Below the pieces are notes generated by a model. That model searched no databases. It was not told where the DNA came from and worked only from the letters and a program-made list of their open reading frames with translations. The translations under genes and the position numbers were made by a program. Of a stretch of DNA of 64,000 bases, positions 1-64,000 are shown one piece after another (position 1 is the stretch's first letter; each line of letters starts with the position of its first letter). The stretch spans positions 620,001 to 684,000 of the forward strand of contig NZ_JAFIMU010000007.1 of NCBI RefSeq assembly GCF_017302985.1, written 5' to 3'. This DNA comes from Corallococcus macrosporus. GTDB taxonomy: Bacteria > Myxococcota > Myxococcia > Myxococcales > Myxococcaceae.

Positions 1-48
1 GCGGGAGCCACGGGACTGGCATCGCGAGGAGGCTCTAACGTCCTCGCC

Positions 49-819
49 ATGCGACTGCTCCCCCGCCTCCACCTCTTCGAGTTCCTCGACCAGCCGTGGT
101 TGCCCGCGCTGTTGCGCCGTGGCGAGGTCGACTACCTGCACATCGTGCTGGACCGCACGCGGCCCTACGACGCCGTGGCTCCGCAGCTGGGCGATCTGCT
201 GCGCATGACCGGGACGAACCGGATCATCGACCTGTGCTCCGGCACGGGTGGCCCCTGGCGCACGCTGCTCCCGACGCTGCGCAAGGCGAATCCCGAGGCC
301 GAGGTCGTGCTCACGGACCTCCACCCCACGCCGGTGCCGGGGCTGCCCGAGGGCGTGCAGTACCGCGACACCCCGGTCGACGTCACCCGCATCCCGGAGG
401 AACTGACGGGGCTGCGCACCCTCTTCGAGGGGCTGCACCACTTCCGTCCGAAGCAGGCGCGCGCCCTCCTGGCGGACGCCGCCACGCGCGGAGTCCCCAT
501 CGCCGCCTTCGAGCTCACGCAGCGCTCCCTGCCCTACGTCCTCATCCAATTGCTGCTCATCATCCCCCTGGTGTGGGGCTTCACCCCGCTCATCCGCCCG
601 GTGCGCTGGTGGCGGCTGCTGCTCACCTACCTGGTGCCCATCATCCCGCTGCTCATCCTCTGGGATGGCATCGTGTCCTCGCTGCGGACCTACGCCCCGG
701 AGGACCTGGAGGAGCTGACGGAGGGGCTGGATGCCAATGGCTACCGCTGGCACAGCGGGGTGCATCGCGCGCAGGGAATGACCATCACCTATCTGCTTGG
801 ACTGCCCCGGCCCCGGTAG
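49..819 (+). CDS. Class I SAM-dependent methyltransferase with two membrane segments
   Basis: A 256-residue protein. Residues 61-68 (DLCSGTGG) form the glycine-rich SAM-binding loop of class I methyltransferases, so the fold call is good; the substrate is unknown. Two hydrophobic stretches at about residues 160-182 and 187-212 follow the catalytic half and suggest membrane attachment, which is unusual for a simple methyltransferase and hints at a lipid or quinone-like substrate (inference). A 7-bp inverted repeat (24-30 with 41-47, 10-nt loop) lies immediately before the ATG and contains the only GAGGA-like ribosome site, so initiation could be sensitive to this hairpin. No operon partner is evident; the next gene starts 127 bp downstream. 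Confidence 0.8.
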   Translation: MRLLPRLHLFEFLDQPWLPALLRRGEVDYLHIVLDRTRPYDAVAPQLGDLLRMTGTNRIIDLCSGTGGPWRTLLPTLRKANPEAEVVLTDLHPTPVPGLPEGVQYRDTPVDVTRIPEELTGLRTLFEGLHHFRPKQARALLADAATRGVPIAAFELTQRSLPYVLIQLLLIIPLVWGFTPLIRPVRWWRLLLTYLVPIIPLLILWDGIVSSLRTYAPEDLEELTEGLDANGYRWHSGVHRAQGMTITYLLGLPRPR

Positions 820-946
820 AGAGGGCCTGCCCCTTCGCACGAACGACACGCGGCCTCCCAGGACACTCCCACCCCCTTGGGGTGCCCCTTGGAAGGCAAC
901 GCCTCGCGTCCCACCGTCCGCGCTTCGTGGACCGGGAGGCGTGGAC

Positions 947-2395
947 ATGCATGCAAGGAATTGGGGGGCCCTGCTGTGGCTCAGCCTGGCAGGGGTGGGT
1001 TGTGGGGGATTGCCAGAGGCGGTGGAAGACGGCTCTCGCGAGGTGACCGCCCAGGCATGCCCCCCTGGGGTGGCGTCCCGGGTGGCGGCCATCACACCGC
1101 CGGGTTCCGCGGGCTTCATGGGGGAGCTCACGAACGTCCAGGGGACGCTCTACTTCGTCACCTCCGACTTCGACACCGGTTCGGTCCTGTGGCGCAGCGA
1201 CGGCACGGAGGCGGGGACCGTCCCGGTGAAGACGTTTCCGGGGCCCCCCGGCGTCTACCAACCGACGAACCTCGTCGCGGTGGGCAACAGGCTCTTCTTC
1301 CAGACCCGCACCGACGCCACCGGCATGGAGCTGTGGAGCAGTGACGGGACGGAGGATGGGACCCAGCTGGTCAAGGACATCACCCCCGGTCCAGCCGACT
1401 CCGTCCTGGACAAGGCCTACGAGGTCAATGGCCGCCTGGTGTTCTTCCGCTGGGTGCCGGTGTCGTCAAGCGAGTCGCGGCCGGAGCTGTGGCGGTCCGA
1501 CGGGACGTCCGCCGGCACGCTGCGGGTGCGGAACTTCCGCGCGTTCACGGGCTTGAGCTACGACAAGTTGAAGGTCGGCAACGCGTTGCTCTTCTTCTTC
1601 TCGGAGGAAACGGGCACCACGCTGTGGAGCACCGACGGCACGCTGGCCGGGACCACTCCCGTGAAGCAACTGGACGCGGGGTTCACCTACGTCAGGGGCG
1701 TGAGCCGCCCGGGCGAGCCACCGCTGTTCATCCTGGATGACGGCCCCAACCACGAGGTGTGGAAGACGAATGGCACCGCCGCGGGAACCCTCCGTCTGGA
1801 TTCCTTCGGCAAGCCCGTGAACCTGCTCGGGGCGCTGGGCTCGTATGTCTATCTGACGTCCGTGGACAGCCCGGTGACGAAGCGGCTGCGCATCGACCGG
1901 CTCTCGTTGAACGGCGGTGGCAAGGCACAGGTCACCACCCTGCCCAACCCCTATGCCTCCGACGAGTACGCCTCTCCCGCCGTGCGGATGGCGGCGGTCT
2001 CCGGCAGCGACCTCTTCTTCTCCATGGTCATCCAGAGCGACGCCCCCGTGCCCACGAACGTGTCGCTGTGGGCGACGAATGGAACGGCCGCGGGGACCCG
2101 CATGCTCTTCAACAATCGCTATGTGGAGTACGGGTACCCGTACCCGGTGTTCGCCACCGGCACGGGTCAGGTCCTGTTCGGCGGCGCGCCAGACGAAGAC
2201 GGCCCCGTCCTGCCCTATTTCACCCGGGGCTCCGTGGCGACGCAGGGTCAGCTGGCGGACGTCTTCCAGCCGCAGTCGTTCACCCGCGTGGGCAATCGCA
2301 TCTTCTTCACCGCCCTCGACGCCACCGACGAGGGCCAGCTGTGGTCCGTGCCGGCCACCTTCAGCTGCCCGCCAGGGACGACGCCGGTGCGCTGA
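947..2395 (+). CDS. ELWxSDGTxxGT repeat lipoprotein
   Basis: A 482-residue exported protein built from the ELWxSDGTxxGT repeat common in myxobacteria. At least six copies are visible, for example LWRSDGTEAGT, LWSSDGTEDGT, LWRSDGTSAGT, LWSTDGTLAGT, VWKTNGTAAGT and LWATNGTAAGT, spaced about 45-70 residues apart, suggesting a beta-propeller. The ATG at 947 was chosen because it begins a short signal sequence ending in GVGCGG, where Cys19 could be lipidated; the lipobox is imperfect. The frame is open upstream from 797, but that stretch looks non-secretory. Function is unknown; family members are thought to be surface or secreted proteins. Confidence 0.85.
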   Translation: MHARNWGALLWLSLAGVGCGGLPEAVEDGSREVTAQACPPGVASRVAAITPPGSAGFMGELTNVQGTLYFVTSDFDTGSVLWRSDGTEAGTVPVKTFPGPPGVYQPTNLVAVGNRLFFQTRTDATGMELWSSDGTEDGTQLVKDITPGPADSVLDKAYEVNGRLVFFRWVPVSSSESRPELWRSDGTSAGTLRVRNFRAFTGLSYDKLKVGNALLFFFSEETGTTLWSTDGTLAGTTPVKQLDAGFTYVRGVSRPGEPPLFILDDGPNHEVWKTNGTAAGTLRLDSFGKPVNLLGALGSYVYLTSVDSPVTKRLRIDRLSLNGGGKAQVTTLPNPYASDEYASPAVRMAAVSGSDLFFSMVIQSDAPVPTNVSLWATNGTAAGTRMLFNNRYVEYGYPYPVFATGTGQVLFGGAPDEDGPVLPYFTRGSVATQGQLADVFQPQSFTRVGNRIFFTALDATDEGQLWSVPATFSCPPGTTPVR

Positions 2396-2435
2396 GCCGC
2401 CCGGCGGTGAGGTACACTCCAGCGCACTCGCTGGC

Positions 2436-3350
2436 ATGCCCTCCGACCTGCTGGAAATCTCAGACCTCATCGTCGACTACGACGTCGCGACGCTCCAGCC
2501 CCGGCCGGTGTCGCGCTCGGCGGTGGTGGCGCGGCTCATGGCGAACGGGCAGCGCTCCGCCGCGCGGCTCGTGCAGCGGCTTCCCGCGTCCAATGACACG
2601 CTCGACGTCGAGGCCTGCAACCTGGCCCTGCTGCGCTCGCACATCGAGCTGCAGCGGCTGAGCGAGGAGTTCCTTCAGGCGGACCGCATCCGCGGCGTGC
2701 TGCTGCCCCTGCTGCAGGCGCTGCGAGAGGCCGGCGTGAAGCCTCCGCTGCGCGTCGTCGACGTCGGGTGCGGCCTGGGCTACGCCGTCCGCTCGCTCGC
2801 GGCGCACGGACGGCTGGGACGCGACGTCGAAATCATCGGCTGCGACATGAACGTGACGCTGATTGAAAACGCCCGGCGGCTCGCGGAGGAGGAATCCCTC
2901 TCCTGCGAGCTCAAGGTCGCGAACGCGTTCCAGTTGGAGCAGCCAGGCCACGTCTTCATCTCCACGGGCGTCTTGCATCACTTTCGTGGGAACGACCTGA
3001 ACGCGTTCTTCGCGGGCCAGCGGCAGGGGCACGCCTTCGTGCACTACGACATCCAGCACTCGGTGCTCTCGCCCTGGGGCTCGTGGATGTTCCACCAGGC
3101 CCGCATGCGGGAGCCGCTCGCGCGCCATGATGGCGTGGTCTCCGCGCGGCGCGCCCATCCCACGGAGACCCTGCTGACGGCGGCCCGGTTGGCGACGGGG
3201 TTCACCTGCGCGTCCCTGGACGGCGCCCGGAACCTCCTCGGCGCGGTGCTGCGCCCCATGACGGCCACGCTGGGGGCCCGCGCGGAGCTGTGGGACCCGC
3301 TCCTGCGCCACCTGGGACCGCTGCGCGCACGGCTGGGGCCCGCGCGATGA
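2436..3350 (+). CDS. Class I SAM-dependent methyltransferase
   Basis: A 304-residue protein with a methyltransferase motif I at residues 109-116 (DVGCGLGY) and a following acidic strand (IIGCDMN), typical of class I enzymes. The N-terminal 100 residues are helical and have no motif I recognise. A GVLHHF segment matches the post-motif region of many small-molecule and lipid methyltransferases. ATG 2436 is the first start after the preceding gene and leaves no long unexplained N-terminus. Its stop overlaps the start of the next gene (ATGA at 3347-3350), so the two are translationally coupled and probably act together, perhaps on a membrane-embedded substrate (inference). Confidence 0.8.
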   Translation: MPSDLLEISDLIVDYDVATLQPRPVSRSAVVARLMANGQRSAARLVQRLPASNDTLDVEACNLALLRSHIELQRLSEEFLQADRIRGVLLPLLQALREAGVKPPLRVVDVGCGLGYAVRSLAAHGRLGRDVEIIGCDMNVTLIENARRLAEEESLSCELKVANAFQLEQPGHVFISTGVLHHFRGNDLNAFFAGQRQGHAFVHYDIQHSVLSPWGSWMFHQARMREPLARHDGVVSARRAHPTETLLTAARLATGFTCASLDGARNLLGAVLRPMTATLGARAELWDPLLRHLGPLRARLGPAR

Positions 3351-3904
3351 ACGCCGTCCTTCCCGTGCTGCTGGCGCTGCTGGCCATCACGGATGCCTCG
3401 TTCTGCGGCTTCCGCGTCGCGGCGGGCCGGGATGCCCGCATCTTCAAGGCGGACTACTACCGGGCCGCCATCCGCCGGGGGATGGGGCGGGGCCTCTTCA
3501 CGACCGCCGCGGTGGGCGCCGGAATCGCCGGGGCCTGCCTGTTCGCGCCGGGCCTGTTCCCGCAGTTGCTCGTCTGCGCGCGGGCCATCCTCTGGGTGCT
3601 CCTGCCGTACGCGACGCTGACGCTGGTGGGCATGGGCGTCTGGGCGGCGGCGGAGGCGGATGCGCGGACGCTCGCGAGCGTGGTGGTCCTGGGGCCGTTC
3701 ACGCTGATCCGCCCCTGGGTCATCGCGGCGGCGGCCGCCGTCGGCGCGTGGAAGGCTCCGGGCCTCATGGCCGCGCTCGTCACCGTCGCCGCGTGCGGCG
3801 CCCAGCTCGCGCTCGAACCGTGGCTGAACGCGGGCATGCGCCCGAGGCTCCCGGGCCATGGGTCCAACGGGACCGTGAAACACGAAAACACGCGTGTTTC
3901 CTGA
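3347..3904 (+). CDS. Small integral membrane protein coupled to the methyltransferase
   Basis: A 185-residue protein with about four hydrophobic helices: an N-terminal one beginning at residue 3, then segments around the GLFTTAAVGAGIAGACLF, AILWVLLPYATLTLVGMGV and VIAAAAAVGAW stretches. No family recognised. It starts inside the stop codon of the methyltransferase gene (ATGA overlap), so co-expression is clear. The final codons overlap a hairpin that may end this transcript. Because a promoter-like sequence follows, I treat this gene as the end of an upstream unit rather than part of the peptide operon, but that boundary is inferred. Confidence 0.7.
   Translation: MNAVLPVLLALLAITDASFCGFRVAAGRDARIFKADYYRAAIRRGMGRGLFTTAAVGAGIAGACLFAPGLFPQLLVCARAILWVLLPYATLTLVGMGVWAAAEADARTLASVVVLGPFTLIRPWVIAAAAAVGAWKAPGLMAALVTVAACGAQLALEPWLNAGMRPRLPGHGSNGTVKHENTRVS
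3877..3900 (+). terminator. Hairpin at the end of the membrane-protein gene
   Basis: GAAACACG (3877-3884) pairs perfectly with CGTGTTTC (3893-3900). An alternative perfect 14-bp palindrome, AAACACGCGTGTTT, lies at 3886-3899. There is no U-run, so this is either a Rho-dependent or weak end signal or a protein-binding site between the upstream unit and the peptide operon. Confidence 0.35.
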
Positions 3905-3933
3905 CAGTTCCAGACCGCCTTCCCTCCCCTGGC

Positions 3934-3962
3934 TTGCCCGCTCCCCGGTCTCTTCCTAGGAT
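3934..3962 (+). promoter_or_regulatory. Candidate sigma-70-type promoter of the peptide operon
   Basis: TTGCCC (3934-3939) and TAGGAT (3957-3962) are separated by exactly 17 bp, each matching four of six consensus positions. Transcription would start near 3969, giving a leader of about 38 nt before the first peptide gene at 4007. No transcription data are available; myxobacterial promoters are often divergent from consensus. Confidence 0.4.
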
Positions 3963-4006
3963 TCGCGGCTCCGCCAGTTCCCCCCTCAACTCCTGGAGCG
4001 ACCACC

Positions 4007-4228
4007 ATGCGGTACACGCGCAAGAACATCTCTGACCTGCTGGGCACCGTGCAGGGCAACCCCGACGTGGTGGGCTTCTGGACGTCCACCATCGGCAGCT
4101 ACACGTACAACATCACCCCGTCGGCGGGCGGCAACATCCTCCAGGACATCTACAACCCGAATCACCGGATGTGCGAGGACGGCGGCCAGACCGTCTTCGA
4201 GGACGCGGCGCAGATCGGCTGCTACTAG
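4007..4228 (+). CDS. Candidate precursor peptide 1 (RiPP-like)
   Basis: A 73-residue peptide, the first of three tandem paralogues. Residues 1-28 share a conserved block with its neighbours (MRYTRKNISDLL followed by VQGNPDV and GF.TST); the second half is variable and rich in Ser, Thr, Gly and aromatic residues. The C-terminal part has a CEDGG motif and ends IGCY, so there are two cysteines. A GGAG ribosome site lies 8 nt before the ATG. A conserved leader with a variable tail, three copies and an adjacent exporter and protease are the usual signs of a ribosomally made, modified peptide family. I recognise no described family; the precursor role is inference. Confidence 0.75.
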   Translation: MRYTRKNISDLLGTVQGNPDVVGFWTSTIGSYTYNITPSAGGNILQDIYNPNHRMCEDGGQTVFEDAAQIGCY

Positions 4229-4274
4229 CGCCCCCCCGCATCCCCTCCCTCCACACGACACGCGGAGCACAGCC

Positions 4275-4496
4275 ATGCGTTACACGCGCAAGAACGTCAG
4301 TGACCTGTTGAGCTCGGTGCAGGGCAGCCCGGATGTGCAGGGCTTCAGCACGTCCACCTTCGCCGGCTCCTCCTGGACGATGGTCGCCTCCTTCGGTGGC
4401 GGCGCCGTCTGGCAGAACTCCTGGACGTACCAGTGGACCTGCGAGGACGGCGGCAGCGTCACCGCCGAGGACCGCTCGACGTTCGGCTGCTACTAG
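4275..4496 (+). CDS. Candidate precursor peptide 2 (RiPP-like)
   Basis: A 73-residue paralogue of the preceding peptide, 46 bp downstream and with its own GGAG site 7 nt before the ATG. It keeps the MRYTRKNVSDLL start, VQGSPDV and GF.TST, then diverges completely to a Trp-, Ser- and Gly-rich core. The tail again carries TCEDGG and ends FGCY, preserving two cysteines and the acidic ED pair. It has the same length as peptide 1 despite a different middle, which argues for selection on the architecture. The cysteines could form a disulfide or a cross-link after export (inference). Confidence 0.75.
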   Translation: MRYTRKNVSDLLSSVQGSPDVQGFSTSTFAGSSWTMVASFGGGAVWQNSWTYQWTCEDGGSVTAEDRSTFGCY

Positions 4497-4544
4497 CGCC
4501 GCGCCTTCCCCCTGCCGTTCCACCCGCCGCACGGAGGTCCCCCG

Positions 4545-4772
4545 ATGCGTTTCACGCGCAAGGATGTCTCGGAGTTGCTGGAGCAGGTCCACGGAGGCCC
4601 GGACGTCGTGGGCTTCGCCACGTCGAACTTCTCCAGCACCACGTACTCGCTCGTCGCATCGGGGCCGGGGACCGTGTGGCAGGACCTCTACAACTCGGCC
4701 CACCGGCTGTGTTCCGAGGACGGCGCGACGTCTCCCTCCGAGGACTGCGGCGGCGGCGGCATCTCCTTCTAG
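4545..4772 (+). CDS. Candidate precursor peptide 3 (RiPP-like)
   Basis: A 75-residue paralogue and the most divergent of the three. The leader is conserved with conservative changes (MRFTRKDVSELL, VHGGPDV, GFATSN). The tail changes from CEDGG...GCY to LCSEDG...EDCGGGG and ends in SF, so two cysteines remain but their spacing differs. A GGAGG site lies 7 nt before the ATG. It ends 54 bp before the large GH57/DUF1611 gene on the same strand with no terminator between, so all are probably one transcript. It might be a processed peptide with a different product shape from peptides 1 and 2. Confidence 0.72.
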   Translation: MRFTRKDVSELLEQVHGGPDVVGFATSNFSSTTYSLVASGPGTVWQDLYNSAHRLCSEDGATSPSEDCGGGGISF

Positions 4773-4826
4773 CCGTCCCGCGGTCCCCGGTGCTTCCCCC
4801 GCTTCCCCCCGTCTCGCGGTCCCCTC

Positions 4827-7817
4827 ATGAACACGCGCCTCACCCTGATCCTCAACACCCACATGCCGCAGGTGTTGGGCGAGGGGCCCCTCTTCGATGA
4901 GCCGGAGAACTGGCTCTTCGAAGCGCTGACGGAGACGTACATCCCGCTGTTCCGGATGCTGGAGCGCTGGGACTCCCGGCGCTTCGCCGGCACGCTGGTG
5001 ATGTCCTTCACCCCGTGCCTGGTGGATCAGCTCATCGCCTGCGAGGAGCGCTACACCGGCTACCTCCAGCTCTTGCGCCGCATCGCCACGCGCGAGCTGG
5101 AGCGCACGTCGCGGCTGGAGCTCTACAACCGCTACGAGAAGTTCCCCCAGTCGCTGTCGGACGAGTCGCTGGCCCGGATCCACCGCACCGCGGGCATGTA
5201 CCTGCACCGCGTGGAGGACAGCCTCCAGTTCCTGCGCGAGCACAGCCTGCGCGACGTGTTCGCCACGCTGGGGCGCTCGCGGCTGCCGGGCGTGCAGCTG
5301 TGGACGTCCACGCCGCAGCACAACTTCCTGCCCTTCTTCCAGCCCGCCGTCGCGGACCGGCTGGTGGCGCGGGGCGTTGAGTCCTTCAACGAGGTCTTCG
5401 GGCGCGAGCCGGACGGCCTCTGGCTGCCCGAGTGCGCCTTCCAGCCGGGCGTGGAGCGCGTGCTCACGCGCCATGGCATCCGCCGCACCGCGCTCAGCCT
5501 GACGGGCATTGGCGCGTCGCAGCCGCAGGACCCCAGCGGCGTGTTCCGCCACGAGGGCCTGGAGGTGCTGGTCCACGACTACCGCATCGGGCTGTACCTG
5601 TGGAAGTCGCCCGAGTCCACGTTCCCCGCGCACCCGGTGTACCGCGAGTTCTTCCGCGACGTGGGCTTCGACCTGCGCCCCGAGTACTTCGAGGAGCTGG
5701 GCGTGCCCGTGCCCGCGAACAAGCGGGGCCACGTGTGGACGGGGCTCAAGTACCACGCGGTGAGCGGCCAGAAGGTCGACCTGGGACAGAAGGCCCTCTA
5801 CGACGTGGAGGCCGCCCGCGCGCAGGTGCCCCGGCACGTGCGCGAGTTCTGGAGCTTGCTCGACTCACGCCGCTCGCTCGCGCAGGACGGGCAGAACTTC
5901 GTGCTCGCGTTCGACACGGAGCTGTTCGGCCACTGGTGGCACGAGGGCATCGAGTGGCTCGACGGTGTCATGCAGCCCGCCGCGCCGCTGGAGGTCCCCG
6001 CCGCGGCGCCGGTGCCGCCGCCCGAGCCGCCGTCGCTGCCCCGGCTCTACTATTCGACGTGGGGGCGCGACTTCTACAGCGAGCACTGGCTGACGCCGGG
6101 CAACGCGTGGATGTACGCGCTCATCAAGCTGGTGGAAGCGCAGCTCCCGGAGCCGGTGGACGCGGAGACGCGGGAGACGTGGCGCCGCTTCGAGGTCTTC
6201 AGCGGCAGCGACCTGCTCTTCATGATGCCGGACCCGTCACAGCGGGAGCGGGCGCGCGCGCTGTTCCTCGCGCGCTACGCGGACGTCGTGTCGCGGCTGA
6301 AGGACTTCTCCCCGGAGCTGCTGACGTCCTTCCCGGTGGACCCCTTCAAGTGCGTGCTCATCCACGTGAGCAAGGCGGGCGGGCAGGAACAGCCGCCGTT
6401 CCTCCTGCGCCGCCTGTCACTGGAGGGCGTGAGCACGGAGGCGCGCCGGGAGCTCACCCTGGACGCGGAGGTGCTGGAGGTCGCGGGCCTGCGCGTCGCG
6501 TTCCAGTACTTCCTGCTGCACCCGCAGGGCCGCTACGCGCTGCGCGTGGAGGGCTCCGCGCGCGAGCACGTGTTCCAGATGCCGGACTACGGCGTGCCGC
6601 TGCTCATCGCGCCGGACACGCACACGTATCCCAAGTACGACCCGGAGGTGCTCTACCGGAAGCTGGGGGAGATCTGGGAGGGCGACCAGCGGCTGCCGCT
6701 CAAGCAGAACCCCACGCTGCGCAGCCGCCACATGTACACGCGCGCGCAGGTGATGGAGGTGCTCGCGGGGAAGCGCACCGCCGTCTTCAAGTACAACAAG
6801 GAAGGCTACGCGCTCCTGCGCTTCCGCGACCGGGGCCCGGCCCCGGCGTCCGTCGTCTTCGACGACGCGGTGACGCTCAGCGACGCGGGCGCGTACATCC
6901 AGGCCGGTGAGCTGTCCGTGCCCGTGGTGAACGACCCGGCGGCCATCGCGCGCCACGACTTCGACGCGGTGGTCTTCACCTGCTCGCTCAACTTCGAGAC
7001 GGAGGTCCCGCACGTCCGGGCGCTCCTGGAAGTGGCCACGCGCAGGCGGCTGCCGGTGGTGTCGCTGTACGACGACATCCTCTATTACGACCTGTTCGAC
7101 GGGCTGGAGCCGGACCCGGAGCTCTTCTGGCGCGTGGCCGTGCCGGAGCAGGACGCGCTGGCGAAGCCGGGCCCGGCGGAGTACGGCCCGCGCAACCTGC
7201 TGGGCGTCTTCGGCACGGACACGGTGCAGGGCAAGTTCACCACGCAGGTGTACCTGCGCGAGGCGCTGGCGAAGCACGTGCGCGTGCGCCACCACGCCAC
7301 GGAGCCCACGGGCATCCTGCTGGGCTCGGACACGGGCTACTCGCGCGTGCTGCGCGTGGAGGGTCCGCAGCGGCAGGCGTTCGAGCGGCGGCTCATGGCG
7401 GACCTGGCGCGCGACTGCGACGTGGTCATCACCGGCGGACAGAACGGCCTGCTCTACACACCCGCGGGCCAGGACCGCCGCAACAACGCCTCCACGCTCA
7501 TCTACGAAACGTTCCTGCCGCGCCTGGTGGTGCTCACCGTGTCGGTGGACACGAAGCCGGAAGACGTCGTCGCGACGCGCGAGTACCTGGAGCTGCTCGC
7601 CCGCGAGCACGGCGTGCCCTGCACGGTGGTGGGCCTGGCGATGATGGGTGGGCGCAAGCTGCTGGGCAGCCGGTGGACGGAGACGTGGTTCCTGGGCGTC
7701 CGGGATGAGGTCCTGGAGGAGGCGCGGCGGCGGATGGAGCAGCACACCGGCCTGCGCGTGCACGCCATTCCCGAGGAAGTGGACGCGCTGGCGCGGAGCG
7801 TCCTCACGCACCTGTGA
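4827..7817 (+). CDS. GH57 glycan enzyme fused to a DUF1611-type P-loop domain
   Basis: A 996-residue two-part protein. Residues 1 to about 420 are a GH57 glycoside hydrolase / alpha-glucan branching-enzyme-like domain: an early WLFEALTETYIPL segment, WLPECAF with the nucleophile-position Glu202, and FDTELFGHWW with the acid/base-position Asp363. A Pro-rich linker near residue 390 interrupts the domain. The C-terminal third resembles DUF1611 (DgcN-like) proteins: GTDTVQGKFTT at 796-806 is a Walker-type loop, followed by TEPTGILLGSDTG and VITGGQNGLLYTP. Both catalytic halves look intact. Its place right after three precursor-like peptides makes it the best candidate modifying enzyme, perhaps glycosylating or ligating the peptides, but that is inference; ordinary glycan metabolism is the alternative. 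Confidence 0.8.
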   Translation: MNTRLTLILNTHMPQVLGEGPLFDEPENWLFEALTETYIPLFRMLERWDSRRFAGTLVMSFTPCLVDQLIACEERYTGYLQLLRRIATRELERTSRLELYNRYEKFPQSLSDESLARIHRTAGMYLHRVEDSLQFLREHSLRDVFATLGRSRLPGVQLWTSTPQHNFLPFFQPAVADRLVARGVESFNEVFGREPDGLWLPECAFQPGVERVLTRHGIRRTALSLTGIGASQPQDPSGVFRHEGLEVLVHDYRIGLYLWKSPESTFPAHPVYREFFRDVGFDLRPEYFEELGVPVPANKRGHVWTGLKYHAVSGQKVDLGQKALYDVEAARAQVPRHVREFWSLLDSRRSLAQDGQNFVLAFDTELFGHWWHEGIEWLDGVMQPAAPLEVPAAAPVPPPEPPSLPRLYYSTWGRDFYSEHWLTPGNAWMYALIKLVEAQLPEPVDAETRETWRRFEVFSGSDLLFMMPDPSQRERARALFLARYADVVSRLKDFSPELLTSFPVDPFKCVLIHVSKAGGQEQPPFLLRRLSLEGVSTEARRELTLDAEVLEVAGLRVAFQYFLLHPQGRYALRVEGSAREHVFQMPDYGVPLLIAPDTHTYPKYDPEVLYRKLGEIWEGDQRLPLKQNPTLRSRHMYTRAQVMEVLAGKRTAVFKYNKEGYALLRFRDRGPAPASVVFDDAVTLSDAGAYIQAGELSVPVVNDPAAIARHDFDAVVFTCSLNFETEVPHVRALLEVATRRRLPVVSLYDDILYYDLFDGLEPDPELFWRVAVPEQDALAKPGPAEYGPRNLLGVFGTDTVQGKFTTQVYLREALAKHVRVRHHATEPTGILLGSDTGYSRVLRVEGPQRQAFERRLMADLARDCDVVITGGQNGLLYTPAGQDRRNNASTLIYETFLPRLVVLTVSVDTKPEDVVATREYLELLAREHGVPCTVVGLAMMGGRKLLGSRWTETWFLGVRDEVLEEARRRMEQHTGLRVHAIPEEVDALARSVLTHL

Positions 7818-9619
7818 TGGAAGCCGGCGGCGCGATGGGGGCGGAAGGCCCTCCCAGCCTGAAGCAGTCGGTGCGCTACCTGGGCGCGCTGCTGCGGCTG
7901 CTCAAGCCCGCGTGGGGCGCGCTCGTGCGCAGCGCGCTCCTGGGCCCGGTCATCACGGGGCTGTGCCTCATCCCGCCCTTCCTCACGCGGCTGCTGTTCG
8001 ACCACGTGTCGGCCCCGCAGGACCTGGACCTGCTGCACGTGCTGGTGCTGAGCATCCTGGCCGCGTCGGTGGCCGCGGCGCTCGCGGAGACGCTGCTGGG
8101 CTACTACTCCGCGTACCTGACGGTGAAGCTGGAGAGTTCCGCCGCGCTCTACCTCTTCAACCACCTGCAGCACCTGCCGGACCGCTTCTTCTCGCGGCGG
8201 CAGGTGGGTGAGCTCACCAGCCGCTTCGATGACGCGAAGGCGGGCATGTCCCTGGTGCTGGGGCTGCTCCGGCTGGTGTTCTCGCAGCTCACGTTCCTGC
8301 TCGTCATCCCGTTCACGCTGGCGTCGCTCCACTGGGAGCTGGCGCTGGCGGCGCTGGCCACGCTGCCCTTCGTGGTGGCGGTGCCGCTGGTCATGGGACG
8401 CGCCATGGGCAGCGCGTGGCAGGAGGTGATGGGCGTGCACGGCGCGCTCAGCGCGCTCCAGGTGGAGACGCTGCGGCAGAGCCGGACGACGAAGGTGCTG
8501 GCGCTGGAGCCCTTCGTCTATCAGCGCGCGTCCGGGCTCATGCGCTCCGTGCTGCGGGCGCACCTGCGGGCCCATGGAGTGGAGGGGCTGCTGCGGCTCT
8601 TCGAGCGCTCGGTGGAAGCCGCGCAGACGGCGCTGTTCACCTGGCTGGGCTGGCGGCTCATCCTCCAGGGCAAGCTGACGCTGGGCGGCTTCGTGGCCTT
8701 CGTGGCGTATGCCGCGTACCTGCGCGGGCCGGTCATCGAGGCCATCAGCTTCGTCACCAGCCTCCAGCAGCGCGGCGTCCACCTGCGCCGCTTCTTCGAG
8801 TACCTGCACGAGACGCCCGAGCAGGACCCGGCCCGCTCGCTGACGGCCCCGGCCCCGGTGGGACAGCGGCTGTCCGGTGGGGTGGAGCTGGAGGCCGTGT
8901 CCTTCGGCTACCTGCCGGGACAGGACGTGCTGCGCGAGGTGAGCGTGAGCGTCCCGCCCGGCGCGGTGGTGACCATCGTGGGCTCCAGCGGCTCCGGCAA
9001 GACGACGCTCGCGCGGCTGCTGACGCGGCTGGAGGAGCCGGGCCAGGGGCGCGTGCTGTACGACGGGCAGGACGCGCGCACGCTGGAGCTGTCCGACGTG
9101 CGCCGGCAGCTCGCGGTGGTGTGGCAGGACGTGGAGCTGTACCACGGCACCGTGCGCGACAACCTCACCCTGGGCCTGTCCGACGTGAGCGAGGAGGACC
9201 TGCGGCAGGCGGTGCGGCTGTGCGCGCTGGAGCCCGTCCTGTCCGCGCTGCCCCAGGGCTTCGACACGCCGGTGGCGGAGGCGGGCGCCAGCCTCTCCGG
9301 CGGACAGCGGCAGCGACTGGCATTGGCCCGCGCGGTGCTCCGCGACGCGCCCGTGCTGCTGCTGGACGAGGCCACCTCGCAGCTCGACGTGGAGACGGAG
9401 TCCGCCGTCGTGCGGGCACTGCTCGCGCGGGCCAGGGAGCGCGGTCAGACGGTGCTGTTCATCACGCACCGGCTGGCCAACGCGCCCCTGGCCGACGAGG
9501 TGTGGATGCTCGCGGGCGGACGGCTGGTGGGCCGGGGTCCGCATACGGAGCTGCTCGCGCGCTGCGCGCCGTACCAGCGGCTGTTCCGCGCGGGCATGGG
9601 CGAGGCGGACGCCGCCTAG
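7817..9619 (+). CDS. ABC exporter (fused permease and ATPase)
   Basis: A 600-residue half-transporter: about six hydrophobic segments in the first 330 residues, then a nucleotide-binding domain with Walker A GSSGSGKT (389-396), signature LSGGQ (493-497) and Walker B LLLDEATSQLD. There is no N-terminal C39 peptidase domain, unlike many bacteriocin exporters, so leader removal would need another protease; a subtilisin-like gene lies two genes downstream. ATG 7817 shares its A with the preceding stop codon (TGATG); a GTG at 7814 is possible. Most likely it exports the peptide products encoded upstream (inference from context). Confidence 0.88.
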   Translation: MEAGGAMGAEGPPSLKQSVRYLGALLRLLKPAWGALVRSALLGPVITGLCLIPPFLTRLLFDHVSAPQDLDLLHVLVLSILAASVAAALAETLLGYYSAYLTVKLESSAALYLFNHLQHLPDRFFSRRQVGELTSRFDDAKAGMSLVLGLLRLVFSQLTFLLVIPFTLASLHWELALAALATLPFVVAVPLVMGRAMGSAWQEVMGVHGALSALQVETLRQSRTTKVLALEPFVYQRASGLMRSVLRAHLRAHGVEGLLRLFERSVEAAQTALFTWLGWRLILQGKLTLGGFVAFVAYAAYLRGPVIEAISFVTSLQQRGVHLRRFFEYLHETPEQDPARSLTAPAPVGQRLSGGVELEAVSFGYLPGQDVLREVSVSVPPGAVVTIVGSSGSGKTTLARLLTRLEEPGQGRVLYDGQDARTLELSDVRRQLAVVWQDVELYHGTVRDNLTLGLSDVSEEDLRQAVRLCALEPVLSALPQGFDTPVAEAGASLSGGQRQRLALARAVLRDAPVLLLDEATSQLDVETESAVVRALLARARERGQTVLFITHRLANAPLADEVWMLAGGRLVGRGPHTELLARCAPYQRLFRAGMGEADAA

Positions 9620-9636
9620 CGCGGACGCAAGGAACC

Positions 9637-9927
9637 ATGGCGAACGAGCCTCCACGCCCCACCCTGCCGCCGCTGCCCTCCCACCTGCCCCTGCTGGAGG
9701 ATCCCGACCACGCGGGCCTCTTCGTCGTGCGGCGCATCGGCACCCTCACGTTCCTGTTGGTCGGGGTGCTCTGCGCGGGGATGGCGCTCGCGGGCTCGCT
9801 CGTGCGGCTCACCGTGAGCGTTCCGGAGTCCGTCCCGCCGCGCACGGAGTCCGTGTCCCTGGGCACCTACGTGCTGCGGCAGCTCCAGCACTGGAAGCCT
9901 TCGGGGACGGGAGGCAGTGCCCGGTGA
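9637..9927 (+). CDS. Small single-pass membrane protein of the peptide operon
   Basis: A 96-residue protein with a Pro-rich N-terminus and one membrane helix at about residues 36-60, followed by a short extracytoplasmic tail. No family recognised; the layout recalls the N-terminal anchor of an HlyD-type adaptor but the coiled-coil and barrel parts are missing. It lies 17 bp after the ABC gene, and its stop overlaps the start of the protease gene (GTGA at 9924-9927), so it is coupled to both. It could be an accessory subunit of the exporter or an anchor for the protease (inference). Confidence 0.65.
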   Translation: MANEPPRPTLPPLPSHLPLLEDPDHAGLFVVRRIGTLTFLLVGVLCAGMALAGSLVRLTVSVPESVPPRTESVSLGTYVLRQLQHWKPSGTGGSAR

Positions 9928-10622
9928 AGAAGGTGGGAATCATCGACAGCGGCGTGGAGGTGGCCTTCCTGCGCGAGCACTCGCTGCGGCTCGCGGGGGC
10001 GGCCACGTTCACGCTCGATCTGGACGCGCAGGTGCTGGAGGCGCGCGCCTACGAACGCGAGGAGCTGGAGGCGTGGCGGGCCGGTGCGAGCACGCTGGAC
10101 CTGGAGGACACGCACGGGCACGGCACGGCGGTGCTGAGCATCCTCTACGACCAGGTCCGTCCCTGGCCGGACGTGGAGCTCTACGTGGCGCGCGTGCTCG
10201 ACCGGAACGTGCGCGGGCACTCGCTGTGCCTCGTGGAGGCGATGGGGTGGATGCTCGATGAAGTCGGCGTGGACGTGCTCAACCTGAGCCTGGGCACGCC
10301 CCACCGCGCGCTGGAGGCGCCCATGCGTGAGGTCGTCGACCGCGCGGCGGCTCGGGGCGCGCTCATCGCGAGCGCCGCGGGCGGGATGCCCACACTGCCC
10401 TCGCTGCTGGAGTCGGTGGTGTCCGTGGGCGACCCCGCCCTCATGGAGCGCGTGGGCGCGGACGTGAAGGTGGACCACGTCGTGAAGGAGCGGGAGGTGA
10501 AGCTCTACATGGGCGGCCAGTGGAGACAGGTGCCCATGACGACCAGCTTCGCCTGTCCGGTGGCGGTGGCCGAGGTGCTGCGCGACGGCCCTCCTCCCCG
10601 CTGGCGGCGCCAGCAGGGCTGA
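9924..10622 (+). CDS. Subtilisin-like (S8) serine protease, minimal and cytoplasmic
   Basis: A 232-residue protease domain with no signal peptide or prodomain. The triad is visible: Asp8 in GIIDSGVE, His66 in HGHGT, and Ser208 in TTSFACPVA, which stands for the usual GTSMAAP. The oxyanion-hole asparagine normally in an AAGN context is replaced: residues 151-154 read AAGG. The VDVLNLSLG strand is typical of the family. It starts with GTG inside the previous stop codon. In this operon it is the natural candidate for removing the conserved leaders of the three peptides. The lost oxyanion Asn raises the alternatives of slow, assisted or non-proteolytic activity. Confidence 0.8.
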   Translation: MKKVGIIDSGVEVAFLREHSLRLAGAATFTLDLDAQVLEARAYEREELEAWRAGASTLDLEDTHGHGTAVLSILYDQVRPWPDVELYVARVLDRNVRGHSLCLVEAMGWMLDEVGVDVLNLSLGTPHRALEAPMREVVDRAAARGALIASAAGGMPTLPSLLESVVSVGDPALMERVGADVKVDHVVKEREVKLYMGGQWRQVPMTTSFACPVAVAEVLRDGPPPRWRRQQG

Positions 10623-10628
10623 AGCAGC

Positions 10629-13238
10629 TCACGGCGGGGGCGGCGTCACTTCCGGGGAGACGTCGCCCAGGTCCAGCACCTCGCCGTCCTTCACCTTCAG
10701 CGGCTTGCGCAGGCGCCCCTGGGAAGGGCCGCCCTGGATGACGAGGACGCGCTCGCCCGCGCGAACGCCCTTGAGCGTGAAGCGGCCCTCCGCGTCCGGG
10801 GCGTGCTCCGGAGAGGGAGGCTCGCCCTCGATGAAGATGAACGCGTCCGGGAGGGGCGCCTTCGTGGCCGCGCTCACCACGCGGCCCTTCACGGTGGCGG
10901 GCTCCGTCAGGGGGATGTCCACCTCGAGCACCGCGCCCGTGCCAGGAGAGGCCAGGGCCTCGCCCACGGAGCCGTCCACCGTGCGCGCCGTCAGCTTCAC
11001 GGGCTCGGGCGGGACGTCGCGCAGCTCGAAGCGGTCGCCGGAGAACTCGAAGGGGCCTCCACGCTGGGGGAGGTAGCCCTTCTGGAGCTGGAGCGACACG
11101 GAGAAGCCCCGGACGGGCTCGCCCTTGCGCAACACGCGTCCGCGAAGGAACGCCGAGGGCCGCAGCCGCACCACGACCTCCTGGCCGGCGGTGGCGAGCA
11201 TGGGCTCGCTGGAGCGTCCTCCGTTGCGTGCCCCCAGCAGCACACGGCGGGGGCCAGGCGCTCCCGCGCGCGAGAGCGGGATGGCGAAGCGGCCCTCTTC
11301 ATCCGTGGGTGTCATCGACAGGGGGATGCCTTGCCCCTCCGCCAGCGAGAGGGTGATGACGGCGCGGGGCGACGGCGAGCCATCTGGCTCCAGGACGACG
11401 CCCCGGTATTCGCTGACGTCGCCCTTCTCCTCCCAGGTGAACTCGACCTGGGCCGTCCGCCCTGCCTCCACGCGCACCGGCTCGCGCTGGCTCTGGGTGA
11501 AGCGGCCGCGCTCGGTGAGCATGAGCGTGTAGCTGCCTGCGGGCAGCCTCATCTGGAAGGAGCCCTCCGCGCCCACGCTGACGTTCCCCAGGGTCATCGC
11601 CGAGGCGACGGACGGATCCTCCGCCAGGGCCGTCACCTCCAGCGGAACGTCCCCGAGGGCGCCCCGGGCCGCGCGCACCCGGCCCTCGACGTTCCCCGTG
11701 CCCTCCAGCGTGAAGTCCGCCCGGGCCGTGCGGTTCGGCTCCACGGTGACGGTCTGGCGGGCGCCCGACGTCGCCCCCTCATGGCGCGCGGAGAGGGACA
11801 GGAGGCCCGAGGGGAGCCCCTCAATCCGGTAGCGGCCATCCGAGTCCGTGCGGGCCTCGGTGGAGCGCAACTCCATTCCCCGGCTCAAGCCACTGACGCC
11901 GGAGATCTGGACCGCGGCCACGGGCACTCCGTTCCGGTCGCGAACCTGCCCCTCCACCGCGCCGGTGCCCGAGAGCTTGAGCTCCACGGGGAAGCGTTCG
12001 CCCTGGGTGACCGTCAGGCCCCGGCGGAGGGTGGGTGAGTAGCCGGGGGCCGTGACCTTCGCGTCGTAGCCGCCGGGGGCCAGCCCGCGCACGAGGAAGC
12101 GCCCCTCCGCGTCCGACATCGCGACGCCGGGGTCTTCGTCCCCGCCGGAGAGGCTGACCTCGACGCGCGCGCCCTCCACGGGCCCACCGGAAGCCTCCTC
12201 CACGACGCGGCCCTCCAGCACCGCGCCCGGTCCCAGTTGGATGCGCACGTCGCGCACGGTGCCGCCCGCGACGCAGAGCACCGGCAGGTCGAGCGCCCCG
12301 GACTCCTCGCCGCGCCGCGCGGACAGGGGATGGGGGCCGGGATCCACCTCCACGGAGAAGCCCCCCTGCGCGCCCGTCGTCACCACCTGGGAGGGGCTGC
12401 CGCCCACCCGCACCTCGGCGCCCGCGGCTGGCAGGCCCTTCGAGTCCACGACGAAGCCCTCGATGACGCTCGCCCGCCGGAGCGCCAGCGTCAGGGGGCC
12501 GTCAGTGGGGATGCGCAGGCGGCTCATGACCACGCGCGCGTAGCCGGGGGCATGGGCCTCCAGCAGGTAGGCACCGGGGGAGAGCCCATCGACGCGGAAG
12601 TTCCCGCGCTCATCGCTCGTCGCATAGACGCGCTCGTCGTCAGGGGCCTCCGCGCGCTGCCAGACCTCCAGGTCGCGGGCATGTGCCGTGAGGATGATCT
12701 CCACGAGTGGAAGCGGTTCATTCGTTCCGCGAACCACCGTGCGGCCCGTGAGGGATTGCGCGGGCTCCAGGGAGATCCGCAGCGCCGTGCGCGACTCCCC
12801 TAGCGGGCGGGCCACGTCGTGCAGCAGCGGGGTCCGGCCCGGGGCACGGACCGCCACGAGGTAGTGCCCGGGCCCGGAAGCAATCCGGACATGGCCTTGA
12901 GGATCCGTCATCCCCGAGCCCGTCAGCGTCCAAGCGGAGGACTGCATTCCCTTCGCGTAGAGCCGAACGGTGGTTTCGAGCGAAGGCTTCCCATTCGCGA
13001 GGACCTCCACGTCCAGGACACCATCCGCCTCGCGAGGGGACTGGGACGCAGGGAGCGTGCCGTCCTCCGTGGGAAGAGGACGCTCAGCCGTGGATGCAGG
13101 GCGAGCAGAGCGCTCGTGAGCGAGCGAGGCATCCGCGTTGCCCTCTGGAGCATCGGGTCCACTGGAGCGCAGGGCCCAGAACAGCACGAGGCCGCAAGCG
13201 ACCAGGACCGCCACTCCACCGATGAGCCACCTGCGCAT
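10629..13238 (-). CDS. Carboxypeptidase-regulatory-like repeat surface protein
   Basis: An 869-residue exported protein. ATG 13238 was chosen because it begins MRRWLIGGVAVLVACG, a membrane anchor or signal sequence; the frame is open 165 nt further upstream but that stretch looks non-coding. The rest is a chain of beta-sandwich repeats of the carboxypeptidase regulatory-like (CarboxypepD_reg / CNA-B-like) type, recognisable from recurring G.V....G.P..GA.V, D..GRF...GL.PG.Y and V.A.G phrases. About nine repeats can be counted by eye. Such chains are common myxobacterial envelope proteins of unknown role. It is convergent with the peptide operon, with only 6 bp between stop codons. Confidence 0.82.
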   Translation of the reverse strand: MRRWLIGGVAVLVACGLVLFWALRSSGPDAPEGNADASLAHERSARPASTAERPLPTEDGTLPASQSPREADGVLDVEVLANGKPSLETTVRLYAKGMQSSAWTLTGSGMTDPQGHVRIASGPGHYLVAVRAPGRTPLLHDVARPLGESRTALRISLEPAQSLTGRTVVRGTNEPLPLVEIILTAHARDLEVWQRAEAPDDERVYATSDERGNFRVDGLSPGAYLLEAHAPGYARVVMSRLRIPTDGPLTLALRRASVIEGFVVDSKGLPAAGAEVRVGGSPSQVVTTGAQGGFSVEVDPGPHPLSARRGEESGALDLPVLCVAGGTVRDVRIQLGPGAVLEGRVVEEASGGPVEGARVEVSLSGGDEDPGVAMSDAEGRFLVRGLAPGGYDAKVTAPGYSPTLRRGLTVTQGERFPVELKLSGTGAVEGQVRDRNGVPVAAVQISGVSGLSRGMELRSTEARTDSDGRYRIEGLPSGLLSLSARHEGATSGARQTVTVEPNRTARADFTLEGTGNVEGRVRAARGALGDVPLEVTALAEDPSVASAMTLGNVSVGAEGSFQMRLPAGSYTLMLTERGRFTQSQREPVRVEAGRTAQVEFTWEEKGDVSEYRGVVLEPDGSPSPRAVITLSLAEGQGIPLSMTPTDEEGRFAIPLSRAGAPGPRRVLLGARNGGRSSEPMLATAGQEVVVRLRPSAFLRGRVLRKGEPVRGFSVSLQLQKGYLPQRGGPFEFSGDRFELRDVPPEPVKLTARTVDGSVGEALASPGTGAVLEVDIPLTEPATVKGRVVSAATKAPLPDAFIFIEGEPPSPEHAPDAEGRFTLKGVRAGERVLVIQGGPSQGRLRKPLKVKDGEVLDLGDVSPEVTPPPP

Positions 13239-13650
13239 GCCCGCCAGTATCACCCGAAGCCGCGTGCACGTCCCGCACAGCGAGGTCCCCTGTGACCCTA
13301 ACCAAAGCATACGAACGTCAAACTGGCGAAGCCCATCGAAGTGACCTCGCGCAGACGAACGAACTGAGCCGGAAGTAGCTTCATGCCGAGCGTCCCAAGA
13401 CAATGCACGCCGACTTCAAAAGCCTCATGGCTTTAACACCCCACAATGGCGGTAGTAGCCACACCTCACTCAGCCACATTCACCACATGCTATCGTATAC
13501 TTACATCCGAAAAGACTCTACTTACCCCAAACGAAGCACCATCCACATGGCAATAGCGCAAGAACTATAAATCTCCACACACTGACACATTGACTACCAT
13601 AAACCACCCGCCCCACTAGGCGCCGATTTTTTACAAAGAGGAGGGACAAC
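13239..13650 (+). other. AT-rich intergenic region upstream of the STAND defence gene
   Basis: This stretch is strikingly lower in GC than its surroundings: counting by eye, 28 of 60 bases are G or C at 13501-13560. No gene is supported. It holds a short hairpin (AAAGCC 13419-13424 with GGCTTT 13429-13434), a TATACT sequence (13496-13501) that could be a -10 element without a clear -35, and a TTGACT (13590-13595). A strong GAGGAGGG ribosome site precedes the ATG at 13651. It probably carries the promoter of the imported defence gene. Confidence 0.5.
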
Positions 13651-16476
13651 ATGAATGAAGGCCGTCCAGCAGTGGTAGACACAGCTCAGTTAATTCGGAT
13701 CGAAGCGGTCCACCGCGGCTTCCTTTTCCAGCATTTATACGCCGTCAAGGCTCTACTGCGCACACCAGGCACAGATGTAATATCTGTGATTATCGAAAGC
13801 GACGAAGATGTCGAAATTGTTCGGCCGCATAGCCGAACTTACGTACAAGTGAAGTACCGCGCAGGACCGCTCGGCAACACTGACATTGCGGGAGCGCTCA
13901 GGCGCTTCGACACGTATAGACGCCTGCATCAATCCGGAGAGCGGTCGGGGAATGCTGTCTTCGTTATTGCAACGAATTCCCATCTTACGCCGTCTCTCGC
14001 AGCCCACACGGCTCACCCAAGCTGGCCAAGCGATACTTTCATTGACTATCCTGGAGGTACAGCATCTACAGATCCTGTAATTTCGACTTCGCCCACTAGC
14101 TTAGCGGACGCGTTCCAGTTGTGTTGTGAGCTTGCAGCCCGCCTACCATACGCGCTGCTGTCGCCTGAAACGCTCGTCTGGAAGCTCGCGGGAACGGTGA
14201 TGGCGGCAGCGAGTGGAGCGGCGCCGCGCACTGATCATGCATTCCACCCAACTGAACTGACAGGGCTCTTCGAGCAGCTCGTCGTTCAGCTGCAAGACTT
14301 TCCCGCGCCACCAACCGTATACCGCACGCAAGCGGATGAGCCACCTTTACTTACAGATGCGCCACTTCGGCTAATTATCGGTTATTCGGGTGCCGGCAAA
14401 ACGGCGTGGGTATCACAGGCTGCGTTGCATGCGCCAAGCGACCTCGCCTATTACGACGTTCGAGAAATGCCTGGCCCAAGTTTGGCATCTGGCTTAGCGC
14501 GAGATCTAGCAGCGCGCTTCTATGGTGGTTCCGGTGGCAGACTCGGCGAAGTGCTATTACCGGGCGCCTCTGGTTTGGAAGTTCTGAAGGGGCTCGCGCG
14601 TCGCTTCGTCTCTGAGGGTCGAAAACTGACAATTGTGCTCGACAATGCACATGTCCCCCGACCGTCCGATGTTGAAGCCGCCGTGCGCGCCGCGCCTGGG
14701 TTGAATTTTGCCCTACTAGGGCAGCCTGGAGCGCACATACTCGAACTAACCCAGCGACTCGGGGTTAAGCCAGAGACCCTCCAAGGCTGGTCACCCGACA
14801 CCGTAGCGGCTGAAGCGGCCGATATGGGTTGCCAAGCCAGTCTGACTGATTGCCAAGCGCTGATTGCCCTCACCGGTGGGCTGCCGCTTTACGTGCAGAA
14901 TGCCTTAGCCATTGCTCGCGCGGAGCATCGCGGCAGCGTGAATGCCTTATCCACTCAACTATCCACCCTGACTCATTCTACCCAGACCGTTCAGGAACTA
15001 ATTCTGTCCCGCACTGTCGACACATTGCCTGGACCTACTCGGCACGCATTAGGGGTGCTCAGTCTGAGTGACGTCCCTCTATCCAACGATGAGATTGTCG
15101 CTATTGTAACCAAGTCACTGGGCATTGATGTGCGAGCGGTCGCGGGAACGTTGCGTGAATTGCGCACGGTGGCCGCACTTGAGGTATTTGGAGGCGACCA
15201 CCTCAAAATTCATGACGCTTTCCGTCTATTAGGGCGAGCGCAACTAGCGGCTTTGGGTGCCGACAACGAAGCTTTGGCATACCGCAACCTCCGAAACACT
15301 CTACTAAGTTCGCTGAAAGGGGATTGGAGCTACCCCAAGCTAAAGCTTCTGTTGCGAGTCTTGGCGGAAACTGAGGACGTCAAAACGCTTGTCCAATTTG
15401 GAACCGACGAACTCTTTCACGAGATGGGCTTATGGCCAGAGATAGACGTTCATCTGCGTGCGGCAGCGGCATCTGACACCGTTGCTCCAGAGTCGCGATT
15501 CTGGGCCTTGGACGGAATCGTCTTTAATGCCATGCGAGAAGGCGGCAATGCTAGATCACACATTGATCACATGAAGCGACTGGTCGCCGATCATGCACTC
15601 GGGCAGGAAGAACGACTTGCGGTTAATCTAAAGGAAATGAACCTGCTTGCCCTGGAAGGTCGAGCAGACGCGGCGATGCGTGTAAGGGCGGAGGTCCAAA
15701 GCGAACTCAATGCGACCCCAACTTCCCAGCGTATTTTCCGCTACAACGCTGCGGTCGCGCTCTATCATACCGGGAAGCACCGCAAGGCCGCGTCTGAAGC
15801 CCTCGCAATTGCGCAGGAGTACTACGGCCTACTCGGACTTACCCCGCAAGTCGTGATGGGACGTAATGCGTCTGATCTTCGCCCGTTACTAAAGCAGAGT
15901 GACGATGTTCTCGATCATTGTAAGCATCTCGCCGACTGCCTAGACCTGTATGCCAAAGCGATGAACGCTACCGGCGAAGATGTTGCGTTCGCACGCATTC
16001 ACGCGATGAAGTTCTACGACCTTGCGCAGGCGCCAGAGTCGCTGATCCGCCTTGGACAGGACCTCGTGGACGAATTCATTGGCCGCTACGATTACGTCGG
16101 AGCGCGACAGGTCTTCGACGCTATTCTCCTGCCCACTCTGCAACAACTCAAGCTTGCGTCTTATGTCATTCCTGTAAGGTCTCAGTATGCCGTCACTCTC
16201 GCATATGGAGGAGACTTCGACGGGGCCGCTGCAGAAATGGCACGACTTGCACCTTACGAATCAGGACTCTCGCCTAGCGGCCGCTTCGAACTGCAACGGC
16301 AAAGGCAGCTCATTGCGAAGCTGAGACATAGCCCCCCTCCGCCTCAGGTGCAGTTTTCCCCAGGGCTCCCTCTGCCAAGCGCCGCGCCGCGCCGCAACGA
16401 AGAACTGCGAAAGCTCGGTCGCAACGAACTTTGCTTTTGCGGTTCAGGCAAGAAATACAAGAAATGCCATGGATAA
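13651..16476 (+). CDS. STAND NTPase with N-terminal DUF4297-like nuclease and C-terminal SEC-C motif (Avs-like defence)
   Basis: A 941-residue multidomain protein. Residues 1 to about 130 resemble the DUF4297/Cap4 endonuclease group: a FLFQHLYA segment, an acidic ESDEDVEI stretch (around 49-56) and QVK at 66-68, the PD-(D/E)xK-like core. A STAND-type NTPase follows, with Walker A GYSGAGKT (244-251) and Walker B LTIVLDNAH (326-334). Residues about 560-890 look like TPR-type helical repeats, the usual sensor part. The last 20 residues form a SEC-C zinc motif (CFCGSGKKYKKCH; Cys928, Cys930, Cys939, His940). This order matches single-gene Avs-like anti-phage systems, in which the sensor recognises a phage protein and activates the nuclease. 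Codon use is much more AT-rich than that of its neighbours, indicating recent transfer. Confidence 0.82.
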   Translation: MNEGRPAVVDTAQLIRIEAVHRGFLFQHLYAVKALLRTPGTDVISVIIESDEDVEIVRPHSRTYVQVKYRAGPLGNTDIAGALRRFDTYRRLHQSGERSGNAVFVIATNSHLTPSLAAHTAHPSWPSDTFIDYPGGTASTDPVISTSPTSLADAFQLCCELAARLPYALLSPETLVWKLAGTVMAAASGAAPRTDHAFHPTELTGLFEQLVVQLQDFPAPPTVYRTQADEPPLLTDAPLRLIIGYSGAGKTAWVSQAALHAPSDLAYYDVREMPGPSLASGLARDLAARFYGGSGGRLGEVLLPGASGLEVLKGLARRFVSEGRKLTIVLDNAHVPRPSDVEAAVRAAPGLNFALLGQPGAHILELTQRLGVKPETLQGWSPDTVAAEAADMGCQASLTDCQALIALTGGLPLYVQNALAIARAEHRGSVNALSTQLSTLTHSTQTVQELILSRTVDTLPGPTRHALGVLSLSDVPLSNDEIVAIVTKSLGIDVRAVAGTLRELRTVAALEVFGGDHLKIHDAFRLLGRAQLAALGADNEALAYRNLRNTLLSSLKGDWSYPKLKLLLRVLAETEDVKTLVQFGTDELFHEMGLWPEIDVHLRAAAASDTVAPESRFWALDGIVFNAMREGGNARSHIDHMKRLVADHALGQEERLAVNLKEMNLLALEGRADAAMRVRAEVQSELNATPTSQRIFRYNAAVALYHTGKHRKAASEALAIAQEYYGLLGLTPQVVMGRNASDLRPLLKQSDDVLDHCKHLADCLDLYAKAMNATGEDVAFARIHAMKFYDLAQAPESLIRLGQDLVDEFIGRYDYVGARQVFDAILLPTLQQLKLASYVIPVRSQYAVTLAYGGDFDGAAAEMARLAPYESGLSPSGRFELQRQRQLIAKLRHSPPPPQVQFSPGLPLPSAAPRRNEELRKLGRNELCFCGSGKKYKKCHG

Positions 16477-16790
16477 AAGCTGACCATTCACGACAGTTTC
16501 TTGGGCCTTTTGAATACCCTGACCTTGGATGTTCATGCAGAATTCCAGCATCCTGCGCAGGTTCACCGCAGTACCGGCACACCAGTAAGCCCTGACATCC
16601 CCCGCTTCACATGGAAGCACTCCAAGCAGCGCGCTGAACATGTGCAGTGTCGTGCTCAAACGGAAACAGGACTGGGCTTCGGGTCCGTTCAGGGTCCTGT
16701 CCAGGATGCTTCCTTGCTCCAGGTGACAGGTGCCTCACAGGGCTTGCCGGGTCGTTGGGCCCTCCCCTGGCCGCGTGAGAGACTTTCTCC
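16477..16790. other. Intergenic region after the defence gene, possible degenerate transposase remnant
   Basis: No intact gene is supported. On the minus strand, a stop-free stretch running from about 16735 down to 16480 includes YWCAGTAVNLRRMLEF, which loosely resembles the C-terminal helix of DDE transposases (a tail ending in A..NL.R.L). It has no convincing start and codon bias is weak, so it is reported only as a possible insertion-element scar marking the edge of the imported segment. Confidence 0.25.
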
Positions 16791-18947
16791 ATGGCTGACA
16801 CGCTGCCCACGGATTCAGCTCCTCCCGGCGGTCTGGACCGCCGCCGGTTCCTGACGTGGCTGGTGGCTTCACCCACGTTGATGATCGCGGCGCGGTGCGG
16901 GCTCGACCTTCCCTCGGCCCAGGCCTCGGAGGCTCCTGCGCTGGCGGAGACTCCCCTCAACCTCTACGTCGCCGTCCGGACCGATGGGCGCGTCGTCGCC
17001 ACCCTGCCCCGCACGGAGATGGGCCAGGGCATCACCACCGCCGTGGCCATGCTCGTCGCGGAAGAGCTCGACACGGGCCTGGAGGCCGTGGACGTGTCCA
17101 CCGCCGACGCGGATCCCCGCTGGCTCATCCAGCTGACCGGGCTGTCCTCCACGATGCGCTACCTGGCCGGCCCACTCCGCGCCGCCGCCGCGGAAGCCCG
17201 GGCCCGGCTGGTCACCGCCGCCGCGCACCGCTGGCGAGTCCTCGCCCTCAGCCTCACCACCTCGCAAGGCGAGGTCCGTGCGCCCGACGGCCGCCGGCTC
17301 GGCTACGGCGAGCTGGCCGAGGACGCCGCGCGCGTGCTGCTGCCGGAAGTCTCCCCGCTGCCGAAATCTCCGAGCGAGTACACCGTCGTCGGTCAGCCCA
17401 CGGGACGTGTCGACGCACGCGCCATCGTCACCGGCGAGGCACGGTACACCCTGGACCTCGACATCCCGGGCGCGGTGCCGACGGTCGTGGCGCGGCCTCC
17501 CACGCTGCGCGGCACGGTCCAGTCCCTCAATGCCTCCACCGCCCGCGCGATGCCCGGCGTCGTGGGCGTGGTGCGGATCCCGTCAGGCGTGGCGGTGGCG
17601 GCCGGGACGTTCGCGCAGGCCTTCGCGGCGCGCGACGCGTTGCAGATCACCTGGGCACCGGGACCGGCCAGCCACCTCTCCGACGCCAACATCCGGACCC
17701 GGCTGCGTGACGCCATCGGGCCCCGGCCGCTGCCCCCGCTGCTCACGACGCGAGTCGTGGAGGGCCGCTTCGACTTCCCCTACCTCGCGCACGCGCCCAT
17801 GGAGACGCAGAGCTGCGTGGCCCGCGTGACGGCGGACACCGCTGAAATCTGGTCCGGCGTCCAGGATCCGAAGTTCGCGCGGAGCCAGGTGGCCGCGGCG
17901 CTCGGCTGGGCGCTCACCCCGCAGCGGGTCACCGTGCATCCCATCCGCGCTGGCGGCGGCTTCGGCCGACGCTTCTTCACCGAGTCCGCCGTCGAGGCCG
18001 CGCTCATCTCGCGAGCGCTCGGGCAGCCGGTGAAGCTGATGTGGAGCCGCAACGACGACATGCGCCATGGCCACTACCGGCCCGCCAGCCACCACCGCAT
18101 CCTCGCCTCGCTGGGCCCCGGCGGATCCATCCTCGGCTGGCATCACCGCGCGGCCATCCCCACCGTGGAGTTCCCCCACGGCTTCGGAGACCTGCTCACG
18201 TCGCTGCTCGGACAGGCGCTGCCGGACGTCACCAGCGCGGTGTTCTTCGCGCTCACCCAGCACGTCCCCTACCAGTTCGGCTGGGTCGCCCAGAAGCTGG
18301 CCGAAGTGCCGCTCCCCATCCCCACCGCCTCCTTCCGCTCCGTCTTCACCAGCCAGGTCGGCGTGGCCAACGAGGTCTTCGTCGACCAGCTGGCCCGTGA
18401 GCTCCAGCGCGACCCCGTGGAGCTGCGCCGCTCCCGCCTCACGTCCCGCAGGCTCAAGGCCGTGCTGGACCGGGTGGTGCTCGAAGGGGCCTGGGGCCGC
18501 GCGCTGCCACCGGGCGTCGCCCAGGGCGTGGCCGTGCTGGAGGAGTGGGACAGCGCCATCGCCCACCTCATCGAGGTGGACGTCACGTCCGGGACGCCGC
18601 GCGTGCTGCGCGTGGTCATCGCCGCGGACGTGGGCCTGCCCATCAACCCGAAGGGCATCGAGGCCCAGCTCCAGGGCGCCGCGCTGGACGCGATGTCCAC
18701 CACGCTGAGCGCCGGGCTCCACATCGACGCGGGCGCCGTGCGCGAGGGCAGCTTCGCGGACTACCGGTGGCTGCGGATGAAGCACGCGCCCGCCTCCATC
18801 CAGGTGCACCTCGTGCGCTCCGACGACCGCGTGGGCGGCGTGGGAGAGCTGGGCTACCCCAGCGCGGCGGCGGCCCTGACCAACGCCATCGCCCGGGCGA
18901 CGGGCACCATGCCCACCCGCTTCCCCATCCTCGACGAGGGACCCTGA
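16791..18947 (+). CDS. Molybdenum hydroxylase large subunit (isoquinoline 1-oxidoreductase beta-type)
   Basis: A 718-residue molybdopterin-binding subunit of the xanthine dehydrogenase superfamily, closest in layout to the IorB/CoxL-like group that oxidises aldehydes or N-heterocycles. DRRRFLTWL near residue 16 is a twin-arginine signal, so the folded enzyme should be exported. The cofactor-binding parts are visible in GQG followed by [22 protein letters not shown] and the final [18 protein letters not shown], where the Glu of GVGELG is the catalytic base position. The iron-sulfur partner follows after 2 bp. No dedicated FAD subunit is present, which fits the IorAB type. The natural substrate cannot be read from sequence. 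Confidence 0.88.
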
Positions 18948-18949
18948 CC

Positions 18950-19438
18950 ATGCCGGCCCATCACTTCCTGCTCAACGGTCAGCCGGTGTCGGTGGAGTCG
19001 CCCGCGGACCTGCCCCTCCTGTGGGTGCTCCGCGACGTGCTGGGCGTCACGGGTCCCAAGTACGGCTGCGGCGTCGGAGTCTGCGGCGCGTGCACCAGCC
19101 ACCTGGACGGCGAGGCCTTCCGTCCCTGCCTCCACCCCGTGGGCGAGGTCGCGGGCCGCGAGGTGAAGACCATCGAGGGCCTGGCGGACGCGACGGGCCT
19201 GCACCCCGTGCAGCAGGCGTGGATCGCCGAGGACGTGGCCCAGTGCGGCTTCTGCCAGCCAGGGCAGATCATGGCCGCCGTCGCGCTGCTGCGGAAGAAC
19301 CCCCAGCCGACGGACGCGGACATCGACGCGGCCATGAGCGACAACGTCTGCCGCTGCGGCACCTACGTCCGCATCCGCTCCGCCATCCACCGCGCCGCGC
19401 TGCTCTTGCGAAGCGGCGCGGTGCCCCGGGAGGGCTGA
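18950..19438 (+). CDS. (2Fe-2S) subunit of the molybdenum hydroxylase (isoquinoline 1-oxidoreductase alpha-type)
   Basis: A 162-residue two-cluster iron-sulfur protein. The plant-type ferredoxin cluster is in [11 protein letters not shown] followed by a later Cys, and the second, helical-domain cluster is in CGFCQPG and CRCG. Size and order match the small subunit of IorAB-type enzymes, passing electrons from the molybdenum centre. ATG 18950 lies 2 bp after the large-subunit stop, so the two genes are co-translated. It has no Tat signal of its own, which fits export by piggy-back on the large subunit. Confidence 0.9.
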
Positions 19439-19443
19439 GCCGG

Positions 19444-20559
19444 CTACCTCGGCGCGGGCCGGAACCACGTGGGCTCGGCGCGGACCGTCGTGCCGCCGGT
19501 GAACATGCCTCCGGTGAAGAAGGCGTCCTCGAAGAAGTGGTACGGGTGGACCCGCTCCGGGCGGCTGACGGCCTCCAGCTTCGCGGCGAGCGCATCGGGA
19601 ATCCGCACGTCGAGCGCGTGCAGGTTCGCCTCCAGCTGCTCCAGCCGCGTCGCGCCGATGATGGTGGACGCCACGCCCGGCCGGCGCGTCACCCACGCGA
19701 GCGCCACCTGCGCCGGGGGCCGGTCCAGCTCCTTCGCCACCTCGCGCAGCGTGTCCACGATGGCCCAGTTGCGCTCGGTGAAGAGCTTCTCGAAGCCCGG
19801 GTTGCCGCCGCCCTGGATGGAGGGCAGCCGCCCCTCGCCCTTCGCCTGCGTGCCCTCCCGCGTGTACTTGCCGGACAGCAGCCCCGACGCCAGCGGGCTC
19901 CACGGCGTGATGGACGCGCCCAGGGCCAGCGCCGCCGGGATGTGCTCGCGCTCGATGTTCCGCTCCACCAGCGAGTACTCCAGCTGCAACGCGGCGACGC
20001 GCTCCCAGCCCTCCGCCTCCGCCAGCGACTGCGCGCGGGTGAAGTACCAGGCCGGCACGTCCGACAGGCCGATGTAGCGGACCTTGCCCTCGCGCACGAG
20101 CGCGTCGAGCGTGCGCATCACCTCGTCCACCGGCGTCACGCCGTCCCACGCGTGCAGCCAGTACAGGTCCACGTAGTCCGTCTTCAGCCGCCGCAGCGAC
20201 CCCTCCAGCGCGCGGCGGATGTTCTTGCGGCCGTTGCCGCCCGCGTTCGGGTCGCCGGGCGACGTGTTGATGGTGAACTTCGTCGCGATGACCGCGCGGT
20301 CGCGGCCGCCGGCCTGCGCGAACCAGTCTCCGATGATGGCCTCGCTGGAGCCGCCGGTGTACCCGTCCGCCGTGTCCAGGAAGTTGCCGCCGGCCTCCAG
20401 GTAGCGCGCGAGGATGCGGTGCGCGGTGTCCCGGGGGCTGCCCCAGCCCCACTCGGTGCCGAAGGTCATGGTGCCCAGGCACAGCGGGCTCACGCGCAGG
20501 CCACTGCGGCCCAGCAGGTGGTACTGCGCCAGCGAATCGATGCGAGCGGTCGTCGTCAT
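19444..20559 (-). CDS. Aldo/keto reductase
   Basis: A 371-residue NAD(P)H-dependent reductase of the aldo/keto reductase family. The catalytic tetrad is complete: Asp62 and Tyr67 (LDTADGY), Lys94 (ATKF) and His136 (WLHAWD). It is longer than typical YajO/Tas-type members because of about 25 extra C-terminal residues. An AGGGAG site lies 8 nt before the start. It is divergent from a LysR-type regulator 97 bp away, the standard arrangement for a regulator controlling its neighbour, so it is probably induced by a small carbonyl or aromatic effector (inference). Confidence 0.9.
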   Translation of the reverse strand: MTTTARIDSLAQYHLLGRSGLRVSPLCLGTMTFGTEWGWGSPRDTAHRILARYLEAGGNFLDTADGYTGGSSEAIIGDWFAQAGGRDRAVIATKFTINTSPGDPNAGGNGRKNIRRALEGSLRRLKTDYVDLYWLHAWDGVTPVDEVMRTLDALVREGKVRYIGLSDVPAWYFTRAQSLAEAEGWERVAALQLEYSLVERNIEREHIPAALALGASITPWSPLASGLLSGKYTREGTQAKGEGRLPSIQGGGNPGFEKLFTERNWAIVDTLREVAKELDRPPAQVALAWVTRRPGVASTIIGATRLEQLEANLHALDVRIPDALAAKLEAVSRPERVHPYHFFEDAFFTGGMFTGGTTVRAEPTWFRPAPR

Positions 20560-20656
20560 GGAAGGCTCCCTGCGAGTTGGATGCCCTCAAGGTGCCCTCC
20601 GGACGCTGCCGGATGAAGACGCGGAAGTTGCACGGACTGTTTAGACTTTCTTCGAA

Positions 20657-21562
20657 ATGGCCCTGACACCCCTCAACGCCCTGACCGTGTTCGTCACCGT
20701 CGCCCGCCGGCGCAGCTTCAGCCAGGCCGCGAAGGAGCTGGGCGTGTCCTCGTCCGCGGTGAGCCAGGCGGTGCGCCAGTTGGAGACGAAGCTGGGACAG
20801 GCGCTGCTCGCCCGCACCACGCGCAGCGTGTCCGTCACCGACGCCGGACAGCGGCTGCTGGACGAAGCCGCTCCGGGGCTCCAGTCCGCGCTGGCGGCGC
20901 TCGAGCACCTGGCCGCCGGGGACACCCAGCACATGACGGGTTCCCTCAACCTGTCCGTGCCCGCGTTCTCCGTGGCGCCCGTGGTGGAGCCGGTGCTGCC
21001 GCGCTTCCTCGCGGCCCACCCGCACGTGCGCGTGAACGTGTCCGTGCAGGACCGGTTCGTGGACATCGTGAAGGAGGGCTACGACGCGGGCGTCCGGCTG
21101 ACGGAGTCCGTGCAGCGCGACATGGTCCAGGTGCGCCTCACGCCCGCCTTCCGCTTCCTCGTCGTGGGCGCCCCCGCGTACTTCGAGCGGCACGGGACAC
21201 CGCGGCATCCCCGCGACCTGGTGAACCACGCGTGCCTGGGCTACCGCGCGCCTTCCACGGGGCTGCCCTACCACTGGGAGTTCGAACAGGGGACGAAGGA
21301 GCTCACCGTACCGGTGAAGGGGCCGCTCACGTCGGACAACTCGGCGCTGCTCCTGACCATGGCCAGCGCGGGCCTGGGGCTCGCCTACCTCTCGGAGCTC
21401 CAGTCCGCGCCCGCCTTGCGCTCCGGTGCACTGCGGCCCGTGCTGGAGGAGTGGGCACCGCTCGTCCCCGGCCTCTTCCTGTACTACCCCCACCGGGCGC
21501 GGGCCTCCCGCCCGCTGCGGGCCTTCATCGAGCTGGCGAGGGAGCTGCTCCCCCGCCGCTGA
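20657..21562 (+). CDS. LysR-family transcriptional regulator
   Basis: A 301-residue regulator with the N-terminal winged helix typical of LysR proteins ([17 protein letters not shown] and [13 protein letters not shown] within residues 10-50) and a C-terminal substrate-binding-protein-like effector domain. It resembles the subgroup that regulates oxidoreductases. It is transcribed away from the aldo/keto reductase gene, and the 97-bp gap should contain the shared operator; I could not settle on a single T-N11-A box. It probably activates the reductase gene and represses itself. Confidence 0.9.
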
Positions 21563-21618
21563 AACCCGGGCGGGAATGCCTCGCAGGCACTCTTCCCGTA
21601 GACTGGTGGGGGGCCTCC

Positions 21619-22866
21619 ATGCCGAAGCGCGAATTCGACGAGGGTTACGACGTCTCGACGCTCGGCGGCGTCTCCATCCTGTTCATCCCCTTCGACGCCG
21701 CGAAGAAGTTCTACAAGGCCAACACCACCAAGGGCGTGAAGGGGCTGAGCGCGTCGTTCAACGACAGCGGGCAGCGGGTGGACGGGGCGAACCTGGCGAA
21801 CCCGCTCGTGCCTGGCATGGCCGCCAGCGCCTTCCTGCAGGGGCCGGACATCGCCTCGAAGCTCGCGGACATCGTGCGGCAGGAGTGCGACCTCATCCGC
21901 AACCTGTACAACCCGGACGCCGACCATGACGACAACTACCAGTCCTGGCTGGAGAGCAACGGCCCCCAGGCGGCGGACACGTCCCAGTGGAGCGACCGGC
22001 GCAAGAACCGCATCGAGCGGAACCTGCGCGGCTACAAGCACTACCCCAGCCTGCTCTTCCTGTCGGAGAACCCCACGGGCTCCCCCTTCCCGGACCGCAT
22101 CGACATCGCCGGGCTTGGAATGTCCTACGTGCGCAGGCACCTCATCGACGACTCGACGGTCAAGGGCATCAAGCACGTCAACGAGATCGCCCTCTACCTG
22201 CGCGAGGACCTCCACCAGCAGGTGGAGAACCCGAAGAACGACGGCTTCTACCTGGAGGCCACCACCCTCACGCGCAAGACGGCGTCCATCCAGGCGAAGC
22301 TGAAGTCCAAGGACGAGTACATCCTCAAGGTGACGCTGGGGAACCGGTATGGCCATTCGGTGACGGTGGCCGGCGTGCACCTGCGCGCGTCGCTGACCGG
22401 CTCCAACCCGCAGGAGCGGCAGGTGGAACGCAACGCGCTGCAGACCTTCTGCGTGTCCGAGGGCATCCAGGTGATGGTCGGCGACTTCAACATGGACCTG
22501 CAGGAGACGACCCAGGGCAGCCGGGGCGTCTTCTTCGACGGCCGTCCGGAGAGCCGGCCCACGTACCTGCTGCCCCACAAGAGCCCCGAGGCCATCCCGC
22601 TCTTCCAGCAGCAGTACTCGAACTCCGCCGGCAACGCCCACTACATGGGCTACTACCAGGCGGACGCGGAGCACCTGGAGCTGTCCGGGCCCGGCATGTA
22701 CGGACTGATGGGCGCCAGCGGCTCGCGGCACCTGCATTCCGAGGGCAAGTACTACTCGGACCACCCGTCCATCTACCTGCAGGTGAAGTCCACGCGCCTG
22801 ACGGGCGAGGCGCGCGACAAGATCCTCGCGAGGAAGATCCTCCGCGTCATCCGGCCCATGAAGTGA
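21619..22866 (+). CDS. Endonuclease/exonuclease/phosphatase (EEP) fold protein
   Basis: A 415-residue protein whose C-terminal part has the two key EEP-superfamily signatures: GDFN at 288-291 and SDH at 380-382, which in DNase I-like and sphingomyelinase-like enzymes bind metal and activate water. The N-terminal half is unfamiliar and has no signal peptide. Long insertions separate the motifs. The start at 21619 follows a GGGGGGCC-type stretch and gives a protein without an odd N-terminal extension. The substrate (nucleic acid, inositol phosphate or lipid) cannot be assigned. Confidence 0.72.
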   Translation: MPKREFDEGYDVSTLGGVSILFIPFDAAKKFYKANTTKGVKGLSASFNDSGQRVDGANLANPLVPGMAASAFLQGPDIASKLADIVRQECDLIRNLYNPDADHDDNYQSWLESNGPQAADTSQWSDRRKNRIERNLRGYKHYPSLLFLSENPTGSPFPDRIDIAGLGMSYVRRHLIDDSTVKGIKHVNEIALYLREDLHQQVENPKNDGFYLEATTLTRKTASIQAKLKSKDEYILKVTLGNRYGHSVTVAGVHLRASLTGSNPQERQVERNALQTFCVSEGIQVMVGDFNMDLQETTQGSRGVFFDGRPESRPTYLLPHKSPEAIPLFQQQYSNSAGNAHYMGYYQADAEHLELSGPGMYGLMGASGSRHLHSEGKYYSDHPSIYLQVKSTRLTGEARDKILARKILRVIRPMK

Positions 22867-22876
22867 AACCGAAGCG

Positions 22877-25108
22877 TCAGGGCGCCCGCGGACGCCGGAG
22901 CACCACGGCCGCGAGCCCCAGTGCGCTGAGCACGGACAGGGCCAGCCCCACGCGGAAGCTCAGCGGGCGGTAGTCGAAGCGGACCATGTGGAGTCCTCGC
23001 GGAACGCGCACGGCGCGCAGCGCCAGGTCCGCCCGGTGGATGGGCGCGTCCTGCCCGTCCACGGTCGCGGTCCAGCCCGGGTAGTGGCTGTCGGACACGA
23101 CGAGGTAGCTCTCGTCGCAGGCCTCCACCTTCAGCTCCAGGTGCTGGGCGCCCTGCCGCACCCACTCGACGGAGCCCGTGCACGCGGGCCGCTCCAGCGG
23201 CGCTCCCGAGGCCAGGAAGGCCGTGTGCCGGAAGGGCTGGGAGTCATCCTCCACCGCCGCGAGCGCCTGGGCATCCGTCACCACGCGGGCGCGCTGCACC
23301 AGGAAGGCGCGCGGCATCGCGGTGCGCGAGCGGGACAGCGTGGTGCCGTCGTCCGCCGTGTGGAGCAGCTCCAGGTCGTCGTAGGGCGGCGGTCCGTTGC
23401 GCAGGTAGTGGGTGACGCCCGCCAGGTCGAAGACGGTGCGCCGGCCCGCGTCGTGGAAGACCTCCGAGTACACGGGCTCGGGCGCACCCGAGCCCTCCAG
23501 CGCGGGCAGGCGCGCCTCGACGAAGCGGTTGGGGATGAGCTGTTCGAGGCTGCGCTCGATGGTGTTTCCCGCGCCCTCGCGCGAGGGGTCCTCGGGGGCC
23601 TGGATGTCCACGCTGATGCGCCCCGGGTAGGGCTGGGGCAGGAAGACGCGCAGGGAGAAGGGCCGCAGCAGCGACTCCAGCGGCGCGTATCCCGGCCGGC
23701 CCAGCAGCGCGTGGGAGGCCGCCACCTCCAGCACCGCGAGCACCGCGACGCCCTGCCGCACCTGGCGGGCGCGGGCGAAACCGCCGCGAGGCCAGAGCAC
23801 CACGAGCGTGGCCAATCCCAGCCACAGGGGCACCCACGGGGCACCCGCCTCGGCGGAGGCGCGCATGGACAGCGCGCGGGCCACGGGCCCCAGGGCGGCC
23901 ATGGCGCCCACCATGCCCACGAGGGCCACGGCCGCGCGAAGGCGCGAAGGACGCAGGCGGCGCGCGAGCCGGCCCAGGGCATCCACCCCGAACGCGGAAA
24001 GCACGGACACGCAGAACGCGGCCCCCACGAAGTACTTCACCGGGTAGCGGAAGAGGGAGAACGGGGGCACGTGCAGCAGCACCCAGGACGCGGGCGCGAA
24101 GTGGCGCCCCAGGCTCAGCGCCACGAGCACCAGCGCGCCCACCGCGAAGGGCCGGACGCGCCGGGGCCCGCGCAGGGCGCCCAGCAATGCGAGCGCGCAG
24201 GGGAGCGTCCCCAGGAAGACGCTGAGGATGAACCACTGGTCCTCGCCCCAGTAGCGGTCCCGGGGCCAGTCCGCGAGCGGCCACAGCGCGGACAGCACCT
24301 GCGGCCACGACATGGACCAGACGAGCGGCCAGCGCCAGGAGCCCTGCATGCGGAGGGAGTTTCGCGCGAACTCGGCGGCGGGCAGCAGCGCCACCGCGGC
24401 GAGCATCGCCGCCAGCGCGAAGCCCCCCGTCACGCGAGCCACCGAACGCACGCGAGCCACGGAAGCGCACCGGGGCGCGCCCCCCGCGACCAGCACCGCG
24501 ACCATCCCCTGCCACAGCGTGGTCTCCGGCGAGCCGGCGAAGAGGGACAGCGCGCCGTACACGGCCAGCCGTGCCATGGGCCCCAAAGCACCGCGCCCCG
24601 GACGGTGGTGCACGTCGAGCGCGGCGCCCACGAGGAAGCCGCTCCACGCGGCGGCGTCGACGACGTTCTGCTGGGTGCCCAGCCGCGTCATCAGCACCGA
24701 CAGCCCGAACGTGACGCCCGCGACGGCGGCCGCGGCCCAGGAGGCCCGCAGCCTCCGGCACAGCCGGAACACGCCCGCCGCCGCGAGCACGACGTGCCCC
24801 ACCTGCATCACCGTCATGGACACGATGGGGCCCGTGAGCAGCACGGCGGCCCAGCGAGGCGGGTAGTACACCTGCGAATAGAGCGTCGCCGCGAACGGCT
24901 GCCCCAGGCGCAGGTAGGGGTTCCACAGCGGCACTTCGCCCGCGTGCAGCGACTCCAGCAGGAAGGCCGAGTCCGGGAAGAACATGCGGAACAGGTCGCG
25001 TCCCGCGAACAGATTTCCCTCCAGCACCGGCGCGTAGACGAACGCGAGCAGCACCAGCAGCCCCACGAGGAGAAGTCCTGCCGGTCCTCGCGTCCGTGGC
25101 GCCGTCAT
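22877..25108 (-). CDS. YfhO-family polytopic membrane protein
   Basis: A 743-residue protein with roughly 11-13 membrane helices followed by a soluble domain. The early PLWNPYLRLGQP and the late YPGWTATVDGQDAPI and VRFDYRP phrases are hallmarks of YfhO/GT-C-like proteins, which in other bacteria help add sugars to cell-wall polymers. It is the last gene of a minus-strand unit with the DUF3142 protein and a large secreted protein; the gap to the preceding gene is 33 bp. Role in glycan or lipid-linked sugar transfer is inference from the family. Confidence 0.82.
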   Translation of the reverse strand: MTAPRTRGPAGLLLVGLLVLLAFVYAPVLEGNLFAGRDLFRMFFPDSAFLLESLHAGEVPLWNPYLRLGQPFAATLYSQVYYPPRWAAVLLTGPIVSMTVMQVGHVVLAAAGVFRLCRRLRASWAAAAVAGVTFGLSVLMTRLGTQQNVVDAAAWSGFLVGAALDVHHRPGRGALGPMARLAVYGALSLFAGSPETTLWQGMVAVLVAGGAPRCASVARVRSVARVTGGFALAAMLAAVALLPAAEFARNSLRMQGSWRWPLVWSMSWPQVLSALWPLADWPRDRYWGEDQWFILSVFLGTLPCALALLGALRGPRRVRPFAVGALVLVALSLGRHFAPASWVLLHVPPFSLFRYPVKYFVGAAFCVSVLSAFGVDALGRLARRLRPSRLRAAVALVGMVGAMAALGPVARALSMRASAEAGAPWVPLWLGLATLVVLWPRGGFARARQVRQGVAVLAVLEVAASHALLGRPGYAPLESLLRPFSLRVFLPQPYPGRISVDIQAPEDPSREGAGNTIERSLEQLIPNRFVEARLPALEGSGAPEPVYSEVFHDAGRRTVFDLAGVTHYLRNGPPPYDDLELLHTADDGTTLSRSRTAMPRAFLVQRARVVTDAQALAAVEDDSQPFRHTAFLASGAPLERPACTGSVEWVRQGAQHLELKVEACDESYLVVSDSHYPGWTATVDGQDAPIHRADLALRAVRVPRGLHMVRFDYRPLSFRVGLALSVLSALGLAAVVLRRPRAP

Positions 25109-25141
25109 GCTGGCGTCATCGTAGGACGGATGTCCTTTGCA

Positions 25142-27415
25142 TCAGTAGACGTATGGCGTCTTGCGCGCCCACTCCGTCTTGCCGTAGCGCTTGTGGAGCC
25201 AGGAGAAGGCCTTCTTCGCCTCCGGGGTGTTCTGGCCGCAGCCCCGCTTGCTGGAGCGGACCGCGCGGAACAGCGCGATGGGCGAGCGCGGATCCTCCGG
25301 GTGCGCCTTCGCCCAGTCCAGCGCCACACGGGAGAAGAAGGCCACGGAGTTGCCCGCGGCGTTGAGGGCCTTCCACTCCGCCGCGGCGTCCGCGCGCTCC
25401 TCCGGGCTCGAGAACGGCAGCGGCCCCGGGGTCCCCGGCGGATCCTGGAGGTACTCCATTCCCGGCACGCACCACCCGTTGCGGAACCAGCTCAGGTCCT
25501 CGGTCAAATCGAGCTGCGGCGAGGTGTCCGCCAGCCGGTCCCTGCCGGGCTGAAGCCGCGCGGAGACGACCGGCAGTCCCATGATCAGCAGCCGCGCGTC
25601 GAAGAGGCGCTCCTCCAGCGTGGGCCGCCCCACGATGGCCAGCAGCTCCGCGCGCGCCTTGGGCTCGGATTCCGCGAGCGCGACGGCCTGGGCCTTCAGG
25701 GTCGCGTCGTCCCCCACCACGGCGGCGCGAGCGAACACCGCCCACGACACCTGACGGCGCAGCGCGGGGCTCAGGCCGGGGAGCGCGGTCCACTCGCGCA
25801 GCCGGCGCGTGGGGACATGGGACTCCAGGTAGAGCGCCCGCCAGGGGCTGAGCCCCATGAGCGCGGTCTCCGGAGCCTGGGAGTTCCAGTCCTGATGGGG
25901 CCCCTGCTCCTCGTCCGCCACGAGCTGGGCCGCGTTGCGCAGCGCTTCGTCCCAGTCTTTCGCCAGGTGCAGCCGCTCCTCGCGCAGGAGGTTGTCCGTG
26001 GAGGCCTGGTCGCGCACCAGGGCCAGGGGGATGGTGTCCAGCAGTGCCCGGGCCTCCGCCAGCTGGCCCCGCTCCCGCAGCAACTGCACGGAGCGCCAAG
26101 CGAGCGTCATGCCCGCGGGAGACTCCACCGGCACCTTCGCCGCGTCCGCGAGCAGCGCGGGCACCTGCGGCGCATCCTTGGGGGCCGCCAGCATCGCGAG
26201 CACGAGCCAGGGTTGGTGCGCGGTCTTCTTCCAGCGGGCCACGGCGGTCTCGAAGGCCTTCGCCGGCCCCGGCCCCATCGGCGTGCCGTCATCCCCGTTG
26301 GGGGGAATGGACATGAGCTGGAGCCACTCGGAGAGCTCCGCCGCGCGAGGCTTCAGCCCCGGGCAGGTGACGGGGTTGCCCTCCGCGTCCCGCTCCATCC
26401 GGAGGCCGCCCAGCTCCGCCTGCAGCGCGGAGCCCGTCCCCTTCTCCAGCACCCGCGAGAACAGCTCACACCGCCACGTCTCCGGCGACAGGTGCTCGCG
26501 CACGATGGAGAGCAGGCGCCGCGTGGGACCGTGGACCTCCCGCAGCTTCGGATCCGCGAGCACCTTCTGGATGGCCGCTTCCGCCTGCGTCAAGCGCGCC
26601 GGCGTGTCGTCCTTCTCCGTGCGTACGGTCGCTTCGTCCCCTCGCGGAGAGAACAGCGCCTGCCGCACGCGGGTGCGCACCACGAGGTACGCCGCGAGGA
26701 CGCGGTGCGGTGACGCCGCGTTGTCCGCGATGGCCTGGAAGGCCTGCGCCGCGTCATCGAACCTTCCGCAGTACAGGTGCATGGCCGCGGCCTGGTAGTC
26801 GCGCTCGGCCTGACGGCGGGCCTGCTCGCGGGGCGTCAGCGCCTCCACGAAGCCGGGCTCCGGTTCGGACAGGAAACAGCCGTCGCCGAAGACGCCGTCC
26901 TGGTGGCCCACCCACTCCCGCAGCAACGCCGGGCGCTGCTTCCACTCGCGCGCCAGCGTGCGCGCCGTGGCCGCGGCGTGCAGGAAGGCATCGCCGTGGA
27001 TGCGGGAGTACCGGGCGTAACCGTCCTCCCCCATGAACATCAGCTCGCGCGGCTCGAGGGAGGGCATCACCTCCTTGCGCACGGCGATCCATTGCTGACT
27101 GGCCCACTCCGCGTCGGCGCCGTACCCGTAGCGGGACTCCGCCTCGCGCCAGCCCGACACCAGGTGCTTCTGCTCGTCCGCCGTGGTGGGAATGCCCATC
27201 ATCGTGCGCCAGGCGAACGCGAGGTAGGGCAGGTCATACGTGCGGCGGATCACCCCCAGGCGTCCGGCGGCGAAGCTGTCGAAGGGCCGGTCGGGATTGT
27301 CGCTGACCTGGTAGCGGGGGTCGGGTTCGAACTCCGGCCCGCAGGCATCGGCGATGACGGGAGGCAGCAGGACCGCGAGGCCCACGAGCCCCAGGACTGT
27401 TCTTGCGTTCTTCAT
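25142..27415 (-). CDS. Large secreted protein of unknown function, partner of DUF3142
   Basis: A 757-residue protein beginning with a clear signal sequence (MKNARTVLGLVGLAVLLPP) and cleavage probably near IADACGPE. The frame is open 255 nt upstream but the start at 27415 carries the signal and overlaps the DUF3142 stop (ATGA), so it was preferred. The mature part is mostly alpha-helical with alanine- and arginine-rich stretches that may be TPR-like; cysteines are few. I recognise no family. Being sandwiched between a DUF3142 protein and a YfhO protein suggests a shared envelope job. Confidence 0.75.
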   Translation of the reverse strand: MKNARTVLGLVGLAVLLPPVIADACGPEFEPDPRYQVSDNPDRPFDSFAAGRLGVIRRTYDLPYLAFAWRTMMGIPTTADEQKHLVSGWREAESRYGYGADAEWASQQWIAVRKEVMPSLEPRELMFMGEDGYARYSRIHGDAFLHAAATARTLAREWKQRPALLREWVGHQDGVFGDGCFLSEPEPGFVEALTPREQARRQAERDYQAAAMHLYCGRFDDAAQAFQAIADNAASPHRVLAAYLVVRTRVRQALFSPRGDEATVRTEKDDTPARLTQAEAAIQKVLADPKLREVHGPTRRLLSIVREHLSPETWRCELFSRVLEKGTGSALQAELGGLRMERDAEGNPVTCPGLKPRAAELSEWLQLMSIPPNGDDGTPMGPGPAKAFETAVARWKKTAHQPWLVLAMLAAPKDAPQVPALLADAAKVPVESPAGMTLAWRSVQLLRERGQLAEARALLDTIPLALVRDQASTDNLLREERLHLAKDWDEALRNAAQLVADEEQGPHQDWNSQAPETALMGLSPWRALYLESHVPTRRLREWTALPGLSPALRRQVSWAVFARAAVVGDDATLKAQAVALAESEPKARAELLAIVGRPTLEERLFDARLLIMGLPVVSARLQPGRDRLADTSPQLDLTEDLSWFRNGWCVPGMEYLQDPPGTPGPLPFSSPEERADAAAEWKALNAAGNSVAFFSRVALDWAKAHPEDPRSPIALFRAVRSSKRGCGQNTPEAKKAFSWLHKRYGKTEWARKTPYVY

Positions 27416-28248
27416 GACTGGGTCTCCGCCACGGCGGAGGCGAACGCGTCGGGCGTCCACGGCCGGGGGTTGAAGAGATAGAGGGTCGAGACGCCGGGAG
27501 GCACGGGCTGCCACTCGTCCATCGCCAGCCCCATGCTGCCGGAGCACGGGCGGGGCAGCCCGCGTGCGAACCGCGCACGCCAGACCGGGGCATCGCGCCC
27601 CATGCGGAAGAGCTGCGGCACCACTTCGTCCACGGGCGCCCGCGCAATCCAACCGCCGGGAACGCACCACGACGCGAGCCCCGTGATGGACAGCGACATC
27701 CCCGGAGGCAGGCGCGCGCGCAGCCGCTGGAGCAGGCCGACGTACGCCTCGGTCTCCGACCCGCGCGCATCGAAGTCCAGTTGCAGCGCCGTCACGGCAT
27801 GGCGGCGCGCGAGCACGTCCAGGCGTTGCGCCAGGTCCTCCAGGCGCTCGGAGTCGAAGCGCGCGAGCGAGCTGCCCGGAAGCATCTGCAACCGCACCGT
27901 GGCCTTCAACGCGATGCCGGGGGGAACCCGCAGCGGCTGCCGGCGGTGCACCACGTGGACGTCTTCATCCGTGAGGTCGAGCGTCGCGAGCAGGAAGGCG
28001 ACGTCCACCGCGCGGCCCTCCAGGAAGCGCAGGTCCTCCGGCCGCTCCCAGGCCCAGAGGACCAGGCGGGGCGGCGGCCCGGGCACCACCGGCGCGGAGA
28101 CGGACAGCGGCAGGCACAGCGCCGTGAGGACGAGGGTGGCCCGCAGGCCGCGCCGTGGGCCGGGTGCCGCATGCGGGAGGGAGGCGTCGGGGAGCATCGC
28201 GGCCAGGGAGCCACGGCCGGGCACCCTGCCCGGCCGGCGTGGCGACAT
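27412..28248 (-). CDS. DUF3142 domain protein
   Basis: A 278-residue exported protein. After a signal-like segment (LRATLVLTALCLPLSVSAP) comes the DUF3142 pattern: LWAWERPEDLRFL, VAFLLATLDL, LQLDFDARGSE and SITGLASWC. These proteins resemble TIM-barrel glycoside hydrolases, with acidic residues in LDFDAR at the barrel end, but activity is unproven. The start at 28248 gives 278 residues; an internal ATG 51 nt later is also possible. The stop overlaps the next start (ATGA), so the gene is coupled to the large secreted protein. Confidence 0.85.
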   Translation of the reverse strand: MSPRRPGRVPGRGSLAAMLPDASLPHAAPGPRRGLRATLVLTALCLPLSVSAPVVPGPPPRLVLWAWERPEDLRFLEGRAVDVAFLLATLDLTDEDVHVVHRRQPLRVPPGIALKATVRLQMLPGSSLARFDSERLEDLAQRLDVLARRHAVTALQLDFDARGSETEAYVGLLQRLRARLPPGMSLSITGLASWCVPGGWIARAPVDEVVPQLFRMGRDAPVWRARFARGLPRPCSGSMGLAMDEWQPVPPGVSTLYLFNPRPWTPDAFASAVAETQS

Positions 28249-28349
28249 TTAGCAACCCCCGCGCCAGCCGCCCATGTCCCCCCTGGCATCTCCAGGACTA
28301 CCCGGGAAGCCATGGACAGTACGTCCACGGCCATGGTGAGTTTCGCGCC

Positions 28350-28937
28350 ATGTCCTTCTTCGAAGTGCTCTCACCGATTCCACGGAAGATGGACATGGGA
28401 GGCGACCTCCCCCTGCGCTTCGAAACCCGTCCGCTTGTCGGACAGGTGGTGTGGCCGCTGCTCGGGTTCGTGCTGCTCGTCGTGCTTCCCGCCGCCTACG
28501 CGCTGGACCAGGGCCTGTCCCTGGCCCTGCTGCGCGAGCAGTGGATGCTGCCGCTGGTGGGCGTCCTGGGCCTGTTCGTGACCGGGACGCGCATCGTGCG
28601 GTGCCTGACGACGCGGCTGGAGGTGGTGGTGACGGCCTCGGAGGTGTCGCTGCGCGGCGCCGGAGCCCTGAGCGCCTTCACCTGGAACGAGCCCCTGGCC
28701 CATTACGTCAGCCTCGACTGCGAGCGGCGCCACCACCCGGACTGGATTGGCGCACAGGACGAGTACGGCATCGCGCTGACGCACCACAGGGACCCCGAGC
28801 GCAACGTCGTCGTGCACTGGAGCCGCGACGCCCGGCGCTTCGAGGACCGGCTCGCGCGCTATGCCCAGCTGCTCCGGCTCCCCGTCCGCCAGGAGCAGCG
28901 CGCCCCCGTCGCGCAGCCGCGCCTCGCCCGCCAGTAG
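28350..28937 (+). CDS. Small membrane protein, PH-like C-terminal domain
   Basis: A 195-residue protein with two membrane helices at about residues 32-52 and 63-81 and a C-terminal cytoplasmic domain of short beta strands that looks like a bacterial PH-type domain (RLEVVVTASEVSLRG and the following strands). No family named with confidence. The start at 28350 avoids an unlikely 65-residue Pro-rich N-terminal extension. It stands alone between the DUF3142 operon and the ArsR operator, transcribed toward the latter. Confidence 0.65.
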   Translation: MSFFEVLSPIPRKMDMGGDLPLRFETRPLVGQVVWPLLGFVLLVVLPAAYALDQGLSLALLREQWMLPLVGVLGLFVTGTRIVRCLTTRLEVVVTASEVSLRGAGALSAFTWNEPLAHYVSLDCERRHHPDWIGAQDEYGIALTHHRDPERNVVVHWSRDARRFEDRLARYAQLLRLPVRQEQRAPVAQPRLARQ

Positions 28938-28952
28938 CCAGCGCCGCCAACG

Positions 28953-29004
28953 CGTCGGAAATATCCGACGCCTCTTGACGCGTCGGATATTTCCGACGTA
29001 TCAA
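28953..29004 (+). promoter_or_regulatory. Twin palindromic operator over the arsR promoter
   Basis: Two 18-bp sites, CGTCGGAAATATCCGACG (28953-28970) and CGTCGGATATTTCCGACG (28981-28998), are exact reverse complements of each other, each with 7-bp palindromic arms around AATA or TATT, and start 28 bp apart. Between them is TTGACG (28975-28980); TATCAA (28999-29004) follows 18 bp later, so the second site fills the -35/-10 spacer exactly. This is a textbook repressor layout for the ArsR-family gene starting at 29013. Confidence 0.82.
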
Positions 29005-29012
29005 TCCCAGCC

Positions 29013-29330
29013 ATGCCCGAAGCGGATGTCTTTTCGGCGCTGGCCAATCCGGTGCGCCGCGAAATCCTGATGCAGCTGCGCAAGGGGCCGCGCGCGGTGA
29101 ACGACCTGGCCAGCGGCTTCAACCTGGGGCGCCCCGCCGTCTCCGAACATCTCCAGGTCCTGCGCAAGGCCCAGCTCGTCCGCGAGGAGCCGCGCGGACG
29201 GGAGCGCTACTACCACCTGGATCCACGTCCGCTGTCGGAGGTGGACGACTGGCTCAAGGCCTTCACGCACTACTGGAAGCAGCGGCTTGCCGCGCTCGAG
29301 GACGTGCTCGACGAGGAGTCACGCAAATGA
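29013..29330 (+). CDS. ArsR-family transcriptional repressor
   Basis: A 105-residue winged-helix repressor. The conserved ALANPVRREILMQL entry helix and the recognition helix RPAVSEHLQVLRKAQLV are clear. The metal-binding ELCVCDL-type cysteines of ArsR/SmtB are absent, which fits the metal-independent subgroup that pairs with SRPBCC proteins. It should repress itself from the twin operator 15-60 bp upstream. Its stop overlaps the next gene (ATGA at 29327-29330). The effector is unknown, probably a ligand of the partner protein. Confidence 0.9.
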   Translation: MPEADVFSALANPVRREILMQLRKGPRAVNDLASGFNLGRPAVSEHLQVLRKAQLVREEPRGRERYYHLDPRPLSEVDDWLKAFTHYWKQRLAALEDVLDEESRK

Positions 29331-29731
29331 ATCCCCCCGCCGTCATCCAGTTGGACCACGTGTATGCCCATCCGCCCGCCGCCGTGTGGAAGGCGCTGAC
29401 GGACCCGGCGCTCCACGCGAAGTGGTGGGCCGCGGGCGACGTGCGCCCCGTCGTGGGCCACCGCTTCACGCTCGACATGGGCCCCTGGGGCCAGCAGCCG
29501 TGTGAAGTCCTCGCGGTGGAGCCGGAGCGGCTGCTCAAATACAGCTTCGCGACGGGCACGCTCGACACGACCCTCACCTGGCGCCTGGCGCCGGAGGGCA
29601 CCGGGACGCGCCTCACCCTCACGCACGAAGGCTTCAACCTGGACTCGCCCATGGGCCGCCGCGCCTTCGAGGGCATGAAGCCGGGCTGGCCGGGGGTGCT
29701 CGCACGCCTGGGAACCACACTCGGCGTCTGA
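29327..29731 (+). CDS. SRPBCC (AHSA1-like) domain protein
   Basis: A 134-residue START/SRPBCC-superfamily protein of the AHSA1 (activator of Hsp90 ATPase homologue) group, with the typical PPAAVWKALTDPALHAKWWA opening and a final GWPGVLARL. The fold makes a hydrophobic cavity for small ligands. It is translationally coupled to the ArsR regulator, a very common bacterial pairing in which the cavity protein and regulator respond to the same compound; the ligand is not known. Confidence 0.88.
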   Translation: MNPPAVIQLDHVYAHPPAAVWKALTDPALHAKWWAAGDVRPVVGHRFTLDMGPWGQQPCEVLAVEPERLLKYSFATGTLDTTLTWRLAPEGTGTRLTLTHEGFNLDSPMGRRAFEGMKPGWPGVLARLGTTLGV

Positions 29732-29807
29732 CTGCCCGCCCCCTGAGACGACCCGTGGACGCAGGGGGGGAACGCGGATACAAGGCCGCCGAATGGAGGC
29801 CGTTCCC

Positions 29808-30191
29808 GTGAAGAACCCCACCCTCGTCACCGAAATCTCGAAGGAGTTCACCTTCGAGGCCGCGCACCGCCTGCCCAACGTTCCCGAGGGGCACAAGTGC
29901 TCGCGGGTTCACGGCCACAGCTACCGCATCGAAATCACCCTGCGCGGCCCGGTGCATCCGCACTTCGGCTGGATCGTCGACTTCGCGGAGCTGAACGCCG
30001 CCTGGCAGCCGCTGCACGCCCAGCTGGACCACCGGCTGCTCAACGACGTCCCCGGCCTGGAGAACCCCACGAGCGAGCTGCTGGCCGCGTGGCTCTTCGA
30101 GCGCGTGAACGTGCCGGGCACCACCGTCGCGCGCATCCGCGTCGCGGAGACCTGCACGTCCTCGTGCACCGTCTACGCCGCGGAGGGCTGA
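29808..30191 (+). CDS. queD: 6-carboxytetrahydropterin synthase QueD
   Basis: A 127-residue QueD/PTPS-family enzyme that makes 6-carboxytetrahydropterin for queuosine and related deazapurine pathways. The zinc histidines are visible in AAHRL and HGHSY and the catalytic cysteine in KCSRVHGH; an H in LDHRLLN and a Glu near AETCTSS complete the site. GTG 29808 was preferred because GGAGG lies 8 nt upstream; an ATG at 29793 in the same frame would add five residues but has no clear ribosome site. A second, divergent PTPS-like gene lies 0.7 kb downstream on the other strand. Confidence 0.87.
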   Translation: MKNPTLVTEISKEFTFEAAHRLPNVPEGHKCSRVHGHSYRIEITLRGPVHPHFGWIVDFAELNAAWQPLHAQLDHRLLNDVPGLENPTSELLAAWLFERVNVPGTTVARIRVAETCTSSCTVYAAEG

Positions 30192-30201
30192 AGCAGCGCC
30201 T

Positions 30202-30909
30202 TCAGCGCTCCACCTGTCCCAGGTTGGCGTGGATGACCGCGCCATTGAGGACGGGGGTGGTGGCGCAGGTGTAGAGCACGCCGGCAATCTCCTCCGGCGT
30301 GATGAGCCGCCCGAACGTCGTCATCCCCGCCACGCTCGCGCGCACGGCGGGGTCCGTGCCCAGGTGCTCCCGGAGCATCTCCGTGTCGGTGAAGCCCGGG
30401 CAGACGGCGGCGGTGTGGACCTGGGTTCCCGCCAGGTCCTGGCAGGTGGCCCGCATCATCCCGATGAGCGCGTGCTTCGTCGTCACGTAGGACGCCACGC
30501 CCTTCACGGCCTTCTCCCCCAGCGTGGACGCCACGTAGAGCAGCGACGAGCCGTCCGTGAGCAGCGGCCGCGCCAGCCGGTTGAGCACCAGCGGCGCCAC
30601 GATGTTGACCTCCAGCACGCGGCGCAGGTGGTCCGCGTCCATGCTCAGCGCGTCGTCGTGCTCGTAGAGGGCGGCGTTGTGCACGACGCACAGGCGCCCC
30701 GGTCCCCGGGCCGCGCCGTCGCGCAGCGCCGCTTCGACGGCGGGCTCCCAGCCCGGCACGGCCAGGTCCACGCGCACGTTGACGACGTCCGGCACGGGGC
30801 ACGGGCCGCGCGCGACGTTGATGACGCGCCAGCCCTCCTTGCGGAAGCGCTCCGCCGCCGCCTGCCCGATGCCCCGGCTGGCGCCGGTGATGAGGACCTG
30901 GTCAGGCAT
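30202..30909 (-). CDS. Short-chain dehydrogenase/reductase, probable pterin reductase
   Basis: A 235-residue classical SDR. The NADP loop TGASRGIG (8-15), NAA in VVHNAALY and the catalytic Ser128, Tyr141 and Lys145 (SYVTTK) are intact. It overlaps the end of the PTPS-like gene upstream by 8 bp, so the pair forms an operon. In eukaryotes and some bacteria a PTPS followed by an SDR (sepiapterin reductase) makes tetrahydrobiopterin; that role is suggested here by context only. Confidence 0.85.
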   Translation of the reverse strand: MPDQVLITGASRGIGQAAAERFRKEGWRVINVARGPCPVPDVVNVRVDLAVPGWEPAVEAALRDGAARGPGRLCVVHNAALYEHDDALSMDADHLRRVLEVNIVAPLVLNRLARPLLTDGSSLLYVASTLGEKAVKGVASYVTTKHALIGMMRATCQDLAGTQVHTAAVCPGFTDTEMLREHLGTDPAVRASVAGMTTFGRLITPEEIAGVLYTCATTPVLNGAVIHANLGQVER

Positions 30910-31402
30910 CCCGCTTCCACTCCCAGCAGGCCCACTGTCCCGGGCCCGAGGCGCACTTCACCACCAGCCCGGTGATGTGGTCGCGGGCCATGGCGCTGCC
31001 GTCCCCCACCAGCTCCTCGCCGAAGACGCGCGCCAGCTCCTCCAGCGACACGTTGGCCACCGGCAGCACCGTCACGTCGCGCGCCAGGAAGCGCAGCTCC
31101 TCGCCGTTGAAGTGCGCGACGTGGTTGCCCTGGTCGTCCCGCTCCAGCCGCAGGTGCTTGGAGTGGGCGGGCAGGAAGAACGTCTCGTTCCACGCCTTGC
31201 AGCGGGCGATGATGGCCTGCTTGAGCGGACCGTAGTCCGACAGCAGGCCGTCCTCGGCCACCTCCCCCGTCAGCGCGACGTAGACGGAGAAGTTGTGCCC
31301 ATGCAGGTTCTCGCGGTGCGTGGCGGAGAAGATGGTGAAGTGCCCCGCGGAGAACTTCATCTCTTCCTTGTGCAATTCGAGGGTCGTCGTGCGCGGCGCC
31401 AT
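30902..31402 (-). CDS. PTPS-like protein (6-pyruvoyltetrahydropterin synthase family), catalytic Cys absent
   Basis: A 166-residue PTPS-superfamily protein, longer than QueD. Zinc ligands His21 (SAGHF) and His34 and His36 (LHGHN) are kept, but the cysteine four residues before the HGH motif is replaced by Arg30 (THRENLHGH). This resembles non-QueD PTPS subgroups that use a different acid/base. With the overlapping SDR it may make a reduced pterin other than the queuosine precursor (inference). The start at 31402 is the first in frame and gives a natural N-terminus. Confidence 0.83.
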   Translation of the reverse strand: MAPRTTTLELHKEEMKFSAGHFTIFSATHRENLHGHNFSVYVALTGEVAEDGLLSDYGPLKQAIIARCKAWNETFFLPAHSKHLRLERDDQGNHVAHFNGEELRFLARDVTVLPVANVSLEELARVFGEELVGDGSAMARDHITGLVVKCASGPGQWACWEWKRDA

Positions 31403-31441
31403 GGGATGGCCCCAGGCTTAGCACCCCGGGCCAAGCGCGGA

Positions 31442-33058
31442 CTAGAAGAGGAAGTCCGTGGTGAGGAAATCCGACTCTCTGCGGGTCAGGATGGATTGGA
31501 CGAGCGACGTGTTGTCCGGGGTCGTCTTCGTGGCCACCAGCGTGCGGATGGAGAACACCCGCAGCGCGTCCGCCACCGACAGCGTCCCTTCCGCGGAGTC
31601 CTTGCGGCCGTTGAAGGGGAACGTGTCCGGGCCGCGCTGGCACTGGCAGTTGAGGTTGATGCGGCCCACCTGGTTGGAGAACGCGTCGATGAACCGCCCG
31701 ATGCGCGCCGAGTCCTTCCCGAACAGGCTGAGCTGCTGGCCGAAGTGCGACTCCACCACCAGCCGCACGGCCTCCGCGTCGTCGTCGAAGACCATCACCG
31801 GCACCACCGGGCCGAACTGCTCTTCCGTGGCCAGCCGCATGTCCTTCGTCACCGGGTACACCACGGTGGGTGAGTAGAACGACCGCGACGCCTGCCCGCC
31901 CGTCTGGTTCACCACGCGGGCGCCCTTGGACACGGCGTCGTCCACCAGCCCCTGGAGGTACGTCCCCTTGCCCGGCTCCGGCAGCGGCGTGACGGCGACG
32001 CCCGGGTCCCACGGCATGCCGGGCTTGAGCCTGTCCACGGCGGCGGTGAACTTCGCGAGGAACGCGTCCACGACGTTGCGGTGCACCACCAGCAGCTTGA
32101 GCGCCGTGCAGCGCTGGCCGTTGAAGGACAGCGTGCCGGTGATGCACTCCTTCACGGCGTTATCCAGGTCCGCGTCCTCCAGGATGATGGCCGGGTTCTT
32201 CGCGTCCAGGCCCAGCACGGACTTGAGGCGGTGCGGGCGCGGGTGCATGCGCTTCAATTCGCTGGCGCCCTTGTTGGTGCCGATGAAGGCGAACAGGTCC
32301 ACCTGCCCGCTCTCCATCAGCGCGCCCACCGTCTCCCGGCCGCGGCCGTAGATGATGTTGATGACACCGGGCGGGAAGCAGTCGCGGAAGGCCTCCAGCA
32401 GCGGGCGCACCAGCAGCACGCCGAACTTGGCGGGCTTGAACACCACGGTGTTGCCCATGAGCAGCGCGGGGAAGAGCGTGCTGAAGGTCTCGTTGAGGGG
32501 GTAGTTGTACGGCCCCATGCACAGGGCCACGCCCATGGGCGCGCGGCGGATCTGCGCCATGATGCCCTGGTCCTGCACGAAGCGGGACGACGTGCGGTCC
32601 AGCTCCTTCAGCGCGCGGATGGTCTCCACGATGAGGTCCACCGTGCGGTCGAACTCCTTCTCCGAGTCCGGCTGCGTCTTGCCAATCTCCCACATGAGCA
32701 GGTTCACCACGGCGGTGCGCTGGGCGCGCATGGCGGTGAGGAAGCGCTCCACGTGCTCGATGCGCTCGGCGACCTTGAGCGAGGGCCAGACGCCCCGGCC
32801 GGAGTCGTACGCCTTCACCGCCGCCGCCAGCGCGTCCAGGGACTCGCGCGAGGTGAGCAGCGGCGTCGCGCCAATGACCTTCTGCTTCAGCCCTTCGGGG
32901 GTCCGGACGAACACGGGGCTGGCCACGGGGTTGAGCTCACCCGTCCAGGTGCGCAGCTCACCGCCCACCAGGTACTCGCGCTGCTCCAGGTACGCGGGGA
33001 GGCGCACTCCCGGGGGAATCTGCTCTTCGGAGGGAAAGAGGGTGTCGAGTGCCGTCAT
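31442..33058 (-). CDS. NADP-dependent glyceraldehyde-3-phosphate dehydrogenase-like aldehyde dehydrogenase (GapN type)
   Basis: A 538-residue aldehyde dehydrogenase superfamily enzyme. Catalytic Cys is in FNGQRCTALK, and the characteristic GapN-like end FPFNGRKDSAEGTLSV followed by DALRVFSIR is present, so it likely oxidises glyceraldehyde-3-phosphate directly to 3-phosphoglycerate, yielding NADPH. The PMGVALCMGPYNYPLNE segment forms part of the active-site entrance. It is somewhat longer than plant and streptococcal GapN because of an extended N-terminus. Close substrates cannot be excluded by sequence. Confidence 0.85.
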   Translation of the reverse strand: MTALDTLFPSEEQIPPGVRLPAYLEQREYLVGGELRTWTGELNPVASPVFVRTPEGLKQKVIGATPLLTSRESLDALAAAVKAYDSGRGVWPSLKVAERIEHVERFLTAMRAQRTAVVNLLMWEIGKTQPDSEKEFDRTVDLIVETIRALKELDRTSSRFVQDQGIMAQIRRAPMGVALCMGPYNYPLNETFSTLFPALLMGNTVVFKPAKFGVLLVRPLLEAFRDCFPPGVINIIYGRGRETVGALMESGQVDLFAFIGTNKGASELKRMHPRPHRLKSVLGLDAKNPAIILEDADLDNAVKECITGTLSFNGQRCTALKLLVVHRNVVDAFLAKFTAAVDRLKPGMPWDPGVAVTPLPEPGKGTYLQGLVDDAVSKGARVVNQTGGQASRSFYSPTVVYPVTKDMRLATEEQFGPVVPVMVFDDDAEAVRLVVESHFGQQLSLFGKDSARIGRFIDAFSNQVGRINLNCQCQRGPDTFPFNGRKDSAEGTLSVADALRVFSIRTLVATKTTPDNTSLVQSILTRRESDFLTTDFLF

Positions 33059-33201
33059 GGACGGCCTTTCTAATGGGACACCCCGCCCCCGGCACGATTT
33101 CCCGTCATGATGAAACCATGATGAGCAGACGAGCCCCCCGTGCGGTTCGATGCGGGGCGCATCTGGATGATGGCTCCACCCTGATGCGCGAGAGGTGGTC
33201 C

Positions 33202-35409
33202 ATGCTGAAGTCCCTCCTGAGAAGTGCCCTGCCCCTGCTCCTGCTGACGTCCGCCGGGCCCGTGCTGGCCCAGCCGGCCGTGGGCAGCGTCGGCAAGGGC
33301 GTCATCATCGGCACGGTGATTGACGTCGTCAGCCGGAAGCCCGTGCCGGACGTGGTCGTCACCGCCACCAGCCCCCGCATGCAGGGCGAACAGACGGTGG
33401 TCGCGGACGCCCAGGGGAACTACCGCATCCCCCAGCTTCCCGCGGGCACGTACACCGTGCGGTTCGAGAGGGAGGGGTTCAAGGTCTACGCCCGCGCGGA
33501 CATCCAGTTGCTCGCCAATCGCACCATCCGCCTGAACGTGGAGATGCTGCCCGACCCCGACTCAAGGACCGTGGAGATCATCGGCGGCCCGCCAGCGATC
33601 AGCGTGGGCTCCACGAACCAAGGCGTCAACGTGGACCCGGAGTTCATCAAGCGCATCGCGGTGGCGCGCCCGGTGGGCCAGGGTGGAGCGACGCGTTCCA
33701 CGGAGCAGGCCAACCCGCCCGGTGTGTCCATCAGCGGCACGACCTCGCCTGAGAACGGCTACGTGGTGGACGGCCTGAGCACGAACGATCCGGCCTTCGG
33801 CATCAACGGCAACCCGAACAGCACGAACGACCGCGAGCGCGCCCCGTCCTGGGCCCTGCCGTACATGCACGTCGTCGTCCCGGACGGCACGCCACAGACG
33901 GTGTACCGCGCTCCCCAGGCCTCGGCGGTCCCCACGCCGCAGCCCGCGCCGGAGCGCACCGTGGCCCCGAAGGGCCAGCGCTTCTTCGACATGTACTTCA
34001 AGGGCTACGGCGTGAACCCCACCGTGGACACCGAGGAGGAGCGCTTCTCCACCTTCTCCGTGGACACGGACACGGCGTCGTACTCGCTGACGCGCGCCTA
34101 CCTGGAGCGCGGCGCGCTGCCGGACGAGCAGGCCGTGCGCGTGGAGGAGTTCGTCAACACCTTCGACTACGGCTACGCCAACGCCCCGGACGCCCCCTTC
34201 AGCGTGAACGTGGAGGGCTTCCCCTCCCCCGCGCGCAAGGGCTACCAGGTGGTGCACATCGGCGTGAAGGCGCGCGACGTGAGCGCCGCCCAGCGCAAGC
34301 CCGGCCACCTCGTCTTCGTCATCGACGTGTCCGGCTCCATGGACATGGAGAACCGGCTGGGGCTGGTGAAGCGCTCGCTGCGCCTGCTGGTGGACGCGCT
34401 GGATGAGCGGGACTGGGTGTCCATCGTCGTCTACGGCAGCGAGGCCCGTCAGGTGCTCGCGCCCACCAACGCCACGCAGAGGGCCAGCATCCTGGGCGCC
34501 ATCGACAGCCTCCACACGGACGGTTCCACCAACGCGCAGGCCGGCATGGAGCTGGGCTACGCGCTGGCCGCGAGCCACCTGGTGAAGGGCGGCATCAACC
34601 GCGTCATCCTCTGCTCGGACGGCGTCGCGAACAACGGCATCACCGAGGCGGATGGCATCTGGGCGCGCGTGAAGGAGCAGGCGGCGGCGGGCATCACGCT
34701 GTCCACCGTGGGCTTCGGCATGGGCAACTACAACGACGTGCTGATGGAGCGGCTGGCCCAGGTGGGCGAGGGCAACTACTCCTATGTGGACAAGCTGGAG
34801 GAGGCCCGCCGCATCTTCGTGCAGAACCTCACCGGCACGCTCCAGGTGGTGGCCAAGGACGTGAAGCTCCAGGTGGAGTTCGACCGCAAGACGGTGTCCC
34901 GCTACCGCCTCATCGGCTACGAGAACCGCCTGCTCACCCAGCAGCAGTTCAACGACGACCGCGTGGACGCGGGCGAGGTGGGCGCGGGCCACGCCGTCAC
35001 CGCCCTCTACGAGGTGAAGCTGCGCGACCCGGCCCAGACGAACTTCGGCACGCTGCGCATCCGCTACAAGGCGCCGGAGGGTGGCAGCTCGAAGCTCATC
35101 GAAAAGGCGATGCCCGTGACGCTGCTGCGTCCGGCCTATGAGAAGGCCGCGTCTCCCACCCGCCTGTCCTACGTGGCCGCCGCCTTCGCGGAGAAGCTGC
35201 GCGGCTCCTACTGGGCGCGCCCGCTCACCTACGACGCGCTCGTGTCGCTGTGGGAGGAGCTGGGCACGCCGATGAAGACGCGGCAGGACGTGGTGGAGCT
35301 GGGTGAGCTCATCCGGCTGGCGAAGAAGCTGGACCGCCGCGAGGACCGCTTCGAGACCATCGCGCCGGTGCGCACCATGGACGCCGACCGCGTCCCCACC
35401 CTCAAGTAA
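33202..35409 (+). CDS. VWA-domain protein with carboxypeptidase-regulatory and TonB-plug-like N-terminus
   Basis: A 735-residue secreted protein. ATG 33202 starts a signal peptide (SALPLLLLTSAGPVLAQ) and has GAGAGG 6 nt upstream. Order: signal, a carboxypeptidase-regulatory-like sandwich (IIGTVIDVVSRKPVPDVVV to about residue 115), a TonB-receptor plug-like segment (SISGTTSPENGYVVDGL), a linker, then a YfbK-type von Willebrand A domain with the metal site DVSGS at 375-379. No outer-membrane barrel follows, so the plug-like part has been joined to VWA. First of four co-directional genes with a two-component system. Confidence 0.85.
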   Translation: MLKSLLRSALPLLLLTSAGPVLAQPAVGSVGKGVIIGTVIDVVSRKPVPDVVVTATSPRMQGEQTVVADAQGNYRIPQLPAGTYTVRFEREGFKVYARADIQLLANRTIRLNVEMLPDPDSRTVEIIGGPPAISVGSTNQGVNVDPEFIKRIAVARPVGQGGATRSTEQANPPGVSISGTTSPENGYVVDGLSTNDPAFGINGNPNSTNDRERAPSWALPYMHVVVPDGTPQTVYRAPQASAVPTPQPAPERTVAPKGQRFFDMYFKGYGVNPTVDTEEERFSTFSVDTDTASYSLTRAYLERGALPDEQAVRVEEFVNTFDYGYANAPDAPFSVNVEGFPSPARKGYQVVHIGVKARDVSAAQRKPGHLVFVIDVSGSMDMENRLGLVKRSLRLLVDALDERDWVSIVVYGSEARQVLAPTNATQRASILGAIDSLHTDGSTNAQAGMELGYALAASHLVKGGINRVILCSDGVANNGITEADGIWARVKEQAAAGITLSTVGFGMGNYNDVLMERLAQVGEGNYSYVDKLEEARRIFVQNLTGTLQVVAKDVKLQVEFDRKTVSRYRLIGYENRLLTQQQFNDDRVDAGEVGAGHAVTALYEVKLRDPAQTNFGTLRIRYKAPEGGSSKLIEKAMPVTLLRPAYEKAASPTRLSYVAAAFAEKLRGSYWARPLTYDALVSLWEELGTPMKTRQDVVELGELIRLAKKLDRREDRFETIAPVRTMDADRVPTLK

Positions 35410-35420
35410 GGCCCCTCCGG

Positions 35421-37265
35421 ATGCCGCGCAGGTTGCTGCCCACCCTCGTCGCCCTCGTGCTCGGCCTCGCCGGGCTCGCGGTCGGCCTGGGCTATCTCCA
35501 CCGCATCTTCGCCGCGGAACGCGAGGATGCGCGGGCCTCGCTCCGCTCCCGGCGCGAGGCCCTGGAGCAGTACGCCCGCGCGTCGCTGGGACAGGCCCTG
35601 CGCGAAGGCCTGGAGGCGGCGCGCGGCACGCTGGCGGCGGCGAAGGAGGATCCGTTGGTGGCCACGCCGGGGCTGTACCTGCGGGAACAGGGGGAGCAGG
35701 TGCTGCCCCGGCTGGCGCGGTTCGACACGGCCGGGGATGCCATCGCGAAGGACCGCTACGCGCGGCTGCGCGCGGGCACGGAGGTCGCGGACGAGGACGA
35801 AGGTCCGTGGAAGGAGCGGCTGGAGCGCATGGCGCTGGTGGAGCAGGCGCTGAAGGCGAAGGACCGGCGGGCCACGCTGCTGTCGCTGATGGCGCTGCTC
35901 GAACACCGCGCCCGCTTCGTGCTCGCGTCCACGCGGGATGTGCCCTCGCTGCTGGTGGTGCTGGAGGACGTGGCGGCGCGGGGCGACGTGGTGCCGGACC
36001 TGATGCGGGGCCTGGTGCGCGACGGGCTCCTGGATGGCCAGGGCGGTGGACGGCTGGAGGGCCTGCAACGGCTGCTGCTCCTCAAGCGCTCGCGCTTCAC
36101 GCCGGAGGACTTCGGCTTCCTGCGCGCGAAGGTGGTGGCGCTCTCCCAGCGCGTGGGCGTGCCGGTGGCGGACTTCGAGGCGCGGGCGAACGAGCTGGCC
36201 GCGACGCCGCTGTCGCTTCCGGAGGCCGTGCTGGAGCCGGTGCTCACGCGCTCCGGCTGGTACCTGGAGCCGCTCCAGGGAGGCGACGTGCGCGGGCTGG
36301 CGGTGGACCTGCCCGGGCTCCTGACGGGGCTCACCCGCGAGATGCGCGAGCGCGGCCTGCTGGAGGCGGACGGACGCGTGGCGCTGCCAGGGGACGCGCC
36401 GGTGCTGACGCTCGCGTCGCTGCCGGTGGCGGTGGTGTCGTCCGCGTGGGCGCGAGGCGAGGACGCGCTGGAGAGCCGCTACCGGCTCAAGACGTGGATG
36501 CTGGCCCTGTGCGCGGCGCTGGCGCTCGTCATCGCGGCGCTGTCCTTCGTGGCGCAGCACCGCAAGTACCGCTTCCTGGAGCTCAAGAGCGACTTCGTGG
36601 CCACGGTGTCGCACGAGCTGCGCACGCCGCTGGCCTCCATCCGGCTGCTCGCGGAGACGCTGGAGTGGCGGGTGGCGGAGGGCGCGGACGCGAAGGACTA
36701 CCCCGCGCGCATCATCCGCGAGGCGGACGGGCTGGGCTTCCTGGTGGAGAACCTGCTGTCGTTCAACCGCATCGACAAGGGCCGCTGGGTGCCGAAGCTC
36801 GCGCCGGTGCGGCTGGACGAGCTGGTCTCCCACCTGCGCCGCGACCTGGAGTCCGGCGCGCCGGTGCCGGTGGAGCTGACCGCGGACGTGGACGCGCGCG
36901 AGCTGAACGCGGACGCGCAGTTGCTGCGGCTCCTCTTGGCGAACCTGGCGCGCAACGCGTGCGCGTACAACACCCGCAGCCCCGTGAGGCTGCACGTCCA
37001 GACGCTGTCCGGAGGACGCGTGCACTTCACGGACAACGGCACCGGCATCCCGACGGCCGAGTGGGAGCGCGTCTTCGGTGAGTTCTACCGGCTGTCCGGG
37101 CGCGACGGCCGCGAGGTGCCCGGCAGTGGGCTGGGGCTCGCGCTGTGCCGGAAAATCGCGAGGCTGCACGGAGGCACGCTGCGCGTCGCGTCCTCCAGCC
37201 CCGAAGGCACGACGTTCGAATTGACCCTTCCCGAGTACCGGCCCGAGGCCCGGAGCATCGCATGA
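35421..37265 (+). CDS. Sensor histidine kinase
   Basis: A 614-residue membrane sensor kinase. Two helices (near residues 7-29 and 355-378) enclose a long periplasmic domain of about 325 residues with no named family. The H-box is VSHELRTPLASI with His398; N, G1 and G2 boxes read LANLARNACAYN, DNGTGIP and GSGLGLAL. There is no HAMP domain between helix 2 and the H-box. Its stop overlaps the response regulator start (ATGA), making a bona fide pair. It lies 11 bp after the VWA gene, suggesting it reports on the envelope state that this protein sees. Confidence 0.9.
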   Translation: MPRRLLPTLVALVLGLAGLAVGLGYLHRIFAAEREDARASLRSRREALEQYARASLGQALREGLEAARGTLAAAKEDPLVATPGLYLREQGEQVLPRLARFDTAGDAIAKDRYARLRAGTEVADEDEGPWKERLERMALVEQALKAKDRRATLLSLMALLEHRARFVLASTRDVPSLLVVLEDVAARGDVVPDLMRGLVRDGLLDGQGGGRLEGLQRLLLLKRSRFTPEDFGFLRAKVVALSQRVGVPVADFEARANELAATPLSLPEAVLEPVLTRSGWYLEPLQGGDVRGLAVDLPGLLTGLTREMRERGLLEADGRVALPGDAPVLTLASLPVAVVSSAWARGEDALESRYRLKTWMLALCAALALVIAALSFVAQHRKYRFLELKSDFVATVSHELRTPLASIRLLAETLEWRVAEGADAKDYPARIIREADGLGFLVENLLSFNRIDKGRWVPKLAPVRLDELVSHLRRDLESGAPVPVELTADVDARELNADAQLLRLLLANLARNACAYNTRSPVRLHVQTLSGGRVHFTDNGTGIPTAEWERVFGEFYRLSGRDGREVPGSGLGLALCRKIARLHGGTLRVASSSPEGTTFELTLPEYRPEARSIA

Positions 37266-37963
37266 CCATCGCCGCCCCCACCGTCCTCGTCGTCGAGGAC
37301 GACCCGAACCTGCGGCTCGCGCTGCGCGACAACCTGGAGCACCAGGGAGGCTACGCCGTGGAGGAGGCCGCCACGGTGAAGGAGGCGCGCGAGCACCTGT
37401 CCCGCCGCGACTTCCAGCTCATCCTCCTGGACGTGATGCTGCCGGACGGCGACGGCTACTCGCTCTGCCGCGCGCTGCGCGAGGAGGGCATGGGCGTGCC
37501 GGTGCTGATGCTCACCGCGCGCACGCTGGAGGAGGACGTGGTGCGAGGCTTCGAGTCCGGCGCGCAGGACTACCTGGGCAAGCCCTACCGGCTGCGCGAG
37601 CTGTTGGCGCGAGTGGGCGCGCACCTGAAGCGCAGCGGCGCCGTCGCCCCCACGAAGCTGCTGCGCTTCGCGGGCTACAGCGTGGACCTGGACCGGCGGC
37701 GCGTGGAGACGCCCGAGGGCGCGGAGGTGGAATTGACGCGCAAGGAGTTCGACCTGCTGGCCTTCTTCGTGCGCGAGCGCGAGCGGGCGCTCAAGCGCGA
37801 TGAGATTCTGGACGCGGTGTGGGGCACGGACGTGGTGGTGGATCCGCACACGGTGGACAACTTCGTCTCCAGCCTGAAGCGGAAGCTCAAGTGGACCAGC
37901 GCCTCCCGCTTCTCCATCCAGACCGTGCGAGGCGTAGGCTACCGGATGGAGGTCGAGCGATGA
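37262..37963 (+). CDS. OmpR-family response regulator
   Basis: A 233-residue regulator with a receiver domain (acidic pocket VEDD at 11-14, phosphoacceptor Asp57, Lys in LGKPY) and a C-terminal OmpR/PhoB winged helix ending in TVRGVGYRME. It is co-translated with the kinase (ATGA overlap at 37262) and with the small secreted protein that follows (ATGA at 37960). It probably regulates this operon and envelope genes; no operator was identified. Confidence 0.92.
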   Translation: MTIAAPTVLVVEDDPNLRLALRDNLEHQGGYAVEEAATVKEAREHLSRRDFQLILLDVMLPDGDGYSLCRALREEGMGVPVLMLTARTLEEDVVRGFESGAQDYLGKPYRLRELLARVGAHLKRSGAVAPTKLLRFAGYSVDLDRRRVETPEGAEVELTRKEFDLLAFFVRERERALKRDEILDAVWGTDVVVDPHTVDNFVSSLKRKLKWTSASRFSIQTVRGVGYRMEVER

Positions 37964-38325
37964 GATTCCTGCTCCACGTCGTGCCAGTCCTCGCGTTGCT
38001 GCTGACGTCCGCGCCCACGAGCGCCAGGTCCGACAGCGCCATCTTCGGCACCGTCATCGACGTCGTCACCCGGGAGCCCATCGGGGACGTGGTCATCAGC
38101 GCGACCTCGCCCTCCCTCCAGAAACCCGAGGAGGTCACGGTCACGGATGCCCAGGGGAACTTCCGCATCCCGCGGCTACCGCCAGGGGTCTATGCGCTGC
38201 GCTTCGAGCACGAGCACCAGTACCCGTACAAGCTCGAAGACCTTCAGCTTCGAGAGGGGCGCTCGCTCCGGACCCACGTCGAGCTGGCTCCAGCGGACTC
38301 CAGGGCCGTCATGATCTGCTATTGA
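37960..38325 (+). CDS. Small secreted carboxypeptidase-regulatory-like domain protein
   Basis: A 121-residue exported protein: a signal sequence (MRFLLHVVPVLALLLTSAP) and a single beta-sandwich domain. The domain is a near-paralogue of the N-terminal domain of the VWA protein at 33202 (IFGTVIDVVTREPIGDVV against IIGTVIDVVSRKPVPDVV, then TDAQGNFRIP against ADAQGNYRIP), so the two probably arose by duplication within the operon. It ends MICY and is coupled to the response regulator by an ATGA overlap. It could be a decoy or partner of the VWA protein. Confidence 0.8.
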   Translation: MRFLLHVVPVLALLLTSAPTSARSDSAIFGTVIDVVTREPIGDVVISATSPSLQKPEEVTVTDAQGNFRIPRLPPGVYALRFEHEHQYPYKLEDLQLREGRSLRTHVELAPADSRAVMICY

Positions 38326-38328
38326 GTC

Positions 38329-38478
38329 CCCCGCCCGCATGGCGTGCTGGTGCTGGCGCGCGCGAAGGCCCCCGCCACCGGCCACAGCGTGCTCCACGGC
38401 ACGCGCACCACATGCCTGCCCAAGTACATGGAGCGCTCCGCGTACCCCTTCACGGAGCGCTTCCTGAAGCACCCGTGA
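38329..38478 (+). pseudogene. Fragment of a DJ-1/PfpI-type protein
   Basis: Directly after the stop of the preceding gene and in the same frame there are 49 open codons with almost all third positions G or C, reading LARAKAPATGHSVLHGTRTT and ending ERSAYPFTERFLKHP. This resembles the C-terminal portion of DJ-1/PfpI-family proteins (pattern ATGRSVL.GRRTT...ERSAW). There is no start codon or upstream half, so it is a leftover rather than a gene. The family assignment is from memory of the motif and is uncertain. Confidence 0.45.
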
Positions 38479-38553
38479 CGCAACCCGTCTCTCCGTGCTC
38501 TTTCGGATTACCCGGATTGACTGGATATCACGACCAGTGGCATGAGGCATGGT

Positions 38554-38580
38554 GACTTTGTTCTTCAGAAGAACAAAGTC
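38554..38580 (+). terminator. Perfect 12-bp-arm hairpin upstream of the chitinase gene
   Basis: GACTTTGTTCTT (38554-38565) and AAGAACAAAGTC (38569-38580) are exact reverse complements around a CAG loop. A following T-run is absent (TCCCTGCG). It may end the two-component operon transcript or serve as an operator for the chitinase gene at 38648; the AT-rich arms stand out from the local sequence. Confidence 0.5.
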
Positions 38581-38647
38581 TCCCTGCGAGGTGCGGATGG
38601 CCTCCCAGGAGTTCCTTCACCTGCCGGAAGTACCCACTGGAGATGTC

Positions 38648-39859
38648 ATGGGCCACAAGGGAATGATTCGCGGTCTGTCATTGCTGGGAGTCGTGGGCGT
38701 GCTGGGCGGCTGTTCGGGGCCGGAGGCGGAGTCCACGCCTCCAGAGGCCACCGGCCAGGTGGAGAGCGCCGCCGTCGTGTCCACCATCACCGAGGGCGAC
38801 TACGTCATCCGCTCCGTGCGCACGAACAAGTGCATCGACGTGGCGTCGTCCAGCACGGCGGACGGGGCGAAGGTGCAGCAGTGGGACTGCAACGGCACCA
38901 ACGCGCAGAAGTTCCGCATCTCGCCCACGTCGGGCGGGTTCTGGAAGATCATCAACGTCAACAGCGGCAAGGCCCTGGACATCGCGGGGGTCAGCACCGC
39001 GGAGAACGCCGTCCTCCACCAGTGGACCTACGTGGACGGCGCGAACCAGCAGTTCCAGTTCATCAACCGGGGCGGCACGCAGTTCAGCTTCCACGTGCGC
39101 CACACCGGCATGGCCATGGACCTGTCGTGGGGCTCGTTCGACAACGGCACGCAGATCGTCCAGTACCCGTTCTACGCGGACCGCGACAACCAGCGCTGGA
39201 CGTTCGACAAGGTCTCCGGCGGCGGAACCGGCGGCTCGGGCTTCGGGGCCATCCTCAGCCGCGACCTGTTCAACAGCATGTTTCCCGGCCGCAACGGCTT
39301 CTACACCTACGACGCGCTCATCGCCGCCGCGAACACCTTCCCCGGCCTGGCGACGACGGGTGACACGGACACGCGCAAGCGCGAGGTGGCCGCCTTCCTG
39401 GCCAACGTGTCGCACGAGACGGGCGGGCTCGTGTACATCGAGGAGATCAACCGGGGCCTCTACTGCGACACGTCGTGGGGTCCCCCGGGCTGCAGCTGCG
39501 CGCCGGGCAAGCAGTACTACGGACGTGGCCCCATGCAGTTGTCGTGGAACGGCAACTACTGCGCGGCGGGCAACGCGCTGGGCCTGCCGCTCCAGGCGAA
39601 CCCGGACCTGCTGGCCCAGGACGCGAACGCCGCGTGGCGCACGGGCTTCTGGTTCTGGACCACGCAGACGGGCGCGGGCTCCATGACGGCGCACAACGCC
39701 ATCGTCAACGGCGCCGGCTTCGGTGAGACCATCCGCACCATCAACGGCTCCGTGGAGTGCTACGGCCGCAACCCCGGCCAGGTGCAGAGCCGCATCGACA
39801 AGTACCTGCAGTTCTGCTCGATGCTCGGCGTGGCCCCTGGCGGCAACCTGGGCTGCTAG
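38648..39859 (+). CDS. GH19 chitinase with N-terminal ricin-type lectin domain, lipoprotein
   Basis: A 403-residue exported enzyme. ATG 38648 has GGAG 5 nt upstream and starts a lipoprotein signal (GVVGVLGGCSG). Residues about 45-185 form a ricin B / CBM13-like domain with QW-containing repeats (VQQWDC, LHQWTY, NQRWTF). The catalytic GH19 domain follows, with the acid residue Glu257 in NVSHETGG and the typical YYGRGPMQLSWN. It should hydrolyse chitin or related GlcNAc polymers outside the cell, fitting a predatory bacterium. The lectin domain probably binds the glycan target. Confidence 0.93.
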   Translation: MGHKGMIRGLSLLGVVGVLGGCSGPEAESTPPEATGQVESAAVVSTITEGDYVIRSVRTNKCIDVASSSTADGAKVQQWDCNGTNAQKFRISPTSGGFWKIINVNSGKALDIAGVSTAENAVLHQWTYVDGANQQFQFINRGGTQFSFHVRHTGMAMDLSWGSFDNGTQIVQYPFYADRDNQRWTFDKVSGGGTGGSGFGAILSRDLFNSMFPGRNGFYTYDALIAAANTFPGLATTGDTDTRKREVAAFLANVSHETGGLVYIEEINRGLYCDTSWGPPGCSCAPGKQYYGRGPMQLSWNGNYCAAGNALGLPLQANPDLLAQDANAAWRTGFWFWTTQTGAGSMTAHNAIVNGAGFGETIRTINGSVECYGRNPGQVQSRIDKYLQFCSMLGVAPGGNLGC

Positions 39860-39872
39860 CGGCGCCCCACGC

Positions 39873-40955
39873 TCAGGGAAGCTGCCCCAGCAGCTCGAAG
39901 AGGGCCTCGCGCGTCAGCCCCGCCGCGTCGCGAGCCACCGTCTCCAGCATCCCCTTCGCCCGGCCCAGCTGGGCCGGGTCCGCCTCCTCCAGCGCCGCCA
40001 CCGCGGCCTCCTGGAGCTCACGCGAGGCGGCCGGGCCCAGCTGGCCCTTCAGCAGGAAGAGGGCCTCCGCCGCCGGAGCCCCGGAGCGCACCAGCGCCAC
40101 CGCGGAGCGGGCCGCGACATGCGGGCTCTCATCCCGCAGGTGCTCGCGCAGGGCCGCGAGCGCCTCGGGCGACAGCGGGCCGGACACGCCCAATAGAGCC
40201 GCCGCCTCCTGCCGGATGGGCGCCTCCGGCGCGCTCAGCGTGCGCAGCAGCGCGGGCTCCAGGTCCGGCAGCGAGGGCGCGGGCCGCCCTTCCCCATGCA
40301 GCTCCTCCAGCAGGCCTCGCAGGGACACCAGGGCCAGGTAGAGGCGCGCTCCGTCCGTCGCGCGCACCTCCTTCAGCAGCCGGGGCGCGGTGATTTCCGG
40401 CGCCAGCGGGGCGAGCGCGGCCAGGGACTCCAGCGCGGACAGGGCCACGGGCTCCTCGTCCTCCAGCAGCTCCAGCAGCCGGGGCAGCTCGGACGCCGCG
40501 GCGGTGCCCAGCCGCCCCACGACGCGCGCCATGGCGCCGCGGACCGCGGCCTTCGGGTGCCGGAACATCCCGTCCAGCGCGTCGAGCCGCGAGGCATCCA
40601 CGCGGAACACCCCGGCGAGCACCCCCGCCGCGTTCTCCAGCGCCGGGCTCTCCGCCTCCATGCGCGCCAGCACCGCCAGCACGCTCTGGACGGCGAGCCC
40701 GGTGAGGCCCTCCTGCGGAGGCCACCAGCCGCGCTGCAACAGGAACAGCAGGGGCTCCGCGGCCGTCGTCCCGGGCCGCCCCAGCTCTTCCAGGAGCGCC
40801 CGCGCCGTCCGCTCGCGCGACTCCGGCGCCCCGGACACCAGCAACTCCTCCAACGCCGACATCGCCTCCTCGCGCGCTCCTGCATCGCGCGAGGAGAGCC
40901 GGCCCAGCCACTCCTCCGCCGTGCGCACACGGCCCCTGTTGCGCTCCGAAGACAT
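39873..40955 (-). CDS. HEAT-repeat protein
   Basis: A 360-residue soluble protein composed of about eight HEAT-like helical pairs, recognisable from recurring AL..L......VR..A...L..L phrases (for example AAVRGAMARVVGRLG and APIRQEAAALLGV). Such scaffolds mediate protein-protein contacts; some bacterial members are phycobilin-lyase-like, but the sequence gives no catalytic hint. It has no signal peptide, so is probably cytoplasmic. It is convergent with the chitinase gene (13 bp apart). Confidence 0.75.
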   Translation of the reverse strand: MSSERNRGRVRTAEEWLGRLSSRDAGAREEAMSALEELLVSGAPESRERTARALLEELGRPGTTAAEPLLFLLQRGWWPPQEGLTGLAVQSVLAVLARMEAESPALENAAGVLAGVFRVDASRLDALDGMFRHPKAAVRGAMARVVGRLGTAAASELPRLLELLEDEEPVALSALESLAALAPLAPEITAPRLLKEVRATDGARLYLALVSLRGLLEELHGEGRPAPSLPDLEPALLRTLSAPEAPIRQEAAALLGVSGPLSPEALAALREHLRDESPHVAARSAVALVRSGAPAAEALFLLKGQLGPAASRELQEAAVAALEEADPAQLGRAKGMLETVARDAAGLTREALFELLGQLP

Positions 40956-40999
40956 GCCCCCAGGCTAGCGCAACGCCCCGGGGGTCCAGGGACCTCGCG

Positions 41000-41410
41000 C
41001 TACGGGTCGGCCTCGGTGATGTGGCCTTCCGGGTCCACGTCGAAGTGGAGCGTGCCCCGGTTCTTGCCCACCACGTACAACGCGTATCGGCCCCCGGGCT
41101 GGAGCGCCCGGGGCCCGTCCAGGACGGTGAAGCCAGCCGGTGCCTCGCCGTACGTCAGCGAGGCCACGCTGGCGAGGTCGCCGAACGGCTCGGCCCGCAG
41201 CTGCCAGTACATCTCCCCTGCCCGGTCCAACACCTGGACGGTGTTGTAGCGCGGGCGGTCCCCGTGCTCCGGGTCCTCCACCAGGAAGCGGGGGGCGGGC
41301 AGCTGCCGCGCACCCTCCACCAGGGACACCTGGAGGACGGGACGGCACGCGGTGAGGAGGAGGAGCAGGACCCAGGCCCACCCCAGGCTGACGACGCGCG
41401 GCGACCTCAT
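41000..41410 (-). CDS. Small lipoprotein, candidate immunity partner of the adjacent metalloprotease
   Basis: A 136-residue protein with a lipoprotein signal (WVLLLLLTACRP, lipidated Cys about residue 22). The mature part is a short beta-rich domain with no recognised family. It starts 3 bp after the stop of the large toxin-like metalloprotease gene on the same strand. A small lipoprotein in this position is the usual place for an immunity protein that guards the periplasm, but there is no homology to prove it. Confidence 0.7.
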   Translation of the reverse strand: MRSPRVVSLGWAWVLLLLLTACRPVLQVSLVEGARQLPAPRFLVEDPEHGDRPRYNTVQVLDRAGEMYWQLRAEPFGDLASVASLTYGEAPAGFTVLDGPRALQPGGRYALYVVGKNRGTLHFDVDPEGHITEADP

Positions 41411-41413
41411 GGC

Positions 41414-43027
41414 CTACGGAGCCCCTTCGCCGGCCCGCACCTGGACCATGGCCGCGTTGATCTGCGCCGTGTAGTCCTTGCCGTTGTAGTGGAAGCCACC
41501 AGCGGGGTTGGCGAAGTAGCCGGCGAGCTGGGCCTGCTGGAGGAACTCCGCCTGCTGCTCGGGGTTGAGCTCCTTCCAGGACTTGCCCGCGTCCAGGCCC
41601 TTCTCGAAGTCGTAGCCATCCCCGATGTGCTGGGCCACCAGCGCCTCGCTCATGTAGTCCGTGCCGCCGTTCTGGTGCTGCCAGACGTGCGCCGACTCGT
41701 GCACCAGCAGGTCCGGCGTCAGGGGCAGGTTCTCCTTCGGGATGTAGATGGTGTTGCCGTGGGTGAACGCGCGCCCGGTGGTGCTGAACAGGCCGGAGTT
41801 GCCCTCCTTGATGCGCATCTGCGAGTAGTCGATGGAGTCCCCGTAGACACTCTTCAGCGTGGCGATCTCACTGCCGGACAGCTGGCGCCCGGGCGGCTCC
41901 ACGCCAATCAGCGTCTGGATGGCGCTCAGCGCCCGGCCGCCCATCATCAGGATGGCGTCCGCGGGCGTCTGCACGAAGGTCTTCAGGAGCCCCACGCCCA
42001 TCTGCTTGAAGCCTTCGCCGAACTTGCCCTGGAACAGCTTGCCGATGCCGCCGAAGAAGGTGCCCACCCCCTCTCCGATGTTGCGGACCGCGCCCACGAC
42101 GGTGCTGATGGCGCCGGTGAACAGGCTGCGCACGCCGTCGCCCGCGCGGGTGGCCACCGTTTTCACGCCGCTCCAGACGGTCTTCGCCGCGCCGCCCACC
42201 CACTTCGCCGCGGTGGCGACCGCGCCGCCCACTGCCTTGGCCGCCGTGGTGACCGCGCCGCCCACCGCCTTGGCCGCCGTGGTGACCGCGCTACCGACGG
42301 CGTTCACCGCGGAGCCGACCGCATTGCCCACGGCCTTGACCGCGCCGCCCACCGCGTTGCCAATGGCCTTGAAGGGGTTCCAGAACTCGACCTCCTTCTT
42401 CTTGCCATCCACGACGATGGTGCCCTTGTCGTTCTCCGCGCGGATGTCCGCCACCTGCTTCGAGGAGAGCTTCTCCCCGGACATGATGCGGCGGAACAGC
42501 TCGCCCTCGTCGCCCTGGGTGTCCTCGGTGTTGAGCTTCGTGTCCAGGTGGTGGCCCGCCTCCTCCACGTAGGTGGAGGCCGCCAGCGACGGGTCCAGCG
42601 ACTCATTGATGAGCACCGTGCCGGATTCCGCGTCATAGGCGCCGTTGGCCCCGTTCAGCGTCTCCGCGGACACGGTGCGCACCGGCGGCAGCCAGCCGAA
42701 GTCGCCCTTCAGGGCCTGCTGCCGGTACTGCTCGGCCTTGCCGGCGTCGTAGCCCTCGCCGTAGACCGTCCGCATCGTCTCGTGGAACTTCTGCTTGTCC
42801 GACGCCATCGCGCCGAACTCGCGCTTGAACGTGGACGTCACGTCCGGCTGCTTGGAGACGAACGCGCTCTGCTCGGAGAAGCCCGCCCGGCGCGCCGCCA
42901 CTTCCGGCGCGCGCGGAGGCGTCCCCTGCGCCGCGCTGTTTCGTGCCGTTCCCGCCGTCTGCCCACCCACCGCGAGCCCCTTGCGAGGCTCCTGCGGCGG
43001 AACCCTGGACTGGATCCGCATCGTCAT
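41414..43027 (-). CDS. Toxin-like protein with two putative zinc-protease motifs around an 11-residue repeat helix
   Basis: A 537-residue protein. ATG 43027 has a GAGGGG site 5 nt upstream; the upstream extension is unlikely. Residues 155-162 (EEAGHHLD) followed by GDEGELF resemble an EEiGHalD...GDEGE motif found in secreted repeat proteins. Residues 225-290 are six consecutive 11-residue units such as AVGGAVKAVGN and AVTTAAKAVGG, an amphipathic glycine-alanine helix able to insert into or cover membranes. Near the C-terminus HESAH (443-447) is a classic HExxH zinc site in a DUF4157-like setting. There is no signal peptide, so release would need a dedicated secretion route. A membrane-active protease toxin is the best guess; a lipoprotein gene follows 3 bp later. 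Confidence 0.75.
   Translation of the reverse strand: MTMRIQSRVPPQEPRKGLAVGGQTAGTARNSAAQGTPPRAPEVAARRAGFSEQSAFVSKQPDVTSTFKREFGAMASDKQKFHETMRTVYGEGYDAGKAEQYRQQALKGDFGWLPPVRTVSAETLNGANGAYDAESGTVLINESLDPSLAASTYVEEAGHHLDTKLNTEDTQGDEGELFRRIMSGEKLSSKQVADIRAENDKGTIVVDGKKKEVEFWNPFKAIGNAVGGAVKAVGNAVGSAVNAVGSAVTTAAKAVGGAVTTAAKAVGGAVATAAKWVGGAAKTVWSGVKTVATRAGDGVRSLFTGAISTVVGAVRNIGEGVGTFFGGIGKLFQGKFGEGFKQMGVGLLKTFVQTPADAILMMGGRALSAIQTLIGVEPPGRQLSGSEIATLKSVYGDSIDYSQMRIKEGNSGLFSTTGRAFTHGNTIYIPKENLPLTPDLLVHESAHVWQHQNGGTDYMSEALVAQHIGDGYDFEKGLDAGKSWKELNPEQQAEFLQQAQLAGYFANPAGGFHYNGKDYTAQINAAMVQVRAGEGAP
42158..42355 (-). repeat. Tandem 33-bp coding repeat (six units)
   Basis: Within the toxin-like gene, six consecutive 33-bp units encode the 11-residue repeats (residues 225-290). 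The third and fourth units encode identical peptides and are nearly identical in DNA, which suggests recent unequal copying. Unit number may vary between strains. Confidence 0.8.
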
Positions 43028-43126
43028 CACATCCCCCTCTGTGAAGCGTGAACTGTCAGGACACAGGGTATAACCGGTGTCTGACATCGGGTGACATACG
43101 ACGACCGGCCGATACACCGGGGCGGG

Positions 43127-43513
43127 CTACACCTGGGCCATCTGGATGAGGTTGCCGCAGGTGTCCTCGAACATGGCGATGGTGACGGGGCCCATCACCG
43201 TGGGCTGCGTGCGGAACACGACACCGTGTTTCACAAGGCGCTCATATTCCGCCTTGCAGTCGTCCACGCCGAACGACGCCGCCGGGATGCCCGCGTCGAA
43301 CAGCGCCTTCTGGTAGACGCGCGCGGGAGGAAAGCCCAGGGGCTCCAGCAGCAGCTGCGTGCCCTCCTGCGCGTCCGGCGAGACGACGGTCAGCCACCGG
43401 TGCTCCCCGCCCATCGGGACGTCCACCTTGAGCACGAAGCCCAGGACCTCCGTGTAGAACTTCAGGGCCTTGGACTGGTCCTCCACCATCACGCTCGTCA
43501 CAGTGATTCGCAT
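43127..43513 (-). CDS. VOC-family (glyoxalase-fold) protein
   Basis: A 128-residue vicinal-oxygen-chelate protein with the typical paired beta-alpha-beta-beta-beta layout: ALKFYTEVLGF, HRWLTVVSPD and a final FEDTCGNLIQMAQV. Metal ligand positions (His38-region and a Glu near the end) look present. Members act in detoxification or antibiotic resistance; PhnB-like substrates are not indicated. Single gene. Confidence 0.85.
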   Translation of the reverse strand: MRITVTSVMVEDQSKALKFYTEVLGFVLKVDVPMGGEHRWLTVVSPDAQEGTQLLLEPLGFPPARVYQKALFDAGIPAASFGVDDCKAEYERLVKHGVVFRTQPTVMGPVTIAMFEDTCGNLIQMAQV

Positions 43514-43570
43514 TGCCGTGTCTCCTGGGTGTTTCGCCGGTTCCGTCCGCCGCGCGGAGCGTGCCCGAGG

Positions 43571-45031
43571 TCAGGGCCGCACGCTCAGGGAAAAGTCCGC
43601 GCCGCGCCGCTTGAGCGCGCAGTCGACAGCGGGCGGATGCGAGGGGTCCTGGAGGAAGGCCTTCACGATGCTCGCGCCGCACGAGTTGAAGGAGGCCGCA
43701 TGGCTGCGGCCGCGCATGTCGACGGGGTACGCGTTGGGCATCGAGTCGAGCAGCCGGTGGCCCCACTCCGGGGGCGTGTCCGGGTCGAACTCGCCCGCGA
43801 AGACGAGCGCCGGCACGTCGCTCTTCACCGGCTCGTTCTCCACGGCGGGCGCGGCGGTGACGTTCCACGCGCGGCACTCCTGCGGTGAAGCATTGCCCGC
43901 ACTCACTCCGCCCAGGCCCATGGCGGGCGATTGCTGCGCGGCGATGCGCTCCGCGTCCTCGAACGGCAGCTCCTCGGCGCACCAGACGGAATAGCGCAGG
44001 CCCCAGGCCATGGCCGAAGGCGCCTGGTTGTCGCTGATCAATCCGCGCAGGGCCTCAAGGCGCCCCTCGGAGGCGTCCACGATGAGCCTGGGGATGCGGG
44101 GAATCTGGATGGGTTCGTGCATCGCGGAGTAGATGGCCTCCACCACCTGCGCGCCTCTTATCTCCGCCGGTGCTCCGGCCGCCCGGAGGGCCAGCTTCAA
44201 GGGGCGGCGGTCCGCGTCCGCCACCAGCTTCGCGAAGCGGGCGCGCAGGTCGGGATACCGGGCGCCGCACGCGCGGTCCACCGCGCACCCGTCGAACACC
44301 TGGTTCAGGACCCGCAGCACGTTCGTCGCGGAGACCTCGTCGAAGTTCACCTCCGGCGGCAGCACCGAATCCAGCACGACGCTCCGGACGCCCTCGGGAT
44401 GCCGCCGCAGCACGGTCAACATCAGCCGCGTGCTGTACGACACGCCGTAGAGGTTCCACCGCGCCACGCCGAGCACCTTGCGGAGGTCTTCGATGTCATC
44501 CGCGGTGGCCTCGCTGGTGTAGCCGTCCAGGTCCACGCCCGACGCGGTCAGCGTTGTCCGGCACCGGCCCGCTGCCTGGGTCAGCGCGGTGATCGCCGCC
44601 GGACCGCGCAGCCGGCCCGCGGCCACCTCGCTCTTGAGGCGGGTGGTCTCCGGACACTGGAGCGACGGCTGCGCGAACTTCGCGCCGCGCTGCTCCAGGA
44701 CGATGTAGTCGCGCTCGTCCAGGAGCGTGTTGTTCTTGCCGGAGGTCATGTGCTCGACCGCGCTAAGGCCCGGGCCGCCGGGCATGAACAGCACCGGATC
44801 CGCCAGGGGCTTCGCGGCACGGCTGCGGAAGATCGTCACCGGAAGGCGGATGGGGCGGCTGTCCGCCTTGTGCCGGTTCTCCGGCACCACCAGCAGGCCG
44901 CAGTCGATGCGCTCCGTCGCGACGACCTCCACGGCGCAGGCGCCCGGCTCGAAGCGGGGGACCGCAAGAGCCGGTTCAGCCCCGGCCTTCCACGAGAGCA
45001 ACAGCACCGCGACGAAGAGGGGGAGGCGCAT
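43571..45031 (-). CDS. Secreted alpha/beta hydrolase (tripeptidyl-aminopeptidase-like)
   Basis: A 486-residue exported serine hydrolase with a signal peptide (LFVAVLLLSWKAGA). It has the proline-iminopeptidase / TAP-like features FMPGGPG near the oxyanion hole, nucleophile elbow GVSYS, acid in GEFDPDTPP and His in RGRSHAASF, with an extended cap. Cysteines in DCGLLVV and CAVDRACG probably form disulfides. It likely removes N-terminal residues from peptides in the periplasm or outside, fitting nutrient scavenging. Confidence 0.87.
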   Translation of the reverse strand: MRLPLFVAVLLLSWKAGAEPALAVPRFEPGACAVEVVATERIDCGLLVVPENRHKADSRPIRLPVTIFRSRAAKPLADPVLFMPGGPGLSAVEHMTSGKNNTLLDERDYIVLEQRGAKFAQPSLQCPETTRLKSEVAAGRLRGPAAITALTQAAGRCRTTLTASGVDLDGYTSEATADDIEDLRKVLGVARWNLYGVSYSTRLMLTVLRRHPEGVRSVVLDSVLPPEVNFDEVSATNVLRVLNQVFDGCAVDRACGARYPDLRARFAKLVADADRRPLKLALRAAGAPAEIRGAQVVEAIYSAMHEPIQIPRIPRLIVDASEGRLEALRGLISDNQAPSAMAWGLRYSVWCAEELPFEDAERIAAQQSPAMGLGGVSAGNASPQECRAWNVTAAPAVENEPVKSDVPALVFAGEFDPDTPPEWGHRLLDSMPNAYPVDMRGRSHAASFNSCGASIVKAFLQDPSHPPAVDCALKRRGADFSLSVRP

Positions 45032-45137
45032 GCGCTCCGTTAAACCAGTCCTTGGATGCCCGGGTCCACCGCCACGACGGAAGCAGTTCCGCCAGCGCGG
45101 GATGCAATGAATTGGGCGGATGCGTTAGCATGGCGCC

Positions 45138-45569
45138 ATGAAATTCCTTGGCGGAGTGGCCGTGGGATTTGGAATCGGAGTGCCTGTCTTTGGAGTGCTC
45201 GCGGGAATCCTCGCGTACGCCAAGGTCAAACACGACGAGGATCAGGCTCGCGCCGGCTTGGACCTGGTGAAGATCCTCGTCGTGAGCCGGGACCTGCGTC
45301 CCGGAGACGTGCTGGACACCCAGAACCTCTCGCTCCGCTCCGTTCCCCGCCAGATGGCCACGGCCTCGGTCTTGCGGCCGGAGTTCGCGAGCGCCGTGCT
45401 CAACCATCCCGTGGTGGTGCCCCTCAAGGCCGGGGATCCGCTTCGCATGACGTCGATGCCCGAGACCACCGAGTGCGACAAGCACATCAAGGAGCACTCC
45501 GTCTCCGCCCGGGCCGACGCGTCCGTGGAAGCGATTCGCGAGCGGCTGTCCGGAGCCCAGACGCCATGA
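45138..45569 (+). CDS. SAF-domain membrane protein 1 (CpaB-like)
   Basis: A 143-residue protein with an N-terminal membrane helix and a SAF-type domain (LVVSRDLRPGDVLDTQNL, then VVVPLKAGDPL), as in CpaB of Flp pili, FlgA and sialic acid synthase. It lacks the rest of CpaB. Its stop overlaps the start of the second SAF gene (ATGA at 45566-45569), so they form a two-gene unit. No tad or flagellar genes are nearby, so the role is open. Confidence 0.75.
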   Translation: MKFLGGVAVGFGIGVPVFGVLAGILAYAKVKHDEDQARAGLDLVKILVVSRDLRPGDVLDTQNLSLRSVPRQMATASVLRPEFASAVLNHPVVVPLKAGDPLRMTSMPETTECDKHIKEHSVSARADASVEAIRERLSGAQTP

Positions 45570-45904
45570 GCCCCTTCATTCGAGGCATCGGCGTGGGCCT
45601 CTTCATCAGCCTCCTGGGCGCCGGGCTGTTCGGCATGGCCATGACGCGCAAGTACCTGTCGAGGGTTGACGCGGCCTGGGGGCGACAGCCCGTGCTCGTG
45701 ATCACGCACGACATCCCGCCAGGCCATGTGCTGACGGCCGTGGACCTCACGGAGGCACGCTTTCCCAGGCAGTTCCTCACGGACACCTGGGTCCTGGACG
45801 CGGACCGGGCGGAAGTGCTCGGCAAGGCCGTCACCGTCGCGGTGGAGAAGGACGCCCCCCTGCTCTGGAGCAGCTTCGCCGCGCCTTCCTGCCCGGCGCC
45901 GTGA
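45566..45904 (+). CDS. SAF-domain membrane protein 2 (CpaB-like)
   Basis: A 112-residue paralogue of the preceding protein: membrane helix, then LVITHDIPPGHVLTAVDL and VTVAVEKDAPLLW. It ends earlier than its partner. Conserved FPRQ and VPRQ phrases in the two link them as duplicates. The two could assemble as a heteromeric periplasmic scaffold (inference). Confidence 0.72.
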   Translation: MSPFIRGIGVGLFISLLGAGLFGMAMTRKYLSRVDAAWGRQPVLVITHDIPPGHVLTAVDLTEARFPRQFLTDTWVLDADRAEVLGKAVTVAVEKDAPLLWSSFAAPSCPAP

Positions 45905-45919
45905 CAGCGGGGCGGACGC

Positions 45920-46474
45920 TCAGCGGTGCCGGAAGCAGTCCACCGTGTGGTCGTCCACGATACCCGTGGCCTGCATCCACGCGTAGACGATGACCGGTCC
46001 CACGAACTTGAAGCCGCGCTGCTTGAAGGCGTTGGAGTAGGCCTCCGACAGCGCCGTCTTCGCCGGCACGTCGCCCCGGCCCTTCCACGCGTTGCGGAGG
46101 GGCTTTCCACCCGCCATGCCCCAGACGAACGTGGAGAAGTCCTCGCCCGCCTCCTGCATCTTCAGGTAGGCGCGCGCGTTGCCGATGGTCGCTTCAATCT
46201 TCGCGCGAGCGCGGACGATGCCCTCGTCCGCCATCAGGCGCGTGACGTCCTTCTCCGTAAAGCGCGCGACCACCTTGGGGTCGAAGCCCTTGAACGCCTT
46301 CCGGAAGGCCTCGCGCTTGCGCAGGATGACGATCCACGCGAGCCCCGCCTGGAAGCCCTCCAGCATCAGCATCTCCCAGAGCGCGCGGCTGTCGCGCACC
46401 GGCACGCCCCACTCTTCATCGTGGTAGGTCTGGTACAGCGGATCCGTCCCCACCCACGCGCAACGCTGCTGCAT
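45920..46474 (-). CDS. tag: DNA-3-methyladenine glycosylase I
   Basis: A 184-residue Tag-family base-excision enzyme. The N-terminal RCAWVGTDPLYQTYHDEEWG and the later KGFDPKVVARFTEKDVTRL, SNAFKQRGFKFVGP and final DDHTVDCFRH match the family, including the zinc ligands (Cys near the N-terminus and the His/Cys end). ATG 46474 was chosen because GGAGG lies 6 nt upstream; starts 18 and 39 nt further upstream are also in frame. Length fits E. coli Tag. It removes 3-methyladenine from alkylated DNA. Confidence 0.93.
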   Translation of the reverse strand: MQQRCAWVGTDPLYQTYHDEEWGVPVRDSRALWEMLMLEGFQAGLAWIVILRKREAFRKAFKGFDPKVVARFTEKDVTRLMADEGIVRARAKIEATIGNARAYLKMQEAGEDFSTFVWGMAGGKPLRNAWKGRGDVPAKTALSEAYSNAFKQRGFKFVGPVIVYAWMQATGIVDDHTVDCFRHR

Positions 46475-46647
46475 CCGCGCCCTCCGGCTCATGGCCCGTG
46501 GCAGGGCTACCACGGCGCCTGAACAGGCGGCCAGTCCCAGCGTGTGCCTTCTTCATCGAGGCCGGGGCCGCCGCGCGGGCGAACAGCCCCGTGCAATGGG
46601 TTCAAACCGCTATCATCCGCGCGCCAGGTGCGACCGGGAGGCACGGC

Positions 46648-48303
46648 ATGGGACAGGAAGTGGATGTCATCGTCGTCGGCGGAGGGCTCGCCGGACTCGT
46701 GGCGGCAACCGAGCTCGCGGACGCGGGCAAGCGCGTCGCCGTGGTGGACCAGGAGGGGCCGCAGAACCTGGGCGGCCAGGCGTTCTGGTCGTTCGGCGGG
46801 CTGTTCCTCGTGGACTCGCCCGAGCAGCGGCGCATGGGCATCAAGGACTCCCACGAACTGGCGCTGGAGGACTGGATGGGCACCGCCGGCTTCGACCGCG
46901 AGGAGGACCGGTGGCCGCGTCAGTGGGCGGAGGCCTTCGTCGCCTTCGCCGCGGGCGAGATGCGCCCCTGGCTGGTCCAGCAGGGCATGAGCTGGTTCCC
47001 CGTCGTGGGCTGGGCGGAGCGCGGTGGCTACGGCGGCGTGGGCCACGGCAACTCCGTCCCCCGCTTCCACGTCACCTGGGGCACCGGCCCCGGCGTGCTG
47101 GAGCCCTTCGTGCGCCGCGCCAAGGCCGCGGAGGCCAAGGGCACCCTCACCTTCCACTTCCGCTGCCGCGTGGACGAGCTGCTCACCCAGAACGGCGCCG
47201 TGGTGGGCGTGCGCGGCATGCGGCTGGAGCCCACGGACGTCCCGCGCGGCGCCAGCAGCTCGCGCGTGACGGTGGGCGACTTCGAGCTGCGCGCGAGCGC
47301 CGTCATCGTCACGTCCGGCGGCATCGGCGGCAACCACGAGCTGGTCCGCAAGGCGTGGCCCCAGCGCATGGGCCCCGCGCCGAAGTTCATGATTCAAGGC
47401 GTCCCCGACCACGTGGACGGCCGGATGATCGCCATCACGGAGGCCGTGGGCGGGCGCCTCATCAACCGCGACCGCATGTGGCACTACACGGAAGGGCTGC
47501 GGAACTGGAACCCCATCTGGCCCCGCCACGGCATCCGCATCCTGCCGGGCCCCAGCTCGCTGTGGCTGGACGCCACCGGCAAGCGCCTGCCGCCGCCGCT
47601 GTTCCCCGGCTTCGACACGCTGGGCACGCTGGAGCACATCGCGAAGACGGGCCACGAGCACACCTGGTTCATCCTCAACCAGTGGATCATCAAGAAGGAG
47701 TTCGCGCTCTCCGGCTCGGAGCAGAACCCGGACCTCACCGGCAAGGACTGGCTGGGCGTGCTCAACCGCGCCGTGGGCAAGAAGGCCATGGGCCCGGTGG
47801 AGGCCTTCAAGGAGAAGGGCGAGGACTTCGTCATCTCCAACAACCTGCGCGACCTGGTCGCCGGGATGAACGCGAAGACGGAAACCCCGCTGCTGGACTT
47901 CGCCACGGTGGAGCGCGAGGTGAAGGCGCGCGACATGCAGCTGGACAACCCCTTCAGCAAGGACCTGCAGCTCGCCGCCATCCGCCAGGCGCGCAACTAC
48001 CGGGGCGACAAGCTGGTGCGCACCGCGAAGCTGCACCGCATCCTGGACCCCAAGGCGGGGCCCCTCATCGGCGTGAAGCTGAACATCCTCACGCGCAAGA
48101 CGCTGGGCGGCTTCGAGACCGACCTCCAGGGCCGCGTCTTCAACGCCCAGGGGCAGACCATCCCAGGGCTCTATGCGGCAGGCGAGGTGGCCGGCTTCGG
48201 AGGCGGTGGCGTCCACGGCTACCGCGCCCTGGAAGGCACGTTCCTGGGCGGCTGCATCTTCTCCGGCCGCGCCGCGGGCCGGGCCGCGGCGGGGAGTGTG
48301 TAG
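46648..48303 (+). CDS. FAD-dependent dehydrogenase (KsdD/fumarate-reductase-like family)
   Basis: A 551-residue flavoprotein. The N-terminal dinucleotide motif VVGGGLAGLVAATELA, the following ED-pair strand and the late AAGEVAGFGGGGVHGYRALE place it in the FAD_binding_2 group that includes 3-ketosteroid dehydrogenases and fumarate reductases. ATG 46648 has GGGAGG 6 nt upstream; the reading frame is open to 46498. Substrate unknown; single gene. Confidence 0.85.
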   Translation: MGQEVDVIVVGGGLAGLVAATELADAGKRVAVVDQEGPQNLGGQAFWSFGGLFLVDSPEQRRMGIKDSHELALEDWMGTAGFDREEDRWPRQWAEAFVAFAAGEMRPWLVQQGMSWFPVVGWAERGGYGGVGHGNSVPRFHVTWGTGPGVLEPFVRRAKAAEAKGTLTFHFRCRVDELLTQNGAVVGVRGMRLEPTDVPRGASSSRVTVGDFELRASAVIVTSGGIGGNHELVRKAWPQRMGPAPKFMIQGVPDHVDGRMIAITEAVGGRLINRDRMWHYTEGLRNWNPIWPRHGIRILPGPSSLWLDATGKRLPPPLFPGFDTLGTLEHIAKTGHEHTWFILNQWIIKKEFALSGSEQNPDLTGKDWLGVLNRAVGKKAMGPVEAFKEKGEDFVISNNLRDLVAGMNAKTETPLLDFATVEREVKARDMQLDNPFSKDLQLAAIRQARNYRGDKLVRTAKLHRILDPKAGPLIGVKLNILTRKTLGGFETDLQGRVFNAQGQTIPGLYAAGEVAGFGGGGVHGYRALEGTFLGGCIFSGRAAGRAAAGSV

Positions 48304-48306
48304 GCC

Positions 48307-48759
48307 TCAAGCCGCGGCCACGAAGGGCCACGGCGTGGGGCGCGGCCCGGCCGCCCAGTTGTCGTGCCGGCCGTCCCAGTACCCGAAGGTGAGCAGCGAC
48401 GGGTCCACGTCATCCAGCGTGTTGACGTAGATGGAGACGAACTTCCCGCCCAGCTCCGGGACGTCGCCGTCGCCGAAGCACACGACGCCGCAGCGCCCGC
48501 AGAAGCTGCGGGTGTTGGGGCTGCCGTCGCGCCCGTACTTCTTGAGGGCATCCTGGCCCTTCAGCAGCCGGAACGCGTCCGGCTTCATCCCCATGCCGCC
48601 GCCGTAGCCGTACTTCATGCAGATGGTGCAGTTGCAGCGCGTCACCCCCGCCAGGTCCACGGTGGCCTCGTAACGCACGGCGCCACACAGGCAGCCGCCC
48701 GCGTAGGTGTGGAGGCCGCGCTGGGCAGGGGTCTTCAGCTGGGTGTCGGTCTGGGTCAT
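48307..48759 (-). CDS. GFA-family (CENP-V/GFA) zinc protein
   Basis: A 150-residue GFA protein with the zinc cysteines in GGCLCGAVRYE, CNCTIC and SFCGRCG. The family includes glutathione-dependent formaldehyde-activating enzymes, though most members have unknown roles. The start at 48759 begins MTQTDTQL; the longer frame upstream looks non-coding. Confidence 0.88.
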   Translation of the reverse strand: MTQTDTQLKTPAQRGLHTYAGGCLCGAVRYEATVDLAGVTRCNCTICMKYGYGGGMGMKPDAFRLLKGQDALKKYGRDGSPNTRSFCGRCGVVCFGDGDVPELGGKFVSIYVNTLDDVDPSLLTFGYWDGRHDNWAAGPRPTPWPFVAAA

Positions 48760-48905
48760 GGCGATTTCTCCGGTGCCGCGTTGTGGGAACGCAATCAATG
48801 TCGCCCCGGGCCGTGACAGCCTTATGTCAGGTTTGTCGCCACCTCCCTGTTGAACCCGGCGGGACCTGGCCCAGAGTTCCCCCGTCCCCCGTTCCTGGAG
48901 GCCGC

Positions 48906-50861
<1,956 letters not shown>

Positions 50862-50891
50862 GGAGCGCTTCAGGCACTCCCGCCGATGCGC

Positions 50892-51392
50892 TCAGCGGCG
50901 TCGGCGGGAGGCAGGGGCCTTCCGGGCGGCAGGGGCGTCTGTCTTCGCCTCGGCTTCACCCAGCCCTGTGCGGGCGACGGCGGCCAGCAGGTCGCGCAGC
51001 GCGGAGGCCTGGGTGTCGCCCACGGCGCGCTCGAAGTCCGCCTGGGCGCGCAGCCAGAGTGGCCGGGCCTTGCGGTAGACGCCCTGCCCTTCCGGGGTGA
51101 TGGCGATGGCGCGCTGGCGCCGGTCCGTGCGGCCCACCTCCAGCACCACGAAGCCGTCCTTCAACAGGGGCCTCAGGTTGTGGGTGAGCGTGGAGGGGTC
51201 CATGACGAGCTGATCCGCCAGCGCGTTCACGGTCAGCGGGCCCCGCGTCTGGACGTAGTGGAGGATGGAGTACTGCGTCGTCCGGAGGCCGCTGGGGGCG
51301 AGCACCTGATCATAGAACTGCGTGACGTGGCGGCTGGCCTGCCGCAGCGCCAGGCAGTTGCAGGGGGTGCGCTGAGGATCGTCTTGGGACAT
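50892..51392 (-). CDS. MarR-family transcriptional regulator
   Basis: A 166-residue MarR-type regulator. CNCLALRQASRHVTQFYD opens the family's cysteine-containing subgroup; the winged helix is in LADQLVMDPSTLTHNLRPL and DRRQRAIAITPEG. The N-terminal CxC might sense oxidants or electrophiles. It is 55 bp upstream of a quinone oxidoreductase gene in the same direction; the C-terminus is basic and disordered. Confidence 0.88.
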   Translation of the reverse strand: MSQDDPQRTPCNCLALRQASRHVTQFYDQVLAPSGLRTTQYSILHYVQTRGPLTVNALADQLVMDPSTLTHNLRPLLKDGFVVLEVGRTDRRQRAIAITPEGQGVYRKARPLWLRAQADFERAVGDTQASALRDLLAAVARTGLGEAEAKTDAPAARKAPASRRRR

Positions 51393-51447
51393 CGCGGTTG
51401 GGAACTATACGTGGGCCTGGACGTGCCCGCAGCGCACGGACGGGCCT

Positions 51448-52419
51448 TCACTCCGCGCCGACCAGCACGACCTTGCCCACCGTGTTCCGCCCTTCCAGTT
51501 GGCGGTGGGCCTCCTCGGCGCGGGACAAGGGCAGCGTCAGGCCCACCACGATGCGCAGGCGCTTCGCCACGACCTCCGCGAGCAGCGCTTCACGCGCGCG
51601 GCGCTGCACCTCCGGGGGCGTGGGCGTGTGCAGCCAGTAGGCGCTCACCGTGAGCGACTTCGCGTAGAGCGACTCCACCTCCACGTGCGGCGGGTGGCCG
51701 CTGGCGTTGCCGTAGCTCACCAGGTGGCCGAAGGGCGCCAGCGCATCCAGGCTGGCCTGCCAGGTGCTCGCGCCCACCGAGTCCAGCACGCGCTCCACGC
51801 CGCGCCCTCCCGTCAGCTCGCGCACGCTCGCCGCGACGTCCTCCCGGTCGTAGCGGATGACGGCGTCCGCGCCCATCTCCCGCGCGAGCTTCGCCTTCGC
51901 TTCACCCGACACCGTACCGATGACCCGCGCGCCCGCCGCCTTCGCGAGCTGCACCGCGAGCACCCCCACGCCTCCGGCCGCCGCGTGGACGAGCACCGTC
52001 TGTCCCGCCTCCACGCGCCCCACGGTGTGCACCACATGGTACGCCGTCAGCCCCTGCACCAGCAGCGCCGCGGCCTCCGCGAAGGACACCTCCGGCGGGA
52101 GCACCAGCAACCCCTCCACCGGCGCGAGCGCGGCCTCCGCGTAGGCCTCCTTCGTCAGGGCGACGACCCGGCGGCCCACCCAGGCCGCGTCCACGCCCGG
52201 TCCCACCGCGCGCACCACGCCCGCGGCCTCGCTGCCCAGGATGCGCGGCAGGGGCACCTGGGCGTCGTACAGCCCCCGGCGGCGCTCGGTGTCCGCGAAG
52301 TTCACGCCCGCGGCATGGACCCGGAGGAGGACCTGGCCCGGCCCGGGCACGGGCTCCGGCGCGTCCTCCCAACGGAGGACCTCGGGCCCTCCCAGCTGGT
52401 GGTAGCGGATGGCTTTCAT
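51448..52419 (-). CDS. Quinone oxidoreductase (zinc-free medium-chain dehydrogenase)
   Basis: A 323-residue MDR-family reductase of the zeta-crystallin/QOR type, without the zinc cysteines of alcohol dehydrogenases. The NADPH loop AAAGGVGVLAVQLAK is present, as is GVNFADTERRRG in the N-terminal part. It reduces quinones or related enones. Its position upstream of the cysteine-containing MarR gene on the same strand fits an electrophile-response unit (inference). Confidence 0.92.
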   Translation of the reverse strand: MKAIRYHQLGGPEVLRWEDAPEPVPGPGQVLLRVHAAGVNFADTERRRGLYDAQVPLPRILGSEAAGVVRAVGPGVDAAWVGRRVVALTKEAYAEAALAPVEGLLVLPPEVSFAEAAALLVQGLTAYHVVHTVGRVEAGQTVLVHAAAGGVGVLAVQLAKAAGARVIGTVSGEAKAKLAREMGADAVIRYDREDVAASVRELTGGRGVERVLDSVGASTWQASLDALAPFGHLVSYGNASGHPPHVEVESLYAKSLTVSAYWLHTPTPPEVQRRAREALLAEVVAKRLRIVVGLTLPLSRAEEAHRQLEGRNTVGKVVLVGAE

Positions 52420-52502
52420 GCGCGGAGTCCTAACGTCCCGCCTGCCTGCTTGTCAGGACTGAATTTCCGTCGGCGTCGCTGGATGCGAAAGGAGCGGTCC
52501 CG

Positions 52503-52661
52503 ATGCGCCAGGAGACGTTGCAGGCCCCGATGAACCTCAAGCACCTGAACCCTTCCGGTCACGGCATCGCCGCGTCCTCGCGTCCCAGCCTGGTGACCGC
52601 TCCTTCCATGTGCCGCTGGCGGGACTTCGCGTCCTATCGCCTCGCCTCGCCCGGCTCCTGA
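52503..52661 (+). CDS. Possible 52-residue microprotein
   Basis: A small open frame, beginning MRQETLQAPMNLKHL, with AAAGGAG 8 nt before the ATG, mostly G/C third positions and a strong terminator 40 bp after the stop. The peptide has no recognised family. The SD and terminator together argue that something is made from here; a leader peptide or an untranslated RNA are alternatives. Confidence 0.4.
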   Translation: MRQETLQAPMNLKHLNPSGHGIAASSRPSLVTAPSMCRWRDFASYRLASPGS

Positions 52662-52700
52662 AGGCGCCACGCCCCGTCCCTGACGCGGCATGGCCCTGGA

Positions 52701-52735
52701 GGCCGGGCTCCCGACACGGGAACCCGGCCTTCTTC
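52701..52735 (+). terminator. Strong intrinsic-type terminator
   Basis: GGCCGGGCTCCCG (52701-52713) pairs with CGGGAACCCGGCC (52717-52729) across an ACA loop, with one C-A mismatch, and is followed by TTCTTC. It would end the transcript of the microprotein and separate it from the tRNA-like element. Confidence 0.7.
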
Positions 52736-52775
52736 ACGTCCGGGCTCCCGCGCTCCTCTTCCGCTTCCCACCCAT

Positions 52776-52842
52776 AGGCCGCGCACCGGGTGCAGTCCGA
52801 ACTCCAAATCCGGACGAGCAGGGTTCGACTCCCTGGCGGCCT
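52776..52842 (+). ncRNA. tRNA-like cloverleaf element upstream of the HNH gene
   Basis: Sixty-seven bases fold as a compact cloverleaf. The acceptor AGGCCGC (52776-52782) pairs perfectly with GCGGCCT (52836-52842). A 4-bp D-like arm (GCAC, GTGC) has a 3-nt loop. The anticodon-like arm has a CTCCAAA loop, whose central CCA is the tryptophan anticodon, in a 7-bp stem with one A-C mismatch. The T arm (CAGGG, CCCTG) has a canonical TTCGACT loop. The D loop is too short for G18-G19 and there is no CCA end, so it is not a normal tRNA. It lies 24 bp before the ATG of the HNH gene, so it may be a 5' leader structure. Confidence 0.6.
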
Positions 52843-52866
52843 GTTCCGCCCGAAAGGCCCCGTGTC

Positions 52867-53409
52867 ATGGAAACGCTGGTGCTGAGCCAGTCCTACGAAC
52901 CTGTCGCCCGCATCCCGTGGCAACGCGCCGTCATGCTGCTCGTGCAGGGCAAGGTGGAGGTCGTCGAAGAGTACGAGGACCGCGTCATCCGCTCCGTGAC
53001 GGTGGAGCTGCGCATGCCGTCCGTCATCCGCTTCGTGCGCGCCCTGTGGAAGGGCCCGCGCGGCGTGCGCTTCAGCCGCGAGAACGTCTACCAGCGCGAC
53101 CTGTGCCGCTGCCAGTACTGCGGCCGCAAGGTGACCCGTCCGGAGGCGACGTATGATCACGTCGTGCCGCGCGCCCAGGGCGGCCGCACGAGCTGGGAGA
53201 ACATCGTCATCGCCTGCGTGCCCTGCAATCAACACAAGGGCAACCGCACCCCGGCGCAGGCGCGGATGACGCTGCGCACCGTGCCCGCGAAGCCGAAGCG
53301 GCTGCCGGACGCGCTGGTCGTGTCGTTCCTCGTGGAGAAGGGCCTGCCGCTGTCCTGGCGCAAGTTCCTGAGGGACGTGGCCTACTGGCACACGGAGCTG
53401 GAAGCGTAA
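52867..53409 (+). CDS. HNH endonuclease
   Basis: A 180-residue HNH-family nuclease. The zinc cysteines CRCQYCGRK and CVPCNQHKGN flank the catalytic His in TYDHVVPRAQGG. The N-terminal 75 residues (METLVLSQSYEPVARI) are the conserved part of a widespread bacterial HNH group of unknown role. ATG 52867 was preferred because the sequence upstream is the tRNA-like element. Restriction or DNA-repair function cannot be decided; it is not fused to a specificity domain. Confidence 0.86.
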   Translation: METLVLSQSYEPVARIPWQRAVMLLVQGKVEVVEEYEDRVIRSVTVELRMPSVIRFVRALWKGPRGVRFSRENVYQRDLCRCQYCGRKVTRPEATYDHVVPRAQGGRTSWENIVIACVPCNQHKGNRTPAQARMTLRTVPAKPKRLPDALVVSFLVEKGLPLSWRKFLRDVAYWHTELEA

Positions 53410-53499
53410 GGTCCTGGCCCCCGCGGATGGGCCGGGACTTCGCTTCCGCGCCGCAACGGTTAGAGTGCCGCCCGTCGAGGGGGCGTTCCGGACCACACC

Positions 53500-56322
53500 A
53501 TGGCGACGAGGAAGAGCGAAGACCAGGAGCGGCTCATCGACCGCGACCTCACCGCGATGGCGCGTGAGGGCAAGCTGCCAGCCGCCCACGGCGTGGACAC
53601 CGCCGTGACGGAGGTGCTGGGGCTCTTGGCGCGCGGAGGCAAGCACCCGCTGCTGGCGGGCGAGCCCGGCGTGGGCAAGAGCGCGCTCGTGCAGGAGGTG
53701 GCCCGCCGCATCGCCGAGGGGCGCGTGGACGGCGAGCTGGCCGGGGCGCGGCTCGTGGAGGTGTCCGTCGCGAACATCCTGGCGCGCAGCACCCAGCGCC
53801 AGGCCGCGGAGTCCTTCGAGGAGCTGCTCATCCACCTGGGCCGCCACCCCTGCCCCATCGTCTACATCCGAGACCTGCCGGTGGCCCTGGGCGGCCCCCT
53901 GGCCCCGGTGGCCGTGCGCGCGCTGCGCACCGGCGGCCTGCGCTTCATCTTCGAGACCGAGCCCAAGCGCGTGCAGGAGCTGCTGCGCGCCGACGAGGCC
54001 CTGGCTGAACGGCTCCACCTCTTGCCCCTCCAGGAGCCGCCGCTGGACAAGGCGCGCTGGATCGTCGGCCGCGTGGCGGAGGAGCTGGAGCGCGAGCTGC
54101 GCCTGCCCATCGACCCGGCCGCGTGCGACCTGGCGCTGCGCCTGTCCGCGAAGTTCCTCCTGGCGCAGCGCATGCCGCGCAAGGCGATCGAGCTGCTCAA
54201 GGAGACGGCGGCGGAGGCCGCGGGCGTGGCGCGTGACCACGTGGGGCCGGAGGACGTGCTCACGCGCTTCTGCGCCGCCACGCGCCTGCCCCGCTTCGTC
54301 GTGGACGACGCGATGCCGCTGGACCTGGAGGAGACGGAGCGCTTCTTCGGGGAGCGGCTGCTCGGCCAGACGGACGCGGTGGCCGCGGTGCTGCGCTCGG
54401 TGGCGCTGCTCAAGGCGGGGCTCAACGACCCGCGCCGCCCGCTGGGCGTGTTCCTCTTCGCCGGGCCCACGGGCGTGGGCAAGACGCAGCTGGCGAAGCT
54501 GCTGGCGGAGTACCTCTTCGGCTCCGCCGACAGGTTGGTGCGCCTGAACATGGCGGACTACCCCAACGACGGCGACGAGAGCGTCCCCTTCGGCGCGTCA
54601 TGGGCGCCCGCGCTGGAGACGCGGCGCGGAGAGCTGTCCGCGCTGCTCGACGGCAAGGTGTTCACCGTGCTGCTGCTGGACGAGTTCGAGAAGGCCGCGC
54701 GCAGCGTGCACGACCGCTTCCTCCAGCTCTTCGACGAGGGCACCTTCGTCAACGGCGCGGGTGAAGCGGTGTCTTGCAACAACACGCTCATCGTGGCCAC
54801 GTCCAACGTGGGCTCGGAGGTGTACCGCGAGGCGGGCCTGGGCTTCGCCGCGCACAAGCGCGCGGAGGAGCAGGTGTCGGAGGTGGACCGCCGCATCGCG
54901 GAGGCCTTCCGTCCGGAGTTCCTCAACCGCTTCGACGCCATCTGCCACTTCCGGCCGCTGTCGCGCGTGGACATCCGCAAGATTGCCCAGCGCGAGGTGG
55001 GCCGCGTGCTGGAGCGCGAGGGCATCCGCGCCCGCGCGCTGGACGTGGAAGTGACACCGGAGGTGGTGGACCGGCTGGTGGAGCGCGGCTATTCGCCGCA
55101 GTTCGGCGCGCGCTACCTGCAGCGTGAAATCGAGAAGACGCTCACCGCGGCGCTCGCGGTGGAGATTGCCCGCAGGCCGCTGCCGCCGGGCACGCCCGTG
55201 CGCGTGGAGGCCCGGCCCGGAGGCCGCGTGGTCGCGGTCGCGGAGCCCGTGCCGCCTCCGCGTGAGGTGACGGCGCAGCTGCTCTTGCCCACGCCGAAGG
55301 CCGCGGCGGTGAAGCGGCGGCTGGACCGCAAGTCGCTGCTGATTGAGATGGACCGGCTGGTGGGCCGCGCCCGCGCGCTCGCGGTGTCCACGGGACGCCC
55401 GGAGCTGGAGGAGCGCCGCGCGGCGCTGCTCGCGGAGACGCAGGCGCCCAACCTGTGGGACGACCCGCTGCACGCGGCGGACGTCATCCGCGCGTTCCGC
55501 ACGGTGGAGGCGCAGCTGGGGGAGCTGGACCGCCTGGAGGCCGCGTGCCAGTTCGGGCGGCGGCTGGTGCGCGAGGCGAAGAACGAGGTGCAGCTCGGCT
55601 CCGCCGCGAAGCAGGTGGAGGAGGTCGCGCGCGAGGTGCAGATGGCGGAGGCGCTGCGGGCCTCCGGATCCACGCCGCTGGACAACGAGGCGCTGGTGGA
55701 CATCTGCGCCAGCGACACGTCGGAGCTGCAGAACGTGTGGGTGCAGGAGCTGGCCACCATGTACCTGGGCTGGGCGCAGCGCCGGGGCTACGAGGCCACC
55801 GCCGTCGCGGAAGCGGATGCCCCCGCGCGAGTGGTGGTCCGCATCGCCGGGCCGGGCGCGTACGGATTCCTCGCGGGAGAGACGGGACTGCACCGCCGCC
55901 TGGAGGACGAGAAGCGCCAGCGCGCGTACGTGCGCGTGCACCGGGGTGGACCGCTGGAGGAGCTGGAGCGGGAGCTGCTGGTGCTGGAGGGCCGTCCGGT
56001 GAAGAGCCGCGAAGGCGAGTACCTCCAGCGCGTGCGCAACGAAGTCACCGCGAAGGACGAAGCCACGGGCCGGGTGCTCACGCTCATCGGAGCCGGAGAG
56101 CTGGACGAGCTCAAGGGCATCGCCGCGAGAGTCGTCGCCGGCCAGGGCGCCAGCACTGACGAGGCCCGCCGCTACTTCCTGGGCCGCGGCGCAAGAGTGG
56201 AAGACCCACGCACGGGCGCCGGCACGCCGCGAGTGAAGGACGTGATGCGCGGAGAGCTGGACGTGTTCATCGCCGCGTGGATCTCCCGTGCGCCCCCGGA
56301 GTCCTCGACGCCGCTGTCTTGA
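53500..56322 (+). CDS. Clp/Hsp100-type AAA+ unfoldase fused to a catalytically altered release-factor-like domain
   Basis: A 940-residue fusion. NBD1 (residues about 25-260) has Walker A GEPGVGKS (54-61), but its Walker B is degenerate (IVYIRDLPV rather than an acidic DE pair). NBD2 (about 285-560) is intact: GPTGVGKT (322-329) and LLLDEFEKA. No Clp N-domain is present. Residues about 610-940 match the PCRF and following region of peptide-chain release factor 2: an N-terminal helical hairpin with a WDDP phrase, ELQNVWVQELATMYLGWAQR (from 742), AYGFLAGETGLHR, and a final RVEDPRTG...DVFIAAW. Where release factors carry GGQ, aligned by the downstream TG, this protein reads EGE (838-840). It may pull on stalled ribosomes or nascent chains without hydrolysing peptidyl-tRNA (inference). 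Confidence 0.82.
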   Translation: MATRKSEDQERLIDRDLTAMAREGKLPAAHGVDTAVTEVLGLLARGGKHPLLAGEPGVGKSALVQEVARRIAEGRVDGELAGARLVEVSVANILARSTQRQAAESFEELLIHLGRHPCPIVYIRDLPVALGGPLAPVAVRALRTGGLRFIFETEPKRVQELLRADEALAERLHLLPLQEPPLDKARWIVGRVAEELERELRLPIDPAACDLALRLSAKFLLAQRMPRKAIELLKETAAEAAGVARDHVGPEDVLTRFCAATRLPRFVVDDAMPLDLEETERFFGERLLGQTDAVAAVLRSVALLKAGLNDPRRPLGVFLFAGPTGVGKTQLAKLLAEYLFGSADRLVRLNMADYPNDGDESVPFGASWAPALETRRGELSALLDGKVFTVLLLDEFEKAARSVHDRFLQLFDEGTFVNGAGEAVSCNNTLIVATSNVGSEVYREAGLGFAAHKRAEEQVSEVDRRIAEAFRPEFLNRFDAICHFRPLSRVDIRKIAQREVGRVLEREGIRARALDVEVTPEVVDRLVERGYSPQFGARYLQREIEKTLTAALAVEIARRPLPPGTPVRVEARPGGRVVAVAEPVPPPREVTAQLLLPTPKAAAVKRRLDRKSLLIEMDRLVGRARALAVSTGRPELEERRAALLAETQAPNLWDDPLHAADVIRAFRTVEAQLGELDRLEAACQFGRRLVREAKNEVQLGSAAKQVEEVAREVQMAEALRASGSTPLDNEALVDICASDTSELQNVWVQELATMYLGWAQRRGYEATAVAEADAPARVVVRIAGPGAYGFLAGETGLHRRLEDEKRQRAYVRVHRGGPLEELERELLVLEGRPVKSREGEYLQRVRNEVTAKDEATGRVLTLIGAGELDELKGIAARVVAGQGASTDEARRYFLGRGARVEDPRTGAGTPRVKDVMRGELDVFIAAWISRAPPESSTPLS

Positions 56323-56326
56323 GTGG

Positions 56327-57127
56327 TCAGGGCAGGTAGCCCCGGGCCACGCCCAGGCGCATGGCCTCCGCGAGCACGTCCAGGCCCTGCGCGGTGTTGA
56401 TGCGCGAGTGGGACGTGGCGCCGCTCACCACCTGCACCGCGCCGCCCAGCACGAAGGGCAGCGGCCGGCGACCCAGCCGCAACAACCGCTCGTCGTAGAA
56501 GGCGGCCGGGGCGCGCTCGCGCACCAGGCGCGCCAGGGTGACCATGTTCGCGGTTCGCGACGCCTGCATCGCGGGCCCCAGGCATGAGAAGTCGAAGCCC
56601 ACTTCCGGCAGCACGGCGCCCCGGCCGTCGCGGTCGAAGACGAAGACGACCTGCGACGTCTCCTCCTGCGAGCCGCGCACGCTCTTCTCCGTCGTCTTCG
56701 TCATCTTCAGGCCGCCGGTGACGATGGCCGCGCCCAACGCCACCTTCGTTGTCTTCTCCATGTGCTCGCTCTGCGTGCGCAGGGATGAAGCGCCCCGGAG
56801 GATGACCGTCACGTCCTCCCAGGCCATCGTGAGCGGAGCCCCCGCGCGAGGCGTGAACGTCGCCTGCGCGGAGCCGAACGTCACGGTGCGTGCCGTGACA
56901 CGTTCAGCGGTCTCTGACTCATCGATGGTGAGCGCCGCGAGTCCAGCGTCCTGAAGGGTCTTCACCAGGGCATCCGCCGCATCGGGAGCCAGACGTGCGA
57001 GCAGGGCGGGCGGCTCCGGCGCCAACCGCATGCGAGCCTCCGCCGGAGCCATCCCCGCCGCGGCGGCGAGCACCTGGGCTGCTTCCGGAACTTCACCAGC
57101 CGGACGAACGAGCGCGACGATCTTCAT
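56327..57127 (-). CDS. Conserved hypothetical protein
   Basis: A 266-residue soluble protein. The start at 57127 begins MKIVALVRPAGEVPEA; the frame is open 210 nt further upstream but that stretch is Arg/Gly-rich and unlikely. Residues 1-75 form an alpha/beta segment resembling regulatory-like folds, followed by a central basic region (MEKTTKVALGAAIVTGG) and a C-terminal (LLRLGRRPLPFVLGG). No family recognised. It converges with the Clp/release-factor gene (4 bp between stops). Confidence 0.6.
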   Translation of the reverse strand: MKIVALVRPAGEVPEAAQVLAAAAGMAPAEARMRLAPEPPALLARLAPDAADALVKTLQDAGLAALTIDESETAERVTARTVTFGSAQATFTPRAGAPLTMAWEDVTVILRGASSLRTQSEHMEKTTKVALGAAIVTGGLKMTKTTEKSVRGSQEETSQVVFVFDRDGRGAVLPEVGFDFSCLGPAMQASRTANMVTLARLVRERAPAAFYDERLLRLGRRPLPFVLGGAVQVVSGATSHSRINTAQGLDVLAEAMRLGVARGYLP

Positions 57128-57454
57128 GGCGTTTCCCACCCCTGGCACCGAGCGCGCCATCCTCGCGCGAAAGCAGGGTGACGCGCATCCGAACCCCGGT
57201 GCGACAGGGACATTCCCAGAACCCCCGTGGCGAGAGTGTCGTGCAGCCGCGCCACGGTTCCGGTTCGCTAGGGCGTGATCGAAGCCGGCCCTCATGCGCG
57301 TTTGCGGTCGCAGCGAAGCTGCGGTTCCACCGAGCAATCACGGTGCACGCGGGCACAAGCATGAATGTTCCGGCTCGCGCATTCGCTCCAGGTCTTCAAG
57401 CCTGAAGCTGCCCCCAAGCAGAGGGGGCTCCCCGTCCGCGGCGCACCGCACGAA
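57128..57454. other. Gene-free region before the palindromic repeats
   Basis: No coding sequence is supported; stop codons are frequent in high-GC3 frames. Noted is a 6-bp hairpin, GCCCCC (57410-57415) with GGGGGC (57423-57428), just before the repeats. The promoter of the 266-residue gene should lie close to 57128. Confidence 0.5.
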
Positions 57455-57621
57455 CTGGTCCGACTGTCGGACCCGTTGGGACGCCCGTGGCCCGGGGGAC
57501 CCGTGACAGCCGGCCAGAGAAAACCTGTCCGACTGTCGGACCAGTTGGGATGCCCGTAGCCCGGGGGACTGCCGCGACAGCCGGCCAACGGAAACCTGTC
57601 CGACTGTCGGACAGGTTGGGA
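57455..57621. repeat. Three-copy palindromic repeat, about 70-bp period
   Basis: The palindrome GTCCGACTGTCGGAC occurs at 57458-57472, 57527-57541 and 57598-57612, 69 and 71 bp apart. Between the copies the sequence is also repeated (GTTGGGA followed by GCCCGT and CCCGGGGGAC). The third copy has 10-bp arms (ACCTGTCCGA, TCGGACAGGT). The repeat is imperfect and not a CRISPR: the intervening segments are near-identical rather than unique. It looks like an intergenic REP-like or BIME-like element. Confidence 0.85.
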
Positions 57622-57685
57622 CAGCATCGAGGGCGGTGTCCGGCAGGAAGGTCCGTAGGGCTGGCGGTCGCCTCGAATCCCCGGC

Positions 57686-59278
57686 TCAGTCCAGCAGGTG
57701 CGGGTTGCGCAGCAGCAGCACTCCGGCCTGCACCGTCGCGGTGTAGCCATTGAGCTTGCCGGTGCGCACCAACTCGCTCACGTCGCGCACGCCCGTCTCC
57801 GCGAGGACGCGGTCCACCACGCCCTCGCCCTGGTTGTACGCCGCGAGCGCCAGGCGCCAGTCGCCGTAGCGCGCATGCAGCGCCTGGAAGAGGGCCGCGG
57901 CGGCCTCCGTCTCCTTCGCCACGTCCAGCCGCTCGTCGCGCCCCGCCTCCACCTTCAAGCCGTAGCGACGCGCCGTCTCCGGAATGAACATCCACACACC
58001 CGCGCCCCGCTGTCCCGGCGCCATCGACGGCTCGCGGGACGTCTCCGGCAGGTTGCTCACCGCCGACTCCACCATCGCCACCGCGACCAGTTCCTCCGGC
58101 AGGGAGCGCGAACGCAGCGTGCCCGTCATCGCCTCACGGTGCGTCTTGAGGTTCGCCAGCGCCTTGCGCATGAAGTCGCGCCCCTTCGGCGTGGTGACGA
58201 ATTTGTTGAGCTGCTCCACCACCGCGGCATCCACCACCACGGGCAGGTCTCCTTCCTTCCGCCCCGCATCCGCCAGGGTACGCGCCTCCGTGAGCGACAC
58301 CGCGCGCCCCTTCACCGCCCCCTGGGCCCACAGCGCCAGGGGAGCAAGCACCAACGCCAGCGACAACGACAGACCCAAGGTGCGCACGGAGCTACGGGGA
58401 CGGGGCTGGAACAACATGTGGATCCTCCTGACAGTGGGGTGGGACATGCCGGTGACGCCGGCGGGAAGAGAGAAGGCAACAGGGACACGCAGCGACGCCT
58501 GCAACAGGCACCGCGCATACGACTCCGCGGACACGCGCCTCACGGTGACGAGCGCCTCGTCACAGGCGAACTCCTGACGCTCCGCCAACCACCGCGAGAA
58601 CGCCCGAGCGAACGGATTCCAGAAGAAGGCGCTGTCGAACCCCAGCCGCGCATACGCGAGCACCGTGTCCCGCTGCCGGTGGTGTTGCAGCTCGTGCCGC
58701 ACCGTGAGCCGGAGCGCCTCCGCGTCCTCCAGAACACCAGACGGCACCACCGCCCACGCGCCGCCACCGGGGAACCACACGGAGAACGCGCCCTCCGCCG
58801 CGTCTCCCAGCACCACGCGCACCCGGCCCACGCGGCGAAGCACGGGCAGCGCTTCCAACTTCCGCCGCAAGCGCGCGTATCGCCGCAGCTCCCACGCCAG
58901 GAACGCCACCGCCCCCACGCCCACCAGCCCCAATCCAAGCGATGCCCACGGCAGGCCCGTGTCCGACGACGGCGCCTCCGGCACGCCGCCACGCACGGGA
59001 CGCGCTTCAACTGGCGTCAGCGGCGCGGCATAGCGCACCAGCGAACGCTCGAACGTGAAGAGCGGCGCCGACGGCATCCACTCCCGCGCCGCGAGCGCCG
59101 CGAACGGCAACACCACCGCCAGCCCCAGCGTCACCCGCCCCACGCGCAGGGTCTGCCGCGCATCCAGCCTCCGCTCCATCCCCATCGCCAGCGCCGCGCG
59201 CAGCAGCCCGAAGCCCACCGCCACCAGCACCGCCGACGTGAGGTACGCAGCCAGCACGTCCCGGACGAAGGCGCTCAT
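57686..59278 (-). CDS. BlaR1-like M56 metallopeptidase fused to a lytic-transglycosylase domain
   Basis: A 530-residue membrane protein with N-terminal helices, a cytoplasmic M56 domain with HELQH (195-199) and a further acid in RQEFACDE, a third helix near 300-318, then an extracytoplasmic domain. Instead of the penicillin-binding sensor of BlaR1, this domain is lytic-transglycosylase-like: catalytic-position Glu404 in AMVESAV, GAGVWMFIPETARRYGL and AAYNQGEGVVDR. The start at 59278 overlaps the BlaI stop (ATGA). It would sense or cut cell-wall glycan strands and signal inward by proteolysis of BlaI (inference from the module order). Confidence 0.85.
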   Translation of the reverse strand: MSAFVRDVLAAYLTSAVLVAVGFGLLRAALAMGMERRLDARQTLRVGRVTLGLAVVLPFAALAAREWMPSAPLFTFERSLVRYAAPLTPVEARPVRGGVPEAPSSDTGLPWASLGLGLVGVGAVAFLAWELRRYARLRRKLEALPVLRRVGRVRVVLGDAAEGAFSVWFPGGGAWAVVPSGVLEDAEALRLTVRHELQHHRQRDTVLAYARLGFDSAFFWNPFARAFSRWLAERQEFACDEALVTVRRVSAESYARCLLQASLRVPVAFSLPAGVTGMSHPTVRRIHMLFQPRPRSSVRTLGLSLSLALVLAPLALWAQGAVKGRAVSLTEARTLADAGRKEGDLPVVVDAAVVEQLNKFVTTPKGRDFMRKALANLKTHREAMTGTLRSRSLPEELVAVAMVESAVSNLPETSREPSMAPGQRGAGVWMFIPETARRYGLKVEAGRDERLDVAKETEAAAALFQALHARYGDWRLALAAYNQGEGVVDRVLAETGVRDVSELVRTGKLNGYTATVQAGVLLLRNPHLLD

Positions 59279-59673
59279 CCCCGGCCCCCCTTCTTGCCCA
59301 GCAGCTTGCGGATCTGCTCCACCTCCTCCGCCGACAGCGGCACCGCCTCCACCAGCCGCGCCACCAGCGACGAAGGCGTCCCGTCGAACACCGTCGCCAC
59401 CAGGTGGCGCACGCTCTGGGCCTCGTAGGCCTCGCGCGACAGCCGCGCCGAGTACAGGTGCCCCCGTCCCTCCTTGCGGCTGTGCACCACGCCCTTCTGC
59501 TCCAGGATGCGCAGCACCGTGGACACGGACGTGTAGGCCAGCTTGCGCTCCGGAGGCAGCGCCGCGAGCACGTCCGCCACGCTCACCTCCCCCAACCTCC
59601 ACACGAGCTGCATCAACTCCAGCTCCACCGGCGTGAGCGGCTTGGACTCCTCGGCGGACGGCGGCTTCGTCAC
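59275..59673 (-). CDS. BlaI/MecI-family repressor
   Basis: A 132-residue winged-helix repressor (LTPVELELMQLVWRLG, YTSVSTVLRILEQKGVV). The start is GTG at 59673 with GGGAGG 8 nt upstream. BlaI proteins bind as dimers and are cleaved after BlaR1 signalling. The cleavage-site region is not obvious in this protein. It is coupled to the M56/transglycosylase protein by overlap and should bind the twin palindromes upstream, repressing its own operon. Confidence 0.92.
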   Translation of the reverse strand: MTKPPSAEESKPLTPVELELMQLVWRLGEVSVADVLAALPPERKLAYTSVSTVLRILEQKGVVHSRKEGRGHLYSARLSREAYEAQSVRHLVATVFDGTPSSLVARLVEAVPLSAEEVEQIRKLLGKKGGRG

Positions 59674-59690
59674 GGGCAGGACCTCCCGGC

Positions 59691-59745
59691 TTGGAACTAA
59701 AACCTTAGTTCCAATACAACTAAGCCTTTAGTTTGATTCCGTCAA
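59691..59745 (-). promoter_or_regulatory. Twin BlaI operators AACTAA-N4-TTAGTT
   Basis: Two copies of AACTAA-N4-TTAGTT lie at 59695-59710 (extended to 10-bp arms, TTGGAACTAA with TTAGTTCCAA, at 59691-59714) and 59718-59733, 23 bp apart. On the minus strand TTGACG (59745 down to 59740) is a -35-like sequence and the second palindrome lies just downstream of it. The sites lie between the divergent blaI and RNase J genes, so they could affect both. Confidence 0.78.
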
Positions 59746-59826
59746 GCAGGCGGGCGGAGGCTCGTGCTGGCGGGGTGTGCGGATTCCCACGCACCGGAGG
59801 GGCCGGGCCCTTAGACTTCGGGGCAC

Positions 59827-61467
59827 ATGCTCCACGTCATACCTCTGGGCGGCCTGGGCGAAATCGGCCTCAACGCCATGGTGCTCGCCTGTCGTGGGGA
59901 GATGCTGCTCATCGACGCCGGCCTGATGTTCCCCACGTCGGGAATGCCCGGCGTGGACATCATCGTCCCGGACTTCACGCACCTGAAGCGCAACGCGGCC
60001 CAGCTCAAGGGCGTGCTGCTCACGCACGGCCATGAAGACCACATCGGCGCGCTCCCCTACCTGCTGGGCGACATCCCCGTCCCCATCTACGGCACGCGCT
60101 TCACGCTCGCGCTCGCGCGCAACCGCCTGGAGGAGCTGGGCGTGAAGGCGGACCTGCGCGAAATCGAGCCGCGCACGCCCTTCCCCGTGGGCGAGGTCTT
60201 CAAGGTGGAGGCGACGCGCGTGACGCACACCGTGCCGGACGCGGTGGGCTTCATCGTCCGCTCGCCCGAAGGCACCGTCATCCACACCGGCGACTTCAAG
60301 CTCGACCCGGACCCCATCGACGGGCTCAAGACGGACCTGGAGCGCTGGGGCGAGGCCGGCGACGAAGGCGTGCTGTGCCTGCTGTCGGACTCCACCAACT
60401 CCGAGCACGTGGACGAGACGGGCAGCGAGCGCGTGGTGCAGACCACCTTCGAGCGCCTCTTCCACGAGACGAAGGGCCGCATCGTCGTGGCCCAGTTCTC
60501 CTCCAACCTCCACCGCGTGCGCCACCTGCTGGAGCTGTGCGAGCGCACCGGCCGGCTCGTCGCGCTCCAGGGCCGCAGCATGGTGCGCAACGTGGAGCTG
60601 GCGCGGGAGATGGGCTACCTGGACGTGCCCGACTCGCTCTTCGTGCACCTGGACAGCGTGCCAAAGCTCGCGCCCCACCGCGTGGCCGTGCTCACCACCG
60701 GCGCGCAGGGAGAGCCGCGCGCGGGCCTCACCCAGTTGGCGAATGGTGATGGGCCCGTGCGCCTGGAGCCCGGCGACACCGTCATCGTCAGCGCCCGCCC
60801 CATCCCCGGCAACGAGCGCTCCGTGGGCGCGCTGCTCGACCAACTCCACTGGAGAGGCGCCCGCATCGTCTACGCCCAGGTGGAGCCCGGCGTGCACGTC
60901 TCCGGGCACGCCAGCCGCCCCCAGCAGCGCCGGGTGCTGGAGCTGGTGCGCCCCCGCAACTTCGTCCCCGTGCATGGGGAAGTCCGGCACCTGCACCGAC
61001 ACCTGACCACCGCGCGCGAGGCTGGCATGGCGCCGGAGGGGCTGCTGCTGGCGCACGACGGGGACGTGGTGACGTTCGAGGAGGGGCGGGGCCGCTTCAC
61101 TGGCAGCGTGCCCACGGGGCGCGTCATGATGGAGCGCTCCGGGGACGGGGTGGTGACGCCGGAGACGCTGGTGGAGCGCAACCGGCTGGCGGAGACGGGC
61201 GTGGTGGCCGCGGCGGTGGTGCTCCGGCGCGACACCCAGGCCCTGGTGGCGGGGCCCCAGCTGTCCGGCCAGGGCCTCAGCCCGGACGAGCAGGGCGTCC
61301 TGTCCCGGGTGGCCCAGGAGGCCCGGGCCTTCTTCGAGGAGCTCAACCCCCAGCTCCGCGGGGACGACGCCCTGGTGCGCGAGGAGCTGGTCAAGGCCGT
61401 GAAACGGGCCTTCAAGCAGCACACCTCCCGGCGGACCCTGGTGGTGCCCTTGGTCGTCCGGGTGTAG
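59827..61467 (+). CDS. rnj: Ribonuclease J
   Basis: A 546-residue beta-CASP metallo-beta-lactamase RNase. The HGHEDHIG (67-74 region), DSTNSEH, VVAQFSS, SGHASRPQQ and HGEVRHL motifs, plus a C-terminal region ending KQHTSRRTLVVPLV, match RNase J proteins, which act as 5'-3' exonuclease and endonuclease in RNA processing. It starts MLHVIPLGGLGEIG, the usual N-terminus. It is transcribed away from blaI. Confidence 0.95.
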   Translation: MLHVIPLGGLGEIGLNAMVLACRGEMLLIDAGLMFPTSGMPGVDIIVPDFTHLKRNAAQLKGVLLTHGHEDHIGALPYLLGDIPVPIYGTRFTLALARNRLEELGVKADLREIEPRTPFPVGEVFKVEATRVTHTVPDAVGFIVRSPEGTVIHTGDFKLDPDPIDGLKTDLERWGEAGDEGVLCLLSDSTNSEHVDETGSERVVQTTFERLFHETKGRIVVAQFSSNLHRVRHLLELCERTGRLVALQGRSMVRNVELAREMGYLDVPDSLFVHLDSVPKLAPHRVAVLTTGAQGEPRAGLTQLANGDGPVRLEPGDTVIVSARPIPGNERSVGALLDQLHWRGARIVYAQVEPGVHVSGHASRPQQRRVLELVRPRNFVPVHGEVRHLHRHLTTAREAGMAPEGLLLAHDGDVVTFEEGRGRFTGSVPTGRVMMERSGDGVVTPETLVERNRLAETGVVAAAVVLRRDTQALVAGPQLSGQGLSPDEQGVLSRVAQEARAFFEELNPQLRGDDALVREELVKAVKRAFKQHTSRRTLVVPLVVRV

Positions 61468-61495
61468 GTATGTTAAGGGCGCGAAAGGTCCCCCC

Positions 61496-61993
61496 ATGCC
61501 CTCCTTCGACGTCATCTCCAAGATCGATCTGGCTGAGCTCGACAACGCGGTGAATCAGACCCGCAAGGAGCTCAGCACCCGCTACGACTTCCAGGGCGTG
61601 AAGGCCGAAATCGACATCGCCCCGGACCATTCCGCGCTCACGCTCAAGACGAACAGCGAGGAGAAGCTCCAGGCCGCCAAGGAGGTCCTGCTCGGCAAGC
61701 TGGCCAAGCGCGGCATCAGCCTGCGCGTGCTGGAGTTCGGCGACATCGAGAAGACGGGCCTGTCCAACGTCAAGCAGCCCATCAAGCTCCAGCAGGGCAT
61801 CCCGGTGGAGAAGTCCAAGGAGCTGATCAAGGTCCTCAAGGAGTCGAAGATCAAGGTGCAGGGCTCCATCCAGGCGGATCAGCTCCGCGTCACGGGCAAG
61901 AACCGCGACGACCTGCAGGAGGCCATGGCGCTGTTCCGCAAGGAGCAGGACCGGCTGAGCCTGGACATGCAGTTCACCAACTTCCGCGACTAG
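61496..61993 (+). CDS. yajQ: YajQ-family nucleotide-binding protein
   Basis: A 165-residue protein of the YajQ family, DUF520: MPSFDVISKIDLAELDNAVN, FQGVKAEIDI and the closing SLDMQFTNFRD. Family members bind nucleotides including cyclic di-GMP and affect regulation in several species; the exact role here is unknown. It lies 28 bp after RNase J on the same strand. Confidence 0.95.
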   Translation: MPSFDVISKIDLAELDNAVNQTRKELSTRYDFQGVKAEIDIAPDHSALTLKTNSEEKLQAAKEVLLGKLAKRGISLRVLEFGDIEKTGLSNVKQPIKLQQGIPVEKSKELIKVLKESKIKVQGSIQADQLRVTGKNRDDLQEAMALFRKEQDRLSLDMQFTNFRD

Positions 61994-62005
61994 GGCCCCC
62001 TCGTC

Positions 62006-63121
62006 ATGCACGCCGCCCGTCTGGCCCCCCTGCCCCTCTGCCTGCTCCTCGCCACCGCCTCGCTCGCGCAGGACGCGGCGCCGCGGACTGGCAAGCCGGT
62101 GCCCGTGCTCAAGAAGGCGCCCCGGCCGGAGAAGGGGCTCAAGGACTTCGGCTCGCCGCTGGTCCTCAAGCCGCTGTCCGTCGAAGGGGCCACCGCGAAC
62201 TTCTCCGCCCGGGTGGGCTGGCGCAAGGACACGCTCTTCGTGGGCGTGGAGGCCACGGACAACCAGTTGCTCGCGGGCGACGTCGTCACGATGACGCTCC
62301 ATTTCCCGGACTCAGGCCCCACCGCCCCGGGCTACACCTACCGCTTCGCCTTCGACGGCCAGCGCACCTCCGGGGCCGACAGCGGCACGCCCCAGTTCGC
62401 GCAGGGCCTGGTGAACGCCGCGGTGCACCGCCAGGGCGACACGCTGTCCGTGGTGGCCATGGTGCCCGTGCGCGCCCTGCCCCGCTTCCCCGCGGTGGAT
62501 CCGCTCGTCATGGACCTCTGCATCACCTACGAGGACCAGGACCAGGTGGGCGCCAAGGCGGTGCCGGTGTCCAACTGCAAGGGCGGCACGATGGCGGACG
62601 GTGAGGCGCTGCGCCTGCCGGACGAGGCGCGCAAGAACCTCAAGCTGAAGCCCCCCGCCAGCGTCACCGCGCTGGAGGCGGCGCCCACCGGCTGGCTGGG
62701 CTGGGGCATGCTCAGCTACCCGGACTGGGCCCAGGGCGAAGCCGCCCTCACGCCGGCCTCGCTGCGCGCGCTCGTCGCGCCCACGGCCGTGGATGCGTCC
62801 AAGATGGGCGTGAACCTGCCGGAGGCGTTAAGCCTGCCGGACGGGCGACCGGTCGTTACGGTGCTCACTGGGAAGAATCCCTATGCCGTCGAGGGTCAAT
62901 GCGATTCCGACGACGAGCTCCGCATGGGGCTCTATGTGGTGTCGGGGAAGACAGCCCAACGGGTGCTCGACTGGCCGGCCGCCACCTGTGCGCTGGGTCG
63001 CGCCACCTCGGTGGAGCTGGAAGAAGACGGGGCGCTGAACATCGGTTACTCGAACGGCGCCATCATCAACTTCGTTTGGAGTGCGGACCACTTCGAGCGG
63101 ACGCAACTGGGAAAGCGGTAG
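62006..63121 (+). CDS. Secreted protein with CBM9-like beta-sandwich
   Basis: A 371-residue exported protein: signal peptide LAPLPLCLLLATASLAQ, then a region resembling family 9 carbohydrate-binding or DOMON-like sandwiches (ARVGWRKDTLFVGVEATDNQ, VTMTLHFPDS), then a second, unknown domain. It has two cysteines in the second half that could form a disulfide. It follows yajQ by 12 bp. The C-terminal part has no named family. Confidence 0.7.
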   Translation: MHAARLAPLPLCLLLATASLAQDAAPRTGKPVPVLKKAPRPEKGLKDFGSPLVLKPLSVEGATANFSARVGWRKDTLFVGVEATDNQLLAGDVVTMTLHFPDSGPTAPGYTYRFAFDGQRTSGADSGTPQFAQGLVNAAVHRQGDTLSVVAMVPVRALPRFPAVDPLVMDLCITYEDQDQVGAKAVPVSNCKGGTMADGEALRLPDEARKNLKLKPPASVTALEAAPTGWLGWGMLSYPDWAQGEAALTPASLRALVAPTAVDASKMGVNLPEALSLPDGRPVVTVLTGKNPYAVEGQCDSDDELRMGLYVVSGKTAQRVLDWPAATCALGRATSVELEEDGALNIGYSNGAIINFVWSADHFERTQLGKR

Positions 63122-63127
63122 ACGCGC

Positions 63128-64000
63128 GTGGAAGAGACCAAGAGCCTGTACATGATGACCCTCGGCTGCCCGAAGAACCGGGTGGACTCCGAGGTGATGC
63201 TGGGCACCCTGCGCACGCGTGGCTATTCGCTCGTGCAGGAGGCCGCGGACGCCGAGGTCATCGTGGTCAACACGTGCGCCTTCATCGGCCCGGCGAAGCA
63301 GGAGTCGGTGGACTCCATCTTGGAGATGGCGGAGCTGAAGAAGTCGGGCTCCTGCAAGACGCTCGTCGTCACGGGCTGCCTGTCCCAGCGCTACGGCCAG
63401 GAGCTGTCGCAGGAGATGCCGGAGGTGGACCACTTCCTGGGCACCAGCGCGTACGCCCAGATTGGTGACCTCTTGGCGGCGGAGGCCACGCCGCGCCAGG
63501 TGATTCCGGATCCGGAATACATCCACAACGCGGAGACGCCGCGCATCAACTCGATGCCGAAGTACACGGCGTACCTGAAGATTTCGGAAGGGTGCGACAA
63601 CGCCTGCGCGTTCTGCATCATCCCCAAGCTGCGCGGTGCCCAGCGCTCGCGCGCGGTGGCGGACATCGTGGCGGAGGCTCGGAAGCTGGCGGACAGCGGC
63701 GTGCAGGAGCTGAACCTCGTCGCGCAGGACCTGACGGCGTACGGGCATGACCTGCCTGGAAAGCCGAAGCTCCACGAGCTGCTCAAGGAGCTGGTGAAGG
63801 TGGACGTGAAGTGGATCCGCCTGCACTACGCCTACCCGCGCGTGTTCCCGGACGAGCTCATCGACGTCATCGCGACCGAGCCGAAGATCGCCAAGTACCT
63901 GGACATGCCGGTGCAGCACGCCAGCGACAAGCTGCTCCTGTCCATGAAGCGCGGCCGCAACGCGGAGTTCCTCAAGAAGCTGCTGGGCAAGCTGCGCGAG
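63128..64000 (+). CDS. rimO: Ribosomal protein S12 methylthiotransferase RimO (5' part)
   Basis: The first 291 residues of a radical-SAM MiaB/RimO enzyme. GTG 63128 gives [22 protein letters not shown], matching the UPF0004 start. The three cysteines for the auxiliary cluster and the radical-SAM triad CDNACAFC are present; the gene continues past the right edge of the window. It adds a methylthio group to Asp88 (E. coli numbering) of ribosomal protein S12. The missing C-terminus would hold the TRAM domain. Confidence 0.95.

Follow-up and report, generated by a model that had tools for sequence, protein, structure and literature searches.

A compact tRNA-Trp and an HNH gene of phage-array descent behind a putative codon-matched leader attenuator in Corallococcus macrosporus and its relatives in Myxococcaceae

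The window, a stretch of 64,000 nucleotides from Corallococcus macrosporus (RefSeq assembly GCF_017302985.1, contig NZ_JAFIMU010000007.1, positions 620,001 to 684,000), carries on its forward strand a tRNA-Trp gene with the anticodon CCA and a compact D arm (52776..52843, 68 nt including the discriminator G; identified by ARAGORN, alignment and covariance), which is followed after 23 nt by a gene for an HNH endonuclease of 180 amino acids (52867..53409; PF14279 HNH_5 and PF01844 HNH in the profile search). Both are preceded by a leader cassette. In sequence comparisons genus-wide homology begins at a promoter-like motif, TGTCAGGA-N15-CGTC (52451..52477), which by its consensus shape may be of the ECF type. 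A Shine-Dalgarno-like AAAGGAG (52488..52494) then introduces a leader ORF of 52 codons and a TGA stop, MRQETLQAPMNLKHLNPSGHGIAASSRPSLVTAPSMCRWRDFASYRLASPGS (52503..52661), that has homologous ORFs within the genus. It holds one Trp and one Tyr codon among its 52, and these are the proposed control codons, TGG at 52617..52619, 14 codons ahead of the stop, and TAT at 52635..52637, 8 codons ahead of it. Folding predicts that a segment at the end of the ORF, GCCCGGCTCC (52649..52658), pairs as an antiterminator with the 5' arm of a terminator-like hairpin (52699..52735, paired from 52701 to 52729) that runs into a weak T run, TTCTTC; the window transcript folded up to the terminator 5' arm yields -41.1 kcal/mol. 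The locus would thus possess a short leader ORF with a ribosome binding site upstream of structural genes, the arrangement expected of an attenuator.

The first-pass annotation had reported a tRNA-like cloverleaf of 67 nt, 24 bp ahead of an HNH gene. Element and place stand, with 68 nt for the mature part and 23 nt for the gap, and the analysis confirmed that the cloverleaf is a real tRNA-Trp(CCA), tied to the HNH gene, whose fold covaries. ARAGORN calls a tRNA-Trp(CCA) of 70 nt at 52775-52844, and the minimum free energy of -33.1 kcal/mol corresponds to a z score of -2.77, with one of 200 shuffles equally good. The 7-bp acceptor, the CTCCAAA anticodon loop and the canonical T arm (a 5-bp stem with a T loop of the TTCGANT type) are all present as first described, and no CCA is encoded, the discriminator G being followed by TTCC. 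The D arm, previously termed collapsed, is indeed reduced in that positions 8-9 are missing, but it still forms a hairpin GCAC-CGG-GTGC, with 4 bp and a 3-nt loop, directly after the acceptor. The anticodon stem spans 7 positions and in the window copy contains one A-C mismatch, the 7-nt loop being closed beyond it.

The same 68-nt element is found 19-24 nt ahead of the HNH start in all 16 loci of the genus Corallococcus, and ARAGORN itself detects it in 15 of these. In the nearest named record, Corallococcus sp. AS-1-6 (L061), the HNH protein is 97% identical and the cloverleaf is the same. Covariation had been proposed as a check: in a set of 11 distinct sequences chosen as homologues and held against a fold that we supplied, 98.4% of cells were paired, 8 pairs had changed on both sides, and none of 500 shuffles was as good.

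The compact build is common to the array tRNA-Trp genes of L048 and L049 (other genera), L064 (a Myxococcales MAG) and L150 (a viral contig), with D stems varying between GCAC/GTGC, GCTC/GAGC, GCGC/GCGC and GATC/GATC. A covariance model derived from the compact set and run on 52 of 337 loci gave 12 matches at 78-97 bits, made up of its own members and additional copies; among the latter were one in L300 that ARAGORN had missed and one with an encoded CCA in L244, an array from another family. Below 78 bits it found mostly other tRNAs, and a canonical tRNA-Trp scored 42 bits. CCA is unencoded in the copies of the genus and encoded in several array homologues. The Rfam tRNA model RF00005 gave nothing for the window element at the gathering threshold, nor was it among the 53 matches at E<=10, and the tRNA-Sec model scored 24.4 bits on it, under the cut-off of 47. 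These genes form a conserved class that is missed by the Rfam tRNA model and sometimes by ARAGORN. Ordinary tRNA-Trp and tRNA-Leu(CAG) genes are present elsewhere in the genome, and a third call for tRNA-Trp(CCA), with the anticodon loop CTCCAGA, was obtained in L336 (G000:C7:1840850-1841200).

The HNH gene product matches its profile above the cut-off and has the D-H..N..CxxCN..K core, and a mean dN/dS of 0.23 across the genus indicates purifying selection. Its AlphaFold model, of medium confidence (pLDDT 70.6), matched in the PDB the HNH domains of Cas9/IscB and an HNH protein from Geobacter. Note that the NCBIfam matches to Cas9d and IscB are far under their cut-offs, and that these structural similarities say nothing about RNA guidance.

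Relatives of the HNH gene occur in 58 of 59 related genomes and by our reading fall into a closer group with 56-100% identity and a distant one with mostly 42-52%. From the closer group 30 loci were fetched (L031-L060). The expectation that homologous HNH genes would likewise follow a cloverleaf held in 23 of them, where a tRNA lies within 1.5 kb upstream, in four cases in runs of 10-19 tRNAs; in the other seven (L051-L055, L057, L059) no tRNA was called within this distance. In other genera the HNH gene is preceded by different tRNAs (Pro, Leu, Ala or arrays). Outside the order, the nearest relatives found were on viral contigs, within arrays of 8-37 tRNAs. The best 12 (contigs of 100-210 kb, 49-64% identity) all lie among 8-37 tRNA/tmRNA genes, one array being common to two of these contigs. 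For the best 80 viral relatives, the fetched DNA contains one or more tRNAs in 55 cases and at least 8 in 26. In L056, from another family of the same order, an HNH gene 66% identical and thus slightly closer than the viral ones is also part of an array. In addition, the gene order Leu(GAG)-Leu(CAG)-Leu(CAA)-HNH-Ser is common to the viral contigs L146 and L148 and the chromosomal array L048. Because of this kinship with viral tRNA arrays and the shared gene order, the tRNA-Trp and HNH pair of the window is clearly the remnant of a phage-type tRNA array, shrunken with retention of the HNH gene. Within the viral arrays tmRNA genes were also seen beside HNH (L143:1879-2250, L148:3192-3543). A long variable arm is a normal feature of bacterial tRNA-Leu, and L048, L056, L060 and L222 contain array-type tRNA-Leu of 73-77 nt that lack it.

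The promoter-like motif, the Shine-Dalgarno-like sequence, an ORF of 38-52 codons and a GC-rich hairpin are present in 16 of 16 loci of the genus, and this regulatory part (motif, ORF, hairpin) is situated about 40-325 nt upstream of tRNA-Trp; the gap from hairpin to tRNA is about 30-46 nt in the window and L042. Downstream follow tRNA-Tyr and tRNA-Trp in five loci and tRNA-Trp alone in 11, and then HNH. All 16 leaders contain the Trp codon, in the context R-W-R, and the Tyr control codon is kept in 5/5 loci with tRNA-Tyr and in 4/11 without. Leader dN/dS is about 1 in this Trp family, so that the coding status of the ORF there rests on the ribosome-binding site, the frame and the codon match; in some other leader families it is 0.04-0.53.

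The search for the cassette covered 96 genomes of the family Myxococcaceae. The string TGTCAGGANTGN{2,5}TTCC occurs just twice in the 9.8-Mb genome, both times ahead of array-type tRNA units, and 18 times in the 96 genomes, 16 times ahead of such units, with 2 occurrences for a reversed control. The second unit of the genome (L222, G000:C7:562500-564500), about 109 kb upstream on the same contig, consists of a leader ORF, a hairpin, tRNA-Pro(CGG) and a 76-nt tRNA-Leu(CAG) without long variable arm; a reverse-strand ORF behind it (L222:1197-1952 or longer) appears from its sequence, HDLRHTYGSHL..HSTIEMTMRYAH, to be tyrosine recombinase-like. A wider promoter pattern gave 86 matches vs 21 for its reversed control. 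Four of these stand apart (the window unit, a Trp unit of G007 (L037), an array of G029 (L241) and a contig end in G020), and at 65 of the remaining 82 sites, our first set, a leader and a tRNA were read. The other 17 comprise five sites with HNH only (L253-L256, L316), nine that look like chance, L264, whose tRNA-Trp ARAGORN had missed, and L290 and L315, which are broken or cut. For a second set, with predictions written beforehand, we used a pattern with GTCAGG[CGT] that the first pattern cannot match, and obtained 82 matches vs 28 for the control. After merging of identical copies, a leader and a tRNA were present at 64 of 81 distinct sites (one of them, in L372, a cut duplicate of the L364 site), namely at 64 of 69 with the usual spacing and at none of the 12 others. 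As five of the 64 units (L242, L343, L344, L347, L348) had already been seen as HNH loci, the second set was largely, not wholly, unseen.

By a hand tally of loci, 56 of 96 genomes contain at least one unit, and in 101 of 129 units the sequence read, which extended to at most 2.4 kb per unit, contains no HNH gene. Outside the family the promoter pattern gave 3 matches in 49 genomes vs 5 for the control; its first version is missing from 80 viral loci, and among ten array loci checked only L241 has it. A still looser pattern, which in many genomes matched about as often as its control, was not used for counts. Among the matches listed, a site of comparable shape, GTCAGGA..CGTC[GA]T..GGTGAAGG[AG]G or a close variant, was noted in five genomes of one genus (G059:C1:8126077, G060:C1:5482878, G062:C203:51546, G063:C1:9388031, G022:C1:7947461). 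In L253-L256 and L316 the HNH gene stands directly behind the promoter pattern, without a tRNA, and neither a leader ORF nor a GGCCGGG hairpin was found ahead of it; the HNH gene thus seems to be a member of the regulon even by itself. The shortest leaders, with 22 codons ending in ..WRRYRRLF or ..WRRSRRLF, are those of L277, L280 and L285, and the switch may be at its simplest here; L277 has no separate GGCCGGG terminator, and its two hairpins have one strand in common.

The codons of the leaders follow the tRNAs downstream. A Glu-Leu-Leu unit has a leader with the sequence LDTALDLLLGLELLLG, Glu abounds in the leaders of Glu-Arg-Val units, and leaders end like ALAPVALATALAPALLGDTAGGRPPGT in units with Gly, Ala, Leu, Pro and Asp tRNAs and like GRATARDSKRGATSRRDLPPGF in Asp and Arg units. 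Paralogous leaders change along with the tRNA: at a place taken by Leu in the Pro-(Leu) paralogues, the leaders of three tRNA-Met units carry DSM[ED]L; the three are likely orthologues and hence count as one event. Since many units are related by descent, statistical tests were run on leader families or tRNA-set groups, although these still share some ancestry, and an earlier test with hand-set amino-acid sets was superseded by an automated one. In the first set, for units with up to 5 tRNAs, tRNA sets were permuted among 10 leader families (200000 permutations, floor 5e-6), and the codon match had p 1e-5 for leaders as a whole, 2.6e-3 for the part ahead of the last 20 codons and, for those 20, the floor of 5e-6. 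When codons were limited to those read by the exact anticodons, p was 5e-6 and 5e-4; when each unit was represented by its first tRNA alone (12 families), it was 5e-6 and 1e-4. After homologous families had been merged, leaving seven, 4 and 2 of the 5040 arrangements were as good. The second-set test was restricted to units of no more than eight tRNAs, 53 of the 64; its 25-codon window, tRNA-set grouping and tRNA-chaining rule were fixed in the test script, outside the predictions written beforehand. Codons for a group's own tRNAs exceeded those of other groups in 22 of 22 tRNA-set groups over the whole leader (p 5e-6, the floor), in 21 of 22 within the last 25 codons and in 19 of 22 in the codons before (p 0.0013). 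In the 11 units with tRNAs for Ala, Asp, Gly, Leu and Pro, these residues make up 87% of the last 25 codons vs 64% elsewhere.

Leader codons therefore match the product of the operon, a match that is weak for the window's family taken alone, where enrichment is slight (0.030 vs 0.022 over the whole leader, 0.075 vs 0.033 in the last 20 codons). Note that the enrichment is weaker yet present in the N-terminal part of the leaders, where stalling would matter less, and that leader N-termini are alike between units with different tRNAs.

Competition between the two RNA structures was assessed by calculating the cost of freeing the terminator 5' arm as a function of the position of the leading edge of a ribosome on the leader. 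In the window this cost is 15.6-20.2 kcal/mol for edges from -45 to -9 relative to the stop codon, falls to 9.0 at -6 and to 5.4-5.5 from -3 to +3, and is 5.9-9.2 beyond +3, with 9.2 at +12. A comparable step is seen in most of 25 representatives. Against dinucleotide shuffles that keep the terminator arm and scramble the upstream RNA, the drop was superior (p<=0.05, 100 shuffles) in 58 of 61 scorable units of the first set; L261, L300 and L306 failed at 0.05, and L277, L280, L285, which has hardly any terminator, and L287 were unscorable among the 65 units. The mean drop exceeded the shuffled mean in 11 of 11 families (4.9-15.2 vs 0.4-0.8, Wilcoxon p 0.0005), and in the second set it beat 60 shuffles in 58 of the 62 scorable units among 64, with four failing. 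This test was devised after a negative one: the plain duplex energy between leader end and terminator arm was no better than shuffles (3/64 at p<=0.05), in a calculation whose script took another hairpin in some Pro-Leu units, and it is hence the position-dependent test that carries the antiterminator. A hairpin between leader stop and terminator seems to recur among the units, yet it beat shuffles (p<=0.05) in only 11 of 26 representatives and is not relied on. By the edge calculation, the segment that competes for the terminator 5' arm would be masked once a ribosome stands at the stop codon. Assuming a footprint that extends some 13 nt downstream from the first A-site nucleotide, stalls at the codons 8 and 14 before the stop would put the leading edge at about -11 and -29, so that both control-codon stalls would fall inside the sequestered range.

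Taken together, we consider it quite probable from these sequence features that the units are ribosome-mediated attenuators sensing a shortage of their own operon's tRNAs, and that the array-remnant tRNA-Trp and HNH are under such control. Transcription would start from the motif at 52451, and a ribosome would translate the 52-codon leader. On reaching the stop codon it would cover 52649-52658, the hairpin 52701-52729 would form, and transcription would end before the tRNA. If the tRNA were short and the ribosome stalled at the Trp (or Tyr) codon, the last leader codons would pair with the terminator 5' arm, the terminator would be blocked, and RNA polymerase would proceed into tRNA-Trp and HNH. 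Each operon would thereby refill the tRNA whose lack had stalled its leader, and the same device, with leader codons altered to match, would stand ahead of other spare-tRNA units across Myxococcaceae. The tRNA-Trp itself, if charged and functional, would be a supplementary, structurally minimal one, all that is left of the tRNAs in a phage-type array that has shrunk without losing its HNH gene. A failed translation start should likewise give read-through, so that the units would also respond to general translational stress. Additional tRNA would not relieve a lack of amino acids, and the signal of use to the cell is therefore probably the disappearance of the tRNA itself, for example its cleavage by phage-defence or toxin tRNA nucleases.

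The first-pass annotation had suggested that the cloverleaf acts as a regulatory leader of the HNH mRNA, or as substrate or partner of the nuclease. The fixed order of the genes, with 19-24 nt from tRNA to start codon in the genus, would suit such a role, as would the promoter pattern common to HNH and tRNA units even where no tRNA is adjacent. Against it stand the 101 of 129 units without HNH in the DNA read, the Pro, Leu and Ala tRNAs or arrays before HNH in other genera and the five HNH genes behind that promoter without a tRNA. We found no support for the cloverleaf as a target or partner of the nuclease, and regard this pair of proposals as highly improbable; the cloverleaf as a regulator of HNH was rejected, as most units show no HNH in the DNA read and the promoter also precedes HNH genes that have no tRNA beside them. 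What stood of the proposal is that regulation seems to be involved, with the tRNA read as a product and the sensor part located upstream, also before units that show no HNH in the DNA read. That the leader ORF is instead the gene of a small protein with its own terminator, tRNA and HNH being reached by chance read-through or from a hidden promoter below the hairpin, would agree with the hairpin coming after the ORF, the similar N-termini and the low dN/dS of some leader families. We think it quite unlikely in view of the short distance from hairpin to tRNA in the window and L042, the C-terminal composition that tracks the tRNA set, and the position-specific pairing of leader end and terminator arm.

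The clear array ancestry might also mean that tRNA-Trp and HNH are decaying leftovers without present function. The absence of an encoded CCA in the genus, unlike in several array homologues, the missing tRNA-Tyr neighbour in 11 of 16 loci and the A-C mismatch in the window copy all point this way, whereas retention of the element at every one of the 16 genus loci, homologues in which both sides of a pair have changed, purifying selection on HNH and leader codons that track tRNA content render a plain relic unlikely. A reading as pseudogene only was likewise held unlikely, given covariation and conservation.

With the units read as attenuators, leader peptides seem to spell out the tRNAs they control, many times over in one bacterial family. 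This offers a direct codon-level handle on the purpose of spare tRNA arrays and on the sensing of a missing tRNA, and an attenuator would explain why an HNH gene accompanies such tRNAs and shares their promoter. More speculatively, and as a tentative proposal that we would not yet favor, phage tRNA arrays may have been domesticated in Myxococcaceae to serve as a repair layer addressed by codons, in which leaders report a tRNA lost, for instance, to a defence or toxin nuclease and induce nuclease-resistant compact replacements together with an HNH DNase directed against invader DNA.

Leader-peptide attenuation is textbook knowledge for amino-acid operons (trp, his, leu, pheST), with which the present units share a leader ORF with product-matched control codons, competing antiterminator and terminator, and a stall that leads to read-through. 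They differ in that the output would be tRNA genes and a nuclease, that one leader may sense several amino acids, and that the signal would be a tRNA shortage repaired by the operon itself. In the T-box riboswitch, uncharged tRNA is bound directly and its state controls transcription termination; the units resemble it in that termination would be governed by tRNA state, but here a translated ORF would be the sensor, and an Rfam scan of the window gave no family, T-box included, at gathering thresholds.

The initial remark that no such system had been described holds for the attenuator cassette, as full-text searches of open-licence PMC papers, to the extent of the passages they return, gave no report of leader-peptide attenuation of tRNA genes. 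It does not hold for HNH genes together with tRNA arrays, which are already known: in the portions consulted of two papers, they lie among extra tRNAs in Mycobacterium and mycobacteriophage arrays (PMC5966550, PMC12803027), and the M. avium array tRNAs are described in such passages as redundant with the chromosomal set and different in D arm and anticodon domain. A tRNA array unit is defined in the corresponding section of PMC5966550 by at least 20 tRNA genes; the window, with one tRNA, falls short of at least 20 close tRNA genes, and its HNH gene is homologous to those inside arrays. An HNH gene embedded among extra tRNAs is thus the common feature, and the difference is the shrinkage to one or two tRNAs behind a putative leader-peptide attenuator; neither 'attenuat' nor 'leader' occurs in the text of PMC12803027. 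In Anabaena PCC 7120, according to the excerpts of PMC10272220, the trn operon of spare tRNAs is silent until translational stress, and without TrcR the HNH gene all8564, rtcB and the trn operon are derepressed together. Spare tRNAs and an HNH gene respond to stress there as well, although by other means, with the repressor TrcR at the promoter controlling the whole operon as these excerpts have it, in place of the codon-specific attenuation proposed here. Finally, defence nucleases, those of retrons included, can act by destroying a single tRNA, as the accessible part of PMC11555353 has it, and phages counter tRNA-cleaving nucleases with spare replacement tRNAs (PMC11555353, PMC10264068, in extracts). 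Those are phage genes that, in the same extracts, have a strong promoter or anticodon-loop changes, whereas the units described here are chromosomal genes, apparently induced by the missing tRNA.
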